Source: Candidatus Intestinimonas merdavium (GTDB taxonomy: Bacteria; Bacillota; Clostridia; Oscillospirales; Oscillospiraceae). Taken from it: a stretch of DNA of 64,000 nucleotides. Made by a program: the position numbers and the translations under genes. The DNA lies in the NCBI GenBank assembly GCA_019115785.1, contig DXCX01000055.1, forward strand, positions 1 to 64,000, in the 5' to 3' direction. The notes beneath the pieces were generated by a model. It was not told where the DNA came from. It saw only the letters and a list, made by a program, of their open reading frames with translations, and ran no database searches. Shown here in pieces: positions 1-64,000 of the stretch. The stretch's first letter is position 1, and every line of letters starts with the position of its first letter.

Positions 1-438
1 GGTGACGGTGCCGGCCTTGGGAGAGGGCATCAGGCCCTTGGGACCCAGGACCTTACCGAGGCGGCCCACCAGGCCCATCATGTCGGGGCTGGCGACAACC
101 ACGTCGAAGTCGAACCAGTTTTCCTTCTGGATCTTCTGCACCAGGTCCATCTCGCCCACGAAATCAGCGCCGGCCTCCTTGGCGGCCTCGGCCTTGTCGC
201 CCTTGGCGAAGACCAGCACCCGCTGGGTCTTGCCGGTGCCGTGGGGCAGCACGATGGCGCCGCGGACCTGCTGGTCAGCGTGACGGGAGTCAACGCCCAG
301 CTTCACATGGAGCTCCACGGTCTCGTCGAACTTGGCGGGGGCGGTCTTCACCACCAGAGCCATGGCGTCGGCGGTATCATAGAGCATGGACTTGTCAATC
401 TGCTTGGCAGAGTCGGTATATTTCTTTCCTCTGAACAT
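1..438 (-). CDS. rplA: 50S ribosomal protein L1 (partial, C-terminus beyond left edge)
   Basis: Ribosomal protein L1 forms the L1 stalk of the 50S subunit and, in bacteria, can repress its own operon by binding mRNA. The visible N-terminal part begins [13 protein letters not shown] and contains the conserved [13 protein letters not shown] and [16 protein letters not shown] segments. The start is ATG at 438, preceded by GGAGG on the minus strand. The gene lies 18 bp downstream of rplK in the usual order rplK-rplA. Translation is open to the first base of the window, so the C-terminal part is missing. The ORF track shows only antisense or shifted ORFs here because the real ORF is open at the edge. 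Confidence 0.95.
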
Positions 439-456
439 CGTTACTACCTCCTTCCC

Positions 457-882
457 TTACTCTTCCACGGTGACGCCCATGGAGCGGGCGGTACCGGCGA
501 CCATGCTCATGGCGGCCTCGATGGAGGCGGCGTTCAGGTCGGGCATCTTGGTCTCGGCGATCTTGCGCAGATCGTCCTTCTTCAGCTGGGCGACCTTGGT
601 CTTGTTGGGCACGCCGGAGCCGGACTCGATGCCGCAGGCCTTCTTGATGAGCACGGCGGCGGGAGGGGTCTTGGTGACGAAGGTGAAGGAGCGGTCGGCG
701 TAGACGGTGATGATCACGGGGATGATCAGGCCCACGTCGTTCTTGGTGCGCTCGTTGAATTCCTTGGTAAAGGCGGCGATGTTGACGCCGTGCTGGCCCA
801 GAGCGGGGCCGACGGGAGGAGCGGGAGTCGCCTTGCCGGCCGGGATCTGCAGTTTGACGTAACCAGTTACTTTCTGTGCCAC
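457..882 (-). CDS. rplK: 50S ribosomal protein L11
   Basis: L11 builds the GTPase-associated centre of the 50S subunit together with 23S rRNA and the L10/L12 stalk. The protein reads (M)[28 protein letters not shown], with the family N-terminal signature and the C-terminal RNA-binding domain. The ORF track starts at a GTG (891) that lies inside the Shine-Dalgarno sequence AGGAGGTG. The second GTG at 882, 8 nt after AGGAGG, gives the family's normal length of 141 residues and is the likely start. It sits between nusG and rplA. Confidence 0.95.
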
Positions 883-982
883 AATGAGCACCTCCTACGA
901 ATGAATGTGGTTGGAACGGGATGCCTGAAGCATCCCTCCCACTTGTGCCTTGGACGGCGGGCGGCCGTGCCGCCCAGGGTAC
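883..982 (-). promoter_or_regulatory. nusG-rplK intergenic leader with two hairpins
   Basis: This 100-bp untranslated stretch upstream of rplK holds two clear minus-strand stems, GGGCGG/CCGCCC close to nusG and GGGATGC/GCATCCC nearer the rplK ribosome binding site. In many bacteria the rplK-rplA transcript is controlled by L1 binding to this leader. A role as the L1 site here is inference only; no 23S-mimic motif was confirmed. Confidence 0.4.
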
Positions 983-1507
983 TTAATCCTGTACCAGCTC
1001 CACCTGGTCCAGCTCCAGCTCCACCGGGGTCTCCCGGCCGAACATGGACACGACCACGCGGACCTTGCTGCGGTCCAGGTCGATCTCCTCCACAGTACCC
1101 AGGAAGGATTCCAGGGCGCCGTCGGTGATCTTTACGGTGTCGCCCACCTGATAGGAAACCACCACCTCGCGCTTTTCCACGCCCAGAGCGGCGATCTCAT
1201 CATCGGTGAGGGGAATTGCTTTGTTGCCGGAGCCCACGAACCCGGTGGCGCCGCGCACGTTGCGGACCAGGTGCCAGGTCTCATCGGTCATCACCATCTT
1301 GACCAGCACGTAGCCGGGGAAGACCTTCCGCTCCACGACCTTGGGGCCGTTGTCGGTGATCTCGGTGACGGTCTCCAGCGGGATTTTGACCTCGTGGATG
1401 AGGTCGTGCATATTGCGGTTTTCCACGTGCTTTTCGATGGTGGCCTTGACCGTGTTCTCATACCCGGAATAGGTATGGACCACATACCACTTTGCACTAT
1501 CAGACAT
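983..1507 (-). CDS. nusG: Transcription termination/antitermination factor NusG
   Basis: NusG binds RNA polymerase and modulates pausing, termination and transcription-translation coupling. The 174-residue protein starts MSDSAKWYVVHTYSGYENTVK, the hallmark NGN-domain start. It carries FPGYVLVKM in the NGN core and a C-terminal KOW domain around residues 120-174 (VGDTVKITDGALESF). Length matches the family. It lies 12 bp downstream of secE and 100 bp upstream of rplK, the standard arrangement. The Shine-Dalgarno is weak, which may mean coupling to secE translation. Confidence 0.96.
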   Translation of the reverse strand: MSDSAKWYVVHTYSGYENTVKATIEKHVENRNMHDLIHEVKIPLETVTEITDNGPKVVERKVFPGYVLVKMVMTDETWHLVRNVRGATGFVGSGNKAIPLTDDEIAALGVEKREVVVSYQVGDTVKITDGALESFLGTVEEIDLDRSKVRVVVSMFGRETPVELELDQVELVQD

Positions 1508-1519
1508 AACCGCTACCCC

Positions 1520-1819
1520 TTAACCCTTGAAGAGGTCGATGAGGGCGGCGATGATGCCGCTGGCAAGAGCGTCGAAGACCCAGATGAAGATGCCGACCAC
1601 GATCACACAGACGATCACGATCACCGTGTTGTTGATGGTCTGCTTGGGAGTGGGCCATACGACCTTCTTGAGCTCGCTCTTCATCTCGCGGAACCAACGG
1701 GCGACACGCTGGAAAAAGCCGGGCTTTTCGTCCTTCTTGGCCTTTTTCTCCACCTTGGCGGGCTTGGAAGCGGCCTGGGCGTCAGCGCTGGTCTTTTCGA
1801 TCTTCTCGTTGTCAGACAT
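1520..1819 (-). CDS. secE: Preprotein translocase subunit SecE
   Basis: SecE clamps SecY in the Sec protein-export channel. The 99-residue protein has a Lys/Ala-rich cytoplasmic N-terminal extension (about residues 1-45), the conserved amphipathic segment FREMKSELKKVVWPTPKQ, and a single membrane span (about 62-88). This is the one-span Gram-positive form. It sits between rpmG and nusG, as in most Firmicutes. The charged extension makes it longer than the roughly 60-residue Bacillus protein. Confidence 0.95.
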   Translation of the reverse strand: MSDNEKIEKTSADAQAASKPAKVEKKAKKDEKPGFFQRVARWFREMKSELKKVVWPTPKQTINNTVIVIVCVIVVGIFIWVFDALASGIIAALIDLFKG

Positions 1820-1861
1820 TCGGTTTCACCCTTCTTTCTTGTGACACTTCCGCAATAATCA

Positions 1862-2026
1862 TCACTTGGTCTCGGTGTGGAGCGTGTGCTTCCTGCAGAA
1901 GGGGCAGTACTTGTTTCTTTCCAGACGGTCGGGAGTATTCTTCTTGTTCTTGTTGGTGACGTAGTTGCGCTGTTTGCACTCGGAGCATCTCAGGGTGATC
2001 TTCACCCGCGCACCGGCTTTTGCCAT
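1862..2026 (-). CDS. rpmG: 50S ribosomal protein L33 (zinc-binding form)
   Basis: This 54-residue gene is too short for the ORF track. Translation of the minus strand gives [28 protein letters not shown] and ends [16 protein letters not shown]. The two CxxC pairs (CSEC and CPFC) mark the zinc-coordinating C+ type of L33, a 50S subunit protein. The start ATG at 2026 follows AAGGAGGTGCCGAAAC. Being first in the rpmG-secE-nusG-rplK-rplA cluster, it probably heads the transcript. Confidence 0.93.
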
Positions 2027-2050
2027 GTTTCGGCACCTCCTTCAATGGTT

Positions 2051-2077
2051 CGGACCCAACAAAAAATGCCGGGTCCG
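2051..2077 (-). promoter_or_regulatory. Hairpin in the rpmG leader
   Basis: A perfect 7-bp inverted repeat (CGGACCC ... GGGTCCG) with a 13-nt loop containing a run of six T on the minus strand lies just upstream of the rpmG ribosome binding site. An alternative short stem, GCCG/CGGC followed directly by ATTTTTT, overlaps it. The pair could act as a terminator/antiterminator switch in the roughly 220-nt leader. The structure is seen; the function is inferred. Confidence 0.35.
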
Positions 2078-2253
2078 GCTATACCGAATCCCAGCACGTT
2101 CGAAAAAGGCACGGACAGGGCCCGTCCCCAGTCAAAACACGGTAGGTTCGGCATGATCTGCCTCCCTATGTCCTCCGGAGGAGGGAAAGGGTTTGTGCCC
2201 ATTACACCGTAAAAATGCGCACAAAAGGAAAGCCCTTTTTCATAGGTGCTAAT

Positions 2254-2282
2254 AGCCTATCATAAGCAACTGGAAAAGTCAA
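2254..2282 (-). promoter_or_regulatory. Candidate promoter for rpmG-secE-nusG-rplK-rplA
   Basis: On the minus strand TTGACT is followed after 17 bp by TAGGCT. The -35 is good and the -10 is weak. It lies about 230 bp upstream of rpmG, implying a long leader, and is back to back with the ruvX promoter. Confidence 0.4.
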
Positions 2283-2299
2283 GCATTGTTTTTCTGGGG

Positions 2300-2329
2300 T
2301 TGACAAGTCTTCTGCGGGACCGATATAGT
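2300..2329 (+). promoter_or_regulatory. Promoter for ruvX
   Basis: TTGACA and TATAGT are separated by 18 bp, close to the housekeeping sigma consensus. The -10 ends only 22 bp before the ruvX ATG, so the 5' leader is very short and barely contains the ribosome binding site. Confidence 0.7.
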
Positions 2330-2351
2330 GGAGGGGAAAGGAGGGAGGACC

Positions 2352-2771
2352 ATGCGCATCATGGCCATTGACTACGGCGACGCCCGGACGGGGATCGCCA
2401 TCTCGGACCCTACTGGATTTCTGGCGGGGTATACAGAGGTCATCCACAGCCGGAAGGGGGAACAGGTGTGCGCCCGCCTAGCCGCGCTGAAGGAGCAATA
2501 TCAGGTGGAGGAGCTGGTGATGGGCTTTCCCCGGAACATGGACGGCACCGAAGGGCCTAGAGCGGAGCTGTACCGGGCTTTTGCCGGACAGGTGGAGGAG
2601 GCCACCGGCCTTAAGCCGGTGCTCTGGGACGAGCGGCGGACCACCATCGAGGCCCACGACATCCTCCACGCCAGCGGAAAGAAGATGAAAACACACAAAA
2701 AGACGGTGGATGCCGTGGCGGCAACGCTCATCCTGGAGGGCTATCTCACCCGAAAGCGTGCCCGAGGCTGA
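2352..2771 (+). CDS. ruvX: Putative pre-16S rRNA nuclease / Holliday junction resolvase-like protein (YqgF)
   Basis: YqgF/RuvX is an RNase H-fold nuclease implicated in 16S rRNA 5'-end maturation. The 139-residue protein shows the family's opening MRIMAIDYGDARTGIAISD (first catalytic Asp), the mid-region LVMGFPRNMDGTEGPRA, and the final catalytic-site segment VLWDERRTTIEA followed by DAVAATLIL. The track's GTG start at 2328 would precede or overlap the transcription start, so the ATG at 2352 with GGAGGACC just upstream is chosen. It is usually near alaS or mltG; here the gene stands before the luxEC-like pair. Confidence 0.92.
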   Translation: MRIMAIDYGDARTGIAISDPTGFLAGYTEVIHSRKGEQVCARLAALKEQYQVEELVMGFPRNMDGTEGPRAELYRAFAGQVEEATGLKPVLWDERRTTIEAHDILHASGKKMKTHKKTVDAVAATLILEGYLTRKRARG

Positions 2772-2804
2772 GGACAGACCACCCGGACCAGAAGGGAGGA
2801 GAAC

Positions 2805-3926
2805 ATGGGAAACCGATATCGGCTCTTTACCTGGAAGGACCCCTATGATACGGCGGGGACAGAAAAGCTCTTTGTGGCCGCCATGCGGGACAACTGCGCC
2901 TTCCACTATGCCCATTGTCCGGAGTACCGAACCATTCTGGACCACTTTGGGTTCCGGCCGGACATGCTGCGGGACACATCGGACCTGGCCCGGCTGCCGG
3001 TGCTGCCCACCTTATATTTTAAATCCCATCGGCTCTTCTCCATGCCGCCGTCGAAGATGCGCATCAAGGCCACCTCTTCGGGGACGCGGGGGAAGAAAAG
3101 TGAGATCGGCTTTGAGCTGGGCGGGCTGTGGAGCGGCTTCCACATGGTGCTGCGCATCCTGCGTTACCACCATTTCCTCTCCCCAGTGCCCACCAATTAC
3201 CTCATCCTGGGCTACCAGCCCCACAAGAGCAACCAGACCGCCGTGGCCAAGACGGCCACCGGATACACCTATATCACCCCCGCCATCCACCGGGAGTACG
3301 CCCTGAAATATCGAGACGGAGGCTACCAGGTGGACTTTGACGGCCTCATCCGGGCCCTGGAACGGTACAGCCGATCCCGGTTCCCCACCCGGTTCATGGG
3401 TTTTCCCGCCTACACCTATTTCCTCATGGAGGAGCTGGAGCGGCGGAGGCTGCGCTATCCGCTGCCCAGGGGGTCCAAAATTTTCCTGGGTGGCGGCTGG
3501 AAGCAGTTTTACCGGGAAAAGGTGGACAAAGAGACCTTTTACGCCAAGGCCTGGGACCGATTTGCCATCCCGGAGGAGCACGTCTATGAGTCCTTTGGGG
3601 CGGTGGAGCACCCCATTTACTTTGCCGACTGTAGGTATCATCACTTTCATGTTCCGGTATACAGCCGGGTCATCATCCGGGATGTGCGGACCCTGGAGCC
3701 GGTGCCCAACGGTACCATGGGGCTGGTGAACCTGCTCACCCCCATGCTCAACGCCGTCCCAATCCTGAGCATCATGACCGACGACCTGGGCATCCTCCAC
3801 AATGGGGAGACCTGCCCCTGCGGTGTGCGCTCCCCCTGGCTGGAGATCATCGGCCGGGTGGGTATGGCCGACATCAAGACCTGCGCCGCCGGCGCTGACG
3901 ATCTGAGAAGGGGGGCGGGCCTGTGA
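2805..3926 (+). CDS. LuxE-like acyl-protein synthetase / PaaK-like adenylating enzyme
   Basis: LuxE activates a fatty acid with ATP and passes the acyl group through a cysteine thioester to the reductase LuxC. The 373-residue protein has the LuxE/PaaK look. An ATP-binding loop KATSSGTRGKKS lies near residue 90, a second motif FLGGGWKQF near 225, ESFGAVEHP near 262, then a C-terminal CPCG motif and a final Cys in DIKTCAAG, where LuxE carries its acyl-accepting Cys. The start ATG follows GGGAGGAG. The gene overlaps the following LuxC-like gene by 4 bp, so they are probably translated together. No luciferase genes are near. A phenylacetate-CoA-ligase-like role cannot be excluded, but the partner favours a fatty acid reductase. 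Confidence 0.8.
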   Translation: MGNRYRLFTWKDPYDTAGTEKLFVAAMRDNCAFHYAHCPEYRTILDHFGFRPDMLRDTSDLARLPVLPTLYFKSHRLFSMPPSKMRIKATSSGTRGKKSEIGFELGGLWSGFHMVLRILRYHHFLSPVPTNYLILGYQPHKSNQTAVAKTATGYTYITPAIHREYALKYRDGGYQVDFDGLIRALERYSRSRFPTRFMGFPAYTYFLMEELERRRLRYPLPRGSKIFLGGGWKQFYREKVDKETFYAKAWDRFAIPEEHVYESFGAVEHPIYFADCRYHHFHVPVYSRVIIRDVRTLEPVPNGTMGLVNLLTPMLNAVPILSIMTDDLGILHNGETCPCGVRSPWLEIIGRVGMADIKTCAAGADDLRRGAGL

Positions 3927-5206
3927 TCCTGTATCAAGGGAAGCTCTATCCCTCCCAGGAGCAAAACGGGCTGCTGGAGGACATGGAAGGGGCCATAACC
4001 ACCACGCTTCAGCGGCAGGCCCCGGAAGCGGAGACCGTGATTGCCGCCTGTGACGGCCTGGCGCGGCAGGTTCTGGACGGGGCGTTTGATACCATCATCG
4101 CCGGACTGGGGCTGGACAGGCGCTTCACCCTGGCCCAGGCGGCGGCGGCCGCCAGCCTGCTCCGCCGGGACAGCCTGGAGTTCAAGCTCTCCCTGGAGCT
4201 TGGACCCGGCTGGGCGGGCCCCAAAGCAGTATCGCCGCCCCACGCTGGGCTCACCATCACCAAAGAGATCCTCCCACTGGGGGTCCTCTTCCATATCGCC
4301 GCCGGAAACGTGGACGGCCTGCCGGCCTACAGTGCCGTGGAGGGCCTGCTCACCGGAAATGTGAACATCCTAAAGCTTCCCCAGGCCGATGGGGGGCTGT
4401 CGGTGCTCCTCCTCCACGCCCTCACCCAGGCTGCCCCGGCGCTGGCAGACTACATCTATGTCTTTGACACCCCTTCCGATGATCTGCCCGCCATGAAAAA
4501 GATGGCGGCCATGGCCGACGGCGTTGTGGTGTGGGGTGGGGAGGGGGCGGTGTCCGCCATCCGGGGTTTGGCTCCCACGGGCTGCCGCCTCATTGAGTGG
4601 GGCCACAAGCTTAGCTTTGCCTACATTACCCCCGGGGGAGAAAATCCGGAGGCCCTGGCCGCCCTGGCGGAGCATATTGCGGATACCCGACAGCTACTGT
4701 GCAGCTCCTGTCAGGTGATCTTTCTTGATACCGGGGACAGAGAGGAGGTCCGTATCTTCTGCCGCAGATTCCTGCCGCTGCTGGAGAAGGCCATGAGAAA
4801 GGGCCCTCCTGTGGATGACGGCTCAGCGGCTCAGGTGACTCTGGCCCAATACGAGCAGCGGCTGGAGGCCATTACCCAGCCAGGGCCGGAGATCTTTCGC
4901 GGAGAGGGCTGCTCCCTCACCGCCTGCGACGATGGAGAACTGGCCCTCTCCCTCCAGTTTGGGAACCCACTGGTGAAGGCCCTGCCCCGGGCAGAGCTGC
5001 CCGCTATGCTGCGGCGTCATAAAGGGGTATTGCAGACGGCAGGGCTGCTGTGTGCCCCGGAGGAGCGGGAGGAGCTGGCCATGACCCTTCTTCGGGCGGG
5101 GGTGGTCCGGGTCACCGGGGCTGGGGAGATGAGCCGCACCACCTGTGGTGATGCCCATGACGGAGATTACCCGCTCCGGCGGTATACTCGAGTCACCGAG
5201 CGGTAG
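3923..5206 (+). CDS. LuxC-like acyl-CoA / acyl-protein reductase
   Basis: LuxC reduces an enzyme-bound acyl group to a long-chain aldehyde with NADPH. The 427-residue protein contains the family's cofactor region (HIAAGNVDGLPAYSAVEG, GNVNILKLP, residues about 120-155) and a cysteine cluster TRQLLCSSCQVIFLD near 255-270, where the catalytic Cys is expected. It is somewhat shorter than luminous-bacteria LuxC (about 480). The start is GTG overlapping the LuxE-like stop as GTGA. The downstream TauE/SafE gene converges and overlaps its 3' end by 14 bp. The pair presumably makes a fatty aldehyde whose use is unknown, since no luciferase or alcohol dehydrogenase is adjacent. Confidence 0.82.
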   Translation: MILYQGKLYPSQEQNGLLEDMEGAITTTLQRQAPEAETVIAACDGLARQVLDGAFDTIIAGLGLDRRFTLAQAAAAASLLRRDSLEFKLSLELGPGWAGPKAVSPPHAGLTITKEILPLGVLFHIAAGNVDGLPAYSAVEGLLTGNVNILKLPQADGGLSVLLLHALTQAAPALADYIYVFDTPSDDLPAMKKMAAMADGVVVWGGEGAVSAIRGLAPTGCRLIEWGHKLSFAYITPGGENPEALAALAEHIADTRQLLCSSCQVIFLDTGDREEVRIFCRRFLPLLEKAMRKGPPVDDGSAAQVTLAQYEQRLEAITQPGPEIFRGEGCSLTACDDGELALSLQFGNPLVKALPRAELPAMLRRHKGVLQTAGLLCAPEEREELAMTLLRAGVVRVTGAGEMSRTTCGDAHDGDYPLRRYTRVTER

Positions 5207-5564
5207 GGGGTGCCTTGCGGAAGAGCTCCCGAAGCCCCACCGCCAGAAGAAAGCCCCCAAAGCACCGACGGAGGAGGTCGGTGTCCAGGCCGGTGGAGGC
5301 CCAGGCGCATAGCCCGGCGGCGGCCAGCCCGGCCAGAATGGCGGGGAGGGCGGCGTCTTTTGCCACATAGCCGTTTTTAAAGTGGGCGGGGAGTGCGGCG
5401 GCGGCGGCCGGCAGAAAGTAAACCAGATTGATACCCTGGGCCAGGTGCTGTTCCACCCCGGCAAAGGCGGTGAGGTAGAGGAGAAGCAGGGTGCCTCCCC
5501 CCACGCCAAAGCCGGAGAGGACCCCGGTGGCAACGCCCACCAGGAGGGCGATGAGCCAACTCAC
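5193..5564 (-). CDS. TauE/SafE family half-size membrane protein (second subunit)
   Basis: This 123-residue hydrophobic protein begins VSWLIALLVGVATGVLSGFGVGGGTLLLLYL, with a glycine-rich motif typical of each half of TauE/SafE exporters (sulfite, sulfoacetate or other organic acid anions). About three or four membrane spans are visible. GTG at 5564 overlaps the upstream partner's TGA (GTGA), implying coupled translation. The ORF track merges it with a meaningless upstream frame (5193-5993), so most of that 266-residue ORF is a shadow. The family is normally one protein of about 250 residues; here the two repeats are separate genes. Substrate unknown. Confidence 0.75.
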   Translation of the reverse strand: MSWLIALLVGVATGVLSGFGVGGGTLLLLYLTAFAGVEQHLAQGINLVYFLPAAAAALPAHFKNGYVAKDAALPAILAGLAAAGLCAWASTGLDTDLLRRCFGGFLLAVGLRELFRKAPPTAR

Positions 5565-5929
5565 AGGCCGAAGAGGGACTTGACGCCCCCGTAGAGGAGA
5601 AGGAGGGCGAAGCCCCGCCGAAGCCAGTCCATGGAGAGGCCTTTGAAGAGTTTGCCCCCCAGCCATCCCCCCAGAAGTCCACCCAACAGATAGGGGAGGG
5701 CGGCATTGAGGTCCAGCCCGCCCCGGAACAGGTAGATGCCGGTGGAGAGAGCGCACAGGGGGAGGATGATCGCTACCGATGTGGCGAAGGCCTTCCGCTG
5801 TCCCAGGCCGCACCACCCGGCCAGCAGAGGCACCAGGACCATGCCGCCGCCGCCACCGAAAAAGCCGTTGACCGCCCCGGCCAGGGCGCCGGACACCGCC
5901 GGCCGGAACCAGGCTGATTTTTGTGCCAT
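5561..5929 (-). CDS. TauE/SafE family half-size membrane protein (first subunit)
   Basis: This 122-residue membrane protein begins MAQKSAWFRPAVSGALAGAVNGFFGGGGGMVLVPLLAG, the glycine-rich repeat of TauE/SafE transporters, with about four hydrophobic spans. Together with the overlapping downstream gene it reconstitutes one normal-length transporter, so a heterodimer of two homologous halves is likely. The ribosome binding site GGGAGG lies inside the 3' arm of a terminator-like hairpin directly upstream, and the ATG comes straight after its T run. The substrate cannot be told from sequence. Confidence 0.75.
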   Translation of the reverse strand: MAQKSAWFRPAVSGALAGAVNGFFGGGGGMVLVPLLAGWCGLGQRKAFATSVAIILPLCALSTGIYLFRGGLDLNAALPYLLGGLLGGWLGGKLFKGLSMDWLRRGFALLLLYGGVKSLFGL

Positions 5930-5972
5930 AAAAAATCCCTCCCTTGGCGTTAGTTTGCCAAGGGAGGGATTT
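5930..5972 (-). terminator. Terminator-like hairpin that contains the ribosome binding site of the next gene
   Basis: Perfect 16-bp arms (AAATCCCTCCCTTGGC / GCCAAGGGAGGGATTT) flank an 8-nt loop and are followed on the minus strand by six T and then ATG. It can end tcdA transcription, and read-through mRNA would have the GGGAGG ribosome binding site of the TauE gene locked in the stem. Confidence 0.8.
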
Positions 5973-6023
5973 TGCTATACAGGGGGGAGACAAAAAAGAG
6001 CATGGACCATGGAGATGTCCGGC

Positions 6024-6737
6024 CTACCGCACTCCGGTGAGGTCCATGACCACCTCGCCGGCAAGAAGCAGGCCGGCGGAGGCGGGGACCCACACTACAC
6101 TGGCGGGGACACTGCGGCGGCCCGGGGGTGGGGCCTCGGGCTGGTCGGCCTTGCGTGCCTCCTCAGGGGACCACACCACCTTGTGGTGGAGGATGCCACG
6201 ATTCCGCAGCTCCTTTCGGACGACCCGGGCCAGGGGACAGCCCTCGGTCTTGGAGAGATCGGACACCCGCAGCAGGGAGGCGTCCAGTTTGTTTCCGGTG
6301 CCCAGGGCGGAAATGATGGGCACACCCCGGCGCAGGGCCGTTTCAATGAGGTCCAGCTTACAGCTCACCAGATCAATGGCGTCCACGATATAATCATAAC
6401 GCTGGGCGAAAAAATCCTCACGGGTCTCAACCTCGTACCGCCCCTGGACGGGGTGGACCCGGCAGGCGGGATTTACAGCCAATACCCGCTGAGCCATGGC
6501 CTCCGCCTTGGGGAGCCCCAGGGTGGACTCCAGGGCCTCGGCCTGGCGGTTGAGATTGCTGGGCTCCACCTGGTCCTGGTCCATGAGGGTCAGCTCCCCC
6601 ACGCCGGAGCGGGCCAGGGCCTCGGCGCACCAGCTGCCCACGCCGCCCAGACCCAGCACGCACACATGGGCCTTTTCCAGTCGCTCCATGGCGTCGGCGC
6701 CCAGGAGCATGCGGGTGCGGAGAAAACGTGCGTCCAT
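6024..6737 (-). CDS. tcdA: tRNA threonylcarbamoyladenosine dehydratase (TcdA/CsdL family, ThiF fold)
   Basis: TcdA cyclises t6A to ct6A at position 37 of ANN-decoding tRNAs using ATP; it belongs to the E1/ThiF/MoeB fold. The 237-residue protein shows the nucleotide-binding motif VCVLGLGGVGSWCAEAL (about residues 28-45), DQDQVEPSNLNRQ (the Arg contacting ATP phosphates), YIVDAIDLVSCKLDLI and IISALGTGNKLD. The start ATG follows AAGGAGG, which itself follows the upstream gene's terminator. The family assignment is firm; TcdA over other ThiF paralogues is favoured because no sulfur-carrier or Cys-desulfurase gene is nearby. Confidence 0.88.
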   Translation of the reverse strand: MDARFLRTRMLLGADAMERLEKAHVCVLGLGGVGSWCAEALARSGVGELTLMDQDQVEPSNLNRQAEALESTLGLPKAEAMAQRVLAVNPACRVHPVQGRYEVETREDFFAQRYDYIVDAIDLVSCKLDLIETALRRGVPIISALGTGNKLDASLLRVSDLSKTEGCPLARVVRKELRNRGILHHKVVWSPEEARKADQPEAPPPGRRSVPASVVWVPASAGLLLAGEVVMDLTGVR

Positions 6738-6750
6738 TTCTACCTCCTTG

Positions 6751-6782
6751 AAAAAATCCCCCGGAGGGAGGCCTCCGGGGGA
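6751..6782 (-). terminator. Intrinsic terminator of the parvulin gene
   Basis: On the minus strand the stem TCCCCCGGAGG/CCTCCGGGGGA is followed by a T run. It stands between the foldase gene stop and the tcdA ribosome binding site, so tcdA probably depends on read-through or a promoter not recognised here. Confidence 0.8.
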
Positions 6783-6794
6783 CGGTTCAGCGCC

Positions 6795-8321
6795 TTAGCC
6801 CAACAGGGCAAGATTGGCGTCGTTGGTGGTGACAGGATAGGTTTCCGCCAGTTCGTCAGTCCAGGCGGTGAGATCCTCGCCCTTGAGTGTGTTCTCAACA
6901 GTATACTTCCAGGTCAGGGTGTGATCCTGGAGATACATGACATGCCAGCCGTACTGGCCCTCCTGATCATTCTCCACCAGACCGGTGTCACCGGGCTGAC
7001 GGCCGTCGGCAAAGGTCCAGTCCAGGAAGGCGGGCAGGAAGTCAGTGGAGGGGGTGATGTTCTCATAGAGGCCGCCCTTGGTATTGGAGCCAGTGTCCTC
7101 AGAATACTCCTCGGCCAGAGCGCCGAAGCTTTCGGCGGTCTTGTCGCCGGCATTGTATTGATCCAGGATCTCCTGGGCCTTGGCCTTGGCGGCATCCATG
7201 GCCTCGTCGGTGGGCTCAGTGGCACCCTCCGCCAACTCGGCCTTAATCAGGATGTGGCGGACATCGGCGGCGCCGTAGCTGTCGTTGTCCAGGTAACGGT
7301 CGGTAAAGCGCAAGACCCAGTAGCCGTTGTCGGCCACCTCAATCGTGGTGAGATCGCCCGCCTGACGACTGGCGTCCTTCAGCCAGGAGGCACAGTCATC
7401 CGCGCCGGTGGTGAAACTGCCCGACAGGCTGGAGCCCACGGTGGTTTTCTCATAGCTGGTGGTCTCTGCCGTATCCGCGTCACTGTCAGACTCGGCCTGC
7501 ACAGCAGTGGCGGCCAACGTATCAAAGTCGCCGCCGTCTTCCAGGTCCTGAAGCAGCTTGTCGGCGGTGGCTTTGGCGGCAGACATGGCGGTGGCTTTCT
7601 CGGCGTCGGAGGCCTCCACGGTGTTGCCGTTGTCGTCGGTGGTAGAGGGGACGGTGCCGTCAATGAAGACAGCGGAGTAGACAAAGGTGTCCAGGTCATC
7701 GCTGTGCTCATCGTAGTAAGCGGTGATCTCATCATCGGCATAGGTCAGAGTGTCGGCGTGGGCGTTATAATATTCCTGGGCCAGGGTATCCCGGGTCAGA
7801 CAATCCCGCAGCAGGCTCTCGGTCATATAGGGGCCGTACACATTGCGGATATAGGACTTGAAGGAGGTGCCATATTGGGCGGCGCTGGTCTTGATCTCCT
7901 GGATGCTGTCCTCCACACCCTGAGCGCCCTCTTCGGAGATGGTAAAGCCGTCGGCCTCGGCAGCGGCGGCCAGCGAAGCATAGCTCTGCAGCGCGTCGAT
8001 GGCGTACTGCTGGAGGGTGGCATCATCCATGGAGATGCCGTACTGGCTGTACATATTGGCGGTGGGATAGTAGTAGTAGCCCATCTCGGCCACGGTGTAG
8101 TCTCTGCCATTGACGGTGGCGACTACTTTTCCCTTGGTGAAGATGCCGCTGTGCCACAGCAGCAGGGCGGCGACCAGAACGGCCAGGATGACGCCTACTA
8201 CAGTGTAGAGGATGGTCTTGCTCCGCTCCTTTCGGGCGGCCTCCGCCTGGCGGCGCTCCTTTTCAGTAGGGCCATTGGCGGCAGAGGAGATACGCTGTTT
8301 CTTTTCGCGGGAAGCACTCAT
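6795..8321 (-). CDS. Membrane-anchored PpiC-type peptidyl-prolyl isomerase (PrsA/SurA-like foldase)
   Basis: Parvulin-type foldases catalyse proline isomerisation and help exported proteins fold at the membrane surface. The 508-residue protein has a charged cytoplasmic start, one membrane span near residues 36-57 (ILYTVVGVILAVLVAALLLW), and a long helical region of SurA-N type. A parvulin domain starts near residue 350 (DVRHILIKAEL) and continues to about 470 (FGALAEEYSEDTGSNTKGG, GQYGWHVMYL). There is no lipobox, so it is anchored by the N-terminal helix rather than as a PrsA lipoprotein. It has its own near-consensus promoter and ends in a terminator. The Shine-Dalgarno before ATG 8321 is weak. 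Confidence 0.85.
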   Translation of the reverse strand: MSASREKKQRISSAANGPTEKERRQAEAARKERSKTILYTVVGVILAVLVAALLLWHSGIFTKGKVVATVNGRDYTVAEMGYYYYPTANMYSQYGISMDDATLQQYAIDALQSYASLAAAAEADGFTISEEGAQGVEDSIQEIKTSAAQYGTSFKSYIRNVYGPYMTESLLRDCLTRDTLAQEYYNAHADTLTYADDEITAYYDEHSDDLDTFVYSAVFIDGTVPSTTDDNGNTVEASDAEKATAMSAAKATADKLLQDLEDGGDFDTLAATAVQAESDSDADTAETTSYEKTTVGSSLSGSFTTGADDCASWLKDASRQAGDLTTIEVADNGYWVLRFTDRYLDNDSYGAADVRHILIKAELAEGATEPTDEAMDAAKAKAQEILDQYNAGDKTAESFGALAEEYSEDTGSNTKGGLYENITPSTDFLPAFLDWTFADGRQPGDTGLVENDQEGQYGWHVMYLQDHTLTWKYTVENTLKGEDLTAWTDELAETYPVTTNDANLALLG

Positions 8322-8382
8322 TACTCTTGCTCAGTCCTCTCAAATATTGTGCTTTTTCTGTGCTTTGGTGACTCAATGTTGC

Positions 8383-8411
8383 ATTATACAGGAAACGGGA
8401 GCGGCTTGCAA
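8383..8411 (-). promoter_or_regulatory. Promoter for the parvulin gene
   Basis: On the minus strand TTGCAA and a perfect TATAAT are separated by 17 bp, about 60 bp upstream of the ATG at 8321. This separates the foldase gene from the terminated RNA encoded upstream. Confidence 0.8.
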
Positions 8412-8491
8412 GACCCAATCTGCCATTACCAGGACGAAACGGAAGGTATTTTACAGAAAGTTCATGGTTACTGTTTAGGAGAAGGGGAGAT

Positions 8492-8523
8492 AAAAAAACC
8501 GCCCCAGCACCTTGCTGGGACGG
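8492..8523 (-). terminator. Intrinsic terminator of the small RNA
   Basis: A stem of 11 bp with one G-T mismatch, CCGTCCCAGCA/TGCTGGGGCGG, has a 3-nt loop and is followed by seven T on the minus strand. Confidence 0.85.
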
Positions 8524-8700
8524 CAAAACAACAGAAAAGATCTCCCGCTCTGGCCGTGTGGCCCTGATCAAACCTGCACAAAATGGCAGGTGGGTCGCCT
8601 CCGCACCGCTTTACTGCTTCCAACTTCCAACACTCCCAGAGGGAGGCCGGGAGGCCTGCAAGCCACGGCACGAGGTTGGCGTCCCGTATCAGAGATGTGG
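8492..8700 (-). ncRNA. Probable structured small RNA ending in an intrinsic terminator; best guess 6S RNA
   Basis: No ORF fits this 200-nt block, yet on the minus strand it is rich in nested complementary segments. The ends pair (ATCTCT with GGGAGAT), further in GCCGTG pairs with CACGGC and GCCTCC with GGAGGC, and a local hairpin ACCTGC-N8-GCAGGT lies on the 3' side. It ends in a strong terminator (CCGTCCCAGCA/TGCTGGGGCGG then seven T at 8492-8523). A long closed stem with an interrupted centre and a 3'-side bubble hairpin fits 6S RNA, the RNA polymerase-binding regulator. In Bacillus, 6S-1 RNA is encoded next to the tcdA homologue yrvM (from memory), and tcdA is two genes away here. The class is unproven; a structured leader is less likely because the following gene has its own promoter. 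Confidence 0.5.
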
Positions 8701-8738
8701 GTTTAAAAAGAAACCATCACGCACCGAGCAGGAGAGCC

Positions 8739-9041
8739 TTATTCCTCATCTTCCTCGAATAGGGCTTCCATGAACTGCTGGTAGACGGCCTCCAGCTCCG
8801 CCTCGTCGTCCAGAGTGGCCAACTGCTCCTCGCCGTCGATCTCTACGACCTTCAGGATGATGAGCCCGGCCTCCTCGTCCTCTTCCTTCGGGGGCTGGCC
8901 CTCTTCATCAGCTTCCTCCGCGGGGAAAAAAGCCATATAGACCGCACCGTTATATTCAATGGTATCCAGATGCTCCAGCTCGATCTCATTGCCCTCCTCA
9001 TCGGTGAGGCTGACAAAATTACCGCCGTACTCGTCACTCAT
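8739..9041 (-). CDS. DUF1292-type acidic protein
   Basis: This 100-residue acidic protein reads MSDEYGGNFVSLTDEEGNEIELEHLDTIEYNGAVYMAFFP, then an Asp/Glu-rich stretch, then LIILKVVEIDGEEQLATLDDEAELEAVYQQFMEALFEE. This is the DUF1292 (YrzB-like) pattern, widespread in Firmicutes near the alaS-yrrL(ruvX)-mltG region. Its function is unknown. The track's start at 9188 adds 49 residues of unrelated sequence that run through the opposing promoter; the internal ATG at 9041 gives the family's length. The Shine-Dalgarno is weak. Confidence 0.8.
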   Translation of the reverse strand: MSDEYGGNFVSLTDEEGNEIELEHLDTIEYNGAVYMAFFPAEEADEEGQPPKEEDEEAGLIILKVVEIDGEEQLATLDDEAELEAVYQQFMEALFEEDEE

Positions 9042-9165
9042 GGTGGCTGGCACCGCCCTTCTTATTTCTAGGCATATTGTACCCTGTACGCCGAAAAAAT
9101 GCAAGAGCTGGACGAGCCAAATTTTGCTGCCAGGATACAGATGGAAGAAATGGGAAGCGATAGGG

Positions 9166-9194
9166 TAGACAAACAGAGGCTTTTCCACTATAAT
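9166..9194 (+). promoter_or_regulatory. Promoter for the class A penicillin-binding protein
   Basis: TAGACA, a 17-bp spacer and a perfect TATAAT, about 100 bp upstream of the TTG start at 9298. Confidence 0.75.
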
Positions 9195-9297
9195 ATAAAA
9201 GCCTTGCTATGGCTGGATGGAGAGATGTCTGGCCAGCGGGCATGTTACGATCATATGGGACCGTGCGGCCTTTGGGCCGGGAACGGAGGTATTTCAC

Positions 9298-12015
9298 TTG
9301 GCAGAAACAAGACGCACCACCAACCAGAACGGGGAATCCCCCAGGCGACCCCGGCGCAGGCACAAGGGCGGCTCTATCGTCCTCACCATATTGAAGGTTT
9401 TGGGCACGTTGTTCCTTATCGGATGTACTACCGGCGCCATCCTGGCCTGCTTCGCCGCCACCTATATCAAGACCGTCATCATTCCTCAGGACTATGTGGA
9501 TGCCAGCGCCTACTCCATGAACCTGTCCTCCACCATCTACTATACCGATTCCACCACCGGTGCGACCAAGGAACTGCGTACCCTCCACGGGGAGGAGAAC
9601 CGGGTGAAGGTGAACTATGAGGAGATTCCGAAAGACCTGGTCAATGCCTTGGTTTCCATTGAGGACGAGCGGTTCTGGACCCATCACGGTGTGGACTGGC
9701 GGCGGACCGGCGGCGCCTTCCTCAATATGTTCCTTGGAATGAAGGACACCTACGGCGGTTCCACCATTACCCAGCAGCTCATCAAGAACATGACCCAGAA
9801 TGACGACGTCACCGTAAAGCGGAAGATCCTGGAGATCTTCCGGGCGCTGGAGTTTGAGCGCAACTACGAAAAGGATGAGATCCTGGAGATGTACCTCAAC
9901 TACATTTATCTGGGAGGAAACTGCTATGGCGTGGGCACCGCCTCCCTGGCCTACTTTGGTAAGCCTGTCTCCGAGCTGGACCTGGCGGAGTGCGCCAGCC
10001 TGATCGGCATTACCAACAACCCCTCTCGATATGATCCCTATATCTCAGATTATACCAGAGAGCAGAACAAAAAGCGCCAGGAGACCATTCTCTATAAAAT
10101 GCTGGAGCTGGGCTATATCACCCAGGCCGAGCACGATGCTGCTGTGGCTGAGGAGCTGGTTTTCGTGGGCCGTGGTCAGGGAACTACCTCCACCACCGCC
10201 TACTCCTATTTTGAGGACCAGCTCATCCGGGATGTGATTGCCGACCTGAAGGATGCCTACGACCTCTCCGAACAGGTGGCCAGCCAGTGGGTCTATAATG
10301 GCGGACTGTCCATCTACTGTACCCAGGACCCCAATATCCAGGCCAAGGTGGATGCTGTGTATGAGGATCTGAGCAACTTCGACGCACCCTCCTCCACAGG
10401 GCAACAGCTCCAGTCGGGCATCACCGTCATTGACAATACCACCGGCAATGTGGTGGCACTGGCCGGCGGCGTGGGGGAGAAGACGGCCAGTCTGCTTACC
10501 AACCGGGCCACACAGTCTCTGCGGCAGCCCGGCTCGGCCATTAAGCCCATTGCGGTGTATGCCCCGGCTCTGGATCTGGGCGTGATTACCCCCGCCACCG
10601 TCATTGACGACTCCCCCTACAGCTTTGACGGCGACGGCGGCTCTCCCTGGCCGGTGAACTCCTATGGCAATTACCGCGGCCTCACCAACGTGTATACCGG
10701 CCTTCAGAACTCAGTAAACACCCTGGCCGTCAAGGTGCTGGGCCTGTATACCAGCCCCCAGGTGGCCTATGATTTCCTGGTCAAGAACCTGGGCTTTAGT
10801 ACCGATCATCTGGTGGTCCAGGAGGAGCGCAACGGCACTGTCTATTCCGACATCGGTCTGGCACAGATGGCGCTGGGCGGCCTGACCGACGGCGTCACCA
10901 CCCTGGAGATGGCGGCAGCCTATTCCTCCTTCCCCCGGGGCGGACTTTATATTGAGCCCAGGACCTACACCAAGGTGGAGCGGGTGGACCCCGACACTGG
11001 TGAGGTCACCGTCCTGCTGGATAACCAGGCCGAGTACCACACCGCCATGAAGGACTCCACCGCGTGGTATATCAACACCATGCTTCAAAATGTCATCCGA
11101 TCCGGTACTGGTACCTCCGCCCGGTTCAAGGATGTCAAGATGACCATTGCCGGTAAGACGGGTACCACAACCTCCCGAAAGGACCTCTACTTTGTGGGCT
11201 ACAGCGCCTACTACACCGCCGCTGTCTGGAGCGGCTATGACCAGCCTGAGCGCATGTCCTCCAGCCTCCAGCAGCAGTCGGCCATTATCTGGAACAAGGT
11301 CATGAGTTCCATCCACGCAGAGCTGGAGGACAAGAGCTTCCCCACGCCTTCTGCGGGCACCGTTACCGTGGATGTGTGCGCTGACAGCGGCCTCCGCCCC
11401 ACCGACGCATGCCGACACGATGCCCGGGTGGGTGAGGGCGCACGGATCATCTCCATGACCTTTGTCAAGGGGGATGAGCCTACCGATGTCTGCGATGTGC
11501 ACAAAGACGTGGAGATCTGTCTGGATGCGCCCTTTGTGGGCGCCGATGGCACCCCCAACGGCATGTATCATCTGGCCGGGGAATATTGTCCCGAGGAGAG
11601 CCGCCGGACTGTGAGCATCCTGGACATTACCCGGGAGGGGGCTGCCGCCGCTGTGTCGGTGCGGGATAACCAGTTTACCACCGGACACATCGCCGCCCTG
11701 GGCGACGCAGCCTACTGTGACGTCCACACCACGCCCCAGGCACCGGAGCCCACCGAAAGACCGGCGATCGATCCCACGGACCCTACCACCTGGCCGGGAC
11801 CGGAGGACTATGACCGTTTGGAGGATTACAACAAGTTCAATCCCTTTGATGCGTCTACTTGGCCGGAGAACGTGAACGGTTCATCCGGACAGCAGCAGGA
11901 GACGCCTCCTCCCAGCGAGACGATCACGCCGGCACCCACCGAAACCGGAGAAACCACAACGGCGCCCATCATCTCCCCGGTGGTAAGCGAAGAGCCCTAT
12001 GTCCCGGCGGCCTGA
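9298..12015 (+). CDS. Class A penicillin-binding protein (PBP1A-type transglycosylase/transpeptidase)
   Basis: This bifunctional peptidoglycan synthase polymerises lipid II and cross-links stem peptides outside the membrane. The 905-residue protein has a basic cytoplasmic start and a membrane span near residues 28-55. The GT51 transglycosylase domain contains IEDERFWTHHGVDW (catalytic Glu near 121) and GGSTITQQLIKN. The transpeptidase domain contains the SxxK motif in RQPGSAIKP (near 410), the SVN motif near 472 and KTGTT near 621. A long Thr/Pro-rich tail (about 820-905) follows. The track's GTG at 9217 is rejected: TTG at 9298, 8 nt after GGAGG, is in frame and better placed. The mrcA/ponA/pbpF name is uncertain. 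Confidence 0.93.
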   Translation: MAETRRTTNQNGESPRRPRRRHKGGSIVLTILKVLGTLFLIGCTTGAILACFAATYIKTVIIPQDYVDASAYSMNLSSTIYYTDSTTGATKELRTLHGEENRVKVNYEEIPKDLVNALVSIEDERFWTHHGVDWRRTGGAFLNMFLGMKDTYGGSTITQQLIKNMTQNDDVTVKRKILEIFRALEFERNYEKDEILEMYLNYIYLGGNCYGVGTASLAYFGKPVSELDLAECASLIGITNNPSRYDPYISDYTREQNKKRQETILYKMLELGYITQAEHDAAVAEELVFVGRGQGTTSTTAYSYFEDQLIRDVIADLKDAYDLSEQVASQWVYNGGLSIYCTQDPNIQAKVDAVYEDLSNFDAPSSTGQQLQSGITVIDNTTGNVVALAGGVGEKTASLLTNRATQSLRQPGSAIKPIAVYAPALDLGVITPATVIDDSPYSFDGDGGSPWPVNSYGNYRGLTNVYTGLQNSVNTLAVKVLGLYTSPQVAYDFLVKNLGFSTDHLVVQEERNGTVYSDIGLAQMALGGLTDGVTTLEMAAAYSSFPRGGLYIEPRTYTKVERVDPDTGEVTVLLDNQAEYHTAMKDSTAWYINTMLQNVIRSGTGTSARFKDVKMTIAGKTGTTTSRKDLYFVGYSAYYTAAVWSGYDQPERMSSSLQQQSAIIWNKVMSSIHAELEDKSFPTPSAGTVTVDVCADSGLRPTDACRHDARVGEGARIISMTFVKGDEPTDVCDVHKDVEICLDAPFVGADGTPNGMYHLAGEYCPEESRRTVSILDITREGAAAAVSVRDNQFTTGHIAALGDAAYCDVHTTPQAPEPTERPAIDPTDPTTWPGPEDYDRLEDYNKFNPFDASTWPENVNGSSGQQQETPPPSETITPAPTETGETTTAPIISPVVSEEPYVPAA

Positions 12016-12057
12016 ACAGATTATAAATAAACACATCCACCATCGAAGCTGGTGGGT

Positions 12058-12134
12058 CCGCCTGTCGAAAAAGTCCAGTTTTTTCGGCAGGCGGAAGAGA
12101 GAGCGCCGCCCGGCACAGCCGGGCGGCGCTCTCT
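12058..12134. terminator. Two strong inverted repeats between the convergent PBP and SLH genes
   Basis: The first repeat (CCGCCTGTCGAAAAA ... TTTTTTCGGCAGGCGG, 12058-12094) has a T run inside the loop side of the arm. The second (12098-12134) has perfect 17-bp arms AGAGAGCGCCGCCCGGC/GCCGGGCGGCGCTCTCT around a 3-nt loop. They lie between two convergent genes and probably stop transcription in both directions, although no clean T run follows either. Confidence 0.55.
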
Positions 12135-12175
12135 GGCATATAGGGCATATAGGCTTTTTGGACAAGGAGGGGCAT

Positions 12176-14341
12176 TTATTGCCCCTGCATCAGTCGGTAC
12201 AGAAGGACGGCTGCCTCTGCCCGAGTTGCGGTGCGCTGTCCGGCATAAGTGTCCCCCGCCAGCCCAAGGCCCTGGGCAAGGGCGGCATAGCCCAGCTCAC
12301 CTTCGGGAATGGCGTCCCGGTCGGCATAGGAACAGATAAAAATGCCCTTAAGTTGGGCCACCTTGCCATAGCCGGCACGGTCCAGCAGCATTTGGATGAC
12401 GGTGCCCCGGTTGAGGAGGGCGCTGTCAGACCGTTCCGCCTTGGTAAGGATGCCGGCGCGGTAGGCGGCGGCATAGACCTCCTCCCGGAGGTCCTGGTCC
12501 TCACTTGCGGGGTCCAGAGGGGAGTAGTCCAGACTGTAAAGGAGACACAGCAGGTCCCACTGGGTGAGGGGCTGATCGGGACCAAAGGTGTCGGAGGCGT
12601 ATCCCACATCGTATTTGGCCAGAGTCTCCACGGCCTCTCGGGCCCAGTGGTTTCCCAGGTCGGTATAGGTGAGGCCCTCCGGCCCGGGCTCCGGGGGGAA
12701 CACTGGCTCACCGGTCTTGGCGTCCACGCCCAGGCAGCGCGCTTCCCGCTCCAGAGTATAGCCCAGCTTCAGGTGGTAGAAGGACTGAAAGCCCAGCTGG
12801 AGGAGCTTGTCCTGGGCGTCGTCACCGGATACAAGAGGTTCCGGTACATAGAGATAGCCCAGAGTCACGTCATAGGTACTCATCCAGATATTCAGAGCGG
12901 CATCGGCAGCCACGATGCTGTCGGGGTCATCGAAGGTCATGTCCTCCTCGTAGAGGAAGGAGAGTCCGCTCACCGTGCCGTCGATCGCGTCGATACCCAC
13001 GGTGTAGAAGTGGTCGGGAAAGAAATAGCCGTTCTCTTGCCGGGCAAATGTGAAGGAGTAAAAGGGAGAACCCTCCGCCACACGGTCAGTGGAGCTGTCG
13101 TAGAGGTCGAGATGTCCACTGTGCCCGGGGTAGTAGGCGGCCAGGAAGGATTCCGCTTTGCTCTGGGCCTCCTCGGCGGTGAGGGCGGCTTCCCACTCCT
13201 CATTCCAGGGGCCCTGGGAGTAGAGCCTAGACACAACGCCGCTCTTGGCGTCCACAATGAAGGTACGGCTCCAGGCGCCGTCCTCAGCGGAGCGGCTGTA
13301 CCGCAGCGTGCAGGTCACCGAGTCCTCCTCGCCGTCCTTGCCCTCCCAGATGCTGTAGGCGGCGCTGACCAGGGTGTAAGCGGTCAGGCCGTATTCTTTT
13401 ACGGACCTGAGCCCAGCGTCCAGGGCCTCCTTGGACTGGACACCCTCCAGCTTCTGGATACCTGCCTGTTCCGCCTCCGTGAGAGAAGACCCGTTTTCCT
13501 CAGCGGCGGCGGGGGCCTCCGCCGCTGTGTCGGAGTTCCCGGCTCCGGTGCCCTTGTACATAGCTCCCTCTAGCTCCGTGAGGTCCACCAGTTTGCCAGT
13601 GGAGGCATCCACATAGAAGTCATGTCCGTACTCCGGCAGATACCGAAGTATGGCGTAGGTGGGGTCATCGTCGGTACGGACATATTCCAGCCGCAGCGCC
13701 TGGGTATTCCGGAAAAGGGCGGAGGCCTGCGCCTGGGTGGCGATGGGGATAGGGGAGGGGATGCCCCCCAGACAGGCGTTATCCGGCACATCACGGCTGA
13801 ATTGCGTCACTATGTGGTCCTTCGCCCGGACCGTGAGGGAGAGGCTCAGGGGAGAGGGCAGGCCATTTAGAAGAATGTCGGCGGTAAACCGGTAGTCGCC
13901 GCCGTCCAACCCGGGGGAACGAATGAGCGATACCTTTGCCGACTCGCTCTCTCCGCGCAGCACCTTGTCCACAAACGTCTGAGCGGCGGCGGAGGCGGCG
14001 CCGTCATTCTCTTCTGGGAAGGAAGGCAGGGGACTGTTGGCAATAGGCTCCGGCACCTGCCGGTATTCAGACAGCATGTAGTAGAGAATGGTGCCATCCT
14101 CCAGGGACTCGATGGTGAGGGAGCCGCTATCCCCGGTCCAGGTGAGATCCCATACTGGGGCCAGGGTATCTTCCTGACACACCCCATAGAAGTCGGTGTA
14201 GACGGCGGTATCCAGGTCCAAGGTGTCCTTGACAGCCTGGGTCACCTGAATCAGTCTGACGTCACTGGTCACGGCCAGGGCGGGAAGTGCTGTTCCGCAG
14301 AGCAGAGCCATACTGAGGAGCAGGGCAAATACCTTCTTCAT
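12176..14341 (-). CDS. Exported YcdB/YcdC-type protein with C-terminal SLH repeats
   Basis: The 721-residue protein begins MKKVFALLLSMALLCGTALPALAVTS, a classic signal peptide cleaved near residue 24. The body holds repeated PepSY/YcdB-like units (YVDASTGKLVDLTELEG, FIVDAKSGVVSRLYS, GIDAIDGTVSGLSFLYEED). The last about 190 residues are SLH repeats (YTDLGNHWAREAVETLAKYDVGY, FICSYADRDAIPEGELGYAALAQGLGLAG) that attach proteins to secondary cell wall polymer. YcdB-like domains are of unknown function; control of an extracytoplasmic protease is only a guess. The start is ATG 14341, 8 nt after GGAGG; the track's ATG at 14356 overlaps that site. Confidence 0.8.
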   Translation of the reverse strand: MKKVFALLLSMALLCGTALPALAVTSDVRLIQVTQAVKDTLDLDTAVYTDFYGVCQEDTLAPVWDLTWTGDSGSLTIESLEDGTILYYMLSEYRQVPEPIANSPLPSFPEENDGAASAAAQTFVDKVLRGESESAKVSLIRSPGLDGGDYRFTADILLNGLPSPLSLSLTVRAKDHIVTQFSRDVPDNACLGGIPSPIPIATQAQASALFRNTQALRLEYVRTDDDPTYAILRYLPEYGHDFYVDASTGKLVDLTELEGAMYKGTGAGNSDTAAEAPAAAEENGSSLTEAEQAGIQKLEGVQSKEALDAGLRSVKEYGLTAYTLVSAAYSIWEGKDGEEDSVTCTLRYSRSAEDGAWSRTFIVDAKSGVVSRLYSQGPWNEEWEAALTAEEAQSKAESFLAAYYPGHSGHLDLYDSSTDRVAEGSPFYSFTFARQENGYFFPDHFYTVGIDAIDGTVSGLSFLYEEDMTFDDPDSIVAADAALNIWMSTYDVTLGYLYVPEPLVSGDDAQDKLLQLGFQSFYHLKLGYTLEREARCLGVDAKTGEPVFPPEPGPEGLTYTDLGNHWAREAVETLAKYDVGYASDTFGPDQPLTQWDLLCLLYSLDYSPLDPASEDQDLREEVYAAAYRAGILTKAERSDSALLNRGTVIQMLLDRAGYGKVAQLKGIFICSYADRDAIPEGELGYAALAQGLGLAGDTYAGQRTATRAEAAVLLYRLMQGQ

Positions 14342-14451
14342 GACATTGACCTCCATCCCAATTTTGATTTGGACCGTTTCATTTTACCAATTTTTTAGAC
14401 GGATGTGGAGAGAGAAGGTTCCGTTTGGCCAATTTTTTTTGTAAGAAAAGG

Positions 14452-14482
14452 AAAAAACTCCCCCGGCTCACCGCCGGGGGAG
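14452..14482 (-). terminator. Intrinsic terminator downstream of the CofE-like gene
   Basis: CTCCCCCGGC/GCCGGGGGAG with a 5-nt loop followed by TTTTTT on the minus strand. Confidence 0.88.
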
Positions 14483-14492
14483 GGACAGCTGT

Positions 14493-15683
14493 TTACTTGG
14501 TGTAGTTGTCAAAATAGCCCTGCACTAGGATGATGGGGGTGCCCTTGTCGCCGCTGCCGGAGGTCAGGTCACACAGGGAGCCAATGAGGTCGGTAAGGCG
14601 ACGGGGAGTGGTGCCCTGGGAGACCATCTTACCCTTCAGATCGGCGTCCTTATGGCGGATGTAGTCGGAGATGGCGGCCTTGAGGGCATCACCGGACAGG
14701 TCGGCAAAGTCGTTATCGGCCAGATATTTCAGCTTGACCTCGTTAGGCTGGCCCTCCAGACCGGCGGTATAGGCGGGAGAGACCACCGGATCGGCCAGCT
14801 CCCAGATCTTCCCTACCGGGTCCTTAAAGGCGCCATCGCCGTAGATCATGACCTCAATGTGCTTGCCGGTCTTCTCGGCCAGGGCCTTTTGAACGCGGTC
14901 CACCACGCTCTGGCAGTCGCGGGGGAAGAGCTTCACCTTGTCCTCCGTGGCCTTGTTGCTGCCCAGCAGGCCATACCGCTCATTGTAGCCGCTTCCGTCC
15001 ACAGAAGCGGTCATCAGGTCATCCAGACCCAGTACCAGCTCCGCTCCGGCCTGCTTCAGCAGCCGCTTGGAGCGCTCGCGGGTGTGAATGTCACAGCAGA
15101 GGACATATTTGGTGTAGTTCAGAATGGTCCGGCAGTCATTGGCCAGCACCACCTCCACCTCACAGCCGCAGTCGGTGATGAGCTCCTTGTAATATTCAAT
15201 ATAGTCCACGCCGGTAAAAACGTGCTTGTGGTATCCGAAAAGCGCCCGGTATTTGGCCTCTGAGAGAACGTCCCTGTAGGGGTCCACACCCTTCTCATCT
15301 ACCAGATCCAGGTCGATGAGGTGGTTCCCCACCTCGTCGGAGGGGTAGCTGAGCATGAGGACGATCTTCTTGGCGCCGGTAGCAATGCCCTTGAGGCAGA
15401 TGGCGAAGCGGTTCCGGCTGAGAATGGGGAAGACCACGCCTACTGTGTGGTCGCCGAACTTGCCGCGGACATCGGCGGCGATCTGGCTGACGGTGGCATA
15501 GTTGCCCTGGGCACGGGCCACCACAGCCTCCGTTACACCCACCACATCATGGTCATCCAACTGGAAGCCCGCGCTTTCAGAGGCGGCCAGGACGCTGTCC
15601 ACAACAATCTGGGCGATGTCGTCTCCTTCCCGAATGATGGGAGCCCGGATGCCCCTGGAGACGGTGCCGACTAGTCTTTCCAT
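14493..15683 (-). CDS. CofE-like protein (coenzyme F420-0:L-glutamate ligase family)
   Basis: The 396-residue protein reads MERLVGTVSRGIRAPIIREGDDI, then VVGVTEAVVARAQGN, VGVVFPILSRNRFAICLKGIA, IYGDGAFKDPVGKIWELADP and a C-terminal MVSQGTTPRRLTDLIGSLCDLTSGSGDKGTPIILVQGYFDNY. This matches the F420-ligase-like family found in many anaerobic Firmicutes and Bacteroidetes that are not known to make F420. True CofE adds glutamates to F420-0. No other F420 biosynthesis gene is visible, so the real substrate is unknown and may be another acid or cofactor. It has its own promoter and terminator and is monocistronic. Start: ATG after GGAGG. Confidence 0.65.
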   Translation of the reverse strand: MERLVGTVSRGIRAPIIREGDDIAQIVVDSVLAASESAGFQLDDHDVVGVTEAVVARAQGNYATVSQIAADVRGKFGDHTVGVVFPILSRNRFAICLKGIATGAKKIVLMLSYPSDEVGNHLIDLDLVDEKGVDPYRDVLSEAKYRALFGYHKHVFTGVDYIEYYKELITDCGCEVEVVLANDCRTILNYTKYVLCCDIHTRERSKRLLKQAGAELVLGLDDLMTASVDGSGYNERYGLLGSNKATEDKVKLFPRDCQSVVDRVQKALAEKTGKHIEVMIYGDGAFKDPVGKIWELADPVVSPAYTAGLEGQPNEVKLKYLADNDFADLSGDALKAAISDYIRHKDADLKGKMVSQGTTPRRLTDLIGSLCDLTSGSGDKGTPIILVQGYFDNYTK

Positions 15684-15750
15684 GGTTTTTCCTCCGTTGA
15701 TCTGATTGCGGCCCTGCCGATCTGACAGACTGCCGCTGCGGATATATATT

Positions 15751-15779
15751 ATTATATATGATTTTCTGATGGATGAAAA
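15751..15779 (-). promoter_or_regulatory. Promoter for the CofE-like gene
   Basis: On the minus strand TTTTCA, 17 bp and a perfect TATAAT inside an alternating TA tract, about 70 bp before the ATG. Confidence 0.55.
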
Positions 15780-15784
15780 GGGAT

Positions 15785-16789
15785 TTAGAGAAAAAAGAGA
15801 AGGATTTTGGTGCAGAGAAAGCTCAGTAGGCCACAGGCCGGGAAGGTGAGGACCCAGGCCAAGACGATGGAGCGGGCAATGGACCAGTCCGGATGGCGAC
15901 CGGCGCCCAGAATAGCGGCGGTTTTGGTGTGGGTGGTGGAGACGGGCAGTCCAAGGAGGGTGCAGAGGAGGAGGGCGCTTGCGCCGGCCAGGTCGGCGGT
16001 CAGGCCCTGCCGGGGGTCCAGGACCACCATGTCCCGACTCACAGTATCAATGATTCGCTGCCCACCGAGGGCGGTGCCCAGGGCTATGGTGCCTGCGCAC
16101 AGGGCGGCGAGCCACAGAGGGGCGTATCCGTTGGGGACATCCCACCCGGCGGATAGAGAGAGGCCCAGGAGGAAAACACCCAGAAATTTCTGACCGTCCT
16201 GAGCTCCATGGAGGAAAGCCATGGCGGCGGCCCCAGCCCGCTGAGCCCGAAGATAAAAGGAGGGACCTCTGGGATGCTCCGGCCGTTGTGTGAGGACCTT
16301 GGCCAAGAGATAACCCAGACAGACCGACAGGGGGAGGGCCACCCACACTCTGGACCAGGCCGGCAGGTCCACATTGGCGGCACCCCCTTCCAGGGCCAGG
16401 GCCGCACCGGTGAGTCCGGCCAGAAGACCGTGACTCTCACTGGTGGGGATACCGAAGTACCAGGCTGCTGTAGACCAGACCACGATGGATGCCATGGCGG
16501 CACACAGGGCCCACAGGGCGGCATGTCGGTCACCGCCGAATTGGGCCAGGTCCAGCACACTTTTGGTGACGGCCGGAAAGAAGACGGTGGAGAGAAGGGC
16601 GCCCAGCAGATTGCACACCGCCGCCAGAACGGCGGCGGCGGGAAAGGTGAGGGCCTTGGTGGAAACGGCGGTAGCGATGGCATTGGGGGCATCGGTCCAG
16701 CCGTTGACCACGATGACCCCCAAGGTGAGCAGCACCACCGGCAGCAGGCCGGGGACCGCCAAGGCGCTCACCAGAGAAGAAAGAGACAT
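15785..16789 (-). CDS. PiT-family inorganic phosphate permease
   Basis: PiT permeases import phosphate as a metal-phosphate complex driven by proton or sodium gradients. The 334-residue protein has about 9-10 hydrophobic spans and both internal signature repeats: NGWTDAPNAIATAVSTKAL near the start (family GANDxANA-type motif) and PVSTTHTKTAAILGAG near the end, plus PTSESHGL and FLHGAQDGQKFLG. The chosen start is ATG 16789, 7 nt after a GGAGGGGG stretch; the track's ATG overlaps that site. No PhoU-like partner (DUF47) is next to it, although PiT genes often have one. Confidence 0.87.
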   Translation of the reverse strand: MSLSSLVSALAVPGLLPVVLLTLGVIVVNGWTDAPNAIATAVSTKALTFPAAAVLAAVCNLLGALLSTVFFPAVTKSVLDLAQFGGDRHAALWALCAAMASIVVWSTAAWYFGIPTSESHGLLAGLTGAALALEGGAANVDLPAWSRVWVALPLSVCLGYLLAKVLTQRPEHPRGPSFYLRAQRAGAAAMAFLHGAQDGQKFLGVFLLGLSLSAGWDVPNGYAPLWLAALCAGTIALGTALGGQRIIDTVSRDMVVLDPRQGLTADLAGASALLLCTLLGLPVSTTHTKTAAILGAGRHPDWSIARSIVLAWVLTFPACGLLSFLCTKILLFFL

Positions 16790-16944
16790 AGAAACACCCC
16801 CTCCCCACACGTTATGGCGGGGAGGGGGCGGATATGTTGGGCGTGTAGACTGACGCTAGTCCTTGTTCAAAAATGGGAATATGCCCCGGAGGAAAGAATT
16901 TCGATGGCTGACGAGCAATTTTCTCTCAGGAACCCTGACGGATT

Positions 16945-17913
16945 TCAGGGCTGAGAAAAGGAAAAGTCGCTGAGGCCAAAGGCAGAGCCCGTATAGACTA
17001 CATTGGCCTGGAGGGTGGCCGCTTGGACCCCGGTCGCCGGCATGTCCGGTGCCCAGAGCGTGATGCCGAAGGCGGCTGAGATGCTGTCCCCATTGGTAGC
17101 AAACTGGACCCAATTTCCCAGACCGGCCTCCAGCTCCACATTCAAATCAGCATAGCCGAGGGCGGCAGGGTCAAGCTCCAAACTGGTATCTCCAGCGTGC
17201 AGGGTGATCAAATTGGTCTGGGGATCATAGGTGCTGGAGAGGGAGAGATCCACGATGGCGGTGTAGTCAGCATCAGCAAATTGGAAAAGTTCCCAGCCGC
17301 CATTGGAGAAATCCACCACGGAAAGTCCCCATACATTGGTTCCAGTTCCACCATCCACGAAGACGATGACAGCCAGCTCCAAATCGCCGTCCCCATCATA
17401 GTCCCCGTAGGACATGGTGGGCAGCAGGACTTGAGGCGTGAGGAAGGGGATGGCCAAACTGTGCCACTGGGTCCCCACCCGAAGGATCAGCCCCTGAGCA
17501 TCTTCGGGGCCATAATAGCCGTAAAGCCAGGTGTCCTGCTCGGGAAGCTGACCGATCAGATAGAGCCCGGCGTCATCCGGTCCCAGTGCACTGACAGCCT
17601 CGGCCACATCCATTCCACCAGAGAGTTGGGTGGGAAAGTCATTGAGGGTCAAGCTGTCCGGGTCGCCGTCCCACAGAAATGGAGTGCCAGTGGCAGGGGG
17701 AAGGGTCTCCGTAGGCTGCACCTCCAGAGGAAGCGTATCGGTGGGCAGCGGTGTGGAAACGGAACTCTCCTCGGTCGGGATGGGTGTCTCCACAGCCAAA
17801 GTGGTGGTGACAGGAGGCTCTGCCAGCTCTGGAGACGGCGTGGTGGCATCACCGCCGTTACAGCCGGTCAGTGCCAGCAGGCAGGCGGTACACAGGGGAA
17901 TGAGTTTTTTCAA
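16945..17913 (-). CDS. Secreted lipoprotein with an FG-GAP-like Asp-rich motif (paralogue of 19411-20232)
   Basis: The protein (322 residues from TTG 17913) begins LKKLIPLCTACLLALTGCNGG, a lipoprotein signal with lipobox LTGC, then a Thr/Pro-rich spacer of about 60 residues. The folded part contains MSYGDYDGDGDLELAVIVFVDGGTGTNVWGLSVVD, an Asp-rich calcium-binding-type loop seen in FG-GAP/VCBS repeats. TTG is chosen because GGGAGGG lies 8 nt upstream; the track's ATG is further out and would place the signal peptide inside the protein. It resembles the lipoprotein beyond the MATE gene (MDGDGIEELAVRYLMGARGDQIVYDLHIY). Function unknown; a surface sensor or inhibitor is a guess. Confidence 0.7.
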   Translation of the reverse strand: MKKLIPLCTACLLALTGCNGGDATTPSPELAEPPVTTTLAVETPIPTEESSVSTPLPTDTLPLEVQPTETLPPATGTPFLWDGDPDSLTLNDFPTQLSGGMDVAEAVSALGPDDAGLYLIGQLPEQDTWLYGYYGPEDAQGLILRVGTQWHSLAIPFLTPQVLLPTMSYGDYDGDGDLELAVIVFVDGGTGTNVWGLSVVDFSNGGWELFQFADADYTAIVDLSLSSTYDPQTNLITLHAGDTSLELDPAALGYADLNVELEAGLGNWVQFATNGDSISAAFGITLWAPDMPATGVQAATLQANVVYTGSAFGLSDFSFSQP

Positions 17914-17966
17914 AGGGAAGGCCCTCCCTTCCATATCTTGGGACGCAGGCAATGGTTCGTTTGTAG

Positions 17967-17995
17967 ATTATACCCTCTTCTACAAGAGAAAACAA
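17967..17995 (-). promoter_or_regulatory. Promoter for the lipoprotein gene
   Basis: On the minus strand TTGTTT, 17 bp and a perfect TATAAT, 53 bp upstream of the TTG start. Confidence 0.7.
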
Positions 17996-18046
17996 CCATA
18001 AAATTAGAAACAATCAATGACGAATGGTTCCAAACTTTCTATGATC

Positions 18047-19384
18047 TTACAGGTCAGATAGCCTTTTCCGCCAGCTATGGCGAAAGAGGAAGAGAGCGGT
18101 CAGACAGGAGAGGACCTCAGCCAGGGGGAAAGAGAGCCACATGAGTTGTGGCTGGACAAGGCCGAGCAGGTAGGCGGCGGGGAGGATGAGCACCACCTGG
18201 CGCAGAAGGGAGATGGCCAGACTGGTCATGGAGGCGCCCAACGCCTGGAAAACGGCGCAGAGCACAGTGGAGAGTCCACTGAAAATCAGGCCAAAGGCGA
18301 TCCAGCGCAGGGCGGGAATACCAGAGGAGAGCACGTTTTCCTCGGCCCCAAATAGGCCCAGCAGAGGGCCGGGCAAAAAAATCAAAAGAATGGTGCCCAC
18401 GGCCATGATGGCGGCCCCCAGTGCCAGGGCAAACCGGGTGAGCGCCAGGATACGTGTCCGACTTCTGGCACCATAATTATAAGCCACCAGGGGAGTGAGG
18501 CCATTGGTGAGTCCAGCCACAGGCATAATGAGGAAGGACTGGAGCTTGAAGTAGGCCCCCAGGATAAAGACGGCACTGGGGTCGAATAGGGCCATGATCT
18601 TGTTGAGCCCTAGGGTCATAACGGAGGAGAGGGATTGCATGGCGGCGGCGGGAATACCAATCCGGCATAACTCGGCCAGGATGTCTCCCCTGGGACGAAA
18701 GCCCCTGAGGGAGAGGGGGAAACGGCGGAGCCTGCGCAGCAGGAAGAAGCCAACGGTCATGCCGGTCCACTGTCCTAGCACGGTGGCGATGGCGGCGCCG
18801 GCCACCCCCAAGGCGGGAAAGGGTCCTGGGCCGAAGATGAGGATAGGGTCCAGAATCAGGTTGACCACGGCGCCCACCCCCTGAATCACCATGGGGCCTA
18901 CCGGGTCACCACAGGCCAGGAGGATACGCTCGGAGGCAAATTGCATGGTCATCCCCACCGAGGCACCAGTGACAATGGAGAGATAGGTCTGCCCCGCTGA
19001 CCCGATAACCGGATCGGTGGTGAAGAAGCCCATGAACGGCCGGGCAAGGAGCAGGGCGAAAGAGAGGAAAAGAAGGTAGCACAGCAGGTAGAGGAAGCAG
19101 CCGTTGAGAGCCACCGACTTGGCTTCCTCCCGGTCTCCCTGTCCAAGACGTTTGGAGAGCAGGGCATTGAGTCCCACCCCGGCCCCAACACACACAGCCA
19201 CCATGAACATCTGGACTGGGTAGGCCAGGGACAACGCCTGAAAGGCCTCTCCGCTGAGGCGGGAGACGAACATGGAATCCACCAGGTTGTAAAGCGCCTG
19301 GATGAGCATCGAGAGCATCATGGGCCAGGCCATGCGCAGCAGCAGCGGGCACACCGGCATGGTGCCCATACGGGCATCATCCAT
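18047..19384 (-). CDS. MATE-family multidrug/toxin efflux transporter
   Basis: MATE proteins export cationic compounds in exchange for sodium or protons. The 445-residue protein has about 12 hydrophobic spans in two halves: PLLLRMAWPMMLSMLIQALYNLVDSMFVSRL at the start of the first lobe and ELCRIGIPAAAMQSLSSVMTLGLNKIMA at the start of the second, both characteristic. The start ATG follows GGAAGGAGG. The gene sits between two lipoprotein genes on the same strand, 26 bp after the stop of the upstream one, so it may be cotranscribed with it. DinF/NorM subfamily not resolved. Confidence 0.9.
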   Translation of the reverse strand: MDDARMGTMPVCPLLLRMAWPMMLSMLIQALYNLVDSMFVSRLSGEAFQALSLAYPVQMFMVAVCVGAGVGLNALLSKRLGQGDREEAKSVALNGCFLYLLCYLLFLSFALLLARPFMGFFTTDPVIGSAGQTYLSIVTGASVGMTMQFASERILLACGDPVGPMVIQGVGAVVNLILDPILIFGPGPFPALGVAGAAIATVLGQWTGMTVGFFLLRRLRRFPLSLRGFRPRGDILAELCRIGIPAAAMQSLSSVMTLGLNKIMALFDPSAVFILGAYFKLQSFLIMPVAGLTNGLTPLVAYNYGARSRTRILALTRFALALGAAIMAVGTILLIFLPGPLLGLFGAEENVLSSGIPALRWIAFGLIFSGLSTVLCAVFQALGASMTSLAISLLRQVVLILPAAYLLGLVQPQLMWLSFPLAEVLSCLTALFLFRHSWRKRLSDL

Positions 19385-19410
19385 GTGTGTACCTCCTTCC
19401 TATGTCAGAG

Positions 19411-20232
19411 TCAAACCACGGTATTGGACTCTATTCGGATGTCACGCAGGACAAAGCCTTCACCCTCACAGTCGATGGTGGCCAGTATATTGGCAAAGAG
19501 AACGCCGGTGACATCCAGTCGGGCCCCCAAAACAACGGTGAAGACCCCATCTGCCTCTCGGAAGAAGCAACTGTCCAGGGTGAGCTGGCCGGGGTTTGAC
19601 CGCACTCCTTCCGGCACCTGATAGACAGCGCTGGTGGGGCCATAGGACAGTGTGAACTGCCCAGTGGCGGCGCTGTAGTCGATGGATACCGCTTCCAGGG
19701 CCTGCTGGGCGCAGGCATCGTGGGTGATGGCCAGATCGTCCCAGGAGGCATCCTCCTGGCGGTAGATGTGAAGATCGTAGACGATCTGGTCTCCACGGGC
19801 TCCCATCAGATAGCGGACGGCCAGCTCCTCAATACCATCGCCATCCATGTCAGTGAGGTAGAGCTCCGGCAGGGACGGTGCCTCTGGTAGGGCAAAGGTC
19901 TGGTCAAAGTGGATGAGCTCCTCTCCACGGCGCAGCAGGATGCCGCCGCCGTAGCCATCGTTCAGGCCGTAAAGGTAAAGCTCTTCATCGAGCTCACAGC
20001 CCAAAAGGTAGACCTGCGGCTGGTCACTGGAAAAGAGATCAGCCGGGTCGGCCAGGGCGGCGGGCAGGTCTTCCAAAGTGAGGGAGGCCCAGGGGGCCTC
20101 GTCTTCAGATGAGGAGACAGGCGTGGGACTGGGGGTGGCCGGGGTGGGAGTCCAGTTGAGAGGCTCCTCTCCGCCGCAGGCGGTGAGAAGGGTCAAGGTG
20201 CACAGCAGCGCGGGCAGAATTCGCTTTCTCAT
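19411..20232 (-). CDS. Secreted lipoprotein, paralogue of the 16945-17913 lipoprotein
   Basis: The 273-residue protein starts MRKRILPALLCTLTLLTACGGEE, a lipoprotein signal with lipobox LTAC, followed by a Thr/Pro/Ser linker. The body has PQVYLLGCELDEELYLYGLNDGYGGGILLRRGEELIHF, parallel to LYLIGQLPEQDTWLYGYYGPEDAQGLILRVGTQWHSL in the other lipoprotein, and LTDMDGDGIEELAVRYL, parallel to DYDGDGDLELAVIVF. The two are therefore diverged duplicates. The ATG at 20232 is chosen over the track start 20379 because it begins the signal peptide and has GGGAGC upstream. The GNAT gene ends 2 bp before it, so the two are probably in one operon. Function unknown. Confidence 0.72.
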   Translation of the reverse strand: MRKRILPALLCTLTLLTACGGEEPLNWTPTPATPSPTPVSSSEDEAPWASLTLEDLPAALADPADLFSSDQPQVYLLGCELDEELYLYGLNDGYGGGILLRRGEELIHFDQTFALPEAPSLPELYLTDMDGDGIEELAVRYLMGARGDQIVYDLHIYRQEDASWDDLAITHDACAQQALEAVSIDYSAATGQFTLSYGPTSAVYQVPEGVRSNPGQLTLDSCFFREADGVFTVVLGARLDVTGVLFANILATIDCEGEGFVLRDIRIESNTVV

Positions 20233-20234
20233 GG

Positions 20235-20798
20235 TCACAGCTCCCTTATATAACGCAGGTCCACACAGATGGCGTTGGGAGGGAAGGGGATGTCGGCGTG
20301 GGTGCCGTCCCAGGCGAAGCCGTGGGCGGTGTAGAACCGCCGGGCCTTTTCGTTTTCCCGAAGGACAAATACAAAACAATTTTTGTAGCCCTCCTGCCGC
20401 AGACGGTCCATTGCCTCTTCGACGAGGCGCCCGCCGTATCCCTTGCCCCGTTCGGCAGGGTGGGTGTAAAAGGAGATCAGCTCACCCCAGCCGGCATAGG
20501 CGGCGTTGGGAAAGTCAGACCCCTCTTTGGTCCCGGCATTATAGTTTTCCGTTCGGGCGGGCCCATAGTTGATGCAGGCCACCGGCGTGTCGTCCCGATA
20601 AAGCAAGAGCCCATGACAGCGGTGGAGGCGGTAGTCATCCCGGAAAAAGGGGACCCAGCGCTCGTCGGTGATTTCCCGGGCCATATACTCCGCCGGCACC
20701 GCATCCACATAGGTATCCCGCCAGCCCAGAGCGTGGATGAGCGACATGGCGCGGAAATGCTCTTCGGTACAGGCGTCCACAAAATGCAGGTTCTCCAT
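20235..20798 (-). CDS. GNAT-family N-acetyltransferase
   Basis: The 187-residue protein starts MENLHFVDACTEEHFRAMSLIHALGWRDTYVDAVP. It carries the GNAT core: ELISFYTHPAERGKGYGGRLVEEAMDRL (acetyl-CoA pyrophosphate-binding motif RGKGYG) and FVFVLRENEKARRFYTAHGFAWDGT (C-terminal strand and helix). The start ATG 20798 follows AGGAGG; the track's upstream extension is noise. It ends just before the lipoprotein gene on the same strand. Substrate unknown. Confidence 0.85.
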   Translation of the reverse strand: MENLHFVDACTEEHFRAMSLIHALGWRDTYVDAVPAEYMAREITDERWVPFFRDDYRLHRCHGLLLYRDDTPVACINYGPARTENYNAGTKEGSDFPNAAYAGWGELISFYTHPAERGKGYGGRLVEEAMDRLRQEGYKNCFVFVLRENEKARRFYTAHGFAWDGTHADIPFPPNAICVDLRYIREL

Positions 20799-20882
20799 TC
20801 TAAAATCCTCCTGTGTAACGCCTGGGGCAGGCGGGATACCGCGCGCCCGGCGGCGTATGCCGATTGGATGATGATAGGGAAT

Positions 20883-20910
20883 CCCCGGTCTCCCAAAGGG
20901 GAGACCGGGG
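20883..20910 (-). terminator. Hairpin after the dehydratase-related gene
   Basis: Perfect 12-bp arms CCCCGGTCTCCC/GGGAGACCGGGG with a 4-nt loop, 7 bp past the stop codon. There is no clean T run on the minus strand; the T run precedes it. Probable terminator or mRNA 3'-end stabiliser. Confidence 0.55.
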
Positions 20911-20917
20911 AGAAAAA

Positions 20918-22243
20918 TCATACGGTAACGGGCTCCGCCTTCGCCTGGGCGGCCTCGCGCGCCTCCTCTTCAGCGTGCTGCTTGGCAAGTCCGCGGGCGT
21001 TGGCCAGCATGAGCTTGATACGGTTTTCCTGGTTGATTTTGGTGGCACCTGGGTCGTAGTCGATGGCCACAATATTGCTCCAGGGGTAGTCGTCCTTGAG
21101 CTTGCGGATCATGCCCTTGCCCACAATATGGTTGGGCAGGCAGCCGAAGGGCTGGGTACAGACGATGTTGGGCACACCGGTGTGGATGAGCTCCAGCATC
21201 TCGGCGGTGAGGAGCCAACCCTCGCCCATCTTATTGCCGTCTCCTAGATAACCCTTGATGTAGCTGTGGAGCTCATCAAAGTCGCCGGGAGCGCGGAAGC
21301 GGTTGGAGCGCTTGAGGGCGTCGATGAGGGCGTGCTGGTACTTCTTCACGTAGGCGGCAAAGAGCTGGCACACCTTCTGTTTGATCCACTTACCACCGTA
21401 GAGGTCCACGTCCACGTCCCGGTTGTAGATCTTGAAGATGACGAAGTCCACCAGGCCGGGAACCACCGGCTCGGCCCCCTCGGAGAGGAGGAACTGATTG
21501 AGGTTATTGTTGCCCAGGGGGGCGTACTTGACATAGATCTCGCCCACCACACCGACCCGGACCTTCTCCTCACCGGTGACAGGGATGGCCTTGAAGCGGT
21601 CAATGATACGGTCGAAGTTCTTCACCATGCTCTTGTAGGAGAGCCCTTTGCCCTGAGCCATGTCCTCCAAAAGGAAGTCCACACATTCAGCCGCCACCCG
21701 GTCGGTCTGGCCGGCGGTGACCTCGTAGGGGCGAACCTGGTTTCCCACATTCATGATGAGGTCGCCGTACATGACGGCAAAAATGGCCTTGCGAATGAAG
21801 CCCAGGGTGAGCTTGAAGCCGGGGTTGTGCTCCAGACCGGACAGGTTCACAGAGATGACGGGCACATAGGAGAGCCCCGCCTTCTCCAGGGCTTTTCGGA
21901 GCATATGGATGTAGTTGGAGGCCCGGCAGCCGCCGCCGGTCTGGGTGATGACCAGGGCCACCTTGTGGGGGTCGTACTTGCCGCACTGTACCGCGTTGAT
22001 AAGCTGGCCGATGACCAGGATGGCGGGGTAGCAGGCGTCGTTGTGGACATACTTCTGCCCGGCGTCAATGACCGGCTTTCCGGTGTTGCCCAGCATCTCC
22101 ACCTTGTAGCCTTCGTTCTGCATGATGCGCACCAGCAGAGCAAAGTGGTCGGGGAGCATCTGAGGGACCAGGAGGGTGTACTCCTCCTTCATCTCCTTGG
22201 TGAAAAGGAGCCGCCCCGTCTTGTCGTATACCAATTCTGCCAT
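20918..22243 (-). CDS. 2-hydroxyacyl-CoA dehydratase-related protein (HgdB-like part of the activase system)
   Basis: The 441-residue protein (MAELVYDKTGRLLFTKEMKEEYTLLVPQMLPDHF...) resembles the C-terminal third of the large (about 1400 residue) activase-related proteins of Clostridia. In those, BadF/HgdC-type ATPase domains and DUF2229 are followed by an HgdB-like module. Conserved cysteines occur in NDACYPA, QTGGGCRASNY and CTQPFGCLPNH, which could bind an iron-sulfur cluster. The gene carrying the ATPase and DUF2229 parts lies upstream (24130-27093), separated by an SLH/transglutaminase gene. The start is ATG 22243 after AAGGAATCC; the track extension to 22513 is shadow. The exact reaction is unknown. 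Confidence 0.72.
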   Translation of the reverse strand: MAELVYDKTGRLLFTKEMKEEYTLLVPQMLPDHFALLVRIMQNEGYKVEMLGNTGKPVIDAGQKYVHNDACYPAILVIGQLINAVQCGKYDPHKVALVITQTGGGCRASNYIHMLRKALEKAGLSYVPVISVNLSGLEHNPGFKLTLGFIRKAIFAVMYGDLIMNVGNQVRPYEVTAGQTDRVAAECVDFLLEDMAQGKGLSYKSMVKNFDRIIDRFKAIPVTGEEKVRVGVVGEIYVKYAPLGNNNLNQFLLSEGAEPVVPGLVDFVIFKIYNRDVDVDLYGGKWIKQKVCQLFAAYVKKYQHALIDALKRSNRFRAPGDFDELHSYIKGYLGDGNKMGEGWLLTAEMLELIHTGVPNIVCTQPFGCLPNHIVGKGMIRKLKDDYPWSNIVAIDYDPGATKINQENRIKLMLANARGLAKQHAEEEAREAAQAKAEPVTV

Positions 22244-22271
22244 TGCTTTTGGATTCCTTTCCGTTTGGGGT

Positions 22272-24089
22272 TTACCAATATTGGACCTTGTAGTCATAGG
22301 TGCTGGTACTCCGGTTGTAGCCGCCTGAGAAATAGAACCAGTGCTGGGATTCCGGATAGGCATAGATGCACCCAGTCCCGCCGTAGGCGCCTGAGGCCGT
22401 GACGCGCAGACTGAAGGAGGTCTTGTGCTGGGCCAGCTGCGCCACCAGGCACTTGCGGAACATATCGGCGCTGGTGATGTTGTTGGTGTCCAGGCTCTCC
22501 CAGGCGGGGTCATAGGTGTCGGGCATGGGGTAGTCGTCCCCGTCCCAGTAGTGGCGGAGGACCATCACGTCAGGGCCCACCAGGCAGTAGTCGTGGTCCA
22601 GCACAGGCGTGCTGGAGATGGGGTCGTCAAAGGTGCAGTCCACATAGAGCCACTGTCCATCCACGTAGACCATGTTCCAGGCGTGACTGTCCCCGCTGCC
22701 CACCCCGGTCACAATGATACAGGGGATGCCGGCCCGGGTGCACATGGTCTGGAAAAGCTCGGCATAATTCTGGCAGATGCCGTACTTGGAGGACAAGGAG
22801 ATGTTATTCTCAAGGCTATATTTCTGAGTTGCCTGCTCGTAGACGGCGTAGGCCGCCTCCCGGGCCGCGCCGGACATGCTGGAGGGAGCGGATACCCAGG
22901 GGGAGTAGGTGAGGGTGTTGACCAAATAGTCGTGGATGGCGGTGACGGTCTCCCGGGTGGTGTCACGGAGGAGGGTGGGGACGGGCCCGCCCGCCAGGTC
23001 ATCTTCCACCACCAGAGTGTACTGGGTGGGATCACTGCCGGCGCTCAGGTAGAAGTTGCCCCCCTGCTCCACGGCCCCCAAGGCGGAGAGGGAGAGCATG
23101 GGGTAGCGTCCGCCCAGGGTGTAGACCGAGCCTGGAATATCTTCCTTATCAACCCGCAGGGGCTTGGAGGACAACTCCGCTTTTCCCATGACCTGGCCTG
23201 CGGGGGGTGTGGACCAGTCCCCATTGACATGGACTTCACCGTAAAATGGGTCCAGATCGAGGGAGTAATAATCCTCGGCCTCTTGGAACTCTACCTTCCA
23301 ATTAGGAAAGAGGTTCCGATCCGACAGAACTTCGGTGGGGATGTAGTACGCCCCGTTGATCTCCACAATGCCGTAGGCGAGGGCGCCGTCGATGTAGAGC
23401 TTGCGTCCGGTGGTGTAGACGGTGGTATCTGCCGGCTTGGGAGCGGGGGTAAAGCTCACCCGGGTGTCGGGCAGGGCCAGACGGCACAAAATGGCGGCCA
23501 GCTCCGCCCGGGTGATACTCTGCTGGGGGTGGAAGGTGCCGTAGGCATCGGAGCCGGTGAGCACACCGGCGTTATAGAGTCGGAAGATCTCCTGGCTGTA
23601 TGGGGTGGCACTGTTCACGTCGGGGAGGGTGGTAATGGTGTTGATGGCGGTGTAGGCGTCCTCCGGCAGGGCACGGCCCAGCAGGCCTGCCAGCTCCGCC
23701 CGGGTGGCCGGACGGGTGTAGCTGTCGAACTGCCCCTGGGAGAGAATCCCCAGCTGGGTCGCCTGGGCTACAGCGCCGTCATACCAGTTGTCCCCCTCTT
23801 GGGAGACCACGCCCCCTCCGCCGCCGTACAGGTCGGCGAGACGGACGGCCACGGTCACGGCTTCGGCCACCGAGAGGGTACCGGAGGGGGAGAAGGTGTC
23901 AGCGCCAGTGCCCGACATGAGGCCCAGAGCATAGCACTGGGAGATGTAAGGTTGGCTCCAGTCCTGGGCCACATCGGAAAAGGCCACGGGGTCGCGGACC
24001 GGGGAGAGACTGGCTCCCAGGGCGGCGCTGGGCAGCAGGGACAGGGTGAGGACCAGACAAGTGCAGGAGAGAATGATACGTCGTTTCAT
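22272..24089 (-). CDS. Exported SLH-domain protein with transglutaminase-like (cysteine protease fold) domain
   Basis: The 605-residue protein has a signal peptide (MKRRIILSCTCLVLTLSLLPSAALGAS) and three SLH repeats at about residues 35-210 (FSDVAQDWSQPYISQCYALGLMSG, DNWYDGAVAQATQLGILS, SQEIFRLYNAGVLTGSDAYGTFHPQQSITRAELAAIL). A transglutaminase-like domain follows at about 380-530. Its catalytic triad is visible: Cys in SSKYGICQNYAELF, His in SGDSHAWNMVYV, Asp in WLYVDCTFDDP. Such proteins act at the cell surface, possibly cutting or cross-linking wall peptides or proteins. It is set between the two activase genes, 28 and 40 bp from each, on the same strand. The role is inferred. Confidence 0.85.
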   Translation of the reverse strand: MKRRIILSCTCLVLTLSLLPSAALGASLSPVRDPVAFSDVAQDWSQPYISQCYALGLMSGTGADTFSPSGTLSVAEAVTVAVRLADLYGGGGGVVSQEGDNWYDGAVAQATQLGILSQGQFDSYTRPATRAELAGLLGRALPEDAYTAINTITTLPDVNSATPYSQEIFRLYNAGVLTGSDAYGTFHPQQSITRAELAAILCRLALPDTRVSFTPAPKPADTTVYTTGRKLYIDGALAYGIVEINGAYYIPTEVLSDRNLFPNWKVEFQEAEDYYSLDLDPFYGEVHVNGDWSTPPAGQVMGKAELSSKPLRVDKEDIPGSVYTLGGRYPMLSLSALGAVEQGGNFYLSAGSDPTQYTLVVEDDLAGGPVPTLLRDTTRETVTAIHDYLVNTLTYSPWVSAPSSMSGAAREAAYAVYEQATQKYSLENNISLSSKYGICQNYAELFQTMCTRAGIPCIIVTGVGSGDSHAWNMVYVDGQWLYVDCTFDDPISSTPVLDHDYCLVGPDVMVLRHYWDGDDYPMPDTYDPAWESLDTNNITSADMFRKCLVAQLAQHKTSFSLRVTASGAYGGTGCIYAYPESQHWFYFSGGYNRSTSTYDYKVQYW

Positions 24090-24129
24090 GAGACTTCACT
24101 CCAATTTTGTCATTTTTATCCTACCGGGG

Positions 24130-27093
24130 TCATCCTACTAAGGAGGCTGTTTCAGAGGGTTCCCGGTTTCGCCGGGCGTCCATGGCGGCCATGAGGGAGC
24201 GGATGCGGATGCGCACCGCGCCCAGGTTATTGATGTCGTCGATTTTCAGCTGGGTGTAGAGTTTGCCGCCCTTCTCCAGAATGTCCCGCATCTCGTCGGT
24301 GGTGATGGCGTCAGTGCCGCAGCCGAAGCTCACCAGCTGCACAACCTGCATGTCGCTCTGGGTGCAGACATACCGGGCGGCATTGTACATCCGACTCTGA
24401 AAGGTCCACTGATTGAGGACCTTCCGGGGGGCGTAGCCTTCCAAATAGGAGAGGGCGTCCTCGGTCACCAGCACGAAGCCGAAGGAGGTGATGAGGTCGT
24501 TGATGCCGTGGTTGATCTCTGGATCGATGTGATAGGGCCGGCCGCACACCACGATGATGTTCCGGCCCTCGGCACGGGCCTGGGCGATGTACTTGGCGCC
24601 GGTCTCCCGTACATCATGGACATAGGCGTCATAGGCGTCGTAGGCCGCCTTGGCGGCGCGGACCGACTCCCGCTTGGGAACGCCGAACTCGTCCTCCATG
24701 AGCTTGGCGATGCGCTTTTCAAAGTCCTTGTGCCGCCAGAGGCCCACATAGGGGTCCAGGTACTTAGTCTGCTTGAGCATGGGCACATTGGCGGCCAGGA
24801 GCTCAGGATAATAGGCGACCACGGGGCAGTTGTAGTGGTTGTCGCCGATGCCCTCGTCGTTGTTGTAGGACATACAGGGGTACCAGATGGCGTCCACTCC
24901 CTCCTCCACCAGGGCCTCCACATGGCCGTGGAGGAGCTTGGCGGGATAGCACACTGTGTCAGAGGGGATGGTGTGCTGGCCCTTCAGATAGAGCTTCCGG
25001 GAGGACTCGGGGGAGAGGACCACCTCAAAGTTGAGTTTGGTGAAGAAGGTGTACCAGAAGGGCAGATTTTCGTACATGTTGAGGCCGAATGGGATGCCCA
25101 TCCTGCCCCGGGAGCCGTCTCCCTCTCCCTTGCCCTCCATAGCCCGGAGCTTTTGGTATTTGTAGATCATGAGGTCGGGCATGGACACCTTCTCCTTGCC
25201 CAGGGGACGGGAGCAGCGGTTGCCGGAGATGAATTTCCGCCCACCGTCAAAGCTGTTGACGGTGAGGGAGCAGTGGTTGGTACACAGATTGCAGGTCACC
25301 GGCTTGGCGGTATGGGTGAAGGACTGTAAGGCCGTCTCATCCAAAAGGGTGCTCTGCTCCAGATGGAGGTCCCGGGCGGCCAGCGCGGCGCCAAAAGCCC
25401 CCATCAAACCGGCAATGGTGGGCCGGGTGACGTTGCGGCCCAGCTCCAGCTCGAAGGCCCGCAGAACGGCATCATTGAGAAAGGTGCCGCCCTGGACCAC
25501 GATGTGCTTGCCCAGGTCGTCGGCGGAGGCGGCCCGGATGACCTTATAGACAGCGTTCTTTACAATGGAGATGGACAGACCGGCGGAGATGTCCTCCACG
25601 CTGGCGCCGTCCTTCTGGGCCTGCTTCACGGAGGAATTCATGAACACGGTACACCGGGAACCCAGGTTCACCGGATGCCGGGCAAAGAGGCCCAGCTTGG
25701 AGAAATCAGCGATGTTGTAGCCTAAGGCCTTGGCGAAGGTTTCGATGAAGGAGCCGCAGCCCGAGGAACAGGCCTCATTGAGCATGATGGAATCCACGGC
25801 GCCGTTTCGGATCTTGAAGCACTTCATGTCCTGGCCGCCGATGTCAATGATGAAGTCCACGTCGGGGTTGAAGTGGGCGGCGGCGTTGTAGTGGGCTACC
25901 GTCTCTACCAAACCCAGGTCACAGCCGAAGGCGTTTTTGACCAGGTCCTCGCCGTAGCCGGTGACGGCGGCCCCCTTGATGGTGACCCGGTCGCCGCAGA
26001 GCTTGTAGATCTCCTTGAGCTGCTCCAGCACCACGGCCACAGGGTTGCCCAGATTGGAGTGGTAGTAGGTATAGAGAAGCCCGCCGTCGGGGGCGATGAG
26101 GCACATCTTGGTGGTGGTGCTGCCCGCGTCAATGCCCAGCCAGGCGTCGCCGGTATAGGTGTTCACATCCACCTCGGGGGGGTGGTTGGCGTTGTGCCGG
26201 ATGGTAAAGTCCTCATATTGCTCGGGACCGTCGAAGAGGGGAAGGAGGGTGTCCATGGTGTTTTTGGCCTCCACCGATTCCTCCAGCAGCCTGAGGGCCT
26301 CGTCGAAGGGGCGCTCTACGTAGTCGGTGGAGCAGAGGGCGGCACCCATGGCGGCGAAGCAGTCGCCGTCGGCGGGGAAGATGGCGTGCTCCTCGTCCAG
26401 CTTCAAGGTTTCCACGAACCGCTGCCGCAGGCCCATGAGAAAGTGGAGGGGGCCGCCCAGGAAGACAATCTTGCCCCTGAGCTCCCGCCCCTGGGTAAGA
26501 CCGGCCACGGTCTGGTCCACCACGGCCTGAAAGATGGAGGCGGCCACGTCCTCTTTTCGCCCGCCTTGGTTGAGGATGGGCTGGATGTCACTCTTGGCGA
26601 AGACGCCGCAGCGGGAGGCGATGGGATAGATCTTCTCGTGCTTGAGAGAGAGGGCATCCAGCTCGTCAATGGTGACATTGAGCAGGGAGGCCATCTGGTC
26701 GATGAAGGCGCCAGTGCCGCCGGCGCAGGAGCCGTTCATCCGCTCCTCCAATGCCCCGCCGAAGAAGATGATCTTGGCGTCCTCGCCGCCCAGCTCGATC
26801 ACGGCGTCGGTGCCGGGAATATAGGTGTTGACGGCGGCGGCGGTGGCGTAGACCTCCTGGACAAAGTCAATGCCCGCGGCCCTGGCCACGCCCAGACCGG
26901 CCGAGCCGGTAATGACCAGCTTTATGTTCTTGCCCCGGAGCTTGTCCTGGATGGAGTGAAGGGTTTCACAGGCCCGCTCCCGGGCCTTGGAGTAATGCCG
27001 CTCGTAGGAGCGGAACAGGAGCTTGTTGTCCTCATCCAGCACCACTACCTTGACGGTGGTGGAGCCGATGTCGATGCCGATGCGAAGGCTCAT
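24130..27093 (-). CDS. Acyl-CoA dehydratase activase (two BadF/HgdC ATPase domains plus DUF2229)
   Basis: HgdC-type activases use ATP to fire single electrons into radical 2-hydroxyacyl-CoA dehydratases. The 987-residue protein has two ASKHA ATPase domains. The first starts MSLRIGIDIGSTTVKVVVLDED with NGSCAGGTGAFIDQMASLL; the second, near residue 317, is WLGIDAGSTTTKMCLI with NEACSSGCGSFIETFAKAL. The Cys residues in these segments are those that hold the bridging [4Fe-4S] cluster between subunits in HgdC. A DUF2229-type part follows (CNLCTNHCSLTVNSF near 630, SDTVCYPAKLLHGHVEAL near 730). Close relatives are usually one protein with an added HgdB-like module, here a separate gene. It has its own promoter. 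No dehydratase alpha/beta genes are adjacent. Confidence 0.87.
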   Translation of the reverse strand: MSLRIGIDIGSTTVKVVVLDEDNKLLFRSYERHYSKARERACETLHSIQDKLRGKNIKLVITGSAGLGVARAAGIDFVQEVYATAAAVNTYIPGTDAVIELGGEDAKIIFFGGALEERMNGSCAGGTGAFIDQMASLLNVTIDELDALSLKHEKIYPIASRCGVFAKSDIQPILNQGGRKEDVAASIFQAVVDQTVAGLTQGRELRGKIVFLGGPLHFLMGLRQRFVETLKLDEEHAIFPADGDCFAAMGAALCSTDYVERPFDEALRLLEESVEAKNTMDTLLPLFDGPEQYEDFTIRHNANHPPEVDVNTYTGDAWLGIDAGSTTTKMCLIAPDGGLLYTYYHSNLGNPVAVVLEQLKEIYKLCGDRVTIKGAAVTGYGEDLVKNAFGCDLGLVETVAHYNAAAHFNPDVDFIIDIGGQDMKCFKIRNGAVDSIMLNEACSSGCGSFIETFAKALGYNIADFSKLGLFARHPVNLGSRCTVFMNSSVKQAQKDGASVEDISAGLSISIVKNAVYKVIRAASADDLGKHIVVQGGTFLNDAVLRAFELELGRNVTRPTIAGLMGAFGAALAARDLHLEQSTLLDETALQSFTHTAKPVTCNLCTNHCSLTVNSFDGGRKFISGNRCSRPLGKEKVSMPDLMIYKYQKLRAMEGKGEGDGSRGRMGIPFGLNMYENLPFWYTFFTKLNFEVVLSPESSRKLYLKGQHTIPSDTVCYPAKLLHGHVEALVEEGVDAIWYPCMSYNNDEGIGDNHYNCPVVAYYPELLAANVPMLKQTKYLDPYVGLWRHKDFEKRIAKLMEDEFGVPKRESVRAAKAAYDAYDAYVHDVRETGAKYIAQARAEGRNIIVVCGRPYHIDPEINHGINDLITSFGFVLVTEDALSYLEGYAPRKVLNQWTFQSRMYNAARYVCTQSDMQVVQLVSFGCGTDAITTDEMRDILEKGGKLYTQLKIDDINNLGAVRIRIRSLMAAMDARRNREPSETASLVG

Positions 27094-27146
27094 AGGTTCA
27101 CCTCATAGCCCCGAAAACTGCCGGGGCGCATATTTTCGTACCTTAT

Positions 27147-27175
27147 ATACTATAACAAATCGACAGATTTTACAA
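27147..27175 (-). promoter_or_regulatory. Promoter for the activase gene
   Basis: On the minus strand TTGTAA, 17 bp and TAGTAT in an A+T-rich stretch about 55 bp upstream of ATG 27093. Confidence 0.55.
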
Positions 27176-27446
27176 CTGATAAATCTGCAAAGAAAATACC
27201 ATAAAACCTAGGGAATTGCAATGGTATTTTGACGGAAAAAACCGCCCGCACAGCAGGGCAGCAAGATGTGAAAAAGAAGAATTCCGGAAATCTTGATCCA
27301 GGCGGCCCCTCATCGGGGGAGTTTTGCTGTGCCGTCAGGCGGTGGTGTGGTTCCTTCGCCGCAGAAACAGAGGTCGCTGAGCCATAGGAGTCAGACAAGG
27401 CGTTTCCCGCCTTGGGAGACGCCTTGTCTGGTGAGCAGATGGTTTG
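27176..27446. other. Intergenic region between malQ 3' end and the activase promoter
   Basis: No gene is supported. The stretch contains a hairpin (AGACAAGGCGT/ACGCCTTGTCT, 27393-27431) just past the malQ stop and a shorter stem near 27310-27325. Neither has a clear T run, so they are only possible 3'-end structures of malQ. Confidence 0.4.
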
Positions 27447-28925
27447 TTATCCCCTTCGATAGGTCCGGGTGATTTTGGCCAGCTTGCCGGATACATCTCC
27501 GTTGAGGGCAGCGGAGCGGACCCGCCAGGACCAGTTGTTGGGACCGGTGGTACCGGGGAAGTTGACCCGGGTGTCGGCGCCCAGGCCAAGCACATCCTGA
27601 AGAGGGGCGATGGCCAGTGCGCTGGGAGACATCCAGGCCCCGCAGATGGCTCCCCAGCCGAAGCCCTCGTCGGCCCGAAGCCGCAGGTAGTCGGAGGCAA
27701 ATTCCCGCTCGGCGGGGCTGGCCTCGTCAAAGAGCCACTGGACAAAGGTGGGGGTATCGTGGGTGCCGGTGTAGACCACCGACTCCTTGGGACAGTTGTG
27801 GGGAAGGTAGGAGCTCTCCCCGTTGGGGTCAAAGGCGAAGACCAGAATCTTCATGCCGGGGATGCCGGAATTGTGGATGAAGTGCCACACATCGTCGTCC
27901 AGAACCCCCAGGTCTTCGGCGATGAGCTCCAACTGAGGCACCTCCTTGGCAAAGTGGTCCAGCAGGGCCTGGCCGGGACCCTTCTCCCACTTGCCGTCCT
28001 TGGCCACCTTGGAGGAGGCCGGGATGGCCCAGTAGGTGTGAAAGCCCCGGAAGTGATCGATGCGCAGCCGGTCATAGAGGAGGGCGGCATTCTGAAGCCG
28101 CCGGGTCCACCAGGAGAAAAGTTCTTTTTTGTGGCCGGCCCAGTCGTAGAGGGGATTGCCCCAGTATTGTCCCACATCAGAGAAGGCGTCGGGGGGGACC
28201 CCGGCCACAGCGGTGGGTACGAAGTCTGCGTCCATTTGGAAGAGCTGGGGCTGGGACCACACCTCCACGCTGTCAGCGGAGACATAGATGGGGAGATCAC
28301 CCATGATAGCAATGCCCTTTTGATTGGCATAGGTTTTCAAAGCCCTCCACTGGCGGAAAAAGTGGTACTGGAGGAAGACCTGGAAGTCCACCTCGTCGGA
28401 GAGGGATTGACCCCAGCGCTCCATGGCATCCGGCTCCCGGCAGCGGATGTCGTGGGGCCACTGGTCCAGAGGAAGCCCTAGCTTCTCGTGAATGGCGGAG
28501 AAAAGAGCATGGTCAGGGAGCCAGTCGGCCTGCTCCTGGAGAAAGGCGGCCCGGGCAGCGGTATCGGTATCCCGCTTCCAGGCAGTGCGGAGGAGGGGAG
28601 GCCGGTTTTCGCGGAGCCAGTCATAGTCCACCCGGTCAGGCTGGGGGTAGCGGGCACCGTTCAGCTCCTCACGGGTGAGGAGCCCCCGCTGGACGAATTC
28701 CTCCAGATCCAGCAGCCAGGGGTTGCCGGCAAAGGCGGAAGGGGACATGTAGGGGGAGTCGCCACTCCCTGGCGGCACCAGAGGGAGGATCTGCCAGGTG
28801 TGCTGCCTGGCCTGGGCCAGAAAGTCAATGAACTGCCGGGCACCACTGCCTAAGGTCCCGATGCCGTAATCACCGGGCAGGGAAAAAATGGGCAGAAGCA
28901 GGCCGCTGGAACGTCCTTTTAACAT
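27447..28925 (-). CDS. malQ: 4-alpha-glucanotransferase (amylomaltase)
   Basis: MalQ transfers alpha-1,4-glucan segments between maltooligosaccharides or glycogen-derived chains (GH77). The 492-residue protein starts MLKGRSSGLLLPIFSLPGDYGIGTLG and has the GH77 signatures YMSPSAFAGNP, IMGDLPIYVSADSVEVW, LRIDHFRGFHTYWAIPA (catalytic Asp), ELIAEDLGVLDDDVW (catalytic Glu) and VYTGTHDTPTFVQW. The track's start at 28964 is too early; ATG 28925 follows GGAGG. The gene stands alone with its own promoter; no maltose transporter is adjacent, so glycogen metabolism is the more likely context. Confidence 0.95.
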   Translation of the reverse strand: MLKGRSSGLLLPIFSLPGDYGIGTLGSGARQFIDFLAQARQHTWQILPLVPPGSGDSPYMSPSAFAGNPWLLDLEEFVQRGLLTREELNGARYPQPDRVDYDWLRENRPPLLRTAWKRDTDTAARAAFLQEQADWLPDHALFSAIHEKLGLPLDQWPHDIRCREPDAMERWGQSLSDEVDFQVFLQYHFFRQWRALKTYANQKGIAIMGDLPIYVSADSVEVWSQPQLFQMDADFVPTAVAGVPPDAFSDVGQYWGNPLYDWAGHKKELFSWWTRRLQNAALLYDRLRIDHFRGFHTYWAIPASSKVAKDGKWEKGPGQALLDHFAKEVPQLELIAEDLGVLDDDVWHFIHNSGIPGMKILVFAFDPNGESSYLPHNCPKESVVYTGTHDTPTFVQWLFDEASPAEREFASDYLRLRADEGFGWGAICGAWMSPSALAIAPLQDVLGLGADTRVNFPGTTGPNNWSWRVRSAALNGDVSGKLAKITRTYRRG

Positions 28926-28985
28926 GGAAGCGCCTCCATTTCGTGGACCCACCGGGATCGGCACCCTGGGTGGGTGGTTTTTTCT

Positions 28986-29014
28986 ATTATAATCGAACCG
29001 GTCAACCGGCGCAA
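28986..29014 (-). promoter_or_regulatory. Promoter for malQ
   Basis: On the minus strand TTGCGC, 17 bp and a perfect TATAAT, about 60 bp before malQ. The leader contains the repeat CCCACC/GGTGGG (about 28947-28975). Confidence 0.55.
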
Positions 29015-29074
29015 GTGCGGTAGACGCCTTGCCATTTTGAGAACTTCTTCGCGGGGGAGATTTGACGGAACCCG

Positions 29075-29103
29075 TTGAGTTGCGGCGCGTATTGTGCTAA
29101 AAT
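29075..29103 (+). promoter_or_regulatory. Promoter for the DivIVA-like gene
   Basis: TTGAGT, 17 bp and TAAAAT, about 60 bp upstream of ATG 29166. Confidence 0.5.
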
Positions 29104-29165
29104 GGAACCAAGAAAAGATTTGGGCACTCATCGCCCGCAGAGATCAGGAAACGGAGGATACATAC

Positions 29166-29864
29166 ATGGAGCGAGGGGAGCATACCTTCCGCACCGCGGT
29201 AGTGGGGGGATTCAACCGCCAGGATGTGCTCGATTATATTGAGTCCGCTGTCCGGGAGAGTCGTGAGAAGATGGTTGCCCTGCAAAAGGAGCTTCAGTCG
29301 CTGCGGGAGGAGCGGGAGAAGCTCTGGCAGGAGAGGGCGGCCCTGGAGCAGCGGGCAGAGACCTTGCGAAAGGAGAGCGAAAAGCTGCGCAGGACCGGCA
29401 CGGACCAGGGGAATGAGCTGGGGGAGCTCCAGGCGGAGCTGGCCCTGGAGCGGGAGGAGCGTGCCGCCCTTCAGAAGGAGCTGGAGCACTATAAGGAGCA
29501 GTGTGCCAAGTGGGCGGAGGGCGCAAAGGCTTATGATGACCTGAAGGACCGTACCGCCACCATCGAGCTGGAGGCCCGGCAGCGGGCCCGGGCCATTGAG
29601 AGCGCCGCAGAGGAAAAGGCCAAAAGGCTGCGCACAGAAGCCGAGCAGATCCTCTATAAGGTCCAGGCGGGCTACGGCCGTCTGCGGGGAGATGTGGACG
29701 CCACCATCACCCACGCCAGCGGGGAGCTGGGCCGAGTGGACAAGGCGCTGGAGCAGGTGCGCTCGGAGTTCGCCGAGCACGACGCTGCTCTGGAGAAGCT
29801 CCTCCAGTCCTGCAAGGATGTGACCCGCAAAGTGCCGGAGACCCTTCCAGCGAAGGAAAAGTAA
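29166..29864 (+). CDS. DivIVA-like coiled-coil protein
   Basis: The 232-residue protein begins MERGEHTFRTAVVGGFNRQDVLDYIESAVRESREK. The F-x-GGFNRQDVLDYIE pattern matches the N-terminal membrane-curvature-binding segment of DivIVA/GpsB proteins. Residues about 30-215 are almost entirely Glu/Arg/Lys/Leu heptads predicted to form a coiled coil, with no C-terminal domain. A role in cell division, polarity or wall synthesis is inferred from family and from its place upstream of uppP and ftsK. ATG 29166 with GGAGG 8 nt upstream is preferred to the track's GTG at 29094, which overlaps the -10 region. Confidence 0.75.
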   Translation: MERGEHTFRTAVVGGFNRQDVLDYIESAVRESREKMVALQKELQSLREEREKLWQERAALEQRAETLRKESEKLRRTGTDQGNELGELQAELALEREERAALQKELEHYKEQCAKWAEGAKAYDDLKDRTATIELEARQRARAIESAAEEKAKRLRTEAEQILYKVQAGYGRLRGDVDATITHASGELGRVDKALEQVRSEFAEHDAALEKLLQSCKDVTRKVPETLPAKEK

Positions 29865-29891
29865 AGGCTTCAACAGGCTGGGTACATAGAT

Positions 29892-29931
29892 CCGCCACCT
29901 CGCCGGGCCCCGGTGGGGTGGCGGTCTTTCT
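29892..29931 (+). terminator. Terminator after the DivIVA-like gene
   Basis: CCGCCACC ... GGTGGCGG with an internal GC-rich loop, followed by TCTTTCT. Confidence 0.7.
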
Positions 29932-30073
29932 GTGTCGGAAAGGGACCTTAACCGTCAGGATAATGGGGCTTTACCCACAGGATAGGGGGTGGAAATGTTT
30001 TTCCCCCTGTGCTAATATAATGGTTATCGGATCGCCGCCCCGGCGGCGGATATGAAATAGGGAGGACCAAGTT

Positions 30074-30919
30074 TTGAACTATCTCTTTTCCATTGCCATG
30101 GGCTTTCTGCAAGGTGTGGCGGAGTTTTTGCCCATCTCCAGTTCCGGCCATCTGACCCTGTTCCAGTACTTTTTTTCCCCCGGAGAGAATTCGGAAGAAC
30201 TGGATATGCTCTTTACCATTTTGCTCCACTTTGGTACGTTGATCTCGGTGTGCGTCTACTATTGGCGGGATATCATGGACATGATCCGGGAGTTCTTTCT
30301 GGGATTGGCTGACCTCTTTTCCCGACGAGGGAGCCACCAGGGGCGGCCACCGGAGGCCAGACGGCTGGTAGTGATGATTGTCATAGGAACCCTGCCCCTC
30401 TTTGCCGTTTTGCTGGTTAAGGACACAGTGGATGCTGCGTTTTCCAATGTCACCTTTGTCTCGGTGGCCCTGATCGCTACCGGGTTTCTGCTCTTCTTTT
30501 CCGACCGGATGGCCAGGGGAAGAAAAACGGCCCGCACCGCCACCATCCGGGATGCCCTGCTGGTAGGCTGCGCTCAGGCGGTGGGAACCCTGCCTGGGAT
30601 CTCCCGGGCCGGTTCCACCATCTCCGCCGGTATGCTCTGCGGCTTTGACCGCACATTTGCTGTGCGCTTTTCCTTCCTCCTGTCCCTGCCGGCAGTGCTG
30701 GGTGCGAATATTCTGGAAGTCGTGGATGCCGTCCAGGCCGGCGGCGTGGACGTAGCAAGGCTTCCCATGTATGTAGTGGGGGTGGTGGTAGCCGGAGTGG
30801 TGGGATATTTTGCCATCCGGCTGGTCAACCTGCTGGCCAACAAGGGGAAGTTCGGCGCCTTTGCCTACTACTGCTGGACGGTGGGTATCGTTTCCCTGGT
30901 GGCCAGCTTCCTGGTCTGA
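30074..30919 (+). CDS. uppP: Undecaprenyl-diphosphatase (BacA/UppP)
   Basis: UppP recycles the lipid carrier by dephosphorylating undecaprenyl pyrophosphate and confers bacitracin tolerance. The 281-residue integral membrane protein has both family signatures: GFLQGVAEFLPISSSGHL (residues about 10-27, catalytic Glu and Ser) and LPGISRAGSTISAGMLCGFDR (near 176-196, catalytic Arg). About eight hydrophobic spans are visible. The start is TTG, 8 nt after GGGAGG. It lies upstream of ftsK on the same strand with no clear terminator between them, so cotranscription is possible. Confidence 0.95.
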   Translation: MNYLFSIAMGFLQGVAEFLPISSSGHLTLFQYFFSPGENSEELDMLFTILLHFGTLISVCVYYWRDIMDMIREFFLGLADLFSRRGSHQGRPPEARRLVVMIVIGTLPLFAVLLVKDTVDAAFSNVTFVSVALIATGFLLFFSDRMARGRKTARTATIRDALLVGCAQAVGTLPGISRAGSTISAGMLCGFDRTFAVRFSFLLSLPAVLGANILEVVDAVQAGGVDVARLPMYVVGVVVAGVVGYFAIRLVNLLANKGKFGAFAYYCWTVGIVSLVASFLV

Positions 30920-30976
30920 GCGCATTAGATCAATCCCGGCGGCCGCGTCCGCCTTTTTTCTGGAAAGGATGGTTCC

Positions 30977-33733
30977 ATGGCGACCACACAAAAGAAGACG
31001 ACGGGGGGAAAACGGACGGCCTCCTCTGGTGGAAAACGGAGCGGTTCCGGCACATCAACCGCGAGAAAGAGCGGTGGTAGCCGCTCCAGAAATACGGCCC
31101 CACAGCCCAAGCCAATCCGGCGGGAGGTGGGGGCCGTTGTCTGTCTGCTGCTGGCCTTCTTCGCCGCTTTTGGCTATTTCAATATCCAGGCCCTTTTCAT
31201 CGACCTGTTTTGCAGTCTCCTGAAGGGCCTCTTTGGCTACGGCTTCTGGTTGGTTCCCCCCATGCTGGTGGTGGCAAGCTATATCCTGGCCTTTCACCGT
31301 GGGCGGCCGGTTCGCCTGCGGCTGTGGTGCGCTTTGCTCACCCCCATGGTCATGGGTGCTATCCTCCACCTCTTCCTGTTCCGGGGGAAGTTTGCCTTTG
31401 GCGCGGGTGCGGTGGGAGAGCTCTGGAAGCAGGGCGAGATGGTGCGGTGTGGTGGGGTGGTAAGCGGCCTCATTGCTGAGACGCTGACGCTGGTCTTCAG
31501 TCCCATCGGCGCCGGACTCATTTTGATCCTGGCCCAGCTTCTGATGTTCCTGGGCGCCTTCCACCTCTCCATCCCAGAGATTGTGGATGCCATTCGGAAC
31601 CGGCCCATCCCCGAATATGAGTATGAGGAAGAGGAGGAGCCGGAGCCGGTGGAGAAGCCGGTCCGGCGCCGGCCGGAGCCGGCGCGCCGCCGGGCGGACA
31701 TCGACATTCCCGTGGATGACGGTCCGGCGCCCCGGCAGGAAAGGCCCCAGCCCCGCAGTCTTTTCCCCAGGAAGGAGCGATTCTTTAACCGCAAGGCGGG
31801 AGCCATGCCTCCGGACCAGGTGCTCACCGGTGCCCGGCCCATGGCGGAGGAGCCCGGGCCGACACCAACCGTACCCCAGCCAGAGCCCACCCCGGCGCCA
31901 GTGGCCGAACCTGCGCCTGTCGCCTCGCCAGTGGTGGACATGCCCCCTGTCCAGCCAGTGGGTATGGTGCAGATGCCAGAGCCGGTTGCCCCTCAGCCCG
32001 AGCCTGAAATTCCCATGACTCCGCTGCCCACACCTGCACCCATGCCCATGCCGGAGATCACCCGGGAGCCGGCAGTGGAAAAGGTGTCCGCCAAGGAGAC
32101 TCAAACCGAGGCCGCAAAGGTGGAGGAGGATATCCAGAAGACGCTGGCGGAGAATCCTCCGGCCGTCTACCAGTATCCGCCGGTCTCCCTCCTCACCGAG
32201 GGGGCCGCAGATGTGGGAAACGGGGCCCAGGCCGAACTCAAGATGAATCAGGAGCGCCTGGCCGACACCATCCGTTCCTTCGGCATCGAGGCACAGATCT
32301 CCGACGTGACCCGGGGGCCTTCGGTGACCCGGTATGAGGTAGAGCTGGATCAGGGCGTACGACTCAATAAGCTCACCAACCTCTCCGATGATATTGCCCT
32401 GGCTCTGGGTGCCACCGGCGTGCGCATCGCGCCCATCCCGGACAAGATCGCCACAGTGGGCATCGAGGTGCCCAACAAGCTGGTGAGCCCCGTCTATATC
32501 CATGAGGTCATCGACTCCAAAGAATTTCGGGACCACCCGTCAAAGGTGGCCTTTGCGGTGGGCAAGGACATCGCGGGTAACTGTATCGTGGGCAACATCG
32601 CCAAGCTGCCCCACCTGCTCATCGCCGGTACCACGGGCTCCGGTAAGTCGGTGTGCACCAACTCCCTCATCATCTCCCTGCTCTATAAGGCCACGCCGGA
32701 AGAGGTCCGGCTTATCATGGTAGACCCCAAGATGGTGGAGTTGGGTATTTATAATGGCATTCCCCATCTGTTGATCCCGGTGGTCACCGACCCCAAAAAG
32801 GCGGCGGGCGCCCTCCAGTGGGCGGTCACCGAGATGATGAAGCGCTACCGCGCTTTCTCCGAGGTGGGGGTCCGGGATCTGGCCTCCTACAACACCCACG
32901 CGGCCAAGACCGAGGGCATGGAAAAGATGCCTCAGATCGTGGTGGTCATTGACGAGCTGGCAGACCTAATGCTGGTGGCTGCCAAGGAGGTGGAGGAGTC
33001 TATCTGCCGGGTGGCCCAGATGGGCCGCGCCGCTGGTATGCACCTCATCATCGCCACCCAGCGCCCCTCCGCGGATGTGATTACCGGCCTTATGAAGGCG
33101 AATATTCCCAGCCGGATTGCCTTCGCTGTGGCATCCGCCCTGGAGTCCCGCATCATTCTGGATACCACGGGCGCCGAGAAGCTTGTGGGCCGGGGCGATA
33201 TGCTCTACTTCCCTCTGGGCTCCGGCAAGCCTCTGCGTGTCCAGGGCTGTCTCATCTCTGACGAAGAGGTGGCCGATGTGGTCTCCTTCATCAAGGCGCA
33301 GAGCACCGTGGAGTATGACGAGTCGGTCATCCATGAGATCGAGCAGCACGCCGCTGAAAAGGAGAAGGGCGGCAAAGGCGTGGGCGGTTCCGCGCCCGAT
33401 GAGGTGGGGGACGAGTACGACGAGCTCCTGCCTGCCGCCATCGAAGTGGTGGTGGAGACGGGACAGGCCTCCGTATCCATGCTCCAGCGGCGGCTGAAGC
33501 TGGGCTACTCCCGGGCCGCCAGGCTGGTGGACCAGATGGAGGAAAAGGGCGTTGTGGGCCCCTTCGAGGGCTCCAAGCCCAGGCAGGTCCTCATCACCAA
33601 GGAGCAGTGGCAGGAGATGCAGTTCAAGCAGGGCATGGTGGACCACGCTCCGGAGCCGGTGCCCGATGAGCTGGAATTTGAGGGTGACGCCATCCCCCAG
33701 AGCCGGGAGATGCCGCCCTTCGATATGGATTGA
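30977..33733 (+). CDS. ftsK: FtsK/SpoIIIE DNA translocase
   Basis: This septum-anchored motor pumps chromosomal DNA during division or sporulation. The 918-residue protein has a basic Ser/Thr-rich start and four hydrophobic spans (about 52-200). A Pro/Glu-rich linker follows (about 215-400) with repeated PEP motifs. The motor domain has Walker A IAGTTGSGKSVCTNSL (near 551) and Walker B IVVVIDELADLM (near 653), then a C-terminal winged-helix gamma domain (about 825-885, QASVSMLQRRLKLGYSRAARLVDQMEEKG) that reads polarity sequences. Start ATG after AAAGGA. Whether it acts as FtsK, SpoIIIE or both cannot be told; YpeB nearby suggests a sporulating host. Confidence 0.95.
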   Translation: MATTQKKTTGGKRTASSGGKRSGSGTSTARKSGGSRSRNTAPQPKPIRREVGAVVCLLLAFFAAFGYFNIQALFIDLFCSLLKGLFGYGFWLVPPMLVVASYILAFHRGRPVRLRLWCALLTPMVMGAILHLFLFRGKFAFGAGAVGELWKQGEMVRCGGVVSGLIAETLTLVFSPIGAGLILILAQLLMFLGAFHLSIPEIVDAIRNRPIPEYEYEEEEEPEPVEKPVRRRPEPARRRADIDIPVDDGPAPRQERPQPRSLFPRKERFFNRKAGAMPPDQVLTGARPMAEEPGPTPTVPQPEPTPAPVAEPAPVASPVVDMPPVQPVGMVQMPEPVAPQPEPEIPMTPLPTPAPMPMPEITREPAVEKVSAKETQTEAAKVEEDIQKTLAENPPAVYQYPPVSLLTEGAADVGNGAQAELKMNQERLADTIRSFGIEAQISDVTRGPSVTRYEVELDQGVRLNKLTNLSDDIALALGATGVRIAPIPDKIATVGIEVPNKLVSPVYIHEVIDSKEFRDHPSKVAFAVGKDIAGNCIVGNIAKLPHLLIAGTTGSGKSVCTNSLIISLLYKATPEEVRLIMVDPKMVELGIYNGIPHLLIPVVTDPKKAAGALQWAVTEMMKRYRAFSEVGVRDLASYNTHAAKTEGMEKMPQIVVVIDELADLMLVAAKEVEESICRVAQMGRAAGMHLIIATQRPSADVITGLMKANIPSRIAFAVASALESRIILDTTGAEKLVGRGDMLYFPLGSGKPLRVQGCLISDEEVADVVSFIKAQSTVEYDESVIHEIEQHAAEKEKGGKGVGGSAPDEVGDEYDELLPAAIEVVVETGQASVSMLQRRLKLGYSRAARLVDQMEEKGVVGPFEGSKPRQVLITKEQWQEMQFKQGMVDHAPEPVPDELEFEGDAIPQSREMPPFDMD

Positions 33734-33735
33734 TA

Positions 33736-33780
33736 AAAGGCGGCAGAGCGGTTTGGCGCGCTCTGCCGCCTTTGCGTTTT
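33736..33780. terminator. Bidirectional terminator between ftsK and ypeB
   Basis: Perfect 15-bp arms AAAGGCGGCAGAGCG/CGCTCTGCCGCCTTT with an 8-nt loop, A-rich on the left and GCGTTTT on the right; serves both convergent genes. Confidence 0.85.
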
Positions 33781-35149
33781 ACAGCACCAGGGTGCCGTTT
33801 TCGTCCTCCAACAACAGGAGGATCTTTTCTTCCTGGCCGTTCTGGGCGTTGACATAAATAATGATATGCCGTCCGTCCTCATCCTCACATTTGAACTCGT
33901 GGCAGAGGACCTCGTATTCTCCGCTGGTGGGGATGAGGGTCAGCTGGTGGGAGAGGACGGTGAGGGCGGGGGAGACCACCTCCTGCGCCTGCGCCTTCGT
34001 AACGGCGGGGGCGGGCAGCGTACGGACCGTATGGTTCATGAGATAGCCTTTGGACTCAAAACCCACCACCCGTCCGGTGTCCAGGGCCACGGAGACCTTC
34101 ACCAGATCAGGGTAACAGAGCACCTCGCCTTGGGCGGCGGCGAAGTTGATGGTGACGACCCCGCCCTGGTCGATGAAGTAGCTCTCCCGCATAGAGGGAT
34201 AGCCCCGAGAGGCCAGGAAGTCACGGGCCAGAGCGGCAGCCTCCGCCTGGGATAACGCGGCGGTGCCGGTGGAGCGGGAGCTGATGGCCTCCAGCACCAG
34301 TCCGCCTTGCCTTGTTACCTCCACATAAAGCTCGCCGCCGTCTACCGTGGCGGAAAAGCCGTAGGTGGGCAGGGTCCCCTCGCCGGCGGAGACCAGAGAG
34401 AAGAGTTCCGGTTCCAGGTCAAAAAATTTCGCGGCAGAGAGACGGGCCTCGTCCTGGGTAACATCAGCGAGGGCCTCCAGCAGCCGGGGGGTGCGCCCGG
34501 TGATGTGATCAGAGAAGGGGCCGTCGTAGATGAGGGTGGGAAGTTCTGGAAAGTCCTCCTCCACGGTCTGATAGACAGAGCCCCCCAATTCCTGCCCCCC
34601 GTTTTCTCCGCCGGAGAGCCTGGCCTCCGCCGTTTCCACATCCTCCAAGGTGGCCTCGCCGGAGAGAAGATCGGCTTGGAGGGCCGAAACCTGTCCGGAG
34701 AGAGTGGCCGCCGCGTCAGCCAGACTGCGGAGTCCCTCCCGTTCCTCGTCGGAGCAGGTGCCATTTACCGCCGCTGAACGGGAGAGGGCGGCGGCGTAGT
34801 CTCCAGTCTTAGCCAGGAAGGCGGCGGTCTGCTCCAGCTCGATATTACCATAAGGCAGCTCGCCCAGGGCCATCTGGGCGGACATGGCCCGGCCAAAGAT
34901 CTGGGTACACAGGGCGCCCAGCATGGAGGGGGTGGTGGCGTAGACTACCTTTTGGAGGTCCGTGTTGAGCTGGCTCAGGTTGGCCGAGAGCTCTGCGAAG
35001 GCGTGGAGCCGGTTGTTGGTGAGGTAGCGCCGGTAGGCAGCCGCCTCTCTCTGTCCCTGGACCGCCAGACCGGCGGTCACCGCGAAGGCGGCAGCCAGAA
35101 AGCTCACCCGTCGTACCAACCGTCTGCGGCTTTTTTTGCGCTGTTCCAT
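33779..35149 (-). CDS. ypeB: Germination protein YpeB-like
   Basis: YpeB stabilises the spore cortex-lytic enzyme SleB in the spore coat or inner membrane and carries PepSY domains. The 456-residue protein has an N-terminal membrane anchor (about residues 14-31), a helical region (RRYLTNNRLHAFAELSANLSQLNTDLQKVVYATTPSMLG), and three PepSY-type repeats (LSAAKFFDLEPELFSLVS, LSQAEAAALARDFLASRGYPSM, VTKAQAQEVVSPALTVLSHQLTLIPT). The ATG at 35149 follows AAAGGAGG with a 9-nt spacer; the track's start at 35608 is spurious. Normally sleB precedes ypeB; here it is absent and the neighbour is a divergent phosphodiester glycosidase gene. If functional it implies sporulation. Confidence 0.85.
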   Translation of the reverse strand: MEQRKKSRRRLVRRVSFLAAAFAVTAGLAVQGQREAAAYRRYLTNNRLHAFAELSANLSQLNTDLQKVVYATTPSMLGALCTQIFGRAMSAQMALGELPYGNIELEQTAAFLAKTGDYAAALSRSAAVNGTCSDEEREGLRSLADAAATLSGQVSALQADLLSGEATLEDVETAEARLSGGENGGQELGGSVYQTVEEDFPELPTLIYDGPFSDHITGRTPRLLEALADVTQDEARLSAAKFFDLEPELFSLVSAGEGTLPTYGFSATVDGGELYVEVTRQGGLVLEAISSRSTGTAALSQAEAAALARDFLASRGYPSMRESYFIDQGGVVTINFAAAQGEVLCYPDLVKVSVALDTGRVVGFESKGYLMNHTVRTLPAPAVTKAQAQEVVSPALTVLSHQLTLIPTSGEYEVLCHEFKCEDEDGRHIIIYVNAQNGQEEKILLLLEDENGTLVL

Positions 35150-35243
35150 CTGTGAGCGCCTCCTTTCCATGCTAGGATGGACGGCGGAGGTGAAACTCAT
35201 TCCGATGCGGACAGTGAAAGATTTCTCCTGTACTGGGAGCATA

Positions 35244-35272
35244 TTGCTTTTTTTATCAATCGATATTATAAT
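35244..35272 (+). promoter_or_regulatory. Promoter for the phosphodiester glycosidase gene
   Basis: TTGCTT, 17 bp and a perfect TATAAT in an A+T-rich gap, about 36 bp before ATG 35309. Confidence 0.7.
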
Positions 35273-35308
35273 AAGAACAGCTATATTTTGGAAGAGAGGG
35301 CGAGTACT

Positions 35309-36883
35309 ATGAAAAAAAAGCATTTCTTGGGCGTCCTTCTGGCACTTTGTCTGGTGGCAGGCATGCTGCCTGCTCCCGCTATGGCGGCTTCCTCCGTTGT
35401 GGCTTTGAAGCTGGGTAGCCCCTGGTGCGCCGTTGATACCCAGGTCACCCAGGTGGATGAGGACAATGCCCAGGTGACTCCCTACGCGGTCCAGGTCAAC
35501 GGCGGCGGCTATACGCTCCTGCCCATCCGGCGGGTGCTGGAGGCCTTCGGCGGCTCTGTAGAGTGGGTCCCGGCCACCGGAGGGGTGCTGTGTACCCTGA
35601 ACGGACATCAGGTGGAGCTGGCGCCGGGTTCCGCTGAAGCTGTGGTGGACGGGCAGGCGGTGACCATGGACGTGCCGGCCGAGACCAAGAACGACCGCAC
35701 TTTTGTGCCGGTCCGATTTGTCTCCGAAAACCTGGGTCTCTCCGTAGCCTATGAGTCCACCGACCAGATCGTGGTGGTGAGCGCAGCCCCTCTGGAGCAG
35801 AGCAGCCTCTCCAGCCTGGAGAGTGTAAAGGCCCTAAAGGAGAAGGTGGCCTCCGCCCAGCCCACGGTCCAGCCCGTGACCTATCAGGAGGGGAGCTACG
35901 CCCTGCCCTCCGGCACTGTGAGCGCTAAGATCATCACGGTAAACATGAGCGACCCCCGGGTCTCTGTAAAGAGCGCCATCGTGGGCAACAAGCTCAACGC
36001 CACCGCCGACTTTGCCAGTATCGCCTCCTACTCCGGCGGCGCCCTGGCCATCATCAACGCCAACTTCTTTGAGTCCTATGAGGACATCAAGGACCCCATC
36101 GGCCCTGTCATGGTCAATGGGAGTTTTGTCTATGGCAACAGTGGTTCCCTGACCTCCCTGGGCATTACGGCGGACGGCAGGATGTACTATGGCCGTCCTT
36201 CCGTCTTTTATCGGGTCATCACCACCGACGGAGGCGCCGCCCAGCAGTGGTCCGGCTATAACCTGAATGTCTTTGACCAGTATACCGACGGTTCTGTGAT
36301 CTACACCCCTGCCCGTGGGGAGAGCGTGCCCGTGACCTGCGCCGGCGCCGCCCTCACCGTCCGTAATGGGGTCACCACCGATTACCGGGCGGTGGCAGCG
36401 GGGGAGACCCTGGCCATCCCCGCCGACGGTTATGTGCTGTGGATGGGCTCCGCTTTCACCGCCACCAACTACTATCAGGTCCCCGAGCTGGGCCGCGCCG
36501 TAAACCTGGAGCCTTACCTGCGGGTGGAAGATGAGGAAGGCTTCTCCCTGGACGGGGTCACCTCTCTCATCTCCGGCGCCCCCCGCCTGGTGAAGGACGG
36601 CGCCATCGAGACCTATCTGGACCCCGGTTTCACGGAGGCCCGCTTTACCACCAGCATCACCCCACGTACCGCCGTGGGTACCACCGCCGACGGAAAGCTG
36701 CTGCTGGTCAGTGTTCCCTCCGCCTCCATTCAGCAGATGCGGGAGCTCATGCTCCAGTTGGGCTGCCAGGACGCCATCAATCTGGACGGCGGCGCCTCCA
36801 CCGCCATGTACTATAACGGTCAGACTCTGGCGACCCCCGGCCGTCAGCTCACCACCACCTTACAGGTTTTTGTATCTGGATGA
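35309..36883 (+). CDS. Exported phosphodiester glycosidase (NAGPA domain) with copper amine oxidase-like N-terminal domain
   Basis: NAGPA-type enzymes remove a sugar from a phosphodiester-linked glycan; in bacteria they are implicated in handling teichoic-acid-type or capsular polymers. The 524-residue protein has a signal peptide (MKKKHFLGVLLALCLVAGMLPAPAMAAS) and a stalk-like CuAO-N1 domain at about 60-165 (YTLLPIRRVLEAFGGSVEWVPA, RTFVPVRFVSENLGLSVAYE). The NAGPA domain spans about 235-524 (LAIINANFF, GAPRLVKDG, PRTAVGTTADGKLLLVSV, DAINLDGGASTAMYYNGQ). The start is ATG 35309, although the upstream GAGAGGG is a modest ribosome binding site. It is divergent from ypeB and ends in a strong bidirectional terminator. 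Confidence 0.87.
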   Translation: MKKKHFLGVLLALCLVAGMLPAPAMAASSVVALKLGSPWCAVDTQVTQVDEDNAQVTPYAVQVNGGGYTLLPIRRVLEAFGGSVEWVPATGGVLCTLNGHQVELAPGSAEAVVDGQAVTMDVPAETKNDRTFVPVRFVSENLGLSVAYESTDQIVVVSAAPLEQSSLSSLESVKALKEKVASAQPTVQPVTYQEGSYALPSGTVSAKIITVNMSDPRVSVKSAIVGNKLNATADFASIASYSGGALAIINANFFESYEDIKDPIGPVMVNGSFVYGNSGSLTSLGITADGRMYYGRPSVFYRVITTDGGAAQQWSGYNLNVFDQYTDGSVIYTPARGESVPVTCAGAALTVRNGVTTDYRAVAAGETLAIPADGYVLWMGSAFTATNYYQVPELGRAVNLEPYLRVEDEEGFSLDGVTSLISGAPRLVKDGAIETYLDPGFTEARFTTSITPRTAVGTTADGKLLLVSVPSASIQQMRELMLQLGCQDAINLDGGASTAMYYNGQTLATPGRQLTTTLQVFVSG

Positions 36884-36891
36884 AAAGCATA

Positions 36892-36938
36892 AAAATGGCC
36901 CGCACACGGAACTTCTTGTTCTGTGTGCGGGCCATTTT
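36892..36938. terminator. Bidirectional terminator
   Basis: AAAATGGCCCGCACAC ... GTGTGCGGGCCATTTT, a 16-bp perfect stem extended by GAAC/GTTC; serves the convergent glycosidase and anti-sigma genes. Confidence 0.88.
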
Positions 36939-36942
36939 GGTG

Positions 36943-37944
36943 CTAGTCCGACAAGGGGGTGAGGAAGATGTGGTCCACCATGAGGGAGGTGGGCTCCACC
37001 TGGCCAATGAGGTCCAAAATTTCATCCTTGCTTCCCTGGACGCAGTAGTTCTGACTGGTAAAGTCCCGCATCTCCCGAGCGGAGGTCAGGGCCTCTTCCA
37101 CCACATCTGTCGTGTAGTAGATTCGGTCGCTGCTGAAGATGCCCAGGGAGGTGAGCAGCGTGGGCTGGGTGAGGAGGAGCTCCAGTGTGTCAGCGTAGTA
37201 CTGAACCAAAGCGCCACCGTCCAGGTCCCGGGGATTGAGCTCCCCACCGAAGAGGAGCGGGACGGCCAGATTGACCCCCCCCTGATATTCCACATTCGGG
37301 TCATAGATCTGAGCCCAGACCACCTCTGCCGGCAGCTCCCACAGCTGGTCAAGGGTGAGGGGCGTATGGGTGCCTACAGAAAGGCGAATATAGGCGGAGT
37401 CAGGCAGCTTCTCCAGCTCCGACAGCAGTTCCCCCGAAGCCATCAAGTCGCTGTCAAAGCGGCCCAAGTATTTTGTCAGCTTTCCAGTGGGGTCGGAGGT
37501 CACCTCGGCTTTCCCCTGGCGGACAGACAGGTGGACATCGGTGTAGCCCCCGATATAGACTTTTAGGTTTTCGGTGCCGACCACATAGACAGAGACGTCA
37601 TAGGTGCCGAAGCCAGTGTCCTCGATGCTGGTGCCGGTGACCCGGACATAGGGCTGCATGGTACCGAAGTAGGCATTGAGGTAATTGGTGAAGGCCTGAC
37701 CATCCTCCTCCATGGAAATGGGGTTGAAGGTGGTCCATTTGGCCAGGGGGTGAATGAGGCCGAAGATGAGAATGGCACAGATGACCACTGCCGATAAGGT
37801 CTTGAGGCAGATGCGGCGGACCCGGCGGCGGATAAGCCTCTCCAGGGCCAGCAGTTCCTCCTGAACGGGTGGGGATGGAGATGTTGCTTTCTCGGATTCC
37901 CTCAGGGCCTCCAGACGGTGGTCCAGATCATCAGGCTGTTTCAT
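36943..37944 (-). CDS. Anti-sigma factor (sigma factor regulator N/C-terminal domains)
   Basis: The 333-residue protein has a cytoplasmic N-terminus, a membrane span at about residues 48-66 (TLSAVVICAILIFGLIHPL) and a long extracytoplasmic part with YDVSVYVVGTENLKVYIGGYTD and ELPAEVVWAQIYDPNVEYQGGVNLAVPLLFGG. This matches the paired sigma-factor-regulator N and C domains found next to clostridial ECF sigma genes. Its start ATG overlaps the sigma gene's stop (ATGA), so the two are translationally coupled. It presumably holds the sigma factor inactive until an envelope signal arrives. The signal is unknown. Confidence 0.82.
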   Translation of the reverse strand: MKQPDDLDHRLEALRESEKATSPSPPVQEELLALERLIRRRVRRICLKTLSAVVICAILIFGLIHPLAKWTTFNPISMEEDGQAFTNYLNAYFGTMQPYVRVTGTSIEDTGFGTYDVSVYVVGTENLKVYIGGYTDVHLSVRQGKAEVTSDPTGKLTKYLGRFDSDLMASGELLSELEKLPDSAYIRLSVGTHTPLTLDQLWELPAEVVWAQIYDPNVEYQGGVNLAVPLLFGGELNPRDLDGGALVQYYADTLELLLTQPTLLTSLGIFSSDRIYYTTDVVEEALTSAREMRDFTSQNYCVQGSKDEILDLIGQVEPTSLMVDHIFLTPLSD

Positions 37945-38435
37945 GACGGGTCCTCCTCTCCCAGCAGCTTCCGGAGCCGGCGCTTGGCCCGAGAGCGGTG
38001 CTGACGAACGTTTTCGCGGGTGATGTGGTGGGTGTCTGCGATTTCTGCGTCTGTGAGGCCGAAGTAGACGCTGTCCAGCAGGATGGAGCGCTGGAGCACG
38101 GGCAGCCGGGCAATGGCGGCATAGAGCCGCCGCTTTTCCTCGTCAGCGATCAGCTGTTCCGGCAGGGTGGGGGCGGGGTCAGACAGGTGCTCCGGCAGGA
38201 CCTCTTCCCCCCGCCGGTGCCGGTCTCGCTGCTGATTGAAGTACTCATTCCGCAGGACCTTCACCAGCCAATGGTCCAGGCTGCCGGTGGAGCGGTAGGA
38301 GAGAAGGGCCTTGAGGAAGGCCGACTGGACCAGGTCCTCAGCCTCCTCCCGGCTGCCGCACAGGGCGTAGGCATAGAGCAGCAGAGGACGCCGCCGGGCT
38401 TCATAGACCCGGCGCAGCAGATCATGGTCCTTCAT
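37941..38435 (-). CDS. ECF-type RNA polymerase sigma factor
   Basis: The 164-residue protein has region 2 (LLLYAYALCGSREEAEDLVQSAFLKALLSYRSTGSLDHWLVKVLRNEYFNQQRDR) and region 4 (LYAAIARLPVLQRSILLDSVYFGLTDAEIADTHHITRENVRQHRSRAKRRLRKLL), with no region 1 or 3, as in ECF sigma-70 proteins. The start ATG follows AGGAGGGGGG. Its anti-sigma partner overlaps it by 4 bp downstream. Its own promoter looks like a housekeeping one rather than an ECF one. Confidence 0.92.
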   Translation of the reverse strand: MKDHDLLRRVYEARRRPLLLYAYALCGSREEAEDLVQSAFLKALLSYRSTGSLDHWLVKVLRNEYFNQQRDRHRRGEEVLPEHLSDPAPTLPEQLIADEEKRRLYAAIARLPVLQRSILLDSVYFGLTDAEIADTHHITRENVRQHRSRAKRRLRKLLGEEDPS

Positions 38436-38468
38436 AGGCTTCCCCCCTCCTTGCCCTTCCTACTAAGA

Positions 38469-38497
38469 ATAACACCAGAAGACGGATTTTGTGACAA
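38469..38497 (-). promoter_or_regulatory. Candidate promoter for the sigma/anti-sigma operon
   Basis: On the minus strand TTGTCA, 17 bp and TGTTAT, about 35 bp upstream of ATG 38435. Housekeeping type; no typical ECF AAC/CGTC pair seen. Confidence 0.45.
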
Positions 38498-38788
38498 GAA
38501 AAACGGAGCATCGCGGCGGTATACTCCATTGAGACTGCCGATATGTGAAATGGTGGAGTCATTATATTGTGAAGACGGTGACAGGCCGAGCACAGACCTG
38601 GTGGTGCTGTTCATGGAAGGAGAAGCGTACTCCATTCGCTTTTATCCTTCTTTGGCCTCTATACGCCAGAAACCTGGCACATGCTTGATGCATAGCCAGG
38701 TTTCTCGGCAGGCTGAGGGCGCTCGTCCATAAAATAGAAAAACAGATTCAATCTAGGGGTGGCTTCTATTTATCGCTGTGGAGTCCAA
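38498..38788. other. Gene-free scar region between sigma operon and fructokinase
   Basis: No convincing gene. The region is more A+T-rich than its surroundings and contains an 11-bp inverted repeat. The plus-strand frame MVESLYCEDGDRPSTDLVVLFMEGEAYSIRFYPSL has no recognisable relatives and is closed after a few dozen codons. It may be a remnant of lost accessory DNA. Confidence 0.4.
38668..38705. repeat. Inverted repeat AGAAACCTGGC/GCCAGGTTTCT
   Basis: Perfect 11-bp arms with a 16-nt loop that itself contains ATGC-TTG-ATGCAT-like symmetry. No T run follows on either strand. It could be a regulator site, a transcript 3' structure or a mobile-element end. Confidence 0.5.
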
Positions 38789-39748
38789 TTATAGTAAAGC
38801 CAATATCTGCTCCGGCTCTGGCATGGAGCGGATTGCCCCCCGCCTGGTGGTGACCAGATAGGCCGCTGCATTGGCAAAGCGCAGCATCTGGGACAGATCC
38901 TGGGATGTAAGGTGTTCCAGACCATGTTCCAGTAGAAAATTCAGAACACAGGCGCAGAAGGTATCACCCGCACCGGTGGTTTCGATCACGCCGCCCAGGG
39001 ACAGGACGGGTTGGAACACCCGAAGTCCTTGATAGTAGGAGATGCTTCCCTGGGCGCCCGCAGTCACATTGACCAACTGAAGATTTGGAAATTGGGCGAT
39101 CAGTTTGGCCGCGCCATCGTCAAAATCGGTCTCTCCGGTAAGAAAAAGCAGCTCATCGTCGGAAATCTTCGCTATATCACATTGTCCCAGCCCCCAGTTG
39201 ATCTGCTCTCTGGCCTGCTCCAGACTATTCCACAGAGGTGGGCGCAGATTTGGATCAAAAGAGAGAAGGCAGCCCGCTGTCCGGGCCAGGGCGACCGCCT
39301 TTTGGGTCGCGCTGCGCACGGGCTCTCCGGTGAGGGACAAAGAACCAAAATGAAAGATTCTTGCCCCGGCAATGACATCCTCCGGCACCTCGCCTGGGGT
39401 AAGGAGCGCGTCAGCCCCGGGGTCCCGGTAGAAGGAGAAGTCTCGGTCTCCGTTTTCTGCCGTTTTGACAAACGCCAAAGTGGTGTGACTGTGCGCGTCC
39501 ATTACCAGGCCGTCCATGGAGATTCCCGCCTCTGACGCAACCTGGCGCAGGAAGTGGCCAAACTGGTCGTCTCCCACCTTTCCAATAAACGCTGTCCGCT
39601 TACCCAGCTTTGCCAGCATAGCCAACACATTACAGGGGGCGCCGCCGGGATTTGCCTCATAGAAGGGATTGCCCTGGGGACTGGCTCCGTTGCAGGTGAA
39701 GTCTATCAACAACTCGCCCAGAGCAGCCACATCAATGCTTTTGCTCAC
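38789..39748 (-). CDS. scrK: Fructokinase (PfkB family carbohydrate kinase)
   Basis: ScrK phosphorylates the fructose released by sucrose-6-phosphate hydrolysis. The protein (319 residues from GTG 39748) shows the PfkB motifs: DVAALGELLIDFTCNG, PGGAPCNVLAMLAKLGKRTAFIGKVGDDQFG (signature 1) and ETTGAGDTFCACVLNFLL (signature 2 with catalytic Asp), plus ISDDELLFLTG. The track's GTG at 39757 lies inside the ribosome binding site AAGGCGGTG, so the GTG at 39748 is preferred. It lies just downstream of the broken GH32 gene, so it is a survivor of a sucrose operon. Other sugar specificities are possible. Confidence 0.85.
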   Translation of the reverse strand: MSKSIDVAALGELLIDFTCNGASPQGNPFYEANPGGAPCNVLAMLAKLGKRTAFIGKVGDDQFGHFLRQVASEAGISMDGLVMDAHSHTTLAFVKTAENGDRDFSFYRDPGADALLTPGEVPEDVIAGARIFHFGSLSLTGEPVRSATQKAVALARTAGCLLSFDPNLRPPLWNSLEQAREQINWGLGQCDIAKISDDELLFLTGETDFDDGAAKLIAQFPNLQLVNVTAGAQGSISYYQGLRVFQPVLSLGGVIETTGAGDTFCACVLNFLLEHGLEHLTSQDLSQMLRFANAAAYLVTTRRGAIRSMPEPEQILALL

Positions 39749-39764
39749 ACTTCCCACCGCCTTC

Positions 39765-40669
39765 TTAAACAGTCAGGTCGTACTTTTCTACGTCGATCAT
39801 GGCCTGCCCATCTGCCTCAAAGGTAATGGCGTCGGCCTCCTGCCGGGTGTAAATGACAGAGCTGGCAGCCTGCTCGCCGTCGTTAACAAAGACCTCCACG
39901 CTAAACCGGTCCAGGATGATGCGCAGCTTCAGCGCTCCTCCCTGGGGCCGGACCAGAAAGCTGCGGGTGTGGACAATATCGTGGGGCAGGCCGCTGCGGG
40001 TACGGTCAATTTTCAGGGTGCTCTCATTGGGCTTGTAGCGAAGGATGGTGTCATGGGTGCCGTCCTTGGCCACATGGATGCGGAACCAGCGGTATCCCTC
40101 GCTGCCTGTGGGCCGGATGGTCACTATCATGTCCAAGATCCGTCCCTGAACACCAGGCAGATTGACCTCGCCGCACACAGGGATGTTTTGGTGGAGTATC
40201 CGCTCCCCACGGCAGGCATCCAGTTCCCGGACAGGACGCTGGCACAGCCGCCCGTCCCGCAGAAACAGCTCCCGGGGAAGGGTCATCTGGCCAAACCAGC
40301 GGCAGTGGGCAGGTTTGGCTCCCGCCACACTTTGGGGTCCCGGAAATCTGCCGCGCTGCCTCCCTCGGGCAGGTCGTTCTTATCCAAGACAGGATTGGAG
40401 GAATATTTCTCATAGTTCAGCCCGTCGCCGATGGCCACGCACTGGGTCTGGATGTCCCGCAGGACCCCCTCTTCATCCCGCTCCCGCTGGACTCCCGTGT
40501 ACATCAGCAGATGCTGCCCGTCGGGTAGCTCCACCGCGCCGCCGGAAAAGCAGCCGCCGGCGTCACAGGACTGATCTGGGGCCAGGGCGGCGGGAAGGCG
40601 CTCCCAGTGGATGAAGTCCTCTGTGGTCAGGTGTCCCCAGTGCATGGGGCCCCACTCATTGGAGTATGG
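39765..40669 (-). pseudogene. sacA: Sucrose-6-phosphate hydrolase / GH32 beta-fructosidase, truncated and internally deleted
   Basis: Two fragments in different frames are clearly GH32. The upstream one has PYSNEWGPMHWGHLTTEDFIHWERLPAALAPD, GGCFSGGAVEL, YTGVQRERDEEG and FRDPKVWRE. The downstream one has WFGQMTLPRELFLRDG and a C-terminal beta-sandwich (LRIILDRFSVEVFVNDGEQAASSVIYT). The N-terminus with the NDPNG nucleophile motif is missing: homology stops at 40665-40669, where a thiolase fragment begins on the other strand. Between KVWRE and WFGQM roughly 100 residues, including the catalytic EC motif, have been deleted with a frame change. Only the RDP motif remains, so the product is dead. 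Adjacent scrK supports sucrose use in an ancestor. Confidence 0.9.
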
Positions 40670-41360
40670 TATCACCCGGGAAGAGTGCGACAAGCTGGCC
40701 CTTGTGAGTCACCAGCGCGCATGTAAGGCCATCGACGAGGGAAAATTTAAGGAAGAGATCATTCCTGTAGAGATCAAGACCAAAAAAGGAATCACTGTTG
40801 TGGATACCGATGAACATCCGATCCGTGATGCAAGCCTCGAATCTATGGCAAAGCTACCGCCAGTATTTATCAAGGGCGGGGTTGTCACTGCGGCCAATGC
40901 CTCCGGGATCAATGATGCGGCGGCCGCGGTCGTGGTTATGTCCAGAGAAAAAGCAGACGAGTTGGGTATTCACCCGCTGGTAAAAATGTTGCATATCTGT
41001 GGTGCGGGCGTGGCCCCAGAGCTCATGGGACTAGGACCCGCTGTGGCGATTCCAAAGTGTCTGAAGGCCGCTGGACTCAGGTTTGAGGATGTGGGCTACT
41101 GGGAGATTAATGAGGCCTTTGCCGCACAGGTAATCGGCGTGGAGCGAAAGCTGGCGGAAGACTTCGACATTCATGTGGACCGGAATAAGGTGAACCTCAA
41201 CGGCTCCGGCATTTCTCTGGGACACCCCGTGGGTTGCTCCGCACTGCGGATCGTAGTCAGCCTCATCTATGAGATGAAGCGCCAGAGCTGCAAAATCGGC
41301 GGTGCGTCTCTCTGCGTCGGCGGGGGTCCGGCCATGGCCTCTTTGTGGGAGTTGATGTAA
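40665..41360 (+). pseudogene. Acetyl-CoA C-acetyltransferase (thiolase), N-terminally truncated
   Basis: From about 40665 the plus strand reads YGITREECDKLALVSHQRACKAIDEGKFKEEIIPVEI, then VVTAANASGINDAAAAVVVMSREKADELG, EINEAFAAQVIGVERKL, NLNGSGISLGHPVGCSALRI and CVGGGPAMASLWELM. This is the C-terminal 60 percent of a biosynthetic thiolase. The His of GHPVG and the C-terminal Cys of CVGGG are kept. The N-terminal part with the nucleophilic Cys is missing, replaced by the antisense of sacA. The ORF track's start at 40611 lies in that antisense sequence. The product cannot form the acyl-enzyme. Confidence 0.9.
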
Positions 41361-41489
41361 TCCATCCACACCTTCAGTGACCACAAAGAGATAAAAAGCG
41401 AAACAGGGTCCTATACCAATAGGCCCATGAAAAAAGATCGGCTGGGTAAGCCCCTTGCGGGCTGCCCAGCCGTAGCCTGAGAAAAGGGT
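41361..41489 (+). other. Spacer downstream of the thiolase remnant, with hairpin
   Basis: No gene. It holds CGGCTGGG/CCCAGCCG with an inner AGCCC/GGGCT pair (about 41438-41473), a possible 3'-end structure of the former thiolase transcript. Confidence 0.35.
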
Positions 41490-41629
41490 GGGTCTGTTGC
41501 AAAATGCAGTTTTCAGACCCAAGCGGGAAATATGTGCATGAAAAAAGTTAGCGAGAACCGCCGCCTTGGCGGTTCTCGCTAACTTTTTCTTTGGCCTGGT
41601 TTTTCAAAATCCTATTTTGCAACAGGCCC
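41490..41629. mobile_element. 140-bp MITE-like element with IS6-like terminal inverted repeats
   Basis: The left end GGGTCTGTTGCAAAAT and the inverted right end GGGCCTGTTGCAAAAT match at 15 of 16 positions. The core CTGTTGCAAA is that of IS6-family ends (IS26, IS257, IS1216; from memory). Each end is also a hairpin (GGGTCTG/CAGACCC; GGCCTG/CAGGCC). Inside sits a perfect long stem-loop and no transposase. No 8-bp target duplication is visible. It is probably a non-autonomous derivative or a remnant. Confidence 0.6.
41542..41588. terminator. Perfect bidirectional terminator inside the MITE-like element
   Basis: AAAAAGTTAGCGAGAACCGCC/GGCGGTTCTCGCTAACTTTTT, 21-bp arms and a 5-nt loop, with A and T runs suitable for both strands. 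Confidence 0.85.
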
Positions 41630-41964
41630 AGTTTTTATAGCGCACTCCCAGCATGGCCAGAGGGCGAGCTTATGAAAAAGACTGGACAACCATGTTCTGG
41701 CTGTCCAGCCGCCTTTACACTAGGTTCTTAAAATTACACCCATTTACACAAAAAACGCCGGCAGCCAAGCTGACGGCGGAAGCTTTGGTCTGTCTCCCCG
41801 GAGAAGCGACTGCCTCTCCGGGGAGCACAGCGGTGTTGCAAAGAGAGAGGGAGGAGGTTGGAATGGTTTGGGTCCTTGCGAGTATTAGGATACCACACTG
41901 CACATAGAAGTGATGGACAGATTTAGAACGCTCTGTGAATTTTCTATGAACAGCGGGAGTCGGC
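41630..41964. other. Gene-free region downstream of the amidase gene
   Basis: The 84-residue frame at 41653-41907 shows no family features and is not accepted. A hairpin CTCCCCGGAGA/TCTCCGGGGAG (about 41797-41823) may serve as the amidase gene's terminator. Nothing else is recognised. Confidence 0.4.
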
Positions 41965-42705
41965 TCAGAGAAGGGTGATATAGTCTCCGCTGGCGTATCC
42001 GGTCACAGAGCCGAAGCGGACCAGATACCAACCCTGCCACTGGTTGATGATCTTGAGTCGGGCGCCGTCATAGGCCCGTGCCAGGATGGGAGCGGTCCGG
42101 TCCGGTCTGGAGCGGATGTTGAGGGAGCCCCAGGAAACATCCACGACCCCCTGGCGCTCCGGTACCGGGGTGAGGAAGGGGATTCCGAAGTACTGGCACA
42201 GAGAGCTCACCAGGTTTTGGGCGATGAGCTCCAGCTGGTTCTTCACCCAGGCGGCGTCATCGGGGTTGTCATGGTAGCCCAGCTCCAGAAAAACAGCGGG
42301 AGCCCGCACTTTGCGGACTTCGCCGATGGAAGTGGTGGCCTCAGCTCGTACCAGGGCGGGGATGGGGTAGATGCGCTTGAGGTTCTCCGCCATGATCTCA
42401 GCAGCCCGGCGGCCTTTGGCACTGCCGGGATAGTAGAAGACCAGTATGCCACGGACCTGTCCATACCGGCCTTCCGGGGCAGCGTTGGAATGGAGGGCCA
42501 GATGAAGGTCATAGCTGCCTCGGTTGGAGGCGGTGATGGAGCTGGCGGCGGTCATATCGGGGGTATTTCGGGTGTACCGGATGCCGGAGGCGTCCAGATA
42601 GGGTACCATGGCGTCGGCCAGGCGGTTCATCCAGTACTCCTCGGAGCCGCCGCTTACATAGAGGTTGTTTTCCTGGGTGGAGGGAGAGAGGTAGATAATG
42701 GGCAT
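41965..42705 (-). CDS. N-acetylmuramoyl-L-alanine amidase (Amidase_3-like) with C-terminal SH3 domain
   Basis: The 246-residue protein starts MPIIYLSPSTQENNLYVSGGSEEYWMNRLADAMVPYL, a clostridial variant of the zinc amidase fold. LHLALHSNA and VFLELGYHDNPDDAAW are the second His and the catalytic Glu regions. The usual first motif DPGHGG is replaced by SPSTQ. Residues about 190-246 (VVDVSWGSLNIRSRPDRTAPILARAYDGARLKIINQWQGWYLVRFGSVTGYASGDYI) are a bacterial SH3 wall-binding domain. No signal peptide is visible, so it may be delivered into the spore or forespore, or released by lysis. ATG 42705 follows GGAAAGGAGG; the track's start is 54 bp too early. Confidence 0.85.
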   Translation of the reverse strand: MPIIYLSPSTQENNLYVSGGSEEYWMNRLADAMVPYLDASGIRYTRNTPDMTAASSITASNRGSYDLHLALHSNAAPEGRYGQVRGILVFYYPGSAKGRRAAEIMAENLKRIYPIPALVRAEATTSIGEVRKVRAPAVFLELGYHDNPDDAAWVKNQLELIAQNLVSSLCQYFGIPFLTPVPERQGVVDVSWGSLNIRSRPDRTAPILARAYDGARLKIINQWQGWYLVRFGSVTGYASGDYITLL

Positions 42706-42768
42706 GGAGAGAGCCTCCTTTCCCTCCATGCTATGCCGGAACAGGGGCCGGGGGCACAAAAAAGAGGA

Positions 42769-43623
42769 TCAGAAGTCGCCCAGGGCCCGGTTGAGGGCAG
42801 CAAACTCCGGGATGCCCAGCCGCTCGCCACGAATGTTCTCCGGCAGTCCGGCGGCCTCCATGGCGGTCCGGATGGTCTCCTTGTCCACACCGCCCAGCCC
42901 GGCGGAAAGGGCGTTGAGAAGGGTCTTGCGCCGCTGGCCGAAGGCGGCCTTGACCACTCGGAAAAACCGATTTTCATCGGTCACGCCCTCGGGTGGAGTT
43001 GGGCGGGGAACCATGCGGATCACAGAAGAGGTCACCTTGGGGGCGGGGACAAAGCACTCCGGCCCCACGTCAAAGAGAAGCTCCGGCTGGGTGTGATATT
43101 GGCAGTACACGGAAAAGGCGCCGTAGTCTGCCGTGCCTGGAGCAGCGCAGATGCGCAGGGCCACCTCCCGTTGGATCATCACCGCGATGCAGGCAAAACG
43201 CTCTGCCTCGATAAGGGCGGTGAGGACGGGGGTGGTGATATTGTAGGGAAGGTTGGCGCAGGCCATAGGGATGAGGCCGGTAAACTTCTCATCCACCAGG
43301 GCGGGGATGTCCAGCTTCAGAATGTCGGCGGGGAGGACCTCCACATTGGAAAAGTCGTGCAGGGTCTCGTCCAGCACCGGCAGGAGGGAGCGATCCAGCT
43401 CTACCGCCACCACCTGATGAGCGGCGGCGGCCAGTTGGGCGGTCAGAGGGCCGATACCGGGGCCGATTTCCAGCACGCCGTTCCGGGGCCCCACGCCGGC
43501 TCCCTCTACCAGCCCTCTGGGTACCCAGTCCTCAATGAGAAAATTCTGCCCCATGGATTTGGAAAAGTGAAAGCCGTGACGGCCCAGCAGGGCTTTGATG
43601 GTATTGAGGTCGCAGAGATCCAT
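42769..43623 (-). CDS. rsmA: 16S rRNA (adenine1518-N6/adenine1519-N6)-dimethyltransferase
   Basis: RsmA (KsgA) dimethylates two adjacent adenines in the 3' hairpin of 16S rRNA, a late 30S assembly check. The 284-residue protein has the expected SAM-binding motifs: FHFSKSMGQNFLIEDWV, VLEIGPGIGPLTAQLA, VAVELDRSLLPVL, ADILKLDIP and the catalytic CANLPYNITTPVL. The C-terminal helical domain includes FFRVVKAAFGQRRKTLLNAL. ATG 43623 follows AGGAGTG. It is divergent from polA. Confidence 0.96.
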   Translation of the reverse strand: MDLCDLNTIKALLGRHGFHFSKSMGQNFLIEDWVPRGLVEGAGVGPRNGVLEIGPGIGPLTAQLAAAAHQVVAVELDRSLLPVLDETLHDFSNVEVLPADILKLDIPALVDEKFTGLIPMACANLPYNITTPVLTALIEAERFACIAVMIQREVALRICAAPGTADYGAFSVYCQYHTQPELLFDVGPECFVPAPKVTSSVIRMVPRPTPPEGVTDENRFFRVVKAAFGQRRKTLLNALSAGLGGVDKETIRTAMEAAGLPENIRGERLGIPEFAALNRALGDF

Positions 43624-43762
43624 AACAGCACTCCTAAGCGTTGGTGTCCGTCCGGCGGGGAGGCCGGACCTTGACCATTATACCGCCTAACAGCCGGGCT
43701 GCAAAGGGGGAGATTTGTAAGAACGGCACATTTTTGACGCATTTCGCCGGCTGCGCTTTTTC

Positions 43763-43791
43763 TTGCTCTGGGGCGGGAAAGCTGTTATACT
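43763..43791 (+). promoter_or_regulatory. Promoter for polA (polA-rimI-GNAT-GNAT-tsaD run)
   Basis: TTGCTC, 17 bp and TATACT, 42 bp upstream of ATG 43833. Confidence 0.65.
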
Positions 43792-43832
43792 ATACTCTGT
43801 CTGAATTTTCAAGTGGCGCGGAGGGAAATTCC

Positions 43833-46565
43833 ATGAAGCTCATGGTCATTGACGGCAACTCCATCATCAACCGGGCCTTTTACGGTATCCGGATGCTTAC
43901 CACCCGGGACGGTACGCCCACCAACGCTGTCTACGGCTTTCTCACCATCCTCCAGAAGCTGATGGGGGAGGAGGCGCCCGATGCCCTGTGTGTCTGCTTT
44001 GACCGAAAGGCTCCCACCTTCCGGCATTTGGCCTATGAGGGCTACAAGGCCCAGCGGAAGGGGATGCCAGATGAGCTGGCCGCCCAGCTGCCAATTCTGA
44101 AGGAGGTCCTGGCCGCTATGAATATCCACCGGTATGAGATGGATGGCTGGGAGGCCGACGATCTCATTGGCACCATTTCGGTGAAGGACACCGCCGAGGG
44201 TTGGGAGACCGTCATCGTCACCGGGGACAAGGATTCCCTTCAGCTCATCACCGATACCGCGCGGGTGAAGCTGGTCACCACCCGCATGGGACAGACCACC
44301 GAGAAGGACATGACCCCGGAGCGCTTTCGGGAGGACTACGGCTTCGATCCCATCCATATCGTAGATCTCAAGGCCCTTATGGGGGATGCCAGCGACAACA
44401 TCCCCGGGGTCAAGGGCATTGGAGAGAAGACGGCCATGGACCTCATCCAGCGCTATGGCAGCATTGCGGCCATCTACGCCGATCTGGATCAGGTGGAGGC
44501 CAAGCCGGCGGTGCTGAAAAAGCTGCGGGAGGGCGTCGAACAGGCGAAAATGTCCTATGACCTGGCCACCATCCACACCGATGCCCCCATGGCGTTTTCC
44601 CCGAAGGACGCCCTGCGGAAGGAGCCCGATGAGCGGGCGCTCTATGAGCTTTTTCTGAAGCTGGAGTTCAACAAGCTCATTGACAAGCTGGGCTTGAAGG
44701 CGCCCCAGGGAGAGGAGCCCCAGAAGGAGATGGTATCCGGCACCTGTACCAGCGAGGTGGTGGCTGACCCGGCCAGGGCGGCGGAGCTGCTGGCCCTCTG
44801 GCGGAAGCAGGATAGCGTAAACCTGCTGGCCCTCCCAGATTTGGATGTGGTGGCGGTGGAGTGGTGGGAGAGCGAGCGGGACAGCCATGCCGCTCTCCTG
44901 ATGTCCTCCAGGCTGGAGGGGTATCACGACACCTTGAAGGCCCTTTTTGCCTCCGACATCAGGAAGAACACCCATGATGTCAAGACCCTGCTCTCCCGGC
45001 TGCTGGCCGAAGGCATCGAGGGAGGGGGATTCGTCTTTGATACCGCCATCGCCGCCTATCTCCTGGCTCCCACAGATGGCAGCTATGAGCTGGAAAAGGT
45101 GGGCATGAGCTGGTTCAACCACGAGTATGCCAAGGCCAAGGACACCTATCTGGCGAAGGATGCCTTTGCGCCCCTGGAGGCCTTTGAGAGGGCACAGGCC
45201 GCAGGGGCGGATCCCTATGCCGGGGCGGAGGACCGGGAGGGGGCAGCCCAGACGGTGAGCCATCCCATGGGCGCCCTGCTCTCCCACTGTGCCCTCATCG
45301 GCGCGCTGAAGGAGGCCATGGCGCCCCGGCTGACGGAGCTGGGGATGGACAAGCTCTTCTACGAGGTGGAGCTTCCCCTGTGCCCTGTACTGGCTGAGAT
45401 GGAGCACGCCGGTGTCCTGGTGGACCGGCAGGCCCTCACCGCCTTTGGCGCCGTGCTGGAGGAGCGTATCCAGGCCGACGAGGTTATCATCTATGACCTG
45501 GCGGGGGAGAAGTTCAACATCAACTCTACCCAGCAATTTGGGAAGATCCTCTTTGAAAAGCTGGGACTTCCTCCGGTAAAGAAGACCAAGAGCGGCTGGT
45601 CCACCAGCGCTGAGGTGCTGGAGAAGCTGAAGGGAAAGCACCCCATCGTGGAGGCGGTGTTGGACTACCGGCAGCTGGCCAAACTGAAAAGCACCTATGT
45701 GGATGGCCTTACCAAGGTCATTGCCGCCGATGGACGCATCCACACCTCCTTCCAGAATACTGTCACCGCCACCGGGCGGCTGAGCTCCACAGAGCCCAAC
45801 CTGCAAAATATCCCGGTGCGCACCGAACTGGGGGCGGAGCTGCGCAAGATGTTCGTTTCTCCCAAGGGGTGGCAGTTGGTGGATGCCGACTACTCCCAGA
45901 TCGAGCTGCGGCTGCTGGCCTGCATCTCCGGGGATGAGGCCATGCAGGCCGCCTTCCGCTCTGAGGAGGACATTCACACGGTCACCGCATCCCAGGTCTT
46001 CGGGGTGCCGCCCGAGTCGGTGACCCACGAGATGCGCCGCCGAGCCAAGGCGGTGAATTTCGGCATCGTCTATGGTATATCCGACTTCTCTCTGTCCCAG
46101 GATATTGGGGTCACCCGGGCCGAGGCCAGGGAGTATATGGACAAGTACTTTGAGACTTACCATGGAGTCCGGGACTATATGAAGGAGGTGGTGGAGAGAG
46201 CCAAGGAGAATGGCTATGTCTCCACCATTCTGGGCCGGAGGCGGTGGCTGCCGGAGCTGAAGTCCTCCAACTTCAACCTGTGCTCCTTTGGGGAACGGGT
46301 GGCTCTCAACATGCCCATCCAGGGCACTGCGGCAGACCTCATCAAGCTGGCCATGATCCACGTTTGGGAACGCCTGAGGGAGGAGGGCCTGGAGGCCAGA
46401 CTGGTCCTTCAGGTCCATGACGAGCTGATCGTGGAGTGCCCCGATGGCGAGGTGGAGCGGGTGAAGGCCCTCCTCACCCGGGAGATGGAGGGGGTCATGG
46501 ATCTGCCGGTGCCCATGCGAGCCGATTCCGCCGCAGGGAGGAGCTGGGCGGAGGCCAAGGAATAA
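43833..46565 (+). CDS. polA: DNA polymerase I
   Basis: Pol I removes RNA primers and fills repair gaps. The 910-residue protein has the 5' nuclease domain (MKLMVIDGNSIINRAFYGI, EADDLIGTIS, TGDKDSLQL, GDASDNIPGVKGIGEKTA; about 1-300). A middle domain (about 315-570) lacks the DxE of a working 3'-5' exonuclease. The polymerase domain follows (TATGRLSSTEPNLQNIP, DADYSQIELRLLA near 686, RRAKAVNFGIVYG, LQVHDELIVE). The ATG at 43833 follows GGAGGG; the track start at 43641 is too early. The proofreading site is probably inactive, as in Bacillus pol I. It heads a run of genes ending in tsaD. Confidence 0.96.
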   Translation: MKLMVIDGNSIINRAFYGIRMLTTRDGTPTNAVYGFLTILQKLMGEEAPDALCVCFDRKAPTFRHLAYEGYKAQRKGMPDELAAQLPILKEVLAAMNIHRYEMDGWEADDLIGTISVKDTAEGWETVIVTGDKDSLQLITDTARVKLVTTRMGQTTEKDMTPERFREDYGFDPIHIVDLKALMGDASDNIPGVKGIGEKTAMDLIQRYGSIAAIYADLDQVEAKPAVLKKLREGVEQAKMSYDLATIHTDAPMAFSPKDALRKEPDERALYELFLKLEFNKLIDKLGLKAPQGEEPQKEMVSGTCTSEVVADPARAAELLALWRKQDSVNLLALPDLDVVAVEWWESERDSHAALLMSSRLEGYHDTLKALFASDIRKNTHDVKTLLSRLLAEGIEGGGFVFDTAIAAYLLAPTDGSYELEKVGMSWFNHEYAKAKDTYLAKDAFAPLEAFERAQAAGADPYAGAEDREGAAQTVSHPMGALLSHCALIGALKEAMAPRLTELGMDKLFYEVELPLCPVLAEMEHAGVLVDRQALTAFGAVLEERIQADEVIIYDLAGEKFNINSTQQFGKILFEKLGLPPVKKTKSGWSTSAEVLEKLKGKHPIVEAVLDYRQLAKLKSTYVDGLTKVIAADGRIHTSFQNTVTATGRLSSTEPNLQNIPVRTELGAELRKMFVSPKGWQLVDADYSQIELRLLACISGDEAMQAAFRSEEDIHTVTASQVFGVPPESVTHEMRRRAKAVNFGIVYGISDFSLSQDIGVTRAEAREYMDKYFETYHGVRDYMKEVVERAKENGYVSTILGRRRWLPELKSSNFNLCSFGERVALNMPIQGTAADLIKLAMIHVWERLREEGLEARLVLQVHDELIVECPDGEVERVKALLTREMEGVMDLPVPMRADSAAGRSWAEAKE

Positions 46566-46594
46566 GGAGCAGGAGAGAGAAGGAGAGAGTACCC

Positions 46595-47053
46595 GTGCAT
46601 TATGATCTGGTTCCCATGGACCGCTCCCATCTGGAGGGAGTGCTGTCCATCGAGGGGGTCTGCTTTGAACGTCCATGGTCGGAGCAGACCTTTACCGACG
46701 CGCTGTATCACGACACCGTCTCCCTGATCGTGGCCCAGGGAGAGGATGGAATGGTGTTGGGCTATGCCGAATTGTCGGTCATCCTGGACGAGGGCTGCCT
46801 GGAGAAGATCGCTGTGGACCCGAAGTACCGCCGCCAGGGTGTGGCGGAGGAGCTGTTAGGCGCGTTCCTGCGGTTTGGTCGGGCCAACCTGGCCTTCATC
46901 ACCCTGGAGGTCCGGGAGAGCAACGCCCCTGCCATCGCCCTCTATGAAAAGCTGGGGTTCCATCAGGTGGGACGTCGGAAAAACTACTATGCGGAAGTCC
47001 ATGAGGACGCAATTCTAATGACGGTGGAGTTTGATCGAATTGGAACAGTATGA
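46595..47053 (+). CDS. rimI: RimI-like ribosomal protein S18-alanine N-acetyltransferase
   Basis: RimI acetylates the N-terminus of ribosomal protein S18 and is classically encoded with the t6A genes tsaB/tsaD. The 152-residue protein (V/M)HYDLVPMDRSHLEGVLSIEGVCFERPWSEQTFTDAL has the RimI substrate-side CFERPWSEQ segment. It also has the acetyl-CoA motif LEKIAVDPKYRRQGVAEELLGAF and LEVRESNAPAIALYEKLGFHQVGRRKNYY. GTG 46595, after GAAGGAGA, is the likely start; the track's upstream ATG is in polA. Its end overlaps the next GNAT-like gene. tsaB and tsaE are not in this window. Confidence 0.88.
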   Translation: MHYDLVPMDRSHLEGVLSIEGVCFERPWSEQTFTDALYHDTVSLIVAQGEDGMVLGYAELSVILDEGCLEKIAVDPKYRRQGVAEELLGAFLRFGRANLAFITLEVRESNAPAIALYEKLGFHQVGRRKNYYAEVHEDAILMTVEFDRIGTV

Positions 47054-47618
47054 GTTGAAAAAGCTGGATCTGGACACCCTGCACCTGGTCTATCAGGACC
47101 ATCTGACGCCGGATTTTCCCCCGGCGGAGCGCAAGCCTCTGGCGGCCATGGAGAAGCTTCTCTCCGCGGGGCGGTATGAGCCTTGGGGCCTCTACCAGGG
47201 GGAGGAACTCATGGCCTACGCCATGATGTGGAAGGACCCGGAGGGCGGTTTCGAGCTGTTGGACTATCTGGGAGTCTGCCAGGGCAAGCCGCGGGGAGAG
47301 GGGATCGGCACCGTAATGGTGGCCTACCTTATGGACCACTACAGCCATGTAGAGGGAATTCTGGTGGAGACCGAGGCAGAGGAAGACGGACTGCCTGAGG
47401 CGGAGAACGAACTGCGCCGGCGGCGCATGAGCTTCTACCGCCGGGTGGGGTTCAAGGATCTGAGCTATGTGGTTGACATCTACGGCGTGCGGTATGCCAT
47501 GTTCCTCTATGGAGACAAGGGGGAGGAGGAGGCCATGGAGGCCCACCAGCGCCTCTATCACTATGAGCTCACCCCCTGGCTCTATGATAAATTCATCCAT
47601 ATCCCTGCACAGACTTAA
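47040..47618 (+). CDS. GNAT-like protein, first of a tandem pair inside the rimI-tsaD operon
   Basis: The 192-residue protein (LEQYELKKLDLDTLHLVYQDHLTPDFPPAERKPLAAMEKLLSAGRYEPWGLYQGEELMAYAMMW...) has a GNAT layout with LDYLGVCQGKPRGEGIGTVMVAYLMDHY as acetyl-CoA loop and RRRRMSFYRRVGFKDLSYVVDIYGVRYAMFLY as C-terminal part. It overlaps the rimI stop. TTG 47040 is placed 10 nt after GGTGGAG; TTG 47031 is the alternative. It is a diverged copy of the next gene, sharing FYRRVGF/FYLRNGF, LDYLGVCQGK/LEYLGVLRGK and GRYE. Such pairs may modify a protein, tRNA or small amine. Target unknown. Confidence 0.72.
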   Translation: MEQYELKKLDLDTLHLVYQDHLTPDFPPAERKPLAAMEKLLSAGRYEPWGLYQGEELMAYAMMWKDPEGGFELLDYLGVCQGKPRGEGIGTVMVAYLMDHYSHVEGILVETEAEEDGLPEAENELRRRRMSFYRRVGFKDLSYVVDIYGVRYAMFLYGDKGEEEAMEAHQRLYHYELTPWLYDKFIHIPAQT

Positions 47619-47684
47619 ACGGATGGAGCACCCTTCCCGGCGGAGTGCGGTATGGCGGGGTGCTGAACGTGAGGTGTATTTCAT

Positions 47685-48299
47685 ATGGAACTGAAGACAT
47701 TGGACAGGGAAGGCCTGGAAAGACTGTATCACAAAGAGCTGGAGCGGGTTTTCTCAGACAGTGAGCGGCGGCCGCTGGGCGCTATGCTACGACTGCTCGA
47801 GATGGGACGGTACGAGGCTCTGCTGGCTATAGAGGAAGGGGAGCCCATCGGGTATGCCATGCTCTGGCTGTCAGAAGCTCCAGACAGCGCTCTTTTGGAA
47901 TACCTTGGAGTGCTCCGTGGAAAGCGGAATGGAGGAGCGGGCAGCCAGATTCTGACCCTCTTGGGGGAGCGGTACCAGCAGCTGTTCGGAGAGGCGGAGG
48001 CCCCGGATACCGGGGACCCGGAGGAGGACGACCTGCGGCGGCGGCGTATTGGTTTCTATCTTCGCAATGGCTTCCGCGTGCTGGATTATATGTGCGCACT
48101 GTTCGGTGTTCGTTTCCACTGCCTTTACCGGGGGCTGGAGCTGGATGATAGAAAGGTGCAGGAGCTCCATCGGAGGGTATACAGCGACTATTTTTCCCAC
48201 GACCACATGGAGCGGTACATTCAGCTGCCTCTGGCGCCGGATGAGCCGGTCCATCCCGCGCCGAGGTGGATGGAGGAAGATGAGGAGGTGGAAGCATGA
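47685..48299 (+). CDS. GNAT-like protein, second of the tandem pair
   Basis: The 204-residue protein starts MELKTLDREGLERLYHKELERVFSDSERRPLGAMLRLLEMGRYEALLAIEEGEPIGYAMLW. It shares with its upstream neighbour the leader (xELKxLDxxxLxxxY), the SERRPLGAM/AERKPLAAM block, the acetyl-CoA loop region (LEYLGVLRGKRNGGAGSQILTLL) and the basic RRRRIGFYLRNGF helix. The C-terminal 40 residues are extended and acidic. Its stop overlaps the tsaD start (ATGA), so it is translationally coupled to t6A synthesis. Catalytic details and substrate are unknown. Confidence 0.72.
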   Translation: MELKTLDREGLERLYHKELERVFSDSERRPLGAMLRLLEMGRYEALLAIEEGEPIGYAMLWLSEAPDSALLEYLGVLRGKRNGGAGSQILTLLGERYQQLFGEAEAPDTGDPEEDDLRRRRIGFYLRNGFRVLDYMCALFGVRFHCLYRGLELDDRKVQELHRRVYSDYFSHDHMERYIQLPLAPDEPVHPAPRWMEEDEEVEA

Positions 48300-49306
48300 A
48301 TATTTTAGCCTTTGAGTCCTCCTGTGATGAGACTGCCGCAGCTATTGTCCGGGACGGACGGCAGGTTTTGGCTGATGTTGTCGCCTCCCAGGCGGACATG
48401 CACGCCGTTTACGGCGGCGTGGTGCCGGAGATCGCCTCCAGAAAGCATGTGGAGGCCATTGCCGGTCTGGCCGACGCCGCTCTTCAAAAAGCCGGTTTCC
48501 AGAGGCGGGATATTGATGCGGTGGCCGTCACCTATGGCCCCGGCCTCATCGGCGCCCTGCTGGTGGGGGTTAACTTTGCCAAGTCGGTGGCCTATGGACT
48601 GGGAGTACCCCTCATCCCGGTCCACCATGTTCGGGGCCATATCTCGGCCAACTACATTGCCCATTTGGACCTGGAGCCGCCCTTTGTCTGCCTGTGCGTC
48701 TCCGGCGGCACCACCCTCATTGTGGATGTCCGGGACTACACAAAAATGCGGGTGCTGGGCGCGACCCGGGATGACGCGGCAGGGGAGTGCTTTGACAAGG
48801 TGGCCCGGGTGCTGGGTATCGGCTACCCTGGCGGCGCGCCTATGGACCGGCTGAGCCGGGGTGGAGACGATAAGAAGTATGTTTTTCCATCGGTCCACGT
48901 CCATGACGCCCCTATGGACATGTCCTTCTCCGGGCTGAAGACGGCCGCTATCAATCTGATTCACAACGCCGAGCAAAAGGGGGAGGTGCTGGACCTTCCC
49001 TCCCTGGCGGCCTCCTTTGCCGGGGCGGTCAGCGATATGCTGGTGCCCCGTGTGATGGAGGCGGCCCGAATCTGCCGGTATCGTAAGGTGGCGGTGGCCG
49101 GTGGTGTGGCCGCCAACTCGCGCATCCGAGGGGACTTGGAGCGCGCCTGCGCCCAGGCGGGTATGGAGCTCTATCTGCCGCCCCTTTCTCTGTGCGGTGA
49201 CAACGGCGCGATGATCGGCTGTCAGGCCTATTATGAGTATCTGGCCGGAAAGCGGGGCGGCTTGGATCTGAACGCCTATGCCAACCGGGACATTGAAAAC
49301 GGATGA
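48296..49306 (+). CDS. tsaD: tRNA N6-adenosine threonylcarbamoyltransferase TsaD
   Basis: TsaD (with TsaB and TsaE) transfers threonylcarbamoyl to A37 of ANN-decoding tRNAs. The 336-residue ASKHA-fold protein begins MNILAFESSCDETAAAIV. It has the metal-binding HHVRGHISANYIAH, the nucleotide-binding VCLCVSGGTTLIV, GATRDDAAGECFDKVARVLG, VAGGVAANSRIR and CGDNGAMIG (metal-binding Asp). Length matches the family. The start overlaps the preceding GNAT-like stop. It is functionally linked to tcdA (6024-6737), which modifies t6A further. Confidence 0.96.
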   Translation: MNILAFESSCDETAAAIVRDGRQVLADVVASQADMHAVYGGVVPEIASRKHVEAIAGLADAALQKAGFQRRDIDAVAVTYGPGLIGALLVGVNFAKSVAYGLGVPLIPVHHVRGHISANYIAHLDLEPPFVCLCVSGGTTLIVDVRDYTKMRVLGATRDDAAGECFDKVARVLGIGYPGGAPMDRLSRGGDDKKYVFPSVHVHDAPMDMSFSGLKTAAINLIHNAEQKGEVLDLPSLAASFAGAVSDMLVPRVMEAARICRYRKVAVAGGVAANSRIRGDLERACAQAGMELYLPPLSLCGDNGAMIGCQAYYEYLAGKRGGLDLNAYANRDIENG

Positions 49307-49369
49307 AAAACCCTTCCCTCCTGCATGGGAGGTGTACCTGTACAATGAAAATAGACATTCACAAAAATG

Positions 49370-49480
49370 TGAACTGCGCCCCATTTGTTAGACAGTATGT
49401 TATACTGGAAACAAATGGGGTGCTTTATCATGCCAAAAGGGAAAACCAAATGTATCAGCGGTCAGGACTGGATGATCTGA
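49370..49480 (+). mobile_element. Left-end remnant of an IS3-like (IS150-group) insertion sequence
   Basis: TGAACTGCGCCCCATTTGTTAGACA resembles the left terminal repeat of IS150-group IS3 elements (TGxACTGxxCCCxxxxGTTAGACA type; from memory). It is followed, as in those elements, by an inverted copy of its inner part (AACAAATGGGG) just before a start codon. The frame reads MPKGKTKCISGQDWMI and then stops, resembling the start of an OrfA broken after a few codons. No right end or transposase body was found. Confidence 0.4.
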
Positions 49481-49736
49481 TCCGCAATGCTCCGTTGTAT
49501 CATGCAGACCTTTTTTGAACGGCAATCCCGAAACATATCTAAAAACTGATGCAGGATACAAGCTGATTCACTGAAATTTTGCCGTCGTAGGATGATCCTA
49601 CGGCGGCATTTTACATAACCAAGCTATAACTAAACTAATAGTTTAAAAAAACCTAAACCAATTATACCTGTGATACCTTCTTGATTCACAAATTTATGGT
49701 ATAACATAAGTACAAAGAAGAATGGAGGTACAAAAA
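49481..49736 (+). other. A+T-rich region upstream of the XRE regulator
   Basis: No gene is accepted; the 71-residue frame at 49303-49518 crosses the IS remnant. It contains a terminator-like hairpin and a candidate -10 TATAAC about 35 bp before the regulator's ATG; no convincing -35 was found. Confidence 0.4.
49580..49612 (+). terminator. Hairpin upstream of the XRE regulator
   Basis: TGCCGTCGTAGGA/TCCTACGGCGGCA with a 3-nt loop (one G-T pair), preceded by AAATTT and followed by TTTTAC. Confidence 0.65.
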
Positions 49737-50813
49737 ATGAAGTTATCACTTCCTGCAAATATCAGCAAACTGAGAAAAGAACATTCTATGACGCAGGAGC
49801 AATTAGCGGAAGCGTTGGGTGTTACCTTTGCAGCGGTTTCAAAATGGGAACGTGGCGTAGCGACTCCGGAATTAAATCTGATTGGGGAGATGGCAGACCT
49901 GTTTGAGGTATCTATTGATGCACTCATCGGGTACGAATTTAGAAACAATGACAGAGAAAATGTGGTTGCAAGGCTCAAGCGGTCCGTCCATAGCAGAAAT
50001 AACGAAGATGATTTTTACGACATTGAAAAGGCATTGCAACGTTATCCAAATTGTTTCGATGTTAGTTATTACAGCGCTCGGATCTACCGTGTGAGAGGTT
50101 TGACACAGAAGAAAGCCGCATACTCGAAGAAAGCACTTACCCTCTACAATCGCGCGTGTATGCTGATCAAACAAAATACAGATTCGGAGATAAGTGATAT
50201 TTCTATTCGCAAAGAAATGGCTGAAATCCATCTTGCACTTGGAGAATACGACAAAGGCGTAGAATTATTAAAGCAGAATAATCCTTGCCGATTGAATCAC
50301 CCATTGATTGGACAAACGCTTGCCTCTTCGTGCAACGATCCAGAAGGAGCGCTGCCGTATTTATCGATGGCATTGCTCGATTTAACTGTGGCACACATGG
50401 AAATTGCGGTGGGATATATCAATGTTTTCTACAAAACCAAAGACTATTCAAACGCCTTGGCGCTTGTGGATTGGGCGCTTGCCTTTTATCCCGGGCTAAG
50501 AAATCCTGAAAAGCATGGCTACTTAGACAAAAGCGAAGCGGTTCTTTGGGCCGTTCGAGCTGGTATTCAGTTGTCATTATGTATGAAAGAAGATGCAATG
50601 AATAGTCTCCGACAGGCAAAAAATATTGCGTTGCGATTCGATGAAGCACCAAATTATAGTGCGTCAAGCGTTAGATTTGTTTCCTGCCAAACTTCTGCAA
50701 CCGCTTTTGATGATTTGGGTGATACTGCCATGATCGGCGTCGAGAATCTCATTACAAGCGATGAGAGGAGCGAATTACTCGATCTATGGAGAAACGTCAA
50801 TAATGAAGAATGA
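49737..50813 (+). CDS. XRE-family HTH transcriptional regulator with C-terminal TPR-like region
   Basis: The 358-residue protein starts MKLSLPANISKLRKEHSMTQEQLAEALGVTFAAVSKWERGVATPELNLIGEMADLFEVSIDALIGYE, a textbook Cro/CI-type HTH (residues about 8-66). The rest is helical with repeat-like pairs (YDIEKALQRYPNCFDVSYYSARIYR, KEMAEIHLALGEYDKGVELLK, SNALALVDWALAFYPG), resembling TPR units of peptide-sensing regulators. ATG 49737 has GGAGG 9 nt upstream; the track start is 15 bp early. Codon usage is distinctly more A+T-rich than its neighbours and an IS remnant precedes it, so it was probably acquired. No target operon lies next to it. Confidence 0.88.
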   Translation: MKLSLPANISKLRKEHSMTQEQLAEALGVTFAAVSKWERGVATPELNLIGEMADLFEVSIDALIGYEFRNNDRENVVARLKRSVHSRNNEDDFYDIEKALQRYPNCFDVSYYSARIYRVRGLTQKKAAYSKKALTLYNRACMLIKQNTDSEISDISIRKEMAEIHLALGEYDKGVELLKQNNPCRLNHPLIGQTLASSCNDPEGALPYLSMALLDLTVAHMEIAVGYINVFYKTKDYSNALALVDWALAFYPGLRNPEKHGYLDKSEAVLWAVRAGIQLSLCMKEDAMNSLRQAKNIALRFDEAPNYSASSVRFVSCQTSATAFDDLGDTAMIGVENLITSDERSELLDLWRNVNNEE

Positions 50814-51098
50814 GCACCAAGCAGTCCACAGAAAATATATGGCTCAGTTTTATAAAGAGAATCATGCTTCATTTTTTCATTGCCTTTTTCTGCGTTGCTG
50901 ATTGCTGCCTTAACCTTTGGATCGCATAGAGAAAGGATACTTCTATTCGCTGTTTGCCAGTTTTCAATATCGCTTGCCCGTAGACTCCTTTTCCCTTATT
51001 TACTGTAAAAAAGTAGACACCCACACTTTTGTGAGTGTCTACTTTCATTTTACAGGTGCGCCTCCGATATGGGAGGAAACGTTTTTTACCGATATGGG
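50814..51098. other. Gene-free A+T-rich region after the XRE regulator
   Basis: No supported gene; the 76-residue frame at 50917-51147 runs through a terminator into antisense sequence. The base composition is like the XRE gene up to about 51045 and then returns to the G+C-rich background. Confidence 0.4.
51010..51045. terminator. Hairpin at the right end of the A+T-rich segment
   Basis: AAAGTAGACAC/GTGTCTACTTT with a central CACA/TGTG pairing; A and T flanks suit either strand. Confidence 0.65.
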
Positions 51099-51623
51099 TC
51101 AGGCAGCATTGAGAGAGGTCTTGATGGACTCCAGGACAGTGTCCTGATCCTCACACATGACCAGAAGAATGGTGCCGTCATCCAAAGTTTCCACCTTGGC
51201 GGCATTGGCAATGTCGTACTGGTCGATGAGGTATTGCTGGAAGTTCTGCTTCTGCTGGTCCACAAAGCCGTTGACGCCCTCCAGAACCTCCTCACTCTTG
51301 CCCTCGGCGGGGAGAATGGCAGCCACGCCATAGGCCTTCACGTTCATGGGAGAGATAGCCACAGCAAAGGCGGCGGTGTTCTCATCGGTGACACCGATGA
51401 GCGGGAGCACCAGGGCGGCCATGTCGTCCTCGGTGGAGGTGACCACCGGATAGGCCTCGTTGAGCTCGGCGTCCCGGGCGGACTCGATGGCGGTCTTGTA
51501 GGCCTCGGTATACTCCTCAGGAGTCTTGGAAGTGGCGCCGGAGGCGTCTTTGTTTCCCCCACAGCCCACCAGGGCAGTGAGGAGCAGAAGGGCGGACAGG
51601 GAAAGAGACAGCATACGTTTCAT
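51099..51623 (-). CDS. DUF4358-type lipoprotein
   Basis: The 174-residue protein begins [29 protein letters not shown], with lipobox LVGC. The body ([110 protein letters not shown]) matches the DUF4358 pattern of clostridial lipoproteins, function unknown. Its ATG overlaps the clpC-like stop (ATGA), so translation is coupled to the Clp ATPase, an odd pairing of a cytoplasmic chaperone with an exported protein. Confidence 0.75.
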
Positions 51624-54082
51624 GGGGATAATTCTCCTTTTGCTTTGTTTTGTTTACAGTCTCCTTGGACGCAGACCGCCGGATTTTGTTCCCCTGGCGC
51701 GGAAAAAATATTTAATTTTGTTTCCTCAGCCAGGACCATGGCGGTCTCACCGGAGGAGAGACCACCCCCGAGGAGCAGCTCGGCGATGGGGTCCTCCACC
51801 TGGGTACGGATGGCCCTCCGTAGGGGACGGGCGCCGTATTCCGGGTCAAAACCCGTATCAGTAAGTCGGTCCAGGGCCTTCTCACTCACCTTGAGCGCCA
51901 CCTGGTGTTCTCCCAGCCGTTGCTCCAGCTGGGAGAGCAGACGTCGGGCGATCCACCGCAGCTCCGGACGGGAGAGCTGCTGGAAGACGATGATCTCGTC
52001 TACCCGGTTGAGAAACTCCGGACGGAAGATCTGCTTGAGCTCGGAGAGGACGGCCTGGCGCAGCTCCTCCGGCGAACGGGTATCTCCCTGCTGGTCGGCA
52101 AAGCCCAGGCGCCCCCCTTTGGCGGTCAGCCGGCGGGCGCCGGCGTTGGAGGTCATGACCACCACCGTGTTCCGGAAATCCACCCTGCGGCCCTGAGCGT
52201 CGGTGACCACGCCGTCCTCCAGGATTTGGAGAAGAATACCCCATACGTCAGGGTGGGCTTTCTCCAGCTCATCAAAGAGAACCACGGAATAGGGCTTGCG
52301 CCGCACCTTTTCTGTGAGCTGGCCGCCCTCGTCGTAGCCCACATAGCCCGGGGGAGAGCCCAGGAGCCGGGAGACGGTGTGCTTTTCCATATACTCGGAC
52401 ATGTCAAAGCGCAGCAGGGCGTCCTCGGTGCCGAACATGGCGGCAGCCAGGGCCTTGCACAGCTCGGTTTTGCCCACGCCGGTGGGGCCCAGGAAGAGGA
52501 AGGAGCCGATGGGACGGTTAGGCTCCTTTAGACCCGCCCGCCCTCGGCGGATGGCTCGGGCCACTGCCCGCACGGCGGCGTCCTGGCCCACCACACGGCG
52601 GTGGAGCTCCCCCTCCAGAGCCATGAGCCGTTCCGATTCGGCCTGGGTCAGGGTACTCACCGGGATACCGGTACAGTCAGCCACCACGGCGGCCACGTCT
52701 TCCGCCTCCACGCCGCGCTTTCCCAGGTCCTGGTGCCAGGCCCGGCACTGGACCGCCAGCTCCCGCCTGAAATCCCGCTCCGCATCCCGGAGCATGGCGG
52801 CCTGCTCATAGCGCTGGCCCCGGATGGCGGTCTCCCGGGCCATGGCGGCCTGGCAGGCCTTTTCTTCCAGCCCCCGCAGAGCGGGCGGGGTCTCCAGCGC
52901 GCCGATCCGCACACGTGCCGCGGCCTCGTCGATGAGGTCTACTGCCTTGTCCGGCAAAAAGCGGTCGGGGAGATAGCGGCAGGAGAGGGTCACCGCCGCC
53001 TCCAGAGCCTGGTCGGAGATGGTCAGCTTGTGGTGGCTTTCATAACGGCTCCGCAGACCCCGCAGGATGGCCAGCGCGTCCTCCTGGCTGGGTTCCTCCA
53101 CCAGCACCGATTGGAAACGCCGCTCCAGAGCGGCATCCTTTTCTATATACTTCCGATATTCCGCCAAGGTGGTGGCCCCAACCACCTGAATTTCGCCCCG
53201 GCTCAGCGCCGGCTTAATGATATTGGCTGCGTCGATGGCGCCCTCGGCGCTGCCCGCCCCCACGATAGTGTGGAGCTCATCCAGAAAGAGAATGATGTCC
53301 CCGGCCCGGCGGACCTCAGCCAGAATGGCCTTGACCCGCTCCTCAAATTCGCCCCGATACTTGGTTCCCGCCACAGTGGCGGAGAGATCCAGGGACAGGA
53401 GCCGTTTGCCCCGGAGGGAGTCGGGAACCTGTCCCGAGACGATCCGCCGGGCCAGCCCCTCCACAATGGCCGTCTTGCCGACGCCGGGCTCGCCAATGAG
53501 GGCGGGGTTGTTCTTCTGACGTCGGGAGAGGATCTGGATGACCCGCCGGATCTCCCTGTCACGCCCGATGACCGGGTCCAGGCTGCCGGCGGCGGCCGAC
53601 CGGGTCAAATCTTTTGCAAATTGTTCTAACAGTTTTTTTTCGCCCCGTTCCGTATGGTCTCGCTCGGGGCGGGGACGGACCGGTTCACTCCAGGGGAGCG
53701 GGCCGGTGGGCGTCTCACCCAGAGCCTTCAGCGTGTCTGTGTAAAGGCCGTTCAGCTGGCCGGTGGCGGCCAGAACCTGGGCGGCGGCGCATGTCCGCAG
53801 GCGGAGAAGCCCCAGAAGCAGGTGCTCGGTGTCCACCTTTCGGAAGCCGGTGCGCAGACATTCCGCCGCCGCCAGCTCCACCGCCTGCCTGCAGTTGGGC
53901 GTCAGGCCCTGGAGGGGGAGGCTCACCGCGCTGCCCGTACCGGAGACCTGACGAACCCCTGCTTCCAGACGCTGGGGAGTGAGGCCGGAGGCCCGGAGGA
54001 TTCGGGCGGCCACACCCTGACCCTCCTGGCAGAGTCCCAACAGCAGGTGCTCCGTTCCCACATAGCTGTGTCCCAGCCGCAC
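51620..54082 (-). CDS. clpC: ClpC-type AAA+ ATPase (Clp protease ATP-binding subunit)
   Basis: ClpC unfolds substrates and feeds them to ClpP. From GTG 54082 the protein has 820 residues: ClpN repeats ([19 protein letters not shown] and [13 protein letters not shown]), AAA-1 with [17 protein letters not shown] (near 197), a short UVR-type middle segment ([21 protein letters not shown]), AAA-2 with [14 protein letters not shown] (near 520), and a ClpP-docking-type LGF in [10 protein letters not shown]. In-frame homology continues upstream ([22 protein letters not shown]) to about 54148, but no ATG, GTG or TTG lies between the in-frame TGA (54152-54154) and GTG 54082. Translation may start at ATC 54145 or 54148 after GAGGTGAGGG, or lose 21-22 residues. 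No ctsR, mcsA or mcsB neighbours. Confidence 0.9.
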
Positions 54083-54102
54083 CGCGGCCTTTTGCGCCAG
54101 CT

Positions 54103-54285
54103 TTAGGGCCGCCTGCGCCCGCTGGGTGAATCCCTCTTCTCGGATGATCCCTCACCTCGGTTCTGTTTGGTTTGGGCCGGATGGTCGGCCCGGCGTCCAT
54201 GGGCGCGGCTGTGGGCAGCTCCCTCCAGTTCCGGCGTCAGGGCGCCGGCCAGTTCCACACGAAAACGATCCTGATATTCCCGCAT
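54103..54285 (-). CDS. Short ORF overlapping the clpC N-terminal region (doubtful)
   Basis: ATG 54285 follows a good ribosome binding site (GGGAGG then a 7-nt spacer) and opens a 60-residue frame, [54 protein letters not shown], that ends inside the clpC N-terminal coding sequence in another frame. No family is recognised. It could be a leader peptide whose translation helps clpC start, or the true start of clpC separated by a frameshift or sequencing error. Confidence 0.35.
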
Positions 54286-54465
54286 CTGCTCACCTCCCAG
54301 AAGATCACATCGCATTGCCCTGCGTTTCTAACTATATCCAGATCTCCGGATGGATAAACCTCCTTCCCAATGGTCACGTCTGGTTCCCATCCCTAGTTTA
54401 ACCACTCTGAGGGCTTCTACCCACAAGACCCAAAAAATAGAGGGGGAATTTTGCAGAAATAAACG

Positions 54466-54493
54466 TTGCATTTTTTCAAAACTGTGGTAAAAT
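54466..54493 (+). promoter_or_regulatory. Promoter for the ferredoxin gene
   Basis: TTGCAT, 16 bp and TAAAAT, about 31 bp upstream of ATG 54525. Confidence 0.65.
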
Positions 54494-54524
54494 GTGTTTA
54501 CATTGAAGTTTGGAGGTGTTCCCA

Positions 54525-54695
54525 ATGGCCTATGTCATCAGCGATGCTTGCGTGAGCTGCGGCTCCTGTGCCGATTCCTGCCCCATGGGCGCGATTTCTC
54601 AGGGCGACAGCCAGTACGTCATCGACGCCAATACTTGCATCGATTGCGGTTCCTGCGCTGATACCTGCCCCACCGGCGCGATCTCCCAGGGCTAA
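54525..54695 (+). CDS. Clostridial-type 2[4Fe-4S] ferredoxin
   Basis: This 56-residue electron carrier, MAYVISDACVSCGSCADSCPMGAISQGDSQYVIDANTCIDCGSCADTCPTGAISQG, has two symmetric CxxCxxCxxxCP motifs binding two [4Fe-4S] clusters, the exact size of clostridial ferredoxins. It serves pyruvate:ferredoxin oxidoreductase, hydrogenase and similar partners, and could in principle reduce the dehydratase activase. ATG 54525 follows GGAGG; the track start is 15 bp early. Strong promoter and terminator suggest high, monocistronic expression. Confidence 0.95.
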   Translation: MAYVISDACVSCGSCADSCPMGAISQGDSQYVIDANTCIDCGSCADTCPTGAISQG

Positions 54696-54713
54696 CGCAC
54701 AGCATACTTAATG

Positions 54714-54757
54714 AAAAAACAGGGCGGCGCACAATATGTGTGCCGCCCTGTTTTTTC
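54714..54757. terminator. Terminator of the ferredoxin gene
   Basis: AAAAAACAGGGCGGCGCACA/TGTGCCGCCCTGTTTTTT with a short loop; a strong stem with T run. Confidence 0.92.
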
Positions 54758-54786
54758 TTGACAGGTATGTGATCCTCCGGTATCCT
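54758..54786 (+). promoter_or_regulatory. Promoter for the His-rich protein gene
   Basis: Perfect TTGACA, 17 bp and TATCCT; it begins directly after the T run of the ferredoxin terminator. Confidence 0.7.
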
Positions 54787-54813
54787 AGAGCAAACGAAAA
54801 AAGGAGCGAACAT

Positions 54814-55287
54814 ATGGAACATCACCATGAGCACTGCGGCTGCGGCTGCGGGCACGATCACGGCCATGAGCACCATCACGAGCACCACGGTGAGCACGTC
54901 TGCCGGCAGGGGACGCTGACCGAGGCCCAGGCCGCCTTTCTCCATGAGCTGGAGCACCATCACTATCTGCCTCTGGCCCGGTTTCTGATGGAGAGCACGG
55001 TAGAGGACGACTTCTCCAGTGTGTCCATGGCTCCGGTCTACCTTCGGGACCCCGAGGAGACCATGGAGCAGGTAAAGGAGACGGGAGAGCTGCTGCTGGA
55101 CTTGGAGCGCCGGGGCTGGATCACGCTGGACTACGACTATCCGCTGGAGGGCTACCCCTATGCGGAGTACCGGCAGTCGGCTCTGTATGACTATTTCTGC
55201 CGTACAGTGGAGGAGGCCAAGGGCCGGCCGGGCTTCCTGGGGGACACCCCGGTGCTGGAGCTGGGGAGCATCGCCCTGGTGGAATAA
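54814..55287 (+). CDS. His/Cys-rich N-terminus protein, possible metal-binding
   Basis: The 157-residue protein starts MEHHHEHCGCGCGHDHGHEHHHEHHGEHVC, a run of His, Glu and Cys that looks like a nickel, zinc or cobalt store or sensor tail. The rest (LTEAQAAFLHELEHHHYLPLARFLMESTVEDDFSSVSMAPVYLRDPEETMEQVKETGELLLDLERRGWITLDYDYPLEGYPYAEYRQSALYDYFCRTVEEAKGR) looks like a compact helical or winged domain of a type common in Clostridia but not named. ATG 54814 follows AAGGAG. No metal transporter or metallochaperone operon is adjacent. Metal binding is inference from composition. Confidence 0.7.
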   Translation: MEHHHEHCGCGCGHDHGHEHHHEHHGEHVCRQGTLTEAQAAFLHELEHHHYLPLARFLMESTVEDDFSSVSMAPVYLRDPEETMEQVKETGELLLDLERRGWITLDYDYPLEGYPYAEYRQSALYDYFCRTVEEAKGRPGFLGDTPVLELGSIALVE

Positions 55288-55326
55288 ACGAAGAATCAAG
55301 GGAGCCCCGCAGAATAGAAAAATAGA

Positions 55327-55378
55327 AAAATGCCGTTTCCCTTTCAGCGCCAATCGGGCTGGGGGGAAACGGCATTTT
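55327..55378. terminator. Bidirectional terminator between the His-rich protein and esterase genes
   Basis: AAAATGCCGTTTCCC ... GGGAAACGGCATTTT, 15-bp perfect arms with a 22-nt loop. Confidence 0.8.
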
Positions 55379-55387
55379 CTGCTGTGG

Positions 55388-56353
55388 TCAGTCCAGTTCC
55401 AGCAAAAACTGCTCGATGTGCTGCATAGCCTGGGCCGCCTTTTTCATGGGGAACATCTGGAAAACGTGCCACATATCGGGCCAAACCTCCAGCCGGCAGG
55501 GAGTGCCTGCCTGGACCAGGCGGTCCCGGAGCCTTACCGAGTCGGAGAGCAGGATCTCATTGGTGCCGGCCTGGACGAGGATGGGGGGGAGGTGCCGGAG
55601 ATCGCCGAAGAGGGGGGAGAGCAGAGGGGCGGCGAGGTCTCGTCCGGGGGCGTAGACGCCGCGTACCGCCCGGATATAGTCCATGGTCAGCATGGGGTCA
55701 TCATCCCGGTGCTCCTGATAGGATTTTCCACTGGCAGTCATATCCGTCCAGGGGGAGAGGAGCACCAGCCGCCGGGGGAGAAGCCGGTCGGCGTCCCGGA
55801 GAAGCATGGTGAGCACCAGGGCCAGATTGCCCCCGGCGGAGTCGCCGGCCACCACCACGTCTCTGGCCCCATAGCCCAGGTGCATCAAGTAGTTCCACGC
55901 CTTCATGGCGTCCTCCAGCGGCGCGGGATAGGTGTGCTCCGGTGCAAGACGGTATGCAAAGGCCAGAACCTCATAGCCGGTGACACCGGCCAGCTTGGCG
56001 GCCAGAATCCGGGCATAGCCCAGGTTTCCGCTGGTATATCCGCCGCCATGGCAGTATAGGATGACACGGCGCTTGTCGTGCCCCCGCTCCGGACGCACCC
56101 AGGCGGCGGGCATCCCATCGAGATCAAAGGGCTCCCAGCTCATGCCCAGCATAGGGGCGACCAGCCGCCCCAGCAGCTCCTGGCCCTTACGCTGCCGTTC
56201 CAGGTCGCCCGGGTCCATGGAATCGGGGGAGGTGGCGGAGTGAATGGCCTTGAGGGCGCCCATAACAGCGTTGGTGCGTCTTTGCTCGGCGGTCTGACGG
56301 GCCTCAGGAGAGAGGGGGGACAAGCGTTTATGCCTTTTTTCTTTTTGTTCCAT
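55388..56353 (-). CDS. Alpha/beta-hydrolase, HSL-type esterase
   Basis: The 321-residue protein has the hormone-sensitive-lipase family motifs: oxyanion-hole YCHGGGYTSG (near 100), nucleophile VVVAGDSAGGNLAL (near 165), and LSPWTDMTASG. The acid and His lie near WPDMWHVFQMFP. It probably hydrolyses short acyl esters. It is divergent from the acyltransferase/zinc-ribbon operon across a shared 200-bp control region, so the acyltransferase and the esterase may act on the same ester pool. Start: ATG 56353, with GGAGTTTCCAG upstream. Confidence 0.85.
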   Translation of the reverse strand: MEQKEKRHKRLSPLSPEARQTAEQRRTNAVMGALKAIHSATSPDSMDPGDLERQRKGQELLGRLVAPMLGMSWEPFDLDGMPAAWVRPERGHDKRRVILYCHGGGYTSGNLGYARILAAKLAGVTGYEVLAFAYRLAPEHTYPAPLEDAMKAWNYLMHLGYGARDVVVAGDSAGGNLALVLTMLLRDADRLLPRRLVLLSPWTDMTASGKSYQEHRDDDPMLTMDYIRAVRGVYAPGRDLAAPLLSPLFGDLRHLPPILVQAGTNEILLSDSVRLRDRLVQAGTPCRLEVWPDMWHVFQMFPMKKAAQAMQHIEQFLLELD

Positions 56354-56457
56354 CTGGAAACTCCTGTCTGACCGGACATCATAGTAAATACTGCTGTCCG
56401 ATCGGGGTATTTTGTCTTATCTTACAGGATGATGCCCCAGATTGCAAGGGTGAGCGC

Positions 56458-56486
56458 TTGTGCTCCGATATAGGGTATAGTATAAT
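56458..56486 (+). promoter_or_regulatory. Promoter for the acyltransferase/zinc-ribbon operon
   Basis: TTGTGC, 17 bp and a perfect TATAAT; gives a leader of about 60 nt before GTG 56554. On the esterase side lies a symmetric element CGGACA-N16-TGTCCG (about 56372-56400). Confidence 0.7.
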
Positions 56487-56553
56487 AATACCTGCTGACC
56501 TGTACCATGGGGTCGCGACCTTTGAGCGCCAACAGGAAAGGGGCTGCTGCGCC

Positions 56554-57855
56554 GTGTCCAAGAAGAAGAAACCAGAGTGGTACCGCCTGGACAACGCGGC
56601 TATGATGTACTCTGCCATCCAGAAGGAGAACTATTCCGCCATCTACCGATTTTCAGCGGTGATGACAGATCTGGTGGACCCCAATGCCCTTCAGCGGGCC
56701 ATTGACAGGATCATGCCCCGATTCCCCGGTTTTCAAGTCCATATCAAGCGGGGCTTTTTCTGGTATTATTTTGAGCCCAACGACGCCCCTGGTCCCTTTG
56801 TGAAGGAGGATATGAGCAATCCCTGCCAGCCGGTGCGTTTCCAGGAGGATGACGGCTGGCTCATCCGATTTTTTTATTATGGGCACCGCATCTCCCTGGA
56901 GGTCTTCCACGCTCTGGCCGATGGCGCAGGGGCCCTGACCTTCTTCCGCACCCTGCTGGCGGTCTATCTGCGGGAACTGGGCCACCAGATCCCCAATACC
57001 GGCGGCGTCCTGGACGTGGACGAGTCGCCCTCACCGGAGGAGCAGGAGGACTCCTACTTCCGATATGCCAAATCCCGGGTGCGCCGGGGCATGGGAGAGA
57101 GCAAGGCCTATCAGAATAACGGTACCCCAGAGCCATTCTACACGCTGAACGTGACCATGGGGATGGTACCCCTGGACCGGCTGCGGGAGGTGGCCAGGGG
57201 TTATGGCGCCTCGGTGACGGAATATCTGTCCGCAGTACTCATTGAGTCCATCCTGGCCAAGCAGCGCCGGGAGGGCCGCCGCCGAGAGCTCCCAGTTGCT
57301 CTGGCGGTGCCCATCAATCTGCGTCCCCACTTTCCCTCCCGCACACTGCGCAACTTTATCCTGACGGTGCGGCCCGTCATTGATCCGGAGCTGGGGGACT
57401 ATACCTTCCCAGAGATCGTTTCCCAGGTACACCACCATATGCGCCTGCATATCAGCCGTCAGGAGATGCAGGCGGTCATCACCCGCAACGTGATGCTTCA
57501 GAAAAACAAGCTGCTCCAGCTGGCTCCGGCGCCGCTGAAGAACCTGACCATGGCCATCAGCTACAAGCTGGTGGGCTGTCGTCCCTATTCCACCACCTAT
57601 ACCAACCCCGGCGCTTTCCAGGTGCCGCCGGAGATGGAGCCCCACATCCGGCGTATGGAGGTCATCCTGGGCCAGTCCTACACGCCACGTAGCAACTGTG
57701 CCTCCATCAGCTACGGCAATACCATGGAGATCACCTTCGCCGGTACGGTGAAGGAGTCTGATGTGGAGCGGGACTTCTTTCGCCATCTGGTCCGGGAGGG
57801 TATCCATGTCAAAGTCATTTCCAACCGTCAGGGACCGCTGCATGCGGCCCATTGA
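56554..57855 (+). CDS. Condensation-domain-like acyltransferase (alcohol acetyltransferase-like)
   Basis: The 433-residue protein, SKKKKPEWYRLDNAAMMYSAIQKENYSAIYRFSAVMTDLVDPNALQRAIDRIMPRFPGF, has the BAHD/condensation-domain HxxxDG motif as EVFHALADGAGALTFFRTLL (near residue 125). A second-lobe segment, VTEYLSAVLIESILAKQRR ... ALAVPINLRPHFPSRTLRNF, matches the alcohol-acetyltransferase/NRPS-condensation fold. It transfers an acyl group from a CoA or carrier to an unknown hydroxyl or amine. GTG 56554 follows AGGAAAGGGG; the track's GTG/TTG at 56458 sits in the promoter. The next gene follows after 20 bp. Confidence 0.75.
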   Translation: MSKKKKPEWYRLDNAAMMYSAIQKENYSAIYRFSAVMTDLVDPNALQRAIDRIMPRFPGFQVHIKRGFFWYYFEPNDAPGPFVKEDMSNPCQPVRFQEDDGWLIRFFYYGHRISLEVFHALADGAGALTFFRTLLAVYLRELGHQIPNTGGVLDVDESPSPEEQEDSYFRYAKSRVRRGMGESKAYQNNGTPEPFYTLNVTMGMVPLDRLREVARGYGASVTEYLSAVLIESILAKQRREGRRRELPVALAVPINLRPHFPSRTLRNFILTVRPVIDPELGDYTFPEIVSQVHHHMRLHISRQEMQAVITRNVMLQKNKLLQLAPAPLKNLTMAISYKLVGCRPYSTTYTNPGAFQVPPEMEPHIRRMEVILGQSYTPRSNCASISYGNTMEITFAGTVKESDVERDFFRHLVREGIHVKVISNRQGPLHAAH

Positions 57856-57875
57856 GGTGGGGGAGGAGATACGAA

Positions 57876-58580
57876 ATGTCATACTGTGTCAACTGCGGTG
57901 TGGAGCTGGACCCCACCGCCAGTGCCTGCCCTTTGTGCCAGACCCCCGTGGTCAATCCCCGGCAGCCCGTGGATACCGAGCTGCCGCCGCCCTTTCCAAG
58001 CCGGCGGGAGGAGGTTCAGCCGGTCAATAAAATAGAGGTGGCACTTCTGCTCTCCTCCATGCTGGGCTCGGTGGCGGTGGTCTGCGGCGTACTGAATCTC
58101 TTCTTTCTGCACTCTGGCCGGCCCTGGTCCCTCTACGTCATCGGAGCTGCGGTGATGCTGTGGATCTGGCTGGTGCCGCCCCTCCTCTTTCGGGGGATGC
58201 CGCTGTGGGTCCGTCTGGGCCTGGACGCCTGCGCCGTGGGGGTGTATGTCTACCTGATCTCCATTGACCTGCAAGGTCTTGGATGGTATCTGGGTCTGGC
58301 CCTGCCCATCATCCTCACAGGCGGCGCCATCATGGTGGCCCTGGGACTCATCCTCAGCCGGGGACGCTCTATCCTCACCAGCATCACCCTGATCATTGGA
58401 GCCATCGGTCTCTTTGTTATGAGCATCGAATTTTATGTGGACCACTGGCTCCACCAGGCATACCTCCCCGGCTGGTCCCTGGTGGTGGCCGCTATCTGCG
58501 CAGCGCTCATCATCCCTCTGGTCATCGTCCGCCGTCGTCCCGCCCTCAGGGATGAGGTGCGTCGGCGGTTCCATATGTAA
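57876..58580 (+). CDS. Zinc-ribbon membrane protein (DUF6320-like)
   Basis: The 234-residue protein starts MSYCVNCGVELDPTASACPLCQTPVVNPRQP, a double-CxxC zinc ribbon. A Pro-rich linker and about seven hydrophobic spans follow (from VALLLSSMLGSVAVVCGVL at 55 to VVAAICAALIIPLVIVRRR near 220). This arrangement is annotated as DUF6320 in clostridial genomes and is often seen with an acyltransferase gene (recollection, unverified). ATG 57876 follows GGGAGGAG. The cytoplasmic ribbon may recruit the acyltransferase to the membrane. Function unknown. Confidence 0.7.
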   Translation: MSYCVNCGVELDPTASACPLCQTPVVNPRQPVDTELPPPFPSRREEVQPVNKIEVALLLSSMLGSVAVVCGVLNLFFLHSGRPWSLYVIGAAVMLWIWLVPPLLFRGMPLWVRLGLDACAVGVYVYLISIDLQGLGWYLGLALPIILTGGAIMVALGLILSRGRSILTSITLIIGAIGLFVMSIEFYVDHWLHQAYLPGWSLVVAAICAALIIPLVIVRRRPALRDEVRRRFHM

Positions 58581-58670
58581 GCCGGGCGACCAGGAGAGGA
58601 TAAACTATCAAAATATGAAAGATGCAATGAATATTATGCATAGAGCTGTGAGAATACACGAGAAAATTGG

Positions 58671-58702
58671 GAGGCAATTCGCATATTTATGCGAATTGCC
58701 TC
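58671..58702. promoter_or_regulatory. Perfect palindrome abutting the argG promoter, candidate ArgR operator
   Basis: GAGGCAATTCGCATA-TT-TATGCGAATTGCCTC, 15-bp perfect arms, ends exactly where the -35 begins. Its core ATTCGCATATTTATGCGAAT resembles the A+T-rich dyad ARG boxes bound by ArgR hexamers. A second weaker half-match TGAATATTATGCAT lies 45 bp upstream (58627). A transcript hairpin is the alternative, but it lies upstream of the promoter. Confidence 0.6.
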
Positions 58703-58731
58703 TTGCATTTTTGCGGCGGACGTGGTACACT
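58703..58731 (+). promoter_or_regulatory. Promoter for the arg operon
   Basis: TTGCAT, 17 bp and TACACT, about 35 bp upstream of ATG 58766; adjoins the palindrome. Confidence 0.65.
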
Positions 58732-58765
58732 GTGTCCAACATCGAAAGACATGGAGGCGTTCACC

Positions 58766-59992
58766 ATGACAGATCACAAGGACATTAAGAAGGTCGTTCT
58801 CGCCTATTCCGGCGGATTGGATACATCCATCATCATTCCCTGGCTGAAGGAGAACTACAATAACTGCGAGGTCATCGCCGTCTCCGGCGACGTAGGCCAG
58901 GGCACGGAGTTGGACGGTTTGGAGGAGAAGGCCATCAAGACCGGTGCCTCCAAGCTCTATGTGGAGGACCTCACCGACGAGATGGTGGATGAGGTCATTA
59001 TCCCCTCCATGAAGATGGGGGCCAAGTATGAGCAGTACCTGCTGGGTACCGCCTTTGCCCGGCCCATCATTGCCAAGCGCCTGGTGGAGATTGCCAAGAA
59101 GGAAGGGGCCGACGCTGTCTGCCACGGCTGCACCGGCAAGGGCAACGACCAGGTCCGCTTTGAGCTGGCCATCAAGCGCTTTGCCCCTGACATGAAGATC
59201 ATTGCCCCCTGGCGGGAGTGGGACATCAAGGGCCGGGACGAGGAGATCGACTATGCCGAGGCCCACGACATCCCCCTGAAGATCAGCAGGGAGACCAACT
59301 ACTCCAAGGACAAGAATCTGTGGCATCTCTCTCACGAGGGCCTGGACCTGGAGGACCCCTCCAACGAGCCGCTCTATGAGAAGGAGGGCTTTTTGGAGAT
59401 GGGGGTAAGTCCCATCGCCGCGCCCGACAAGCCCACCTATGTTACCCTGGAGTTTGTCAAGGGCGTGCCCGTGGCCATCGACGGGGAAAAGATGAAGGCC
59501 AGCGACATCATCCGCAAGCTCAACAAGCTGGGCGGTGAGAACGGCATCGGTCTGCTGGACATCGTGGAGAACCGGCTGGTGGGCATGAAGGACCGGGGCG
59601 TCTATGAGACGCCCGGCGGTACCATCCTCTACCACGCCCATGAGGTGCTGGAGATGATCACTCTGGACAAGGACACCGCCCATATGAAGAGCAAGCTGGC
59701 GGTGGACTTCGCCGACCTGGTCTACAACGGCAAGTGGTTTACCCCCCTGCGGGAGGCTCTGTCCGCCTTTGCCGACAAGACCCAGGAGCATGTCACCGGC
59801 ACTGTGAAGCTCAAGCTTTACAAGGGCAACATCATCAACGCCGGCGTCACCTCTCCCGAGACCCTCTACTCTGAGGAGCTGGTCACCTTTGAGGAGAGCG
59901 ATTACAACCAGGATGACGCCACCGGCTTTATCAACCTGTGGGGTCTGCCCGACACCGTCCAGGCGCTGCGGGAGCAGGGTAAGCTGAAATAA
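58766..59992 (+). CDS. argG: Argininosuccinate synthase
   Basis: ArgG condenses citrulline and aspartate with ATP in arginine synthesis. The 408-residue protein ([31 protein letters not shown]) carries the PP-loop [35 protein letters not shown] and [19 protein letters not shown]. Length is typical. The ATG at 58766 follows GGAGG; the track's 58667 start lies within the palindrome region. It is first in argG-argH-argC-argJ-argB. Confidence 0.96.
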
Positions 59993-60007
59993 GAAACGGA
60001 TCACTAA

Positions 60008-60045
60008 GGGACGCCGCGCCGGCCAGCGGGCCGGCACGGCGTCCC
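60008..60045. repeat. Intergenic hairpin between argG and argH
   Basis: GGGACGCCG-C-GCCGGCC-AGCG-GGCCGGC-A-CGGCGTCCC, a very stable stem with one mismatch and no T run. It may protect the argG mRNA end or attenuate read-through into argH. Confidence 0.6.
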
Positions 60046-60073
60046 TATCCCCATACATAAGGAGCGAAGGATC

Positions 60074-61459
60074 ATGAAACTTTGGGCAGGACGCTTCCAA
60101 AAGGAGACCGATACTGCGGTCAACGATTTCAACTCCTCCATCAGCTTTGACGCCCGGCTCTATCAGGAGGACATTGCCGGCTCCATTGCCCACGCCGCCA
60201 TGCTGGGCAAGCAGGGCATCATTGAGGAGCACGAGGCGGAAAAGATCATCGAGGGCCTCAAGGCCATCCTGGCCGACATCGAGGCAGGTAAAGTGGAGTT
60301 CTCCGAGGAAAATGAGGACATCCACATGAATATCGAAAGTGAGCTCACCGCTCGCATCGGGGATACCGGCAAGCGCCTCCACACCGCCCGGAGCCGGAAC
60401 GATCAGGTGGCGGTGGACTTCCGGCTCTACGTCAAAAAGGAGATTCCTGTTATCATCGGTATGGTGCTGGATCTGGAGAAGGTCCTCATCAAGAAGGCCC
60501 AGGAAAACCTGGATGCCGTCATGCCGGGCTATACTCACCTCCAGCGAGCCCAGCCCACCACATTTGCACACTACATGATGGCCTACGCCAACATGCTCAA
60601 GCGGGATGTGACCCGGCTGGAGGACTGCCTGGAGCGTATGGACGAGTGCCCCCTGGGAGCCGGTGCCCTGGCCACCTCCACCTATCCGGTGGACCGGTTC
60701 CAGACCGCGGCCGCCCTGGGCTTTGGGAAACCCACCGACAACTCCCTGGACTCGGTTTCCGATCGAGACTTTGCCATTGAGTTCACCTCGGCGCTCTCCA
60801 TCCTCATGATGCACCTGTCCCGGTTTTCTGAGGAGATCATCCTCTGGTGCTCCTGGGAGTTCAAGTTCGTGGAGCTGGACGACGCCTACTCCACCGGCTC
60901 CTCCATCATGCCTCAGAAGAAGAATCCAGACGTGGCCGAGCTGGTCCGGGGCAAGACGGGGCGGGTGTACGGCTCCCTCATCACCCTCCTTACCATCATG
61001 AAAGGGCTTCCCCTTGCCTATAACAAGGACATGCAGGAGGACAAGGAGCCCGTCTTTGACGCCATCGATACGGTGGAACAGTGCCTCCCCGTCTTTGCCG
61101 CCATGGTGAACACCCTCACTGTCAAGCACAAGAACATGCAGAGAGCGGCGGCTGGCGGCTTCATCAACGCCACCGACTGCGCCGACTATCTGGTGAAGAA
61201 GGGGCTGCCCTTCCGGGATGCCTACATGATCGTGGGCCGGCTGGTCCACATGTGCATCAAGACTGGTGAGACGCTGGATACCTTGCCCCTCAAGGACTTC
61301 CAGTCCGTGTCCGGCGCCTTTGGCCCCGATGTATATCAGGCTCTGGAGCTCAAGACCTGCGTGGGAGGCCGGAAGGTCTATGGCGGCCCCGCCCCCGACT
61401 CTGTCAAGATACAGATTGAACACATCCAGCAGTTCGTGGAGGCGCGTGAGCAGAAATGA
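60074..61459 (+). CDS. argH: Argininosuccinate lyase
   Basis: ArgH cleaves argininosuccinate to arginine and fumarate. The 461-residue protein of the fumarase/aspartase superfamily shows MKLWAGRFQKETDTAVNDFNSSI, TARSRNDQVAVDFRLYVK, PGYTHLQRAQPTTFAHY (catalytic His) and the superfamily signature GSSIMPQKKNPDVAEL (catalytic Ser). ATG 60074 follows GGAGCGAAGG. It overlaps argC by 4 bp (ATGA). Confidence 0.97.
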   Translation: MKLWAGRFQKETDTAVNDFNSSISFDARLYQEDIAGSIAHAAMLGKQGIIEEHEAEKIIEGLKAILADIEAGKVEFSEENEDIHMNIESELTARIGDTGKRLHTARSRNDQVAVDFRLYVKKEIPVIIGMVLDLEKVLIKKAQENLDAVMPGYTHLQRAQPTTFAHYMMAYANMLKRDVTRLEDCLERMDECPLGAGALATSTYPVDRFQTAAALGFGKPTDNSLDSVSDRDFAIEFTSALSILMMHLSRFSEEIILWCSWEFKFVELDDAYSTGSSIMPQKKNPDVAELVRGKTGRVYGSLITLLTIMKGLPLAYNKDMQEDKEPVFDAIDTVEQCLPVFAAMVNTLTVKHKNMQRAAAGGFINATDCADYLVKKGLPFRDAYMIVGRLVHMCIKTGETLDTLPLKDFQSVSGAFGPDVYQALELKTCVGGRKVYGGPAPDSVKIQIEHIQQFVEAREQK

Positions 61460-62394
61460 AGCCAAAAGTCTACATCGACGGCCAGGAGGGCACCACCGGA
61501 CTTCAGATCTATGAGCGTCTGGGGGGGCGGGACGACATCGAGCTACTCCTTATCGAACCTGACAAGCGGAAAGACTTGACAGAACGGAAAAAGTTGCTCA
61601 ATGCCGCCGATCTGTGCTTCCTGTGCCTGCCCGACGCCGCCGCCGTGGAGGCGGTGGGACTGATCGAAAATGAGAAGACCAAGGTCATCGACGCCTCCAC
61701 CGCCCATAGGACAGCGGAGGGATGGACTTACGGCTTTCCAGAGCTGCTGGCCGGCCAGCGTCAGCGGGTGCGTTTTGCCAAACGGGTGGCCAACCCCGGC
61801 TGTCACGCCACCGGTTTTCTAGTCTCAGCCGCACCTTTGACGGCCATGGGGGTCCTGCCAAAGGAGGCTGCCATCACCTGCTTTTCTCTCACCGGCTATT
61901 CCGGGGGAGGGAAGAAGATGATTGCCGACTATGAGACAGGGGAGAAAGCGGAAGACCTTTACAGCCCCAGGATTTACGGGACCAACCTCCGCCACAAGCA
62001 CCTGCCGGAGATGAAGGCCTATGCCGGCCTTACTCAGCCGCCGGTTTTCTGCCCGGTGGTGGATGACTACTATAAAGGTATGGCCACCACGCTGATGCTC
62101 CCCGTCTCCCTATTGTCCGGCCACCCCACAGCGGAGGATGTGTGCGAGATGTTGGAGCGGTACTATGAGGGAGAGGCTTTGGTCAAGGTGCTGCCCTACC
62201 AGAAGGAGAGGGCCTTCCTATGCGCCAACGCTATGGCGGGGAAGGACAGCCTGGAGCTCATCGTCTCCGGCCACGAGGAGCAGATTATCATTACGGCCCG
62301 GTTTGACAACCTGGGCAAAGGTGCCTCTGGCGCGGCGGTCCAGAATATGAACCTGATGCTGGGGTTCCCCGAGACCACGGGGCTGGCCCTGTGA
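61456..62394 (+). CDS. argC: N-acetyl-gamma-glutamyl-phosphate reductase (type 2)
   Basis: ArgC reduces N-acetylglutamyl phosphate to the semialdehyde with NADPH. The 312-residue protein starts MKPKVYIDGQEGTTGLQIYERL and has the catalytic Cys in RVANPGCHATGF, FSLTGYSGGGKKMI and the His region RHKHLPEM. The IDGQEGTTG start and roughly 310-residue length mark the shorter type 2 ArgC. Its ATG overlaps the argH stop, so translation is coupled. The placement between argH and argJ suits a single arginine operon. Confidence 0.94.
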   Translation: MKPKVYIDGQEGTTGLQIYERLGGRDDIELLLIEPDKRKDLTERKKLLNAADLCFLCLPDAAAVEAVGLIENEKTKVIDASTAHRTAEGWTYGFPELLAGQRQRVRFAKRVANPGCHATGFLVSAAPLTAMGVLPKEAAITCFSLTGYSGGGKKMIADYETGEKAEDLYSPRIYGTNLRHKHLPEMKAYAGLTQPPVFCPVVDDYYKGMATTLMLPVSLLSGHPTAEDVCEMLERYYEGEALVKVLPYQKERAFLCANAMAGKDSLELIVSGHEEQIIITARFDNLGKGASGAAVQNMNLMLGFPETTGLAL

Positions 62395-62440
62395 GGCAAC
62401 GGCGGTGCAGCCGCCGGAATGACAAAGGAGTTGTGTCGAT

Positions 62441-63703
62441 ATGAAACAGATCTCTGGCGGCGTGGCCGCCCCCAAGGGATTTACCGCCTCCGGTGTCCAC
62501 TGTGGCGTGAAGAAGGGAAAGGGAGACGGCAATCAGCCCCCTATGAGCAAGATGCCCGAGGTGCTGGAGGGGAAAAAGGACCTGGCCCTCATCGTCTCCG
62601 AGCAGCCCTGTACTGCCGCTGCGGTCTATACCATGAACCGGGTGAAGGCGGCCCCCCTGTATGTCACCATGGATCACCTGGAAAACGGAGAGGCCCAGGC
62701 CATCGTAGCCAACTCCGGCAACGCCAATGCCTGTGCTCCTAATAGCCATGAGCATGCCGAGGAGATGTGCCAGCTGGCTGCCCAGGCCACCGGCCTGAAG
62801 GCATCCGACTTTGTGGTGGCATCCACCGGTGTCATTGGCCAGGAGCTCAACATCTCCGCCATTCAGGCCGGGCTCCCCGCCTGTGCAGCAGCCCTCTCCA
62901 AGGACGGTTCTGACGCCGCGGCCAATGCCATCATGACCACTGATACAGTGAAGAAGGAGATGGCGGTGACCTGTTCTGTGGGTGGTAAGACGGTGACCAT
63001 TGGCGCCATCGCCAAGGGCTCCGGTATGATCCACCCCAATATGGGTACCATGCTGTGCTTCGTCACCACCGACTGCGCCATCACCCATGAGATGCTCTCC
63101 GACGCCCTCCACGAGATCGTGCCCCGGACCTTCAACCGGGTGACGGTAGATGGGGATACCTCCACCAACGACATGTGCGTGGTGCTGGCCAACGGCATGG
63201 CGGAGAACGATCTCATCGAGTGGAAGGACGACGGTTATACCGTCTTTTACAAGACGCTTTACAGCGTCTTTGAGCAGATGGCCCGGTCTATCGCCGCTGA
63301 CGGAGAGGGAGCCAGCAAGCTCATTACCTGCACGGTAGGCAGGGCCCGCAGTGAGGAGGCTGCCGAGCGCCTGGCCAAGGCGGTGGTGGGCTCCTCTCTG
63401 GTGAAGGCCGCCATGTTTGGTTCCGATGCCAACTGGGGCCGAGTCCTCTGTGCCATGGGCTACTCCAAGGCGCCCTTCCGCCCTGAGTTTGTGGACGTAA
63501 AGTTTGCCTCTGCTGTGGGAGAGATCCTGGTGTGCCAGCAAGGAGCCGGAGTGGACTTCGATGAAGAGGCCGCAAAGAGCATCCTCAGCCAGGATGAGGT
63601 GGTCATCCATGTGAATCTCAATGAGGGTGAGCACGAGGCCACCTGCTGGGGCTGCGACCTTACCTATGACTATGTGAAGATCAACGGGGACTACCGGACC
63701 TGA
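62441..63703 (+). CDS. argJ: Bifunctional glutamate N-acetyltransferase/ornithine acetyltransferase
   Basis: ArgJ recycles the acetyl group from acetylornithine to glutamate and, in bifunctional forms, also uses acetyl-CoA. The 420-residue precursor has GVHCGVKKGKGD, VKAAPLYVT, ANSGNANACAP, GVIGQELN, and the self-cleavage site KGSGMIHPNMGTMLCFVTTD, where the Thr becomes the new N-terminus of the beta chain. DTSTNDMCVVLANG and FGSDANWGRVLCAMGYS follow. Start: ATG 62441 after AAAGGAG. No separate argA is seen, consistent with the cyclic pathway. Confidence 0.96.
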   Translation: MKQISGGVAAPKGFTASGVHCGVKKGKGDGNQPPMSKMPEVLEGKKDLALIVSEQPCTAAAVYTMNRVKAAPLYVTMDHLENGEAQAIVANSGNANACAPNSHEHAEEMCQLAAQATGLKASDFVVASTGVIGQELNISAIQAGLPACAAALSKDGSDAAANAIMTTDTVKKEMAVTCSVGGKTVTIGAIAKGSGMIHPNMGTMLCFVTTDCAITHEMLSDALHEIVPRTFNRVTVDGDTSTNDMCVVLANGMAENDLIEWKDDGYTVFYKTLYSVFEQMARSIAADGEGASKLITCTVGRARSEEAAERLAKAVVGSSLVKAAMFGSDANWGRVLCAMGYSKAPFRPEFVDVKFASAVGEILVCQQGAGVDFDEEAAKSILSQDEVVIHVNLNEGEHEATCWGCDLTYDYVKINGDYRT

Positions 63704-63736
63704 GTGTGAGCCGGCACCCCCATGGAGGTTACTGAT

Positions 63737-64000
63737 ATGTCCGATTCCCATGTGGCGCAGCGCGCCCAGGTTCTGGCCGAGGCCCTGCCCTACATCCAGA
63801 AATACTACGGCAAGACCATCGTAGTCAAATACGGCGGAAATGCTATGATCTCCGAGGAGCTCCGCCAGGCCGTCATCAGCGACATCATCCTCCTCCACCT
63901 GGTGGGTATCCAGGTGGTGGTGGTCCACGGCGGCGGCCCGGAGATCTCCGCCATGCTCAAGAAAATTGGTAAGGAGTCCAAATTTGTGGACGGCCTGCGG
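63737..64000 (+). CDS. argB: Acetylglutamate kinase (partial, C-terminus beyond right edge)
   Basis: ArgB phosphorylates N-acetylglutamate and is the usual arginine-feedback point of the cyclic pathway. The visible 88 codons read [88 protein letters not shown]. They include the kinase motifs VVKYGGNAM and [12 protein letters not shown] 63737 follows ATGGAGG. The frame is open to the end of the window. It lies 33 bp after argJ. Confidence 0.95.

Follow-up and report, generated by a model that had tools for sequence, protein, structure and literature searches.

The trio of genes described here, which encode an acyltransferase (AT), a membrane protein of the DUF6320 family and an HSL-type esterase within a 64,000-nt stretch of DNA (the window) from a gut Oscillospiraceae genome, recurs across many Bacillota with its two enzymes sometimes fused, and is therefore probably a real, uncharacterised reversible-acylation system of a small molecule. 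We put at about one in two the probability that the locus is a membrane-associated module that would work like the yeast Atf2/Say1 pair, which is a claim on mechanism and not on family. An earlier note on this DNA had suggested an uncharacterised acylation system: one functional unit stands, being found in many families, in several arrangements and with fusions, and with both the forming and the cleaving sites intact, while the regulatory dyad and the seven membrane spans of that proposal do not.

The three genes and their control region

All three genes read in the window by the earlier note are present: the esterase (321 aa) at 55388-56353 on the minus strand, AT, which starts with GTG, at 56554-57855 on the plus strand, and the DUF6320 gene at 57876-58580, also on the plus strand. 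Their arrangement is likewise as described, the esterase (start at 56353) being divergent from AT with 200 bp separating the two start codons, and the TGA stop of AT being followed after exactly 20 bp, within which lies a GGGGAGGAG ribosome-binding site, by the ATG at 57876. A terminator-like stem of 17 pairs with a T run (58668-58705, plus strand) stands between DUF6320 and argG, so that the likely operon consists of two genes with a divergent third. A putative AT promoter, TTGTGC-N17-TATAAT (56458-56486, plus strand), scores under the threshold of the consensus scanner; in the alignment of the intergenic region, congeners show a similar CTTGTG...TAGTATAAT. Directly past the terminator runs argG-argH-argC-argJ (58766-63703, plus strand), a linkage retained in several congeners. 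The stretch 54526-55287 (plus strand) holds a ferredoxin-like protein of 56 residues with two CxxCxxCxxxC clusters, and the protein beside it, whose N-terminus (MEHHHEHCGCGCGHDHGHEHHHEHHGEH) is rich in His and Cys, is likely metal-binding and gives no Pfam match. The ferredoxin-like gene adjoins a ClpC/ClpB-like double AAA+ ATPase with a Clp N-terminal region (51620-54082, minus strand); ClpC/ClpB-like genes are also found near the module in some relatives.

The dyad CGGACA-N16-TGTCCG, to which a role in control had been attributed, is present at 56373-56400 and is probably a product of chance. Shuffling of the 203-bp region yields a perfect 6+6 inverted repeat with a 4-24 bp spacer in 51% of cases, and 74% of 203-bp pieces drawn at random from the window contain such a repeat. 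The dyad is missing from 199 of 200 loci searched, including that of a congener with a 96% identical AT, the one match (L001) being the window's own copy, and genome-wide it has 12 one-mismatch matches versus 6 for the reversed control. Being at chance level and restricted to its own locus, it was rejected as a conserved operator.

The HxxxDG motif of AT is intact, as had been claimed: it reads HALADG at 56908-56925, and H118, D122 and G123 (numbered from the residue after the start) are invariant in 48 relatives, together with R256, N266, K328, N350 and G352. The AlphaFold2 model (pLDDT 92), a confident one of condensation/PapA/BAHD fold, is matched by Foldseek, with TM scores of 0.5-0.68, to condensation domains, PapA5, plant HCT and a mannosylerythritol-lipid acyltransferase. 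By its HxxxDG motif and the two-lobed fold of the model, AT is a member of the CoA-dependent acyltransferase/condensation superfamily, which takes in the PapA and AATase enzymes. Sequence searches with the window AT gave no match under E 0.01 in Pfam, NCBIfam or the PDB, and none of its PDB relatives is significant by sequence. AATase (PF07247) is matched at E<=0.01 by 25 of the 48 homologues and PapA_C by nine, the window AT failing both cut-offs; against PapA (PF16911) it reaches 11.9 bits for a cut-off of 30, the likeness being one of fold only (PapA5, TM 0.61). No homologue among the 48 matches the WS/DGAT Pfam family, and the window motif is FHALADG rather than HHxxxDG, so that we place AT in none of these families.

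We also observed a sister clade (L063, L064, L096, L097, L100 and L226, as well as L080 and L094) whose ATs are extended at the N-terminus, about 80-125 residues preceding the first conserved motif in L063, L097 and L096. These ATs pair with DUF6320 proteins that have no zinc ribbon, and the long N-terminus with the ribbonless partner may reflect an exchange of the portion through which the two proteins join. No HAAS-type domain was confirmed in the long ATs at E<=0.01. The 723-aa AT reading frame of L081/L182 was discarded as a fusion, its first ~295 codons having no esterase similarity and being probably non-coding.

The ester-cleaving enzyme announced by the earlier note is an HSL-type (Abhydrolase_3) member, with 182.7 bits (E 1e-53) against PF07859, a PDB match to EstD11 (E 5e-58) and a complete active site: the oxyanion motif H102GGG (56050-56039), the nucleophile S172 (55840-55838) in GDSAGG, a form of GxSAGG, the acid E266 (55558-55556) and H296 (55468-55466). 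The triad and the oxyanion motif are invariant across 25 linked esterases. The esterase of the module is soluble, without N-terminal membrane anchor or membrane span. Against the named NCBIfam HSL subfamilies the window enzyme stays below cut-off, and BD-FAE is a secondary match. Say1_Mug180 is matched by all 25 linked esterases, ranking below Abhydrolase_3; this match, as that of AT homologues to AATase, is at superfamily level, and a sterol substrate does not follow from it.

The third gene encodes a full-length DUF6320 protein (PF19845, 45.1 bits versus a gathering threshold of 29.9, E 1e-11, model positions 1-186 of 186). The zinc ribbon is there, CxxC...CxxC at 57885-57938 with C4, C7, C18 and C21 invariant, and its cytoplasmic location is favoured by the predicted loop-charge pattern, whose positive cytosolic loops place both the ribbon and the C-terminus in the cytosol. 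In place of about seven membrane spans, the model (pLDDT 92) gives six helices (about 58029-58535) plus a C-terminal helix. The tail ends in RRRFHM, most homologues finishing in [RK][FLM][HF]x, and the position of W84, W137 and W200 at or near the starts of helices 2, 4 and 6 hints at a hairpin repeated three times. Neither sequence nor fold searches detected a solved relative. To our knowledge the Pfam family has no assigned function, and no paper on DUF6320 or on the trio was found in the literature searched, most subscription journals lying outside that search. At one locus (L223, 9479-10137), where AT and the esterase are both intact, the DUF6320 gene is split between two frames, possibly as a pseudogene or through an assembly error.

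Conservation and rearrangement of the neighbourhood

Conservation confined to close strains had been named in advance as an outcome that would speak against a system of this kind; the trio was found in many families, and also outside the class. AT was found in each of the ten congeners tested and, overall, in 32 of 60 relatives, and DUF6320 in 72 of 197 genomes of the order, 18 of 399 of the phylum and none of 14 control genomes; the occurrence search covered the best 80 of 559 contig matches, all from Bacillota. Loci were sampled by similarity, related species included, with reading frames called by a simple script, and pooling of the wide loci, with one kept per AT sequence, left 146 distinct loci. 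DUF6320 lies directly 3' of AT in 143 of them. Since most loci had been fetched via AT, a reverse check from the DUF6320 model was run: AT is adjacent in 15 of the 16 phylum-level loci so fetched, and it lies beside DUF6320 in 38 of 40 wide loci, the majority of these having been drawn by the DUF6320 search at order level.

An HSL-type esterase is found within 2.6 kb in 74 of the 146 loci: 42 have it upstream on the same strand, 21 divergent and 11 downstream. Nine more loci encode it as a fusion with AT. These 83 loci stand against zero to three HSL-type homologues per genome (ten genomes), and the neighbourhood is thus far beyond chance. The AT tree, a quick one with several weak branches and hence approximate, implies a minimum of 31 changes in esterase linkage and of three in fusion. 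The other 63 loci have no esterase within 2.6 kb, eight of them being on short contigs; among congeners without a linked esterase, orthologues lie elsewhere in G008 and G010 and none was found in G007, so that AT and DUF6320 can apparently act alone.

The fusion proteins, of ~720-740 aa, carry both the esterase and AT domains (L172, L174, L181, L188, L192, L087-L090 and L093, two being identical). Both active sites are retained in L172 and L174, which puts both reactions in one compartment. At some loci, hydrolases of other types stand beside AT and DUF6320: other alpha/beta-hydrolases adjoin the pair in L117, L076 and L224, a pectinacetylesterase match lies near it in L222 and a sub-threshold GDSL match in L175. 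Hydrolysis itself therefore seems to be the retained function. On a Subdoligranulum variabile plasmid (L229, 10598-13942), a GDSL-type hydrolase, recognised by motif, occupies the usual place of the HSL esterase directly before AT and DUF6320.

No fourth gene is conserved beside the trio in the ORF clusters of 60 wide loci or in the flanks of the esterase-less loci, and the same clusters contain no conserved glycosyltransferase, export or envelope gene, so that the context does not name the substrate, be it the surface polymer, lipid or exported metabolite suggested by the earlier note or another compound. On a 52-kb plasmid of Anaerotruncus colihominis VE303-02 (L228, 12001-14866), the trio is followed after 22 bp by a diacylglycerol-kinase-family gene, a possible hint of a lipid substrate; seen at this one locus only, it was rejected as a conserved neighbour naming the substrate. 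Many of the hosts are gut bacteria, and some genomes are of other origin, such as the soil MAG L139.

Proposed reversible acylation and its alternatives

That an enzyme forming esters and one cleaving them, each with its active site intact, are fused within a single compartment finds its best explanation in the reversible acylation of one substrate or in an acyl relay between substrates. The former has a documented precedent in yeast Atf2/Say1 (PMC4076087). We prefer it because the esterase has no anchor, occurs joined to the cytosolic AT in some species and can seemingly be exchanged for other hydrolases, an indication that what matters is hydrolysis and not a specific transesterase. We infer the directions of the reactions, the acyl-CoA donor, the class of the acceptor and the role of DUF6320 as follows. 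In the cytosol, H118 of the HxxxDG motif of AT would act as general base for the transfer of an acyl group, probably short and donated by a CoA thioester, to a hydroxyl or an amine of a membrane-partitioning small molecule. DUF6320, which the earlier note had cast as a membrane scaffold and whose ribbon and [RK][FLM][HF]x tail would face the cytosol, may bring AT to the membrane, move the product into or across it, or do both. The HSL esterase would strip the acyl group, and the enzyme pair would thereby decide between a masked (or exported) and a free molecule.

The alternative that survives best, which we nevertheless consider unlikely, is the assembly of an envelope lipid or glycolipid as by mycobacterial PapA3, Chp2 and MmpL10, where AT would acylate a precursor at the cytosolic face, the hydrolase would transesterify it and DUF6320 would aid its translocation. 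The PapA3/Chp2 pair provides the precedent for an acyl relay between substrates (PMC4183827), and the PapA_C matches of nine of the 48 homologues, the presence of PapA5 and the mannosylerythritol-lipid acyltransferase among the fold matches and the diacylglycerol-kinase-family gene after the trio on one plasmid are consistent with it. However, the surroundings hold no conserved PKS, fatty-acyl ligase, MmpL or glycosyltransferase, the esterase does not have the N-terminal membrane anchor borne by Chp2 (PMC4183827), and it is fused to a cytosolic AT in some species and substituted by other hydrolase types in others.

A further reading is unlikely enough to be advanced as speculation: the module could be a bacterial acylation/deacylation gate for hydrophobic alcohols (e.g., steroids, bile-acid derivatives, plant phenols or an endogenous prenol), with DUF6320 as a new membrane partner or exporter of acylated small molecules, widespread in gut Clostridia.

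Quite improbable is the intracellular handling of dietary acylated sugars or plant phenolic esters, which the esterase would release and AT re-esterify or detoxify, with DUF6320 acting in transport. A few loci (L169, L175, L222 and L062) do lie near glycoside hydrolases, with GDSL or pectinacetylesterase-like genes, and the BD-FAE match and the many gut hosts point the same way, but most loci, that of the window included, have no carbohydrate genes nearby, and the trio also occurs in non-gut genomes such as the soil MAG. The storage of neutral lipids, with AT as a WS/DGAT-like maker of wax esters or triacylglycerols that the esterase would mobilise, is very improbable: the pairing of an HxxxDG acyltransferase with an HSL-type hydrolase would fit it, and the AT-family profile finds the DGAT structure 6chj at E 0.12, a weak match that is not significant, whereas the motif is FHxxxDG against HHxxxDG in WS/DGAT and the Pfam matches to that family are 0 of 48. 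That the esterase is a coincidental neighbour of the AT-DUF6320 operon is scarcely credible, for although it has its own divergent transcript in the window, and although 63 of 146 loci lack it or have it unlinked (it lies elsewhere in G008 and G010), the nine distinct fusion loci strongly disfavour coincidence, and the several arrangements, the conservation outside the class and the mere zero to three HSL homologues per genome also speak against it.

Our observations provide a first functional context for DUF6320 and define, in many gut Clostridia, an enzyme trio with natural esterase-acyltransferase fusions. If the true acceptor were a host steroid, a bile acid, a dietary phenol or a lipid of the bacterium itself, the trio would be a directly testable system of chemical modification in the gut.

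Comparison with known systems

The kinds of enzymes involved are themselves known, and their combination is undocumented in the literature searched. Another acetylation-then-deacetylation precedent would be Bar/Bah of bialaphos; no paper in support of it was found, and our argument does not draw on it. The third gene is a full-length member of Pfam DUF6320 (PF19845), and its pairing with AT and an esterase is described from the present data. The esterase shares with HSL (family IV) enzymes such as EstD11 the fold, HGGG, GxSAGG and the triad, and differs from them in being linked or fused to an acyltransferase.

With the mycobacterial PapA/Chp/MmpL systems, the module has in common a PapA-fold acyltransferase, an alpha/beta-hydrolase and an integral membrane protein. 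It differs in that PKS, FadD and MmpL are not linked and no other gene is conserved beside the trio, in that no solved membrane protein is detectably related to DUF6320, and in that its hydrolase is unanchored and can fuse with AT. In yeast, Atf2 promiscuously acetylates sterols, and the acetylated sterols are secreted unless Say1 deacetylates them (PMC4076087). The module resembles this pair in opposing an AATase-type acyltransferase to an HSL-type deacetylase at or near the membrane, the families matching at superfamily level, whereas it is bacterial, its genes are linked or fused, its esterase is soluble and without a span, and it has in DUF6320 an additional partner.
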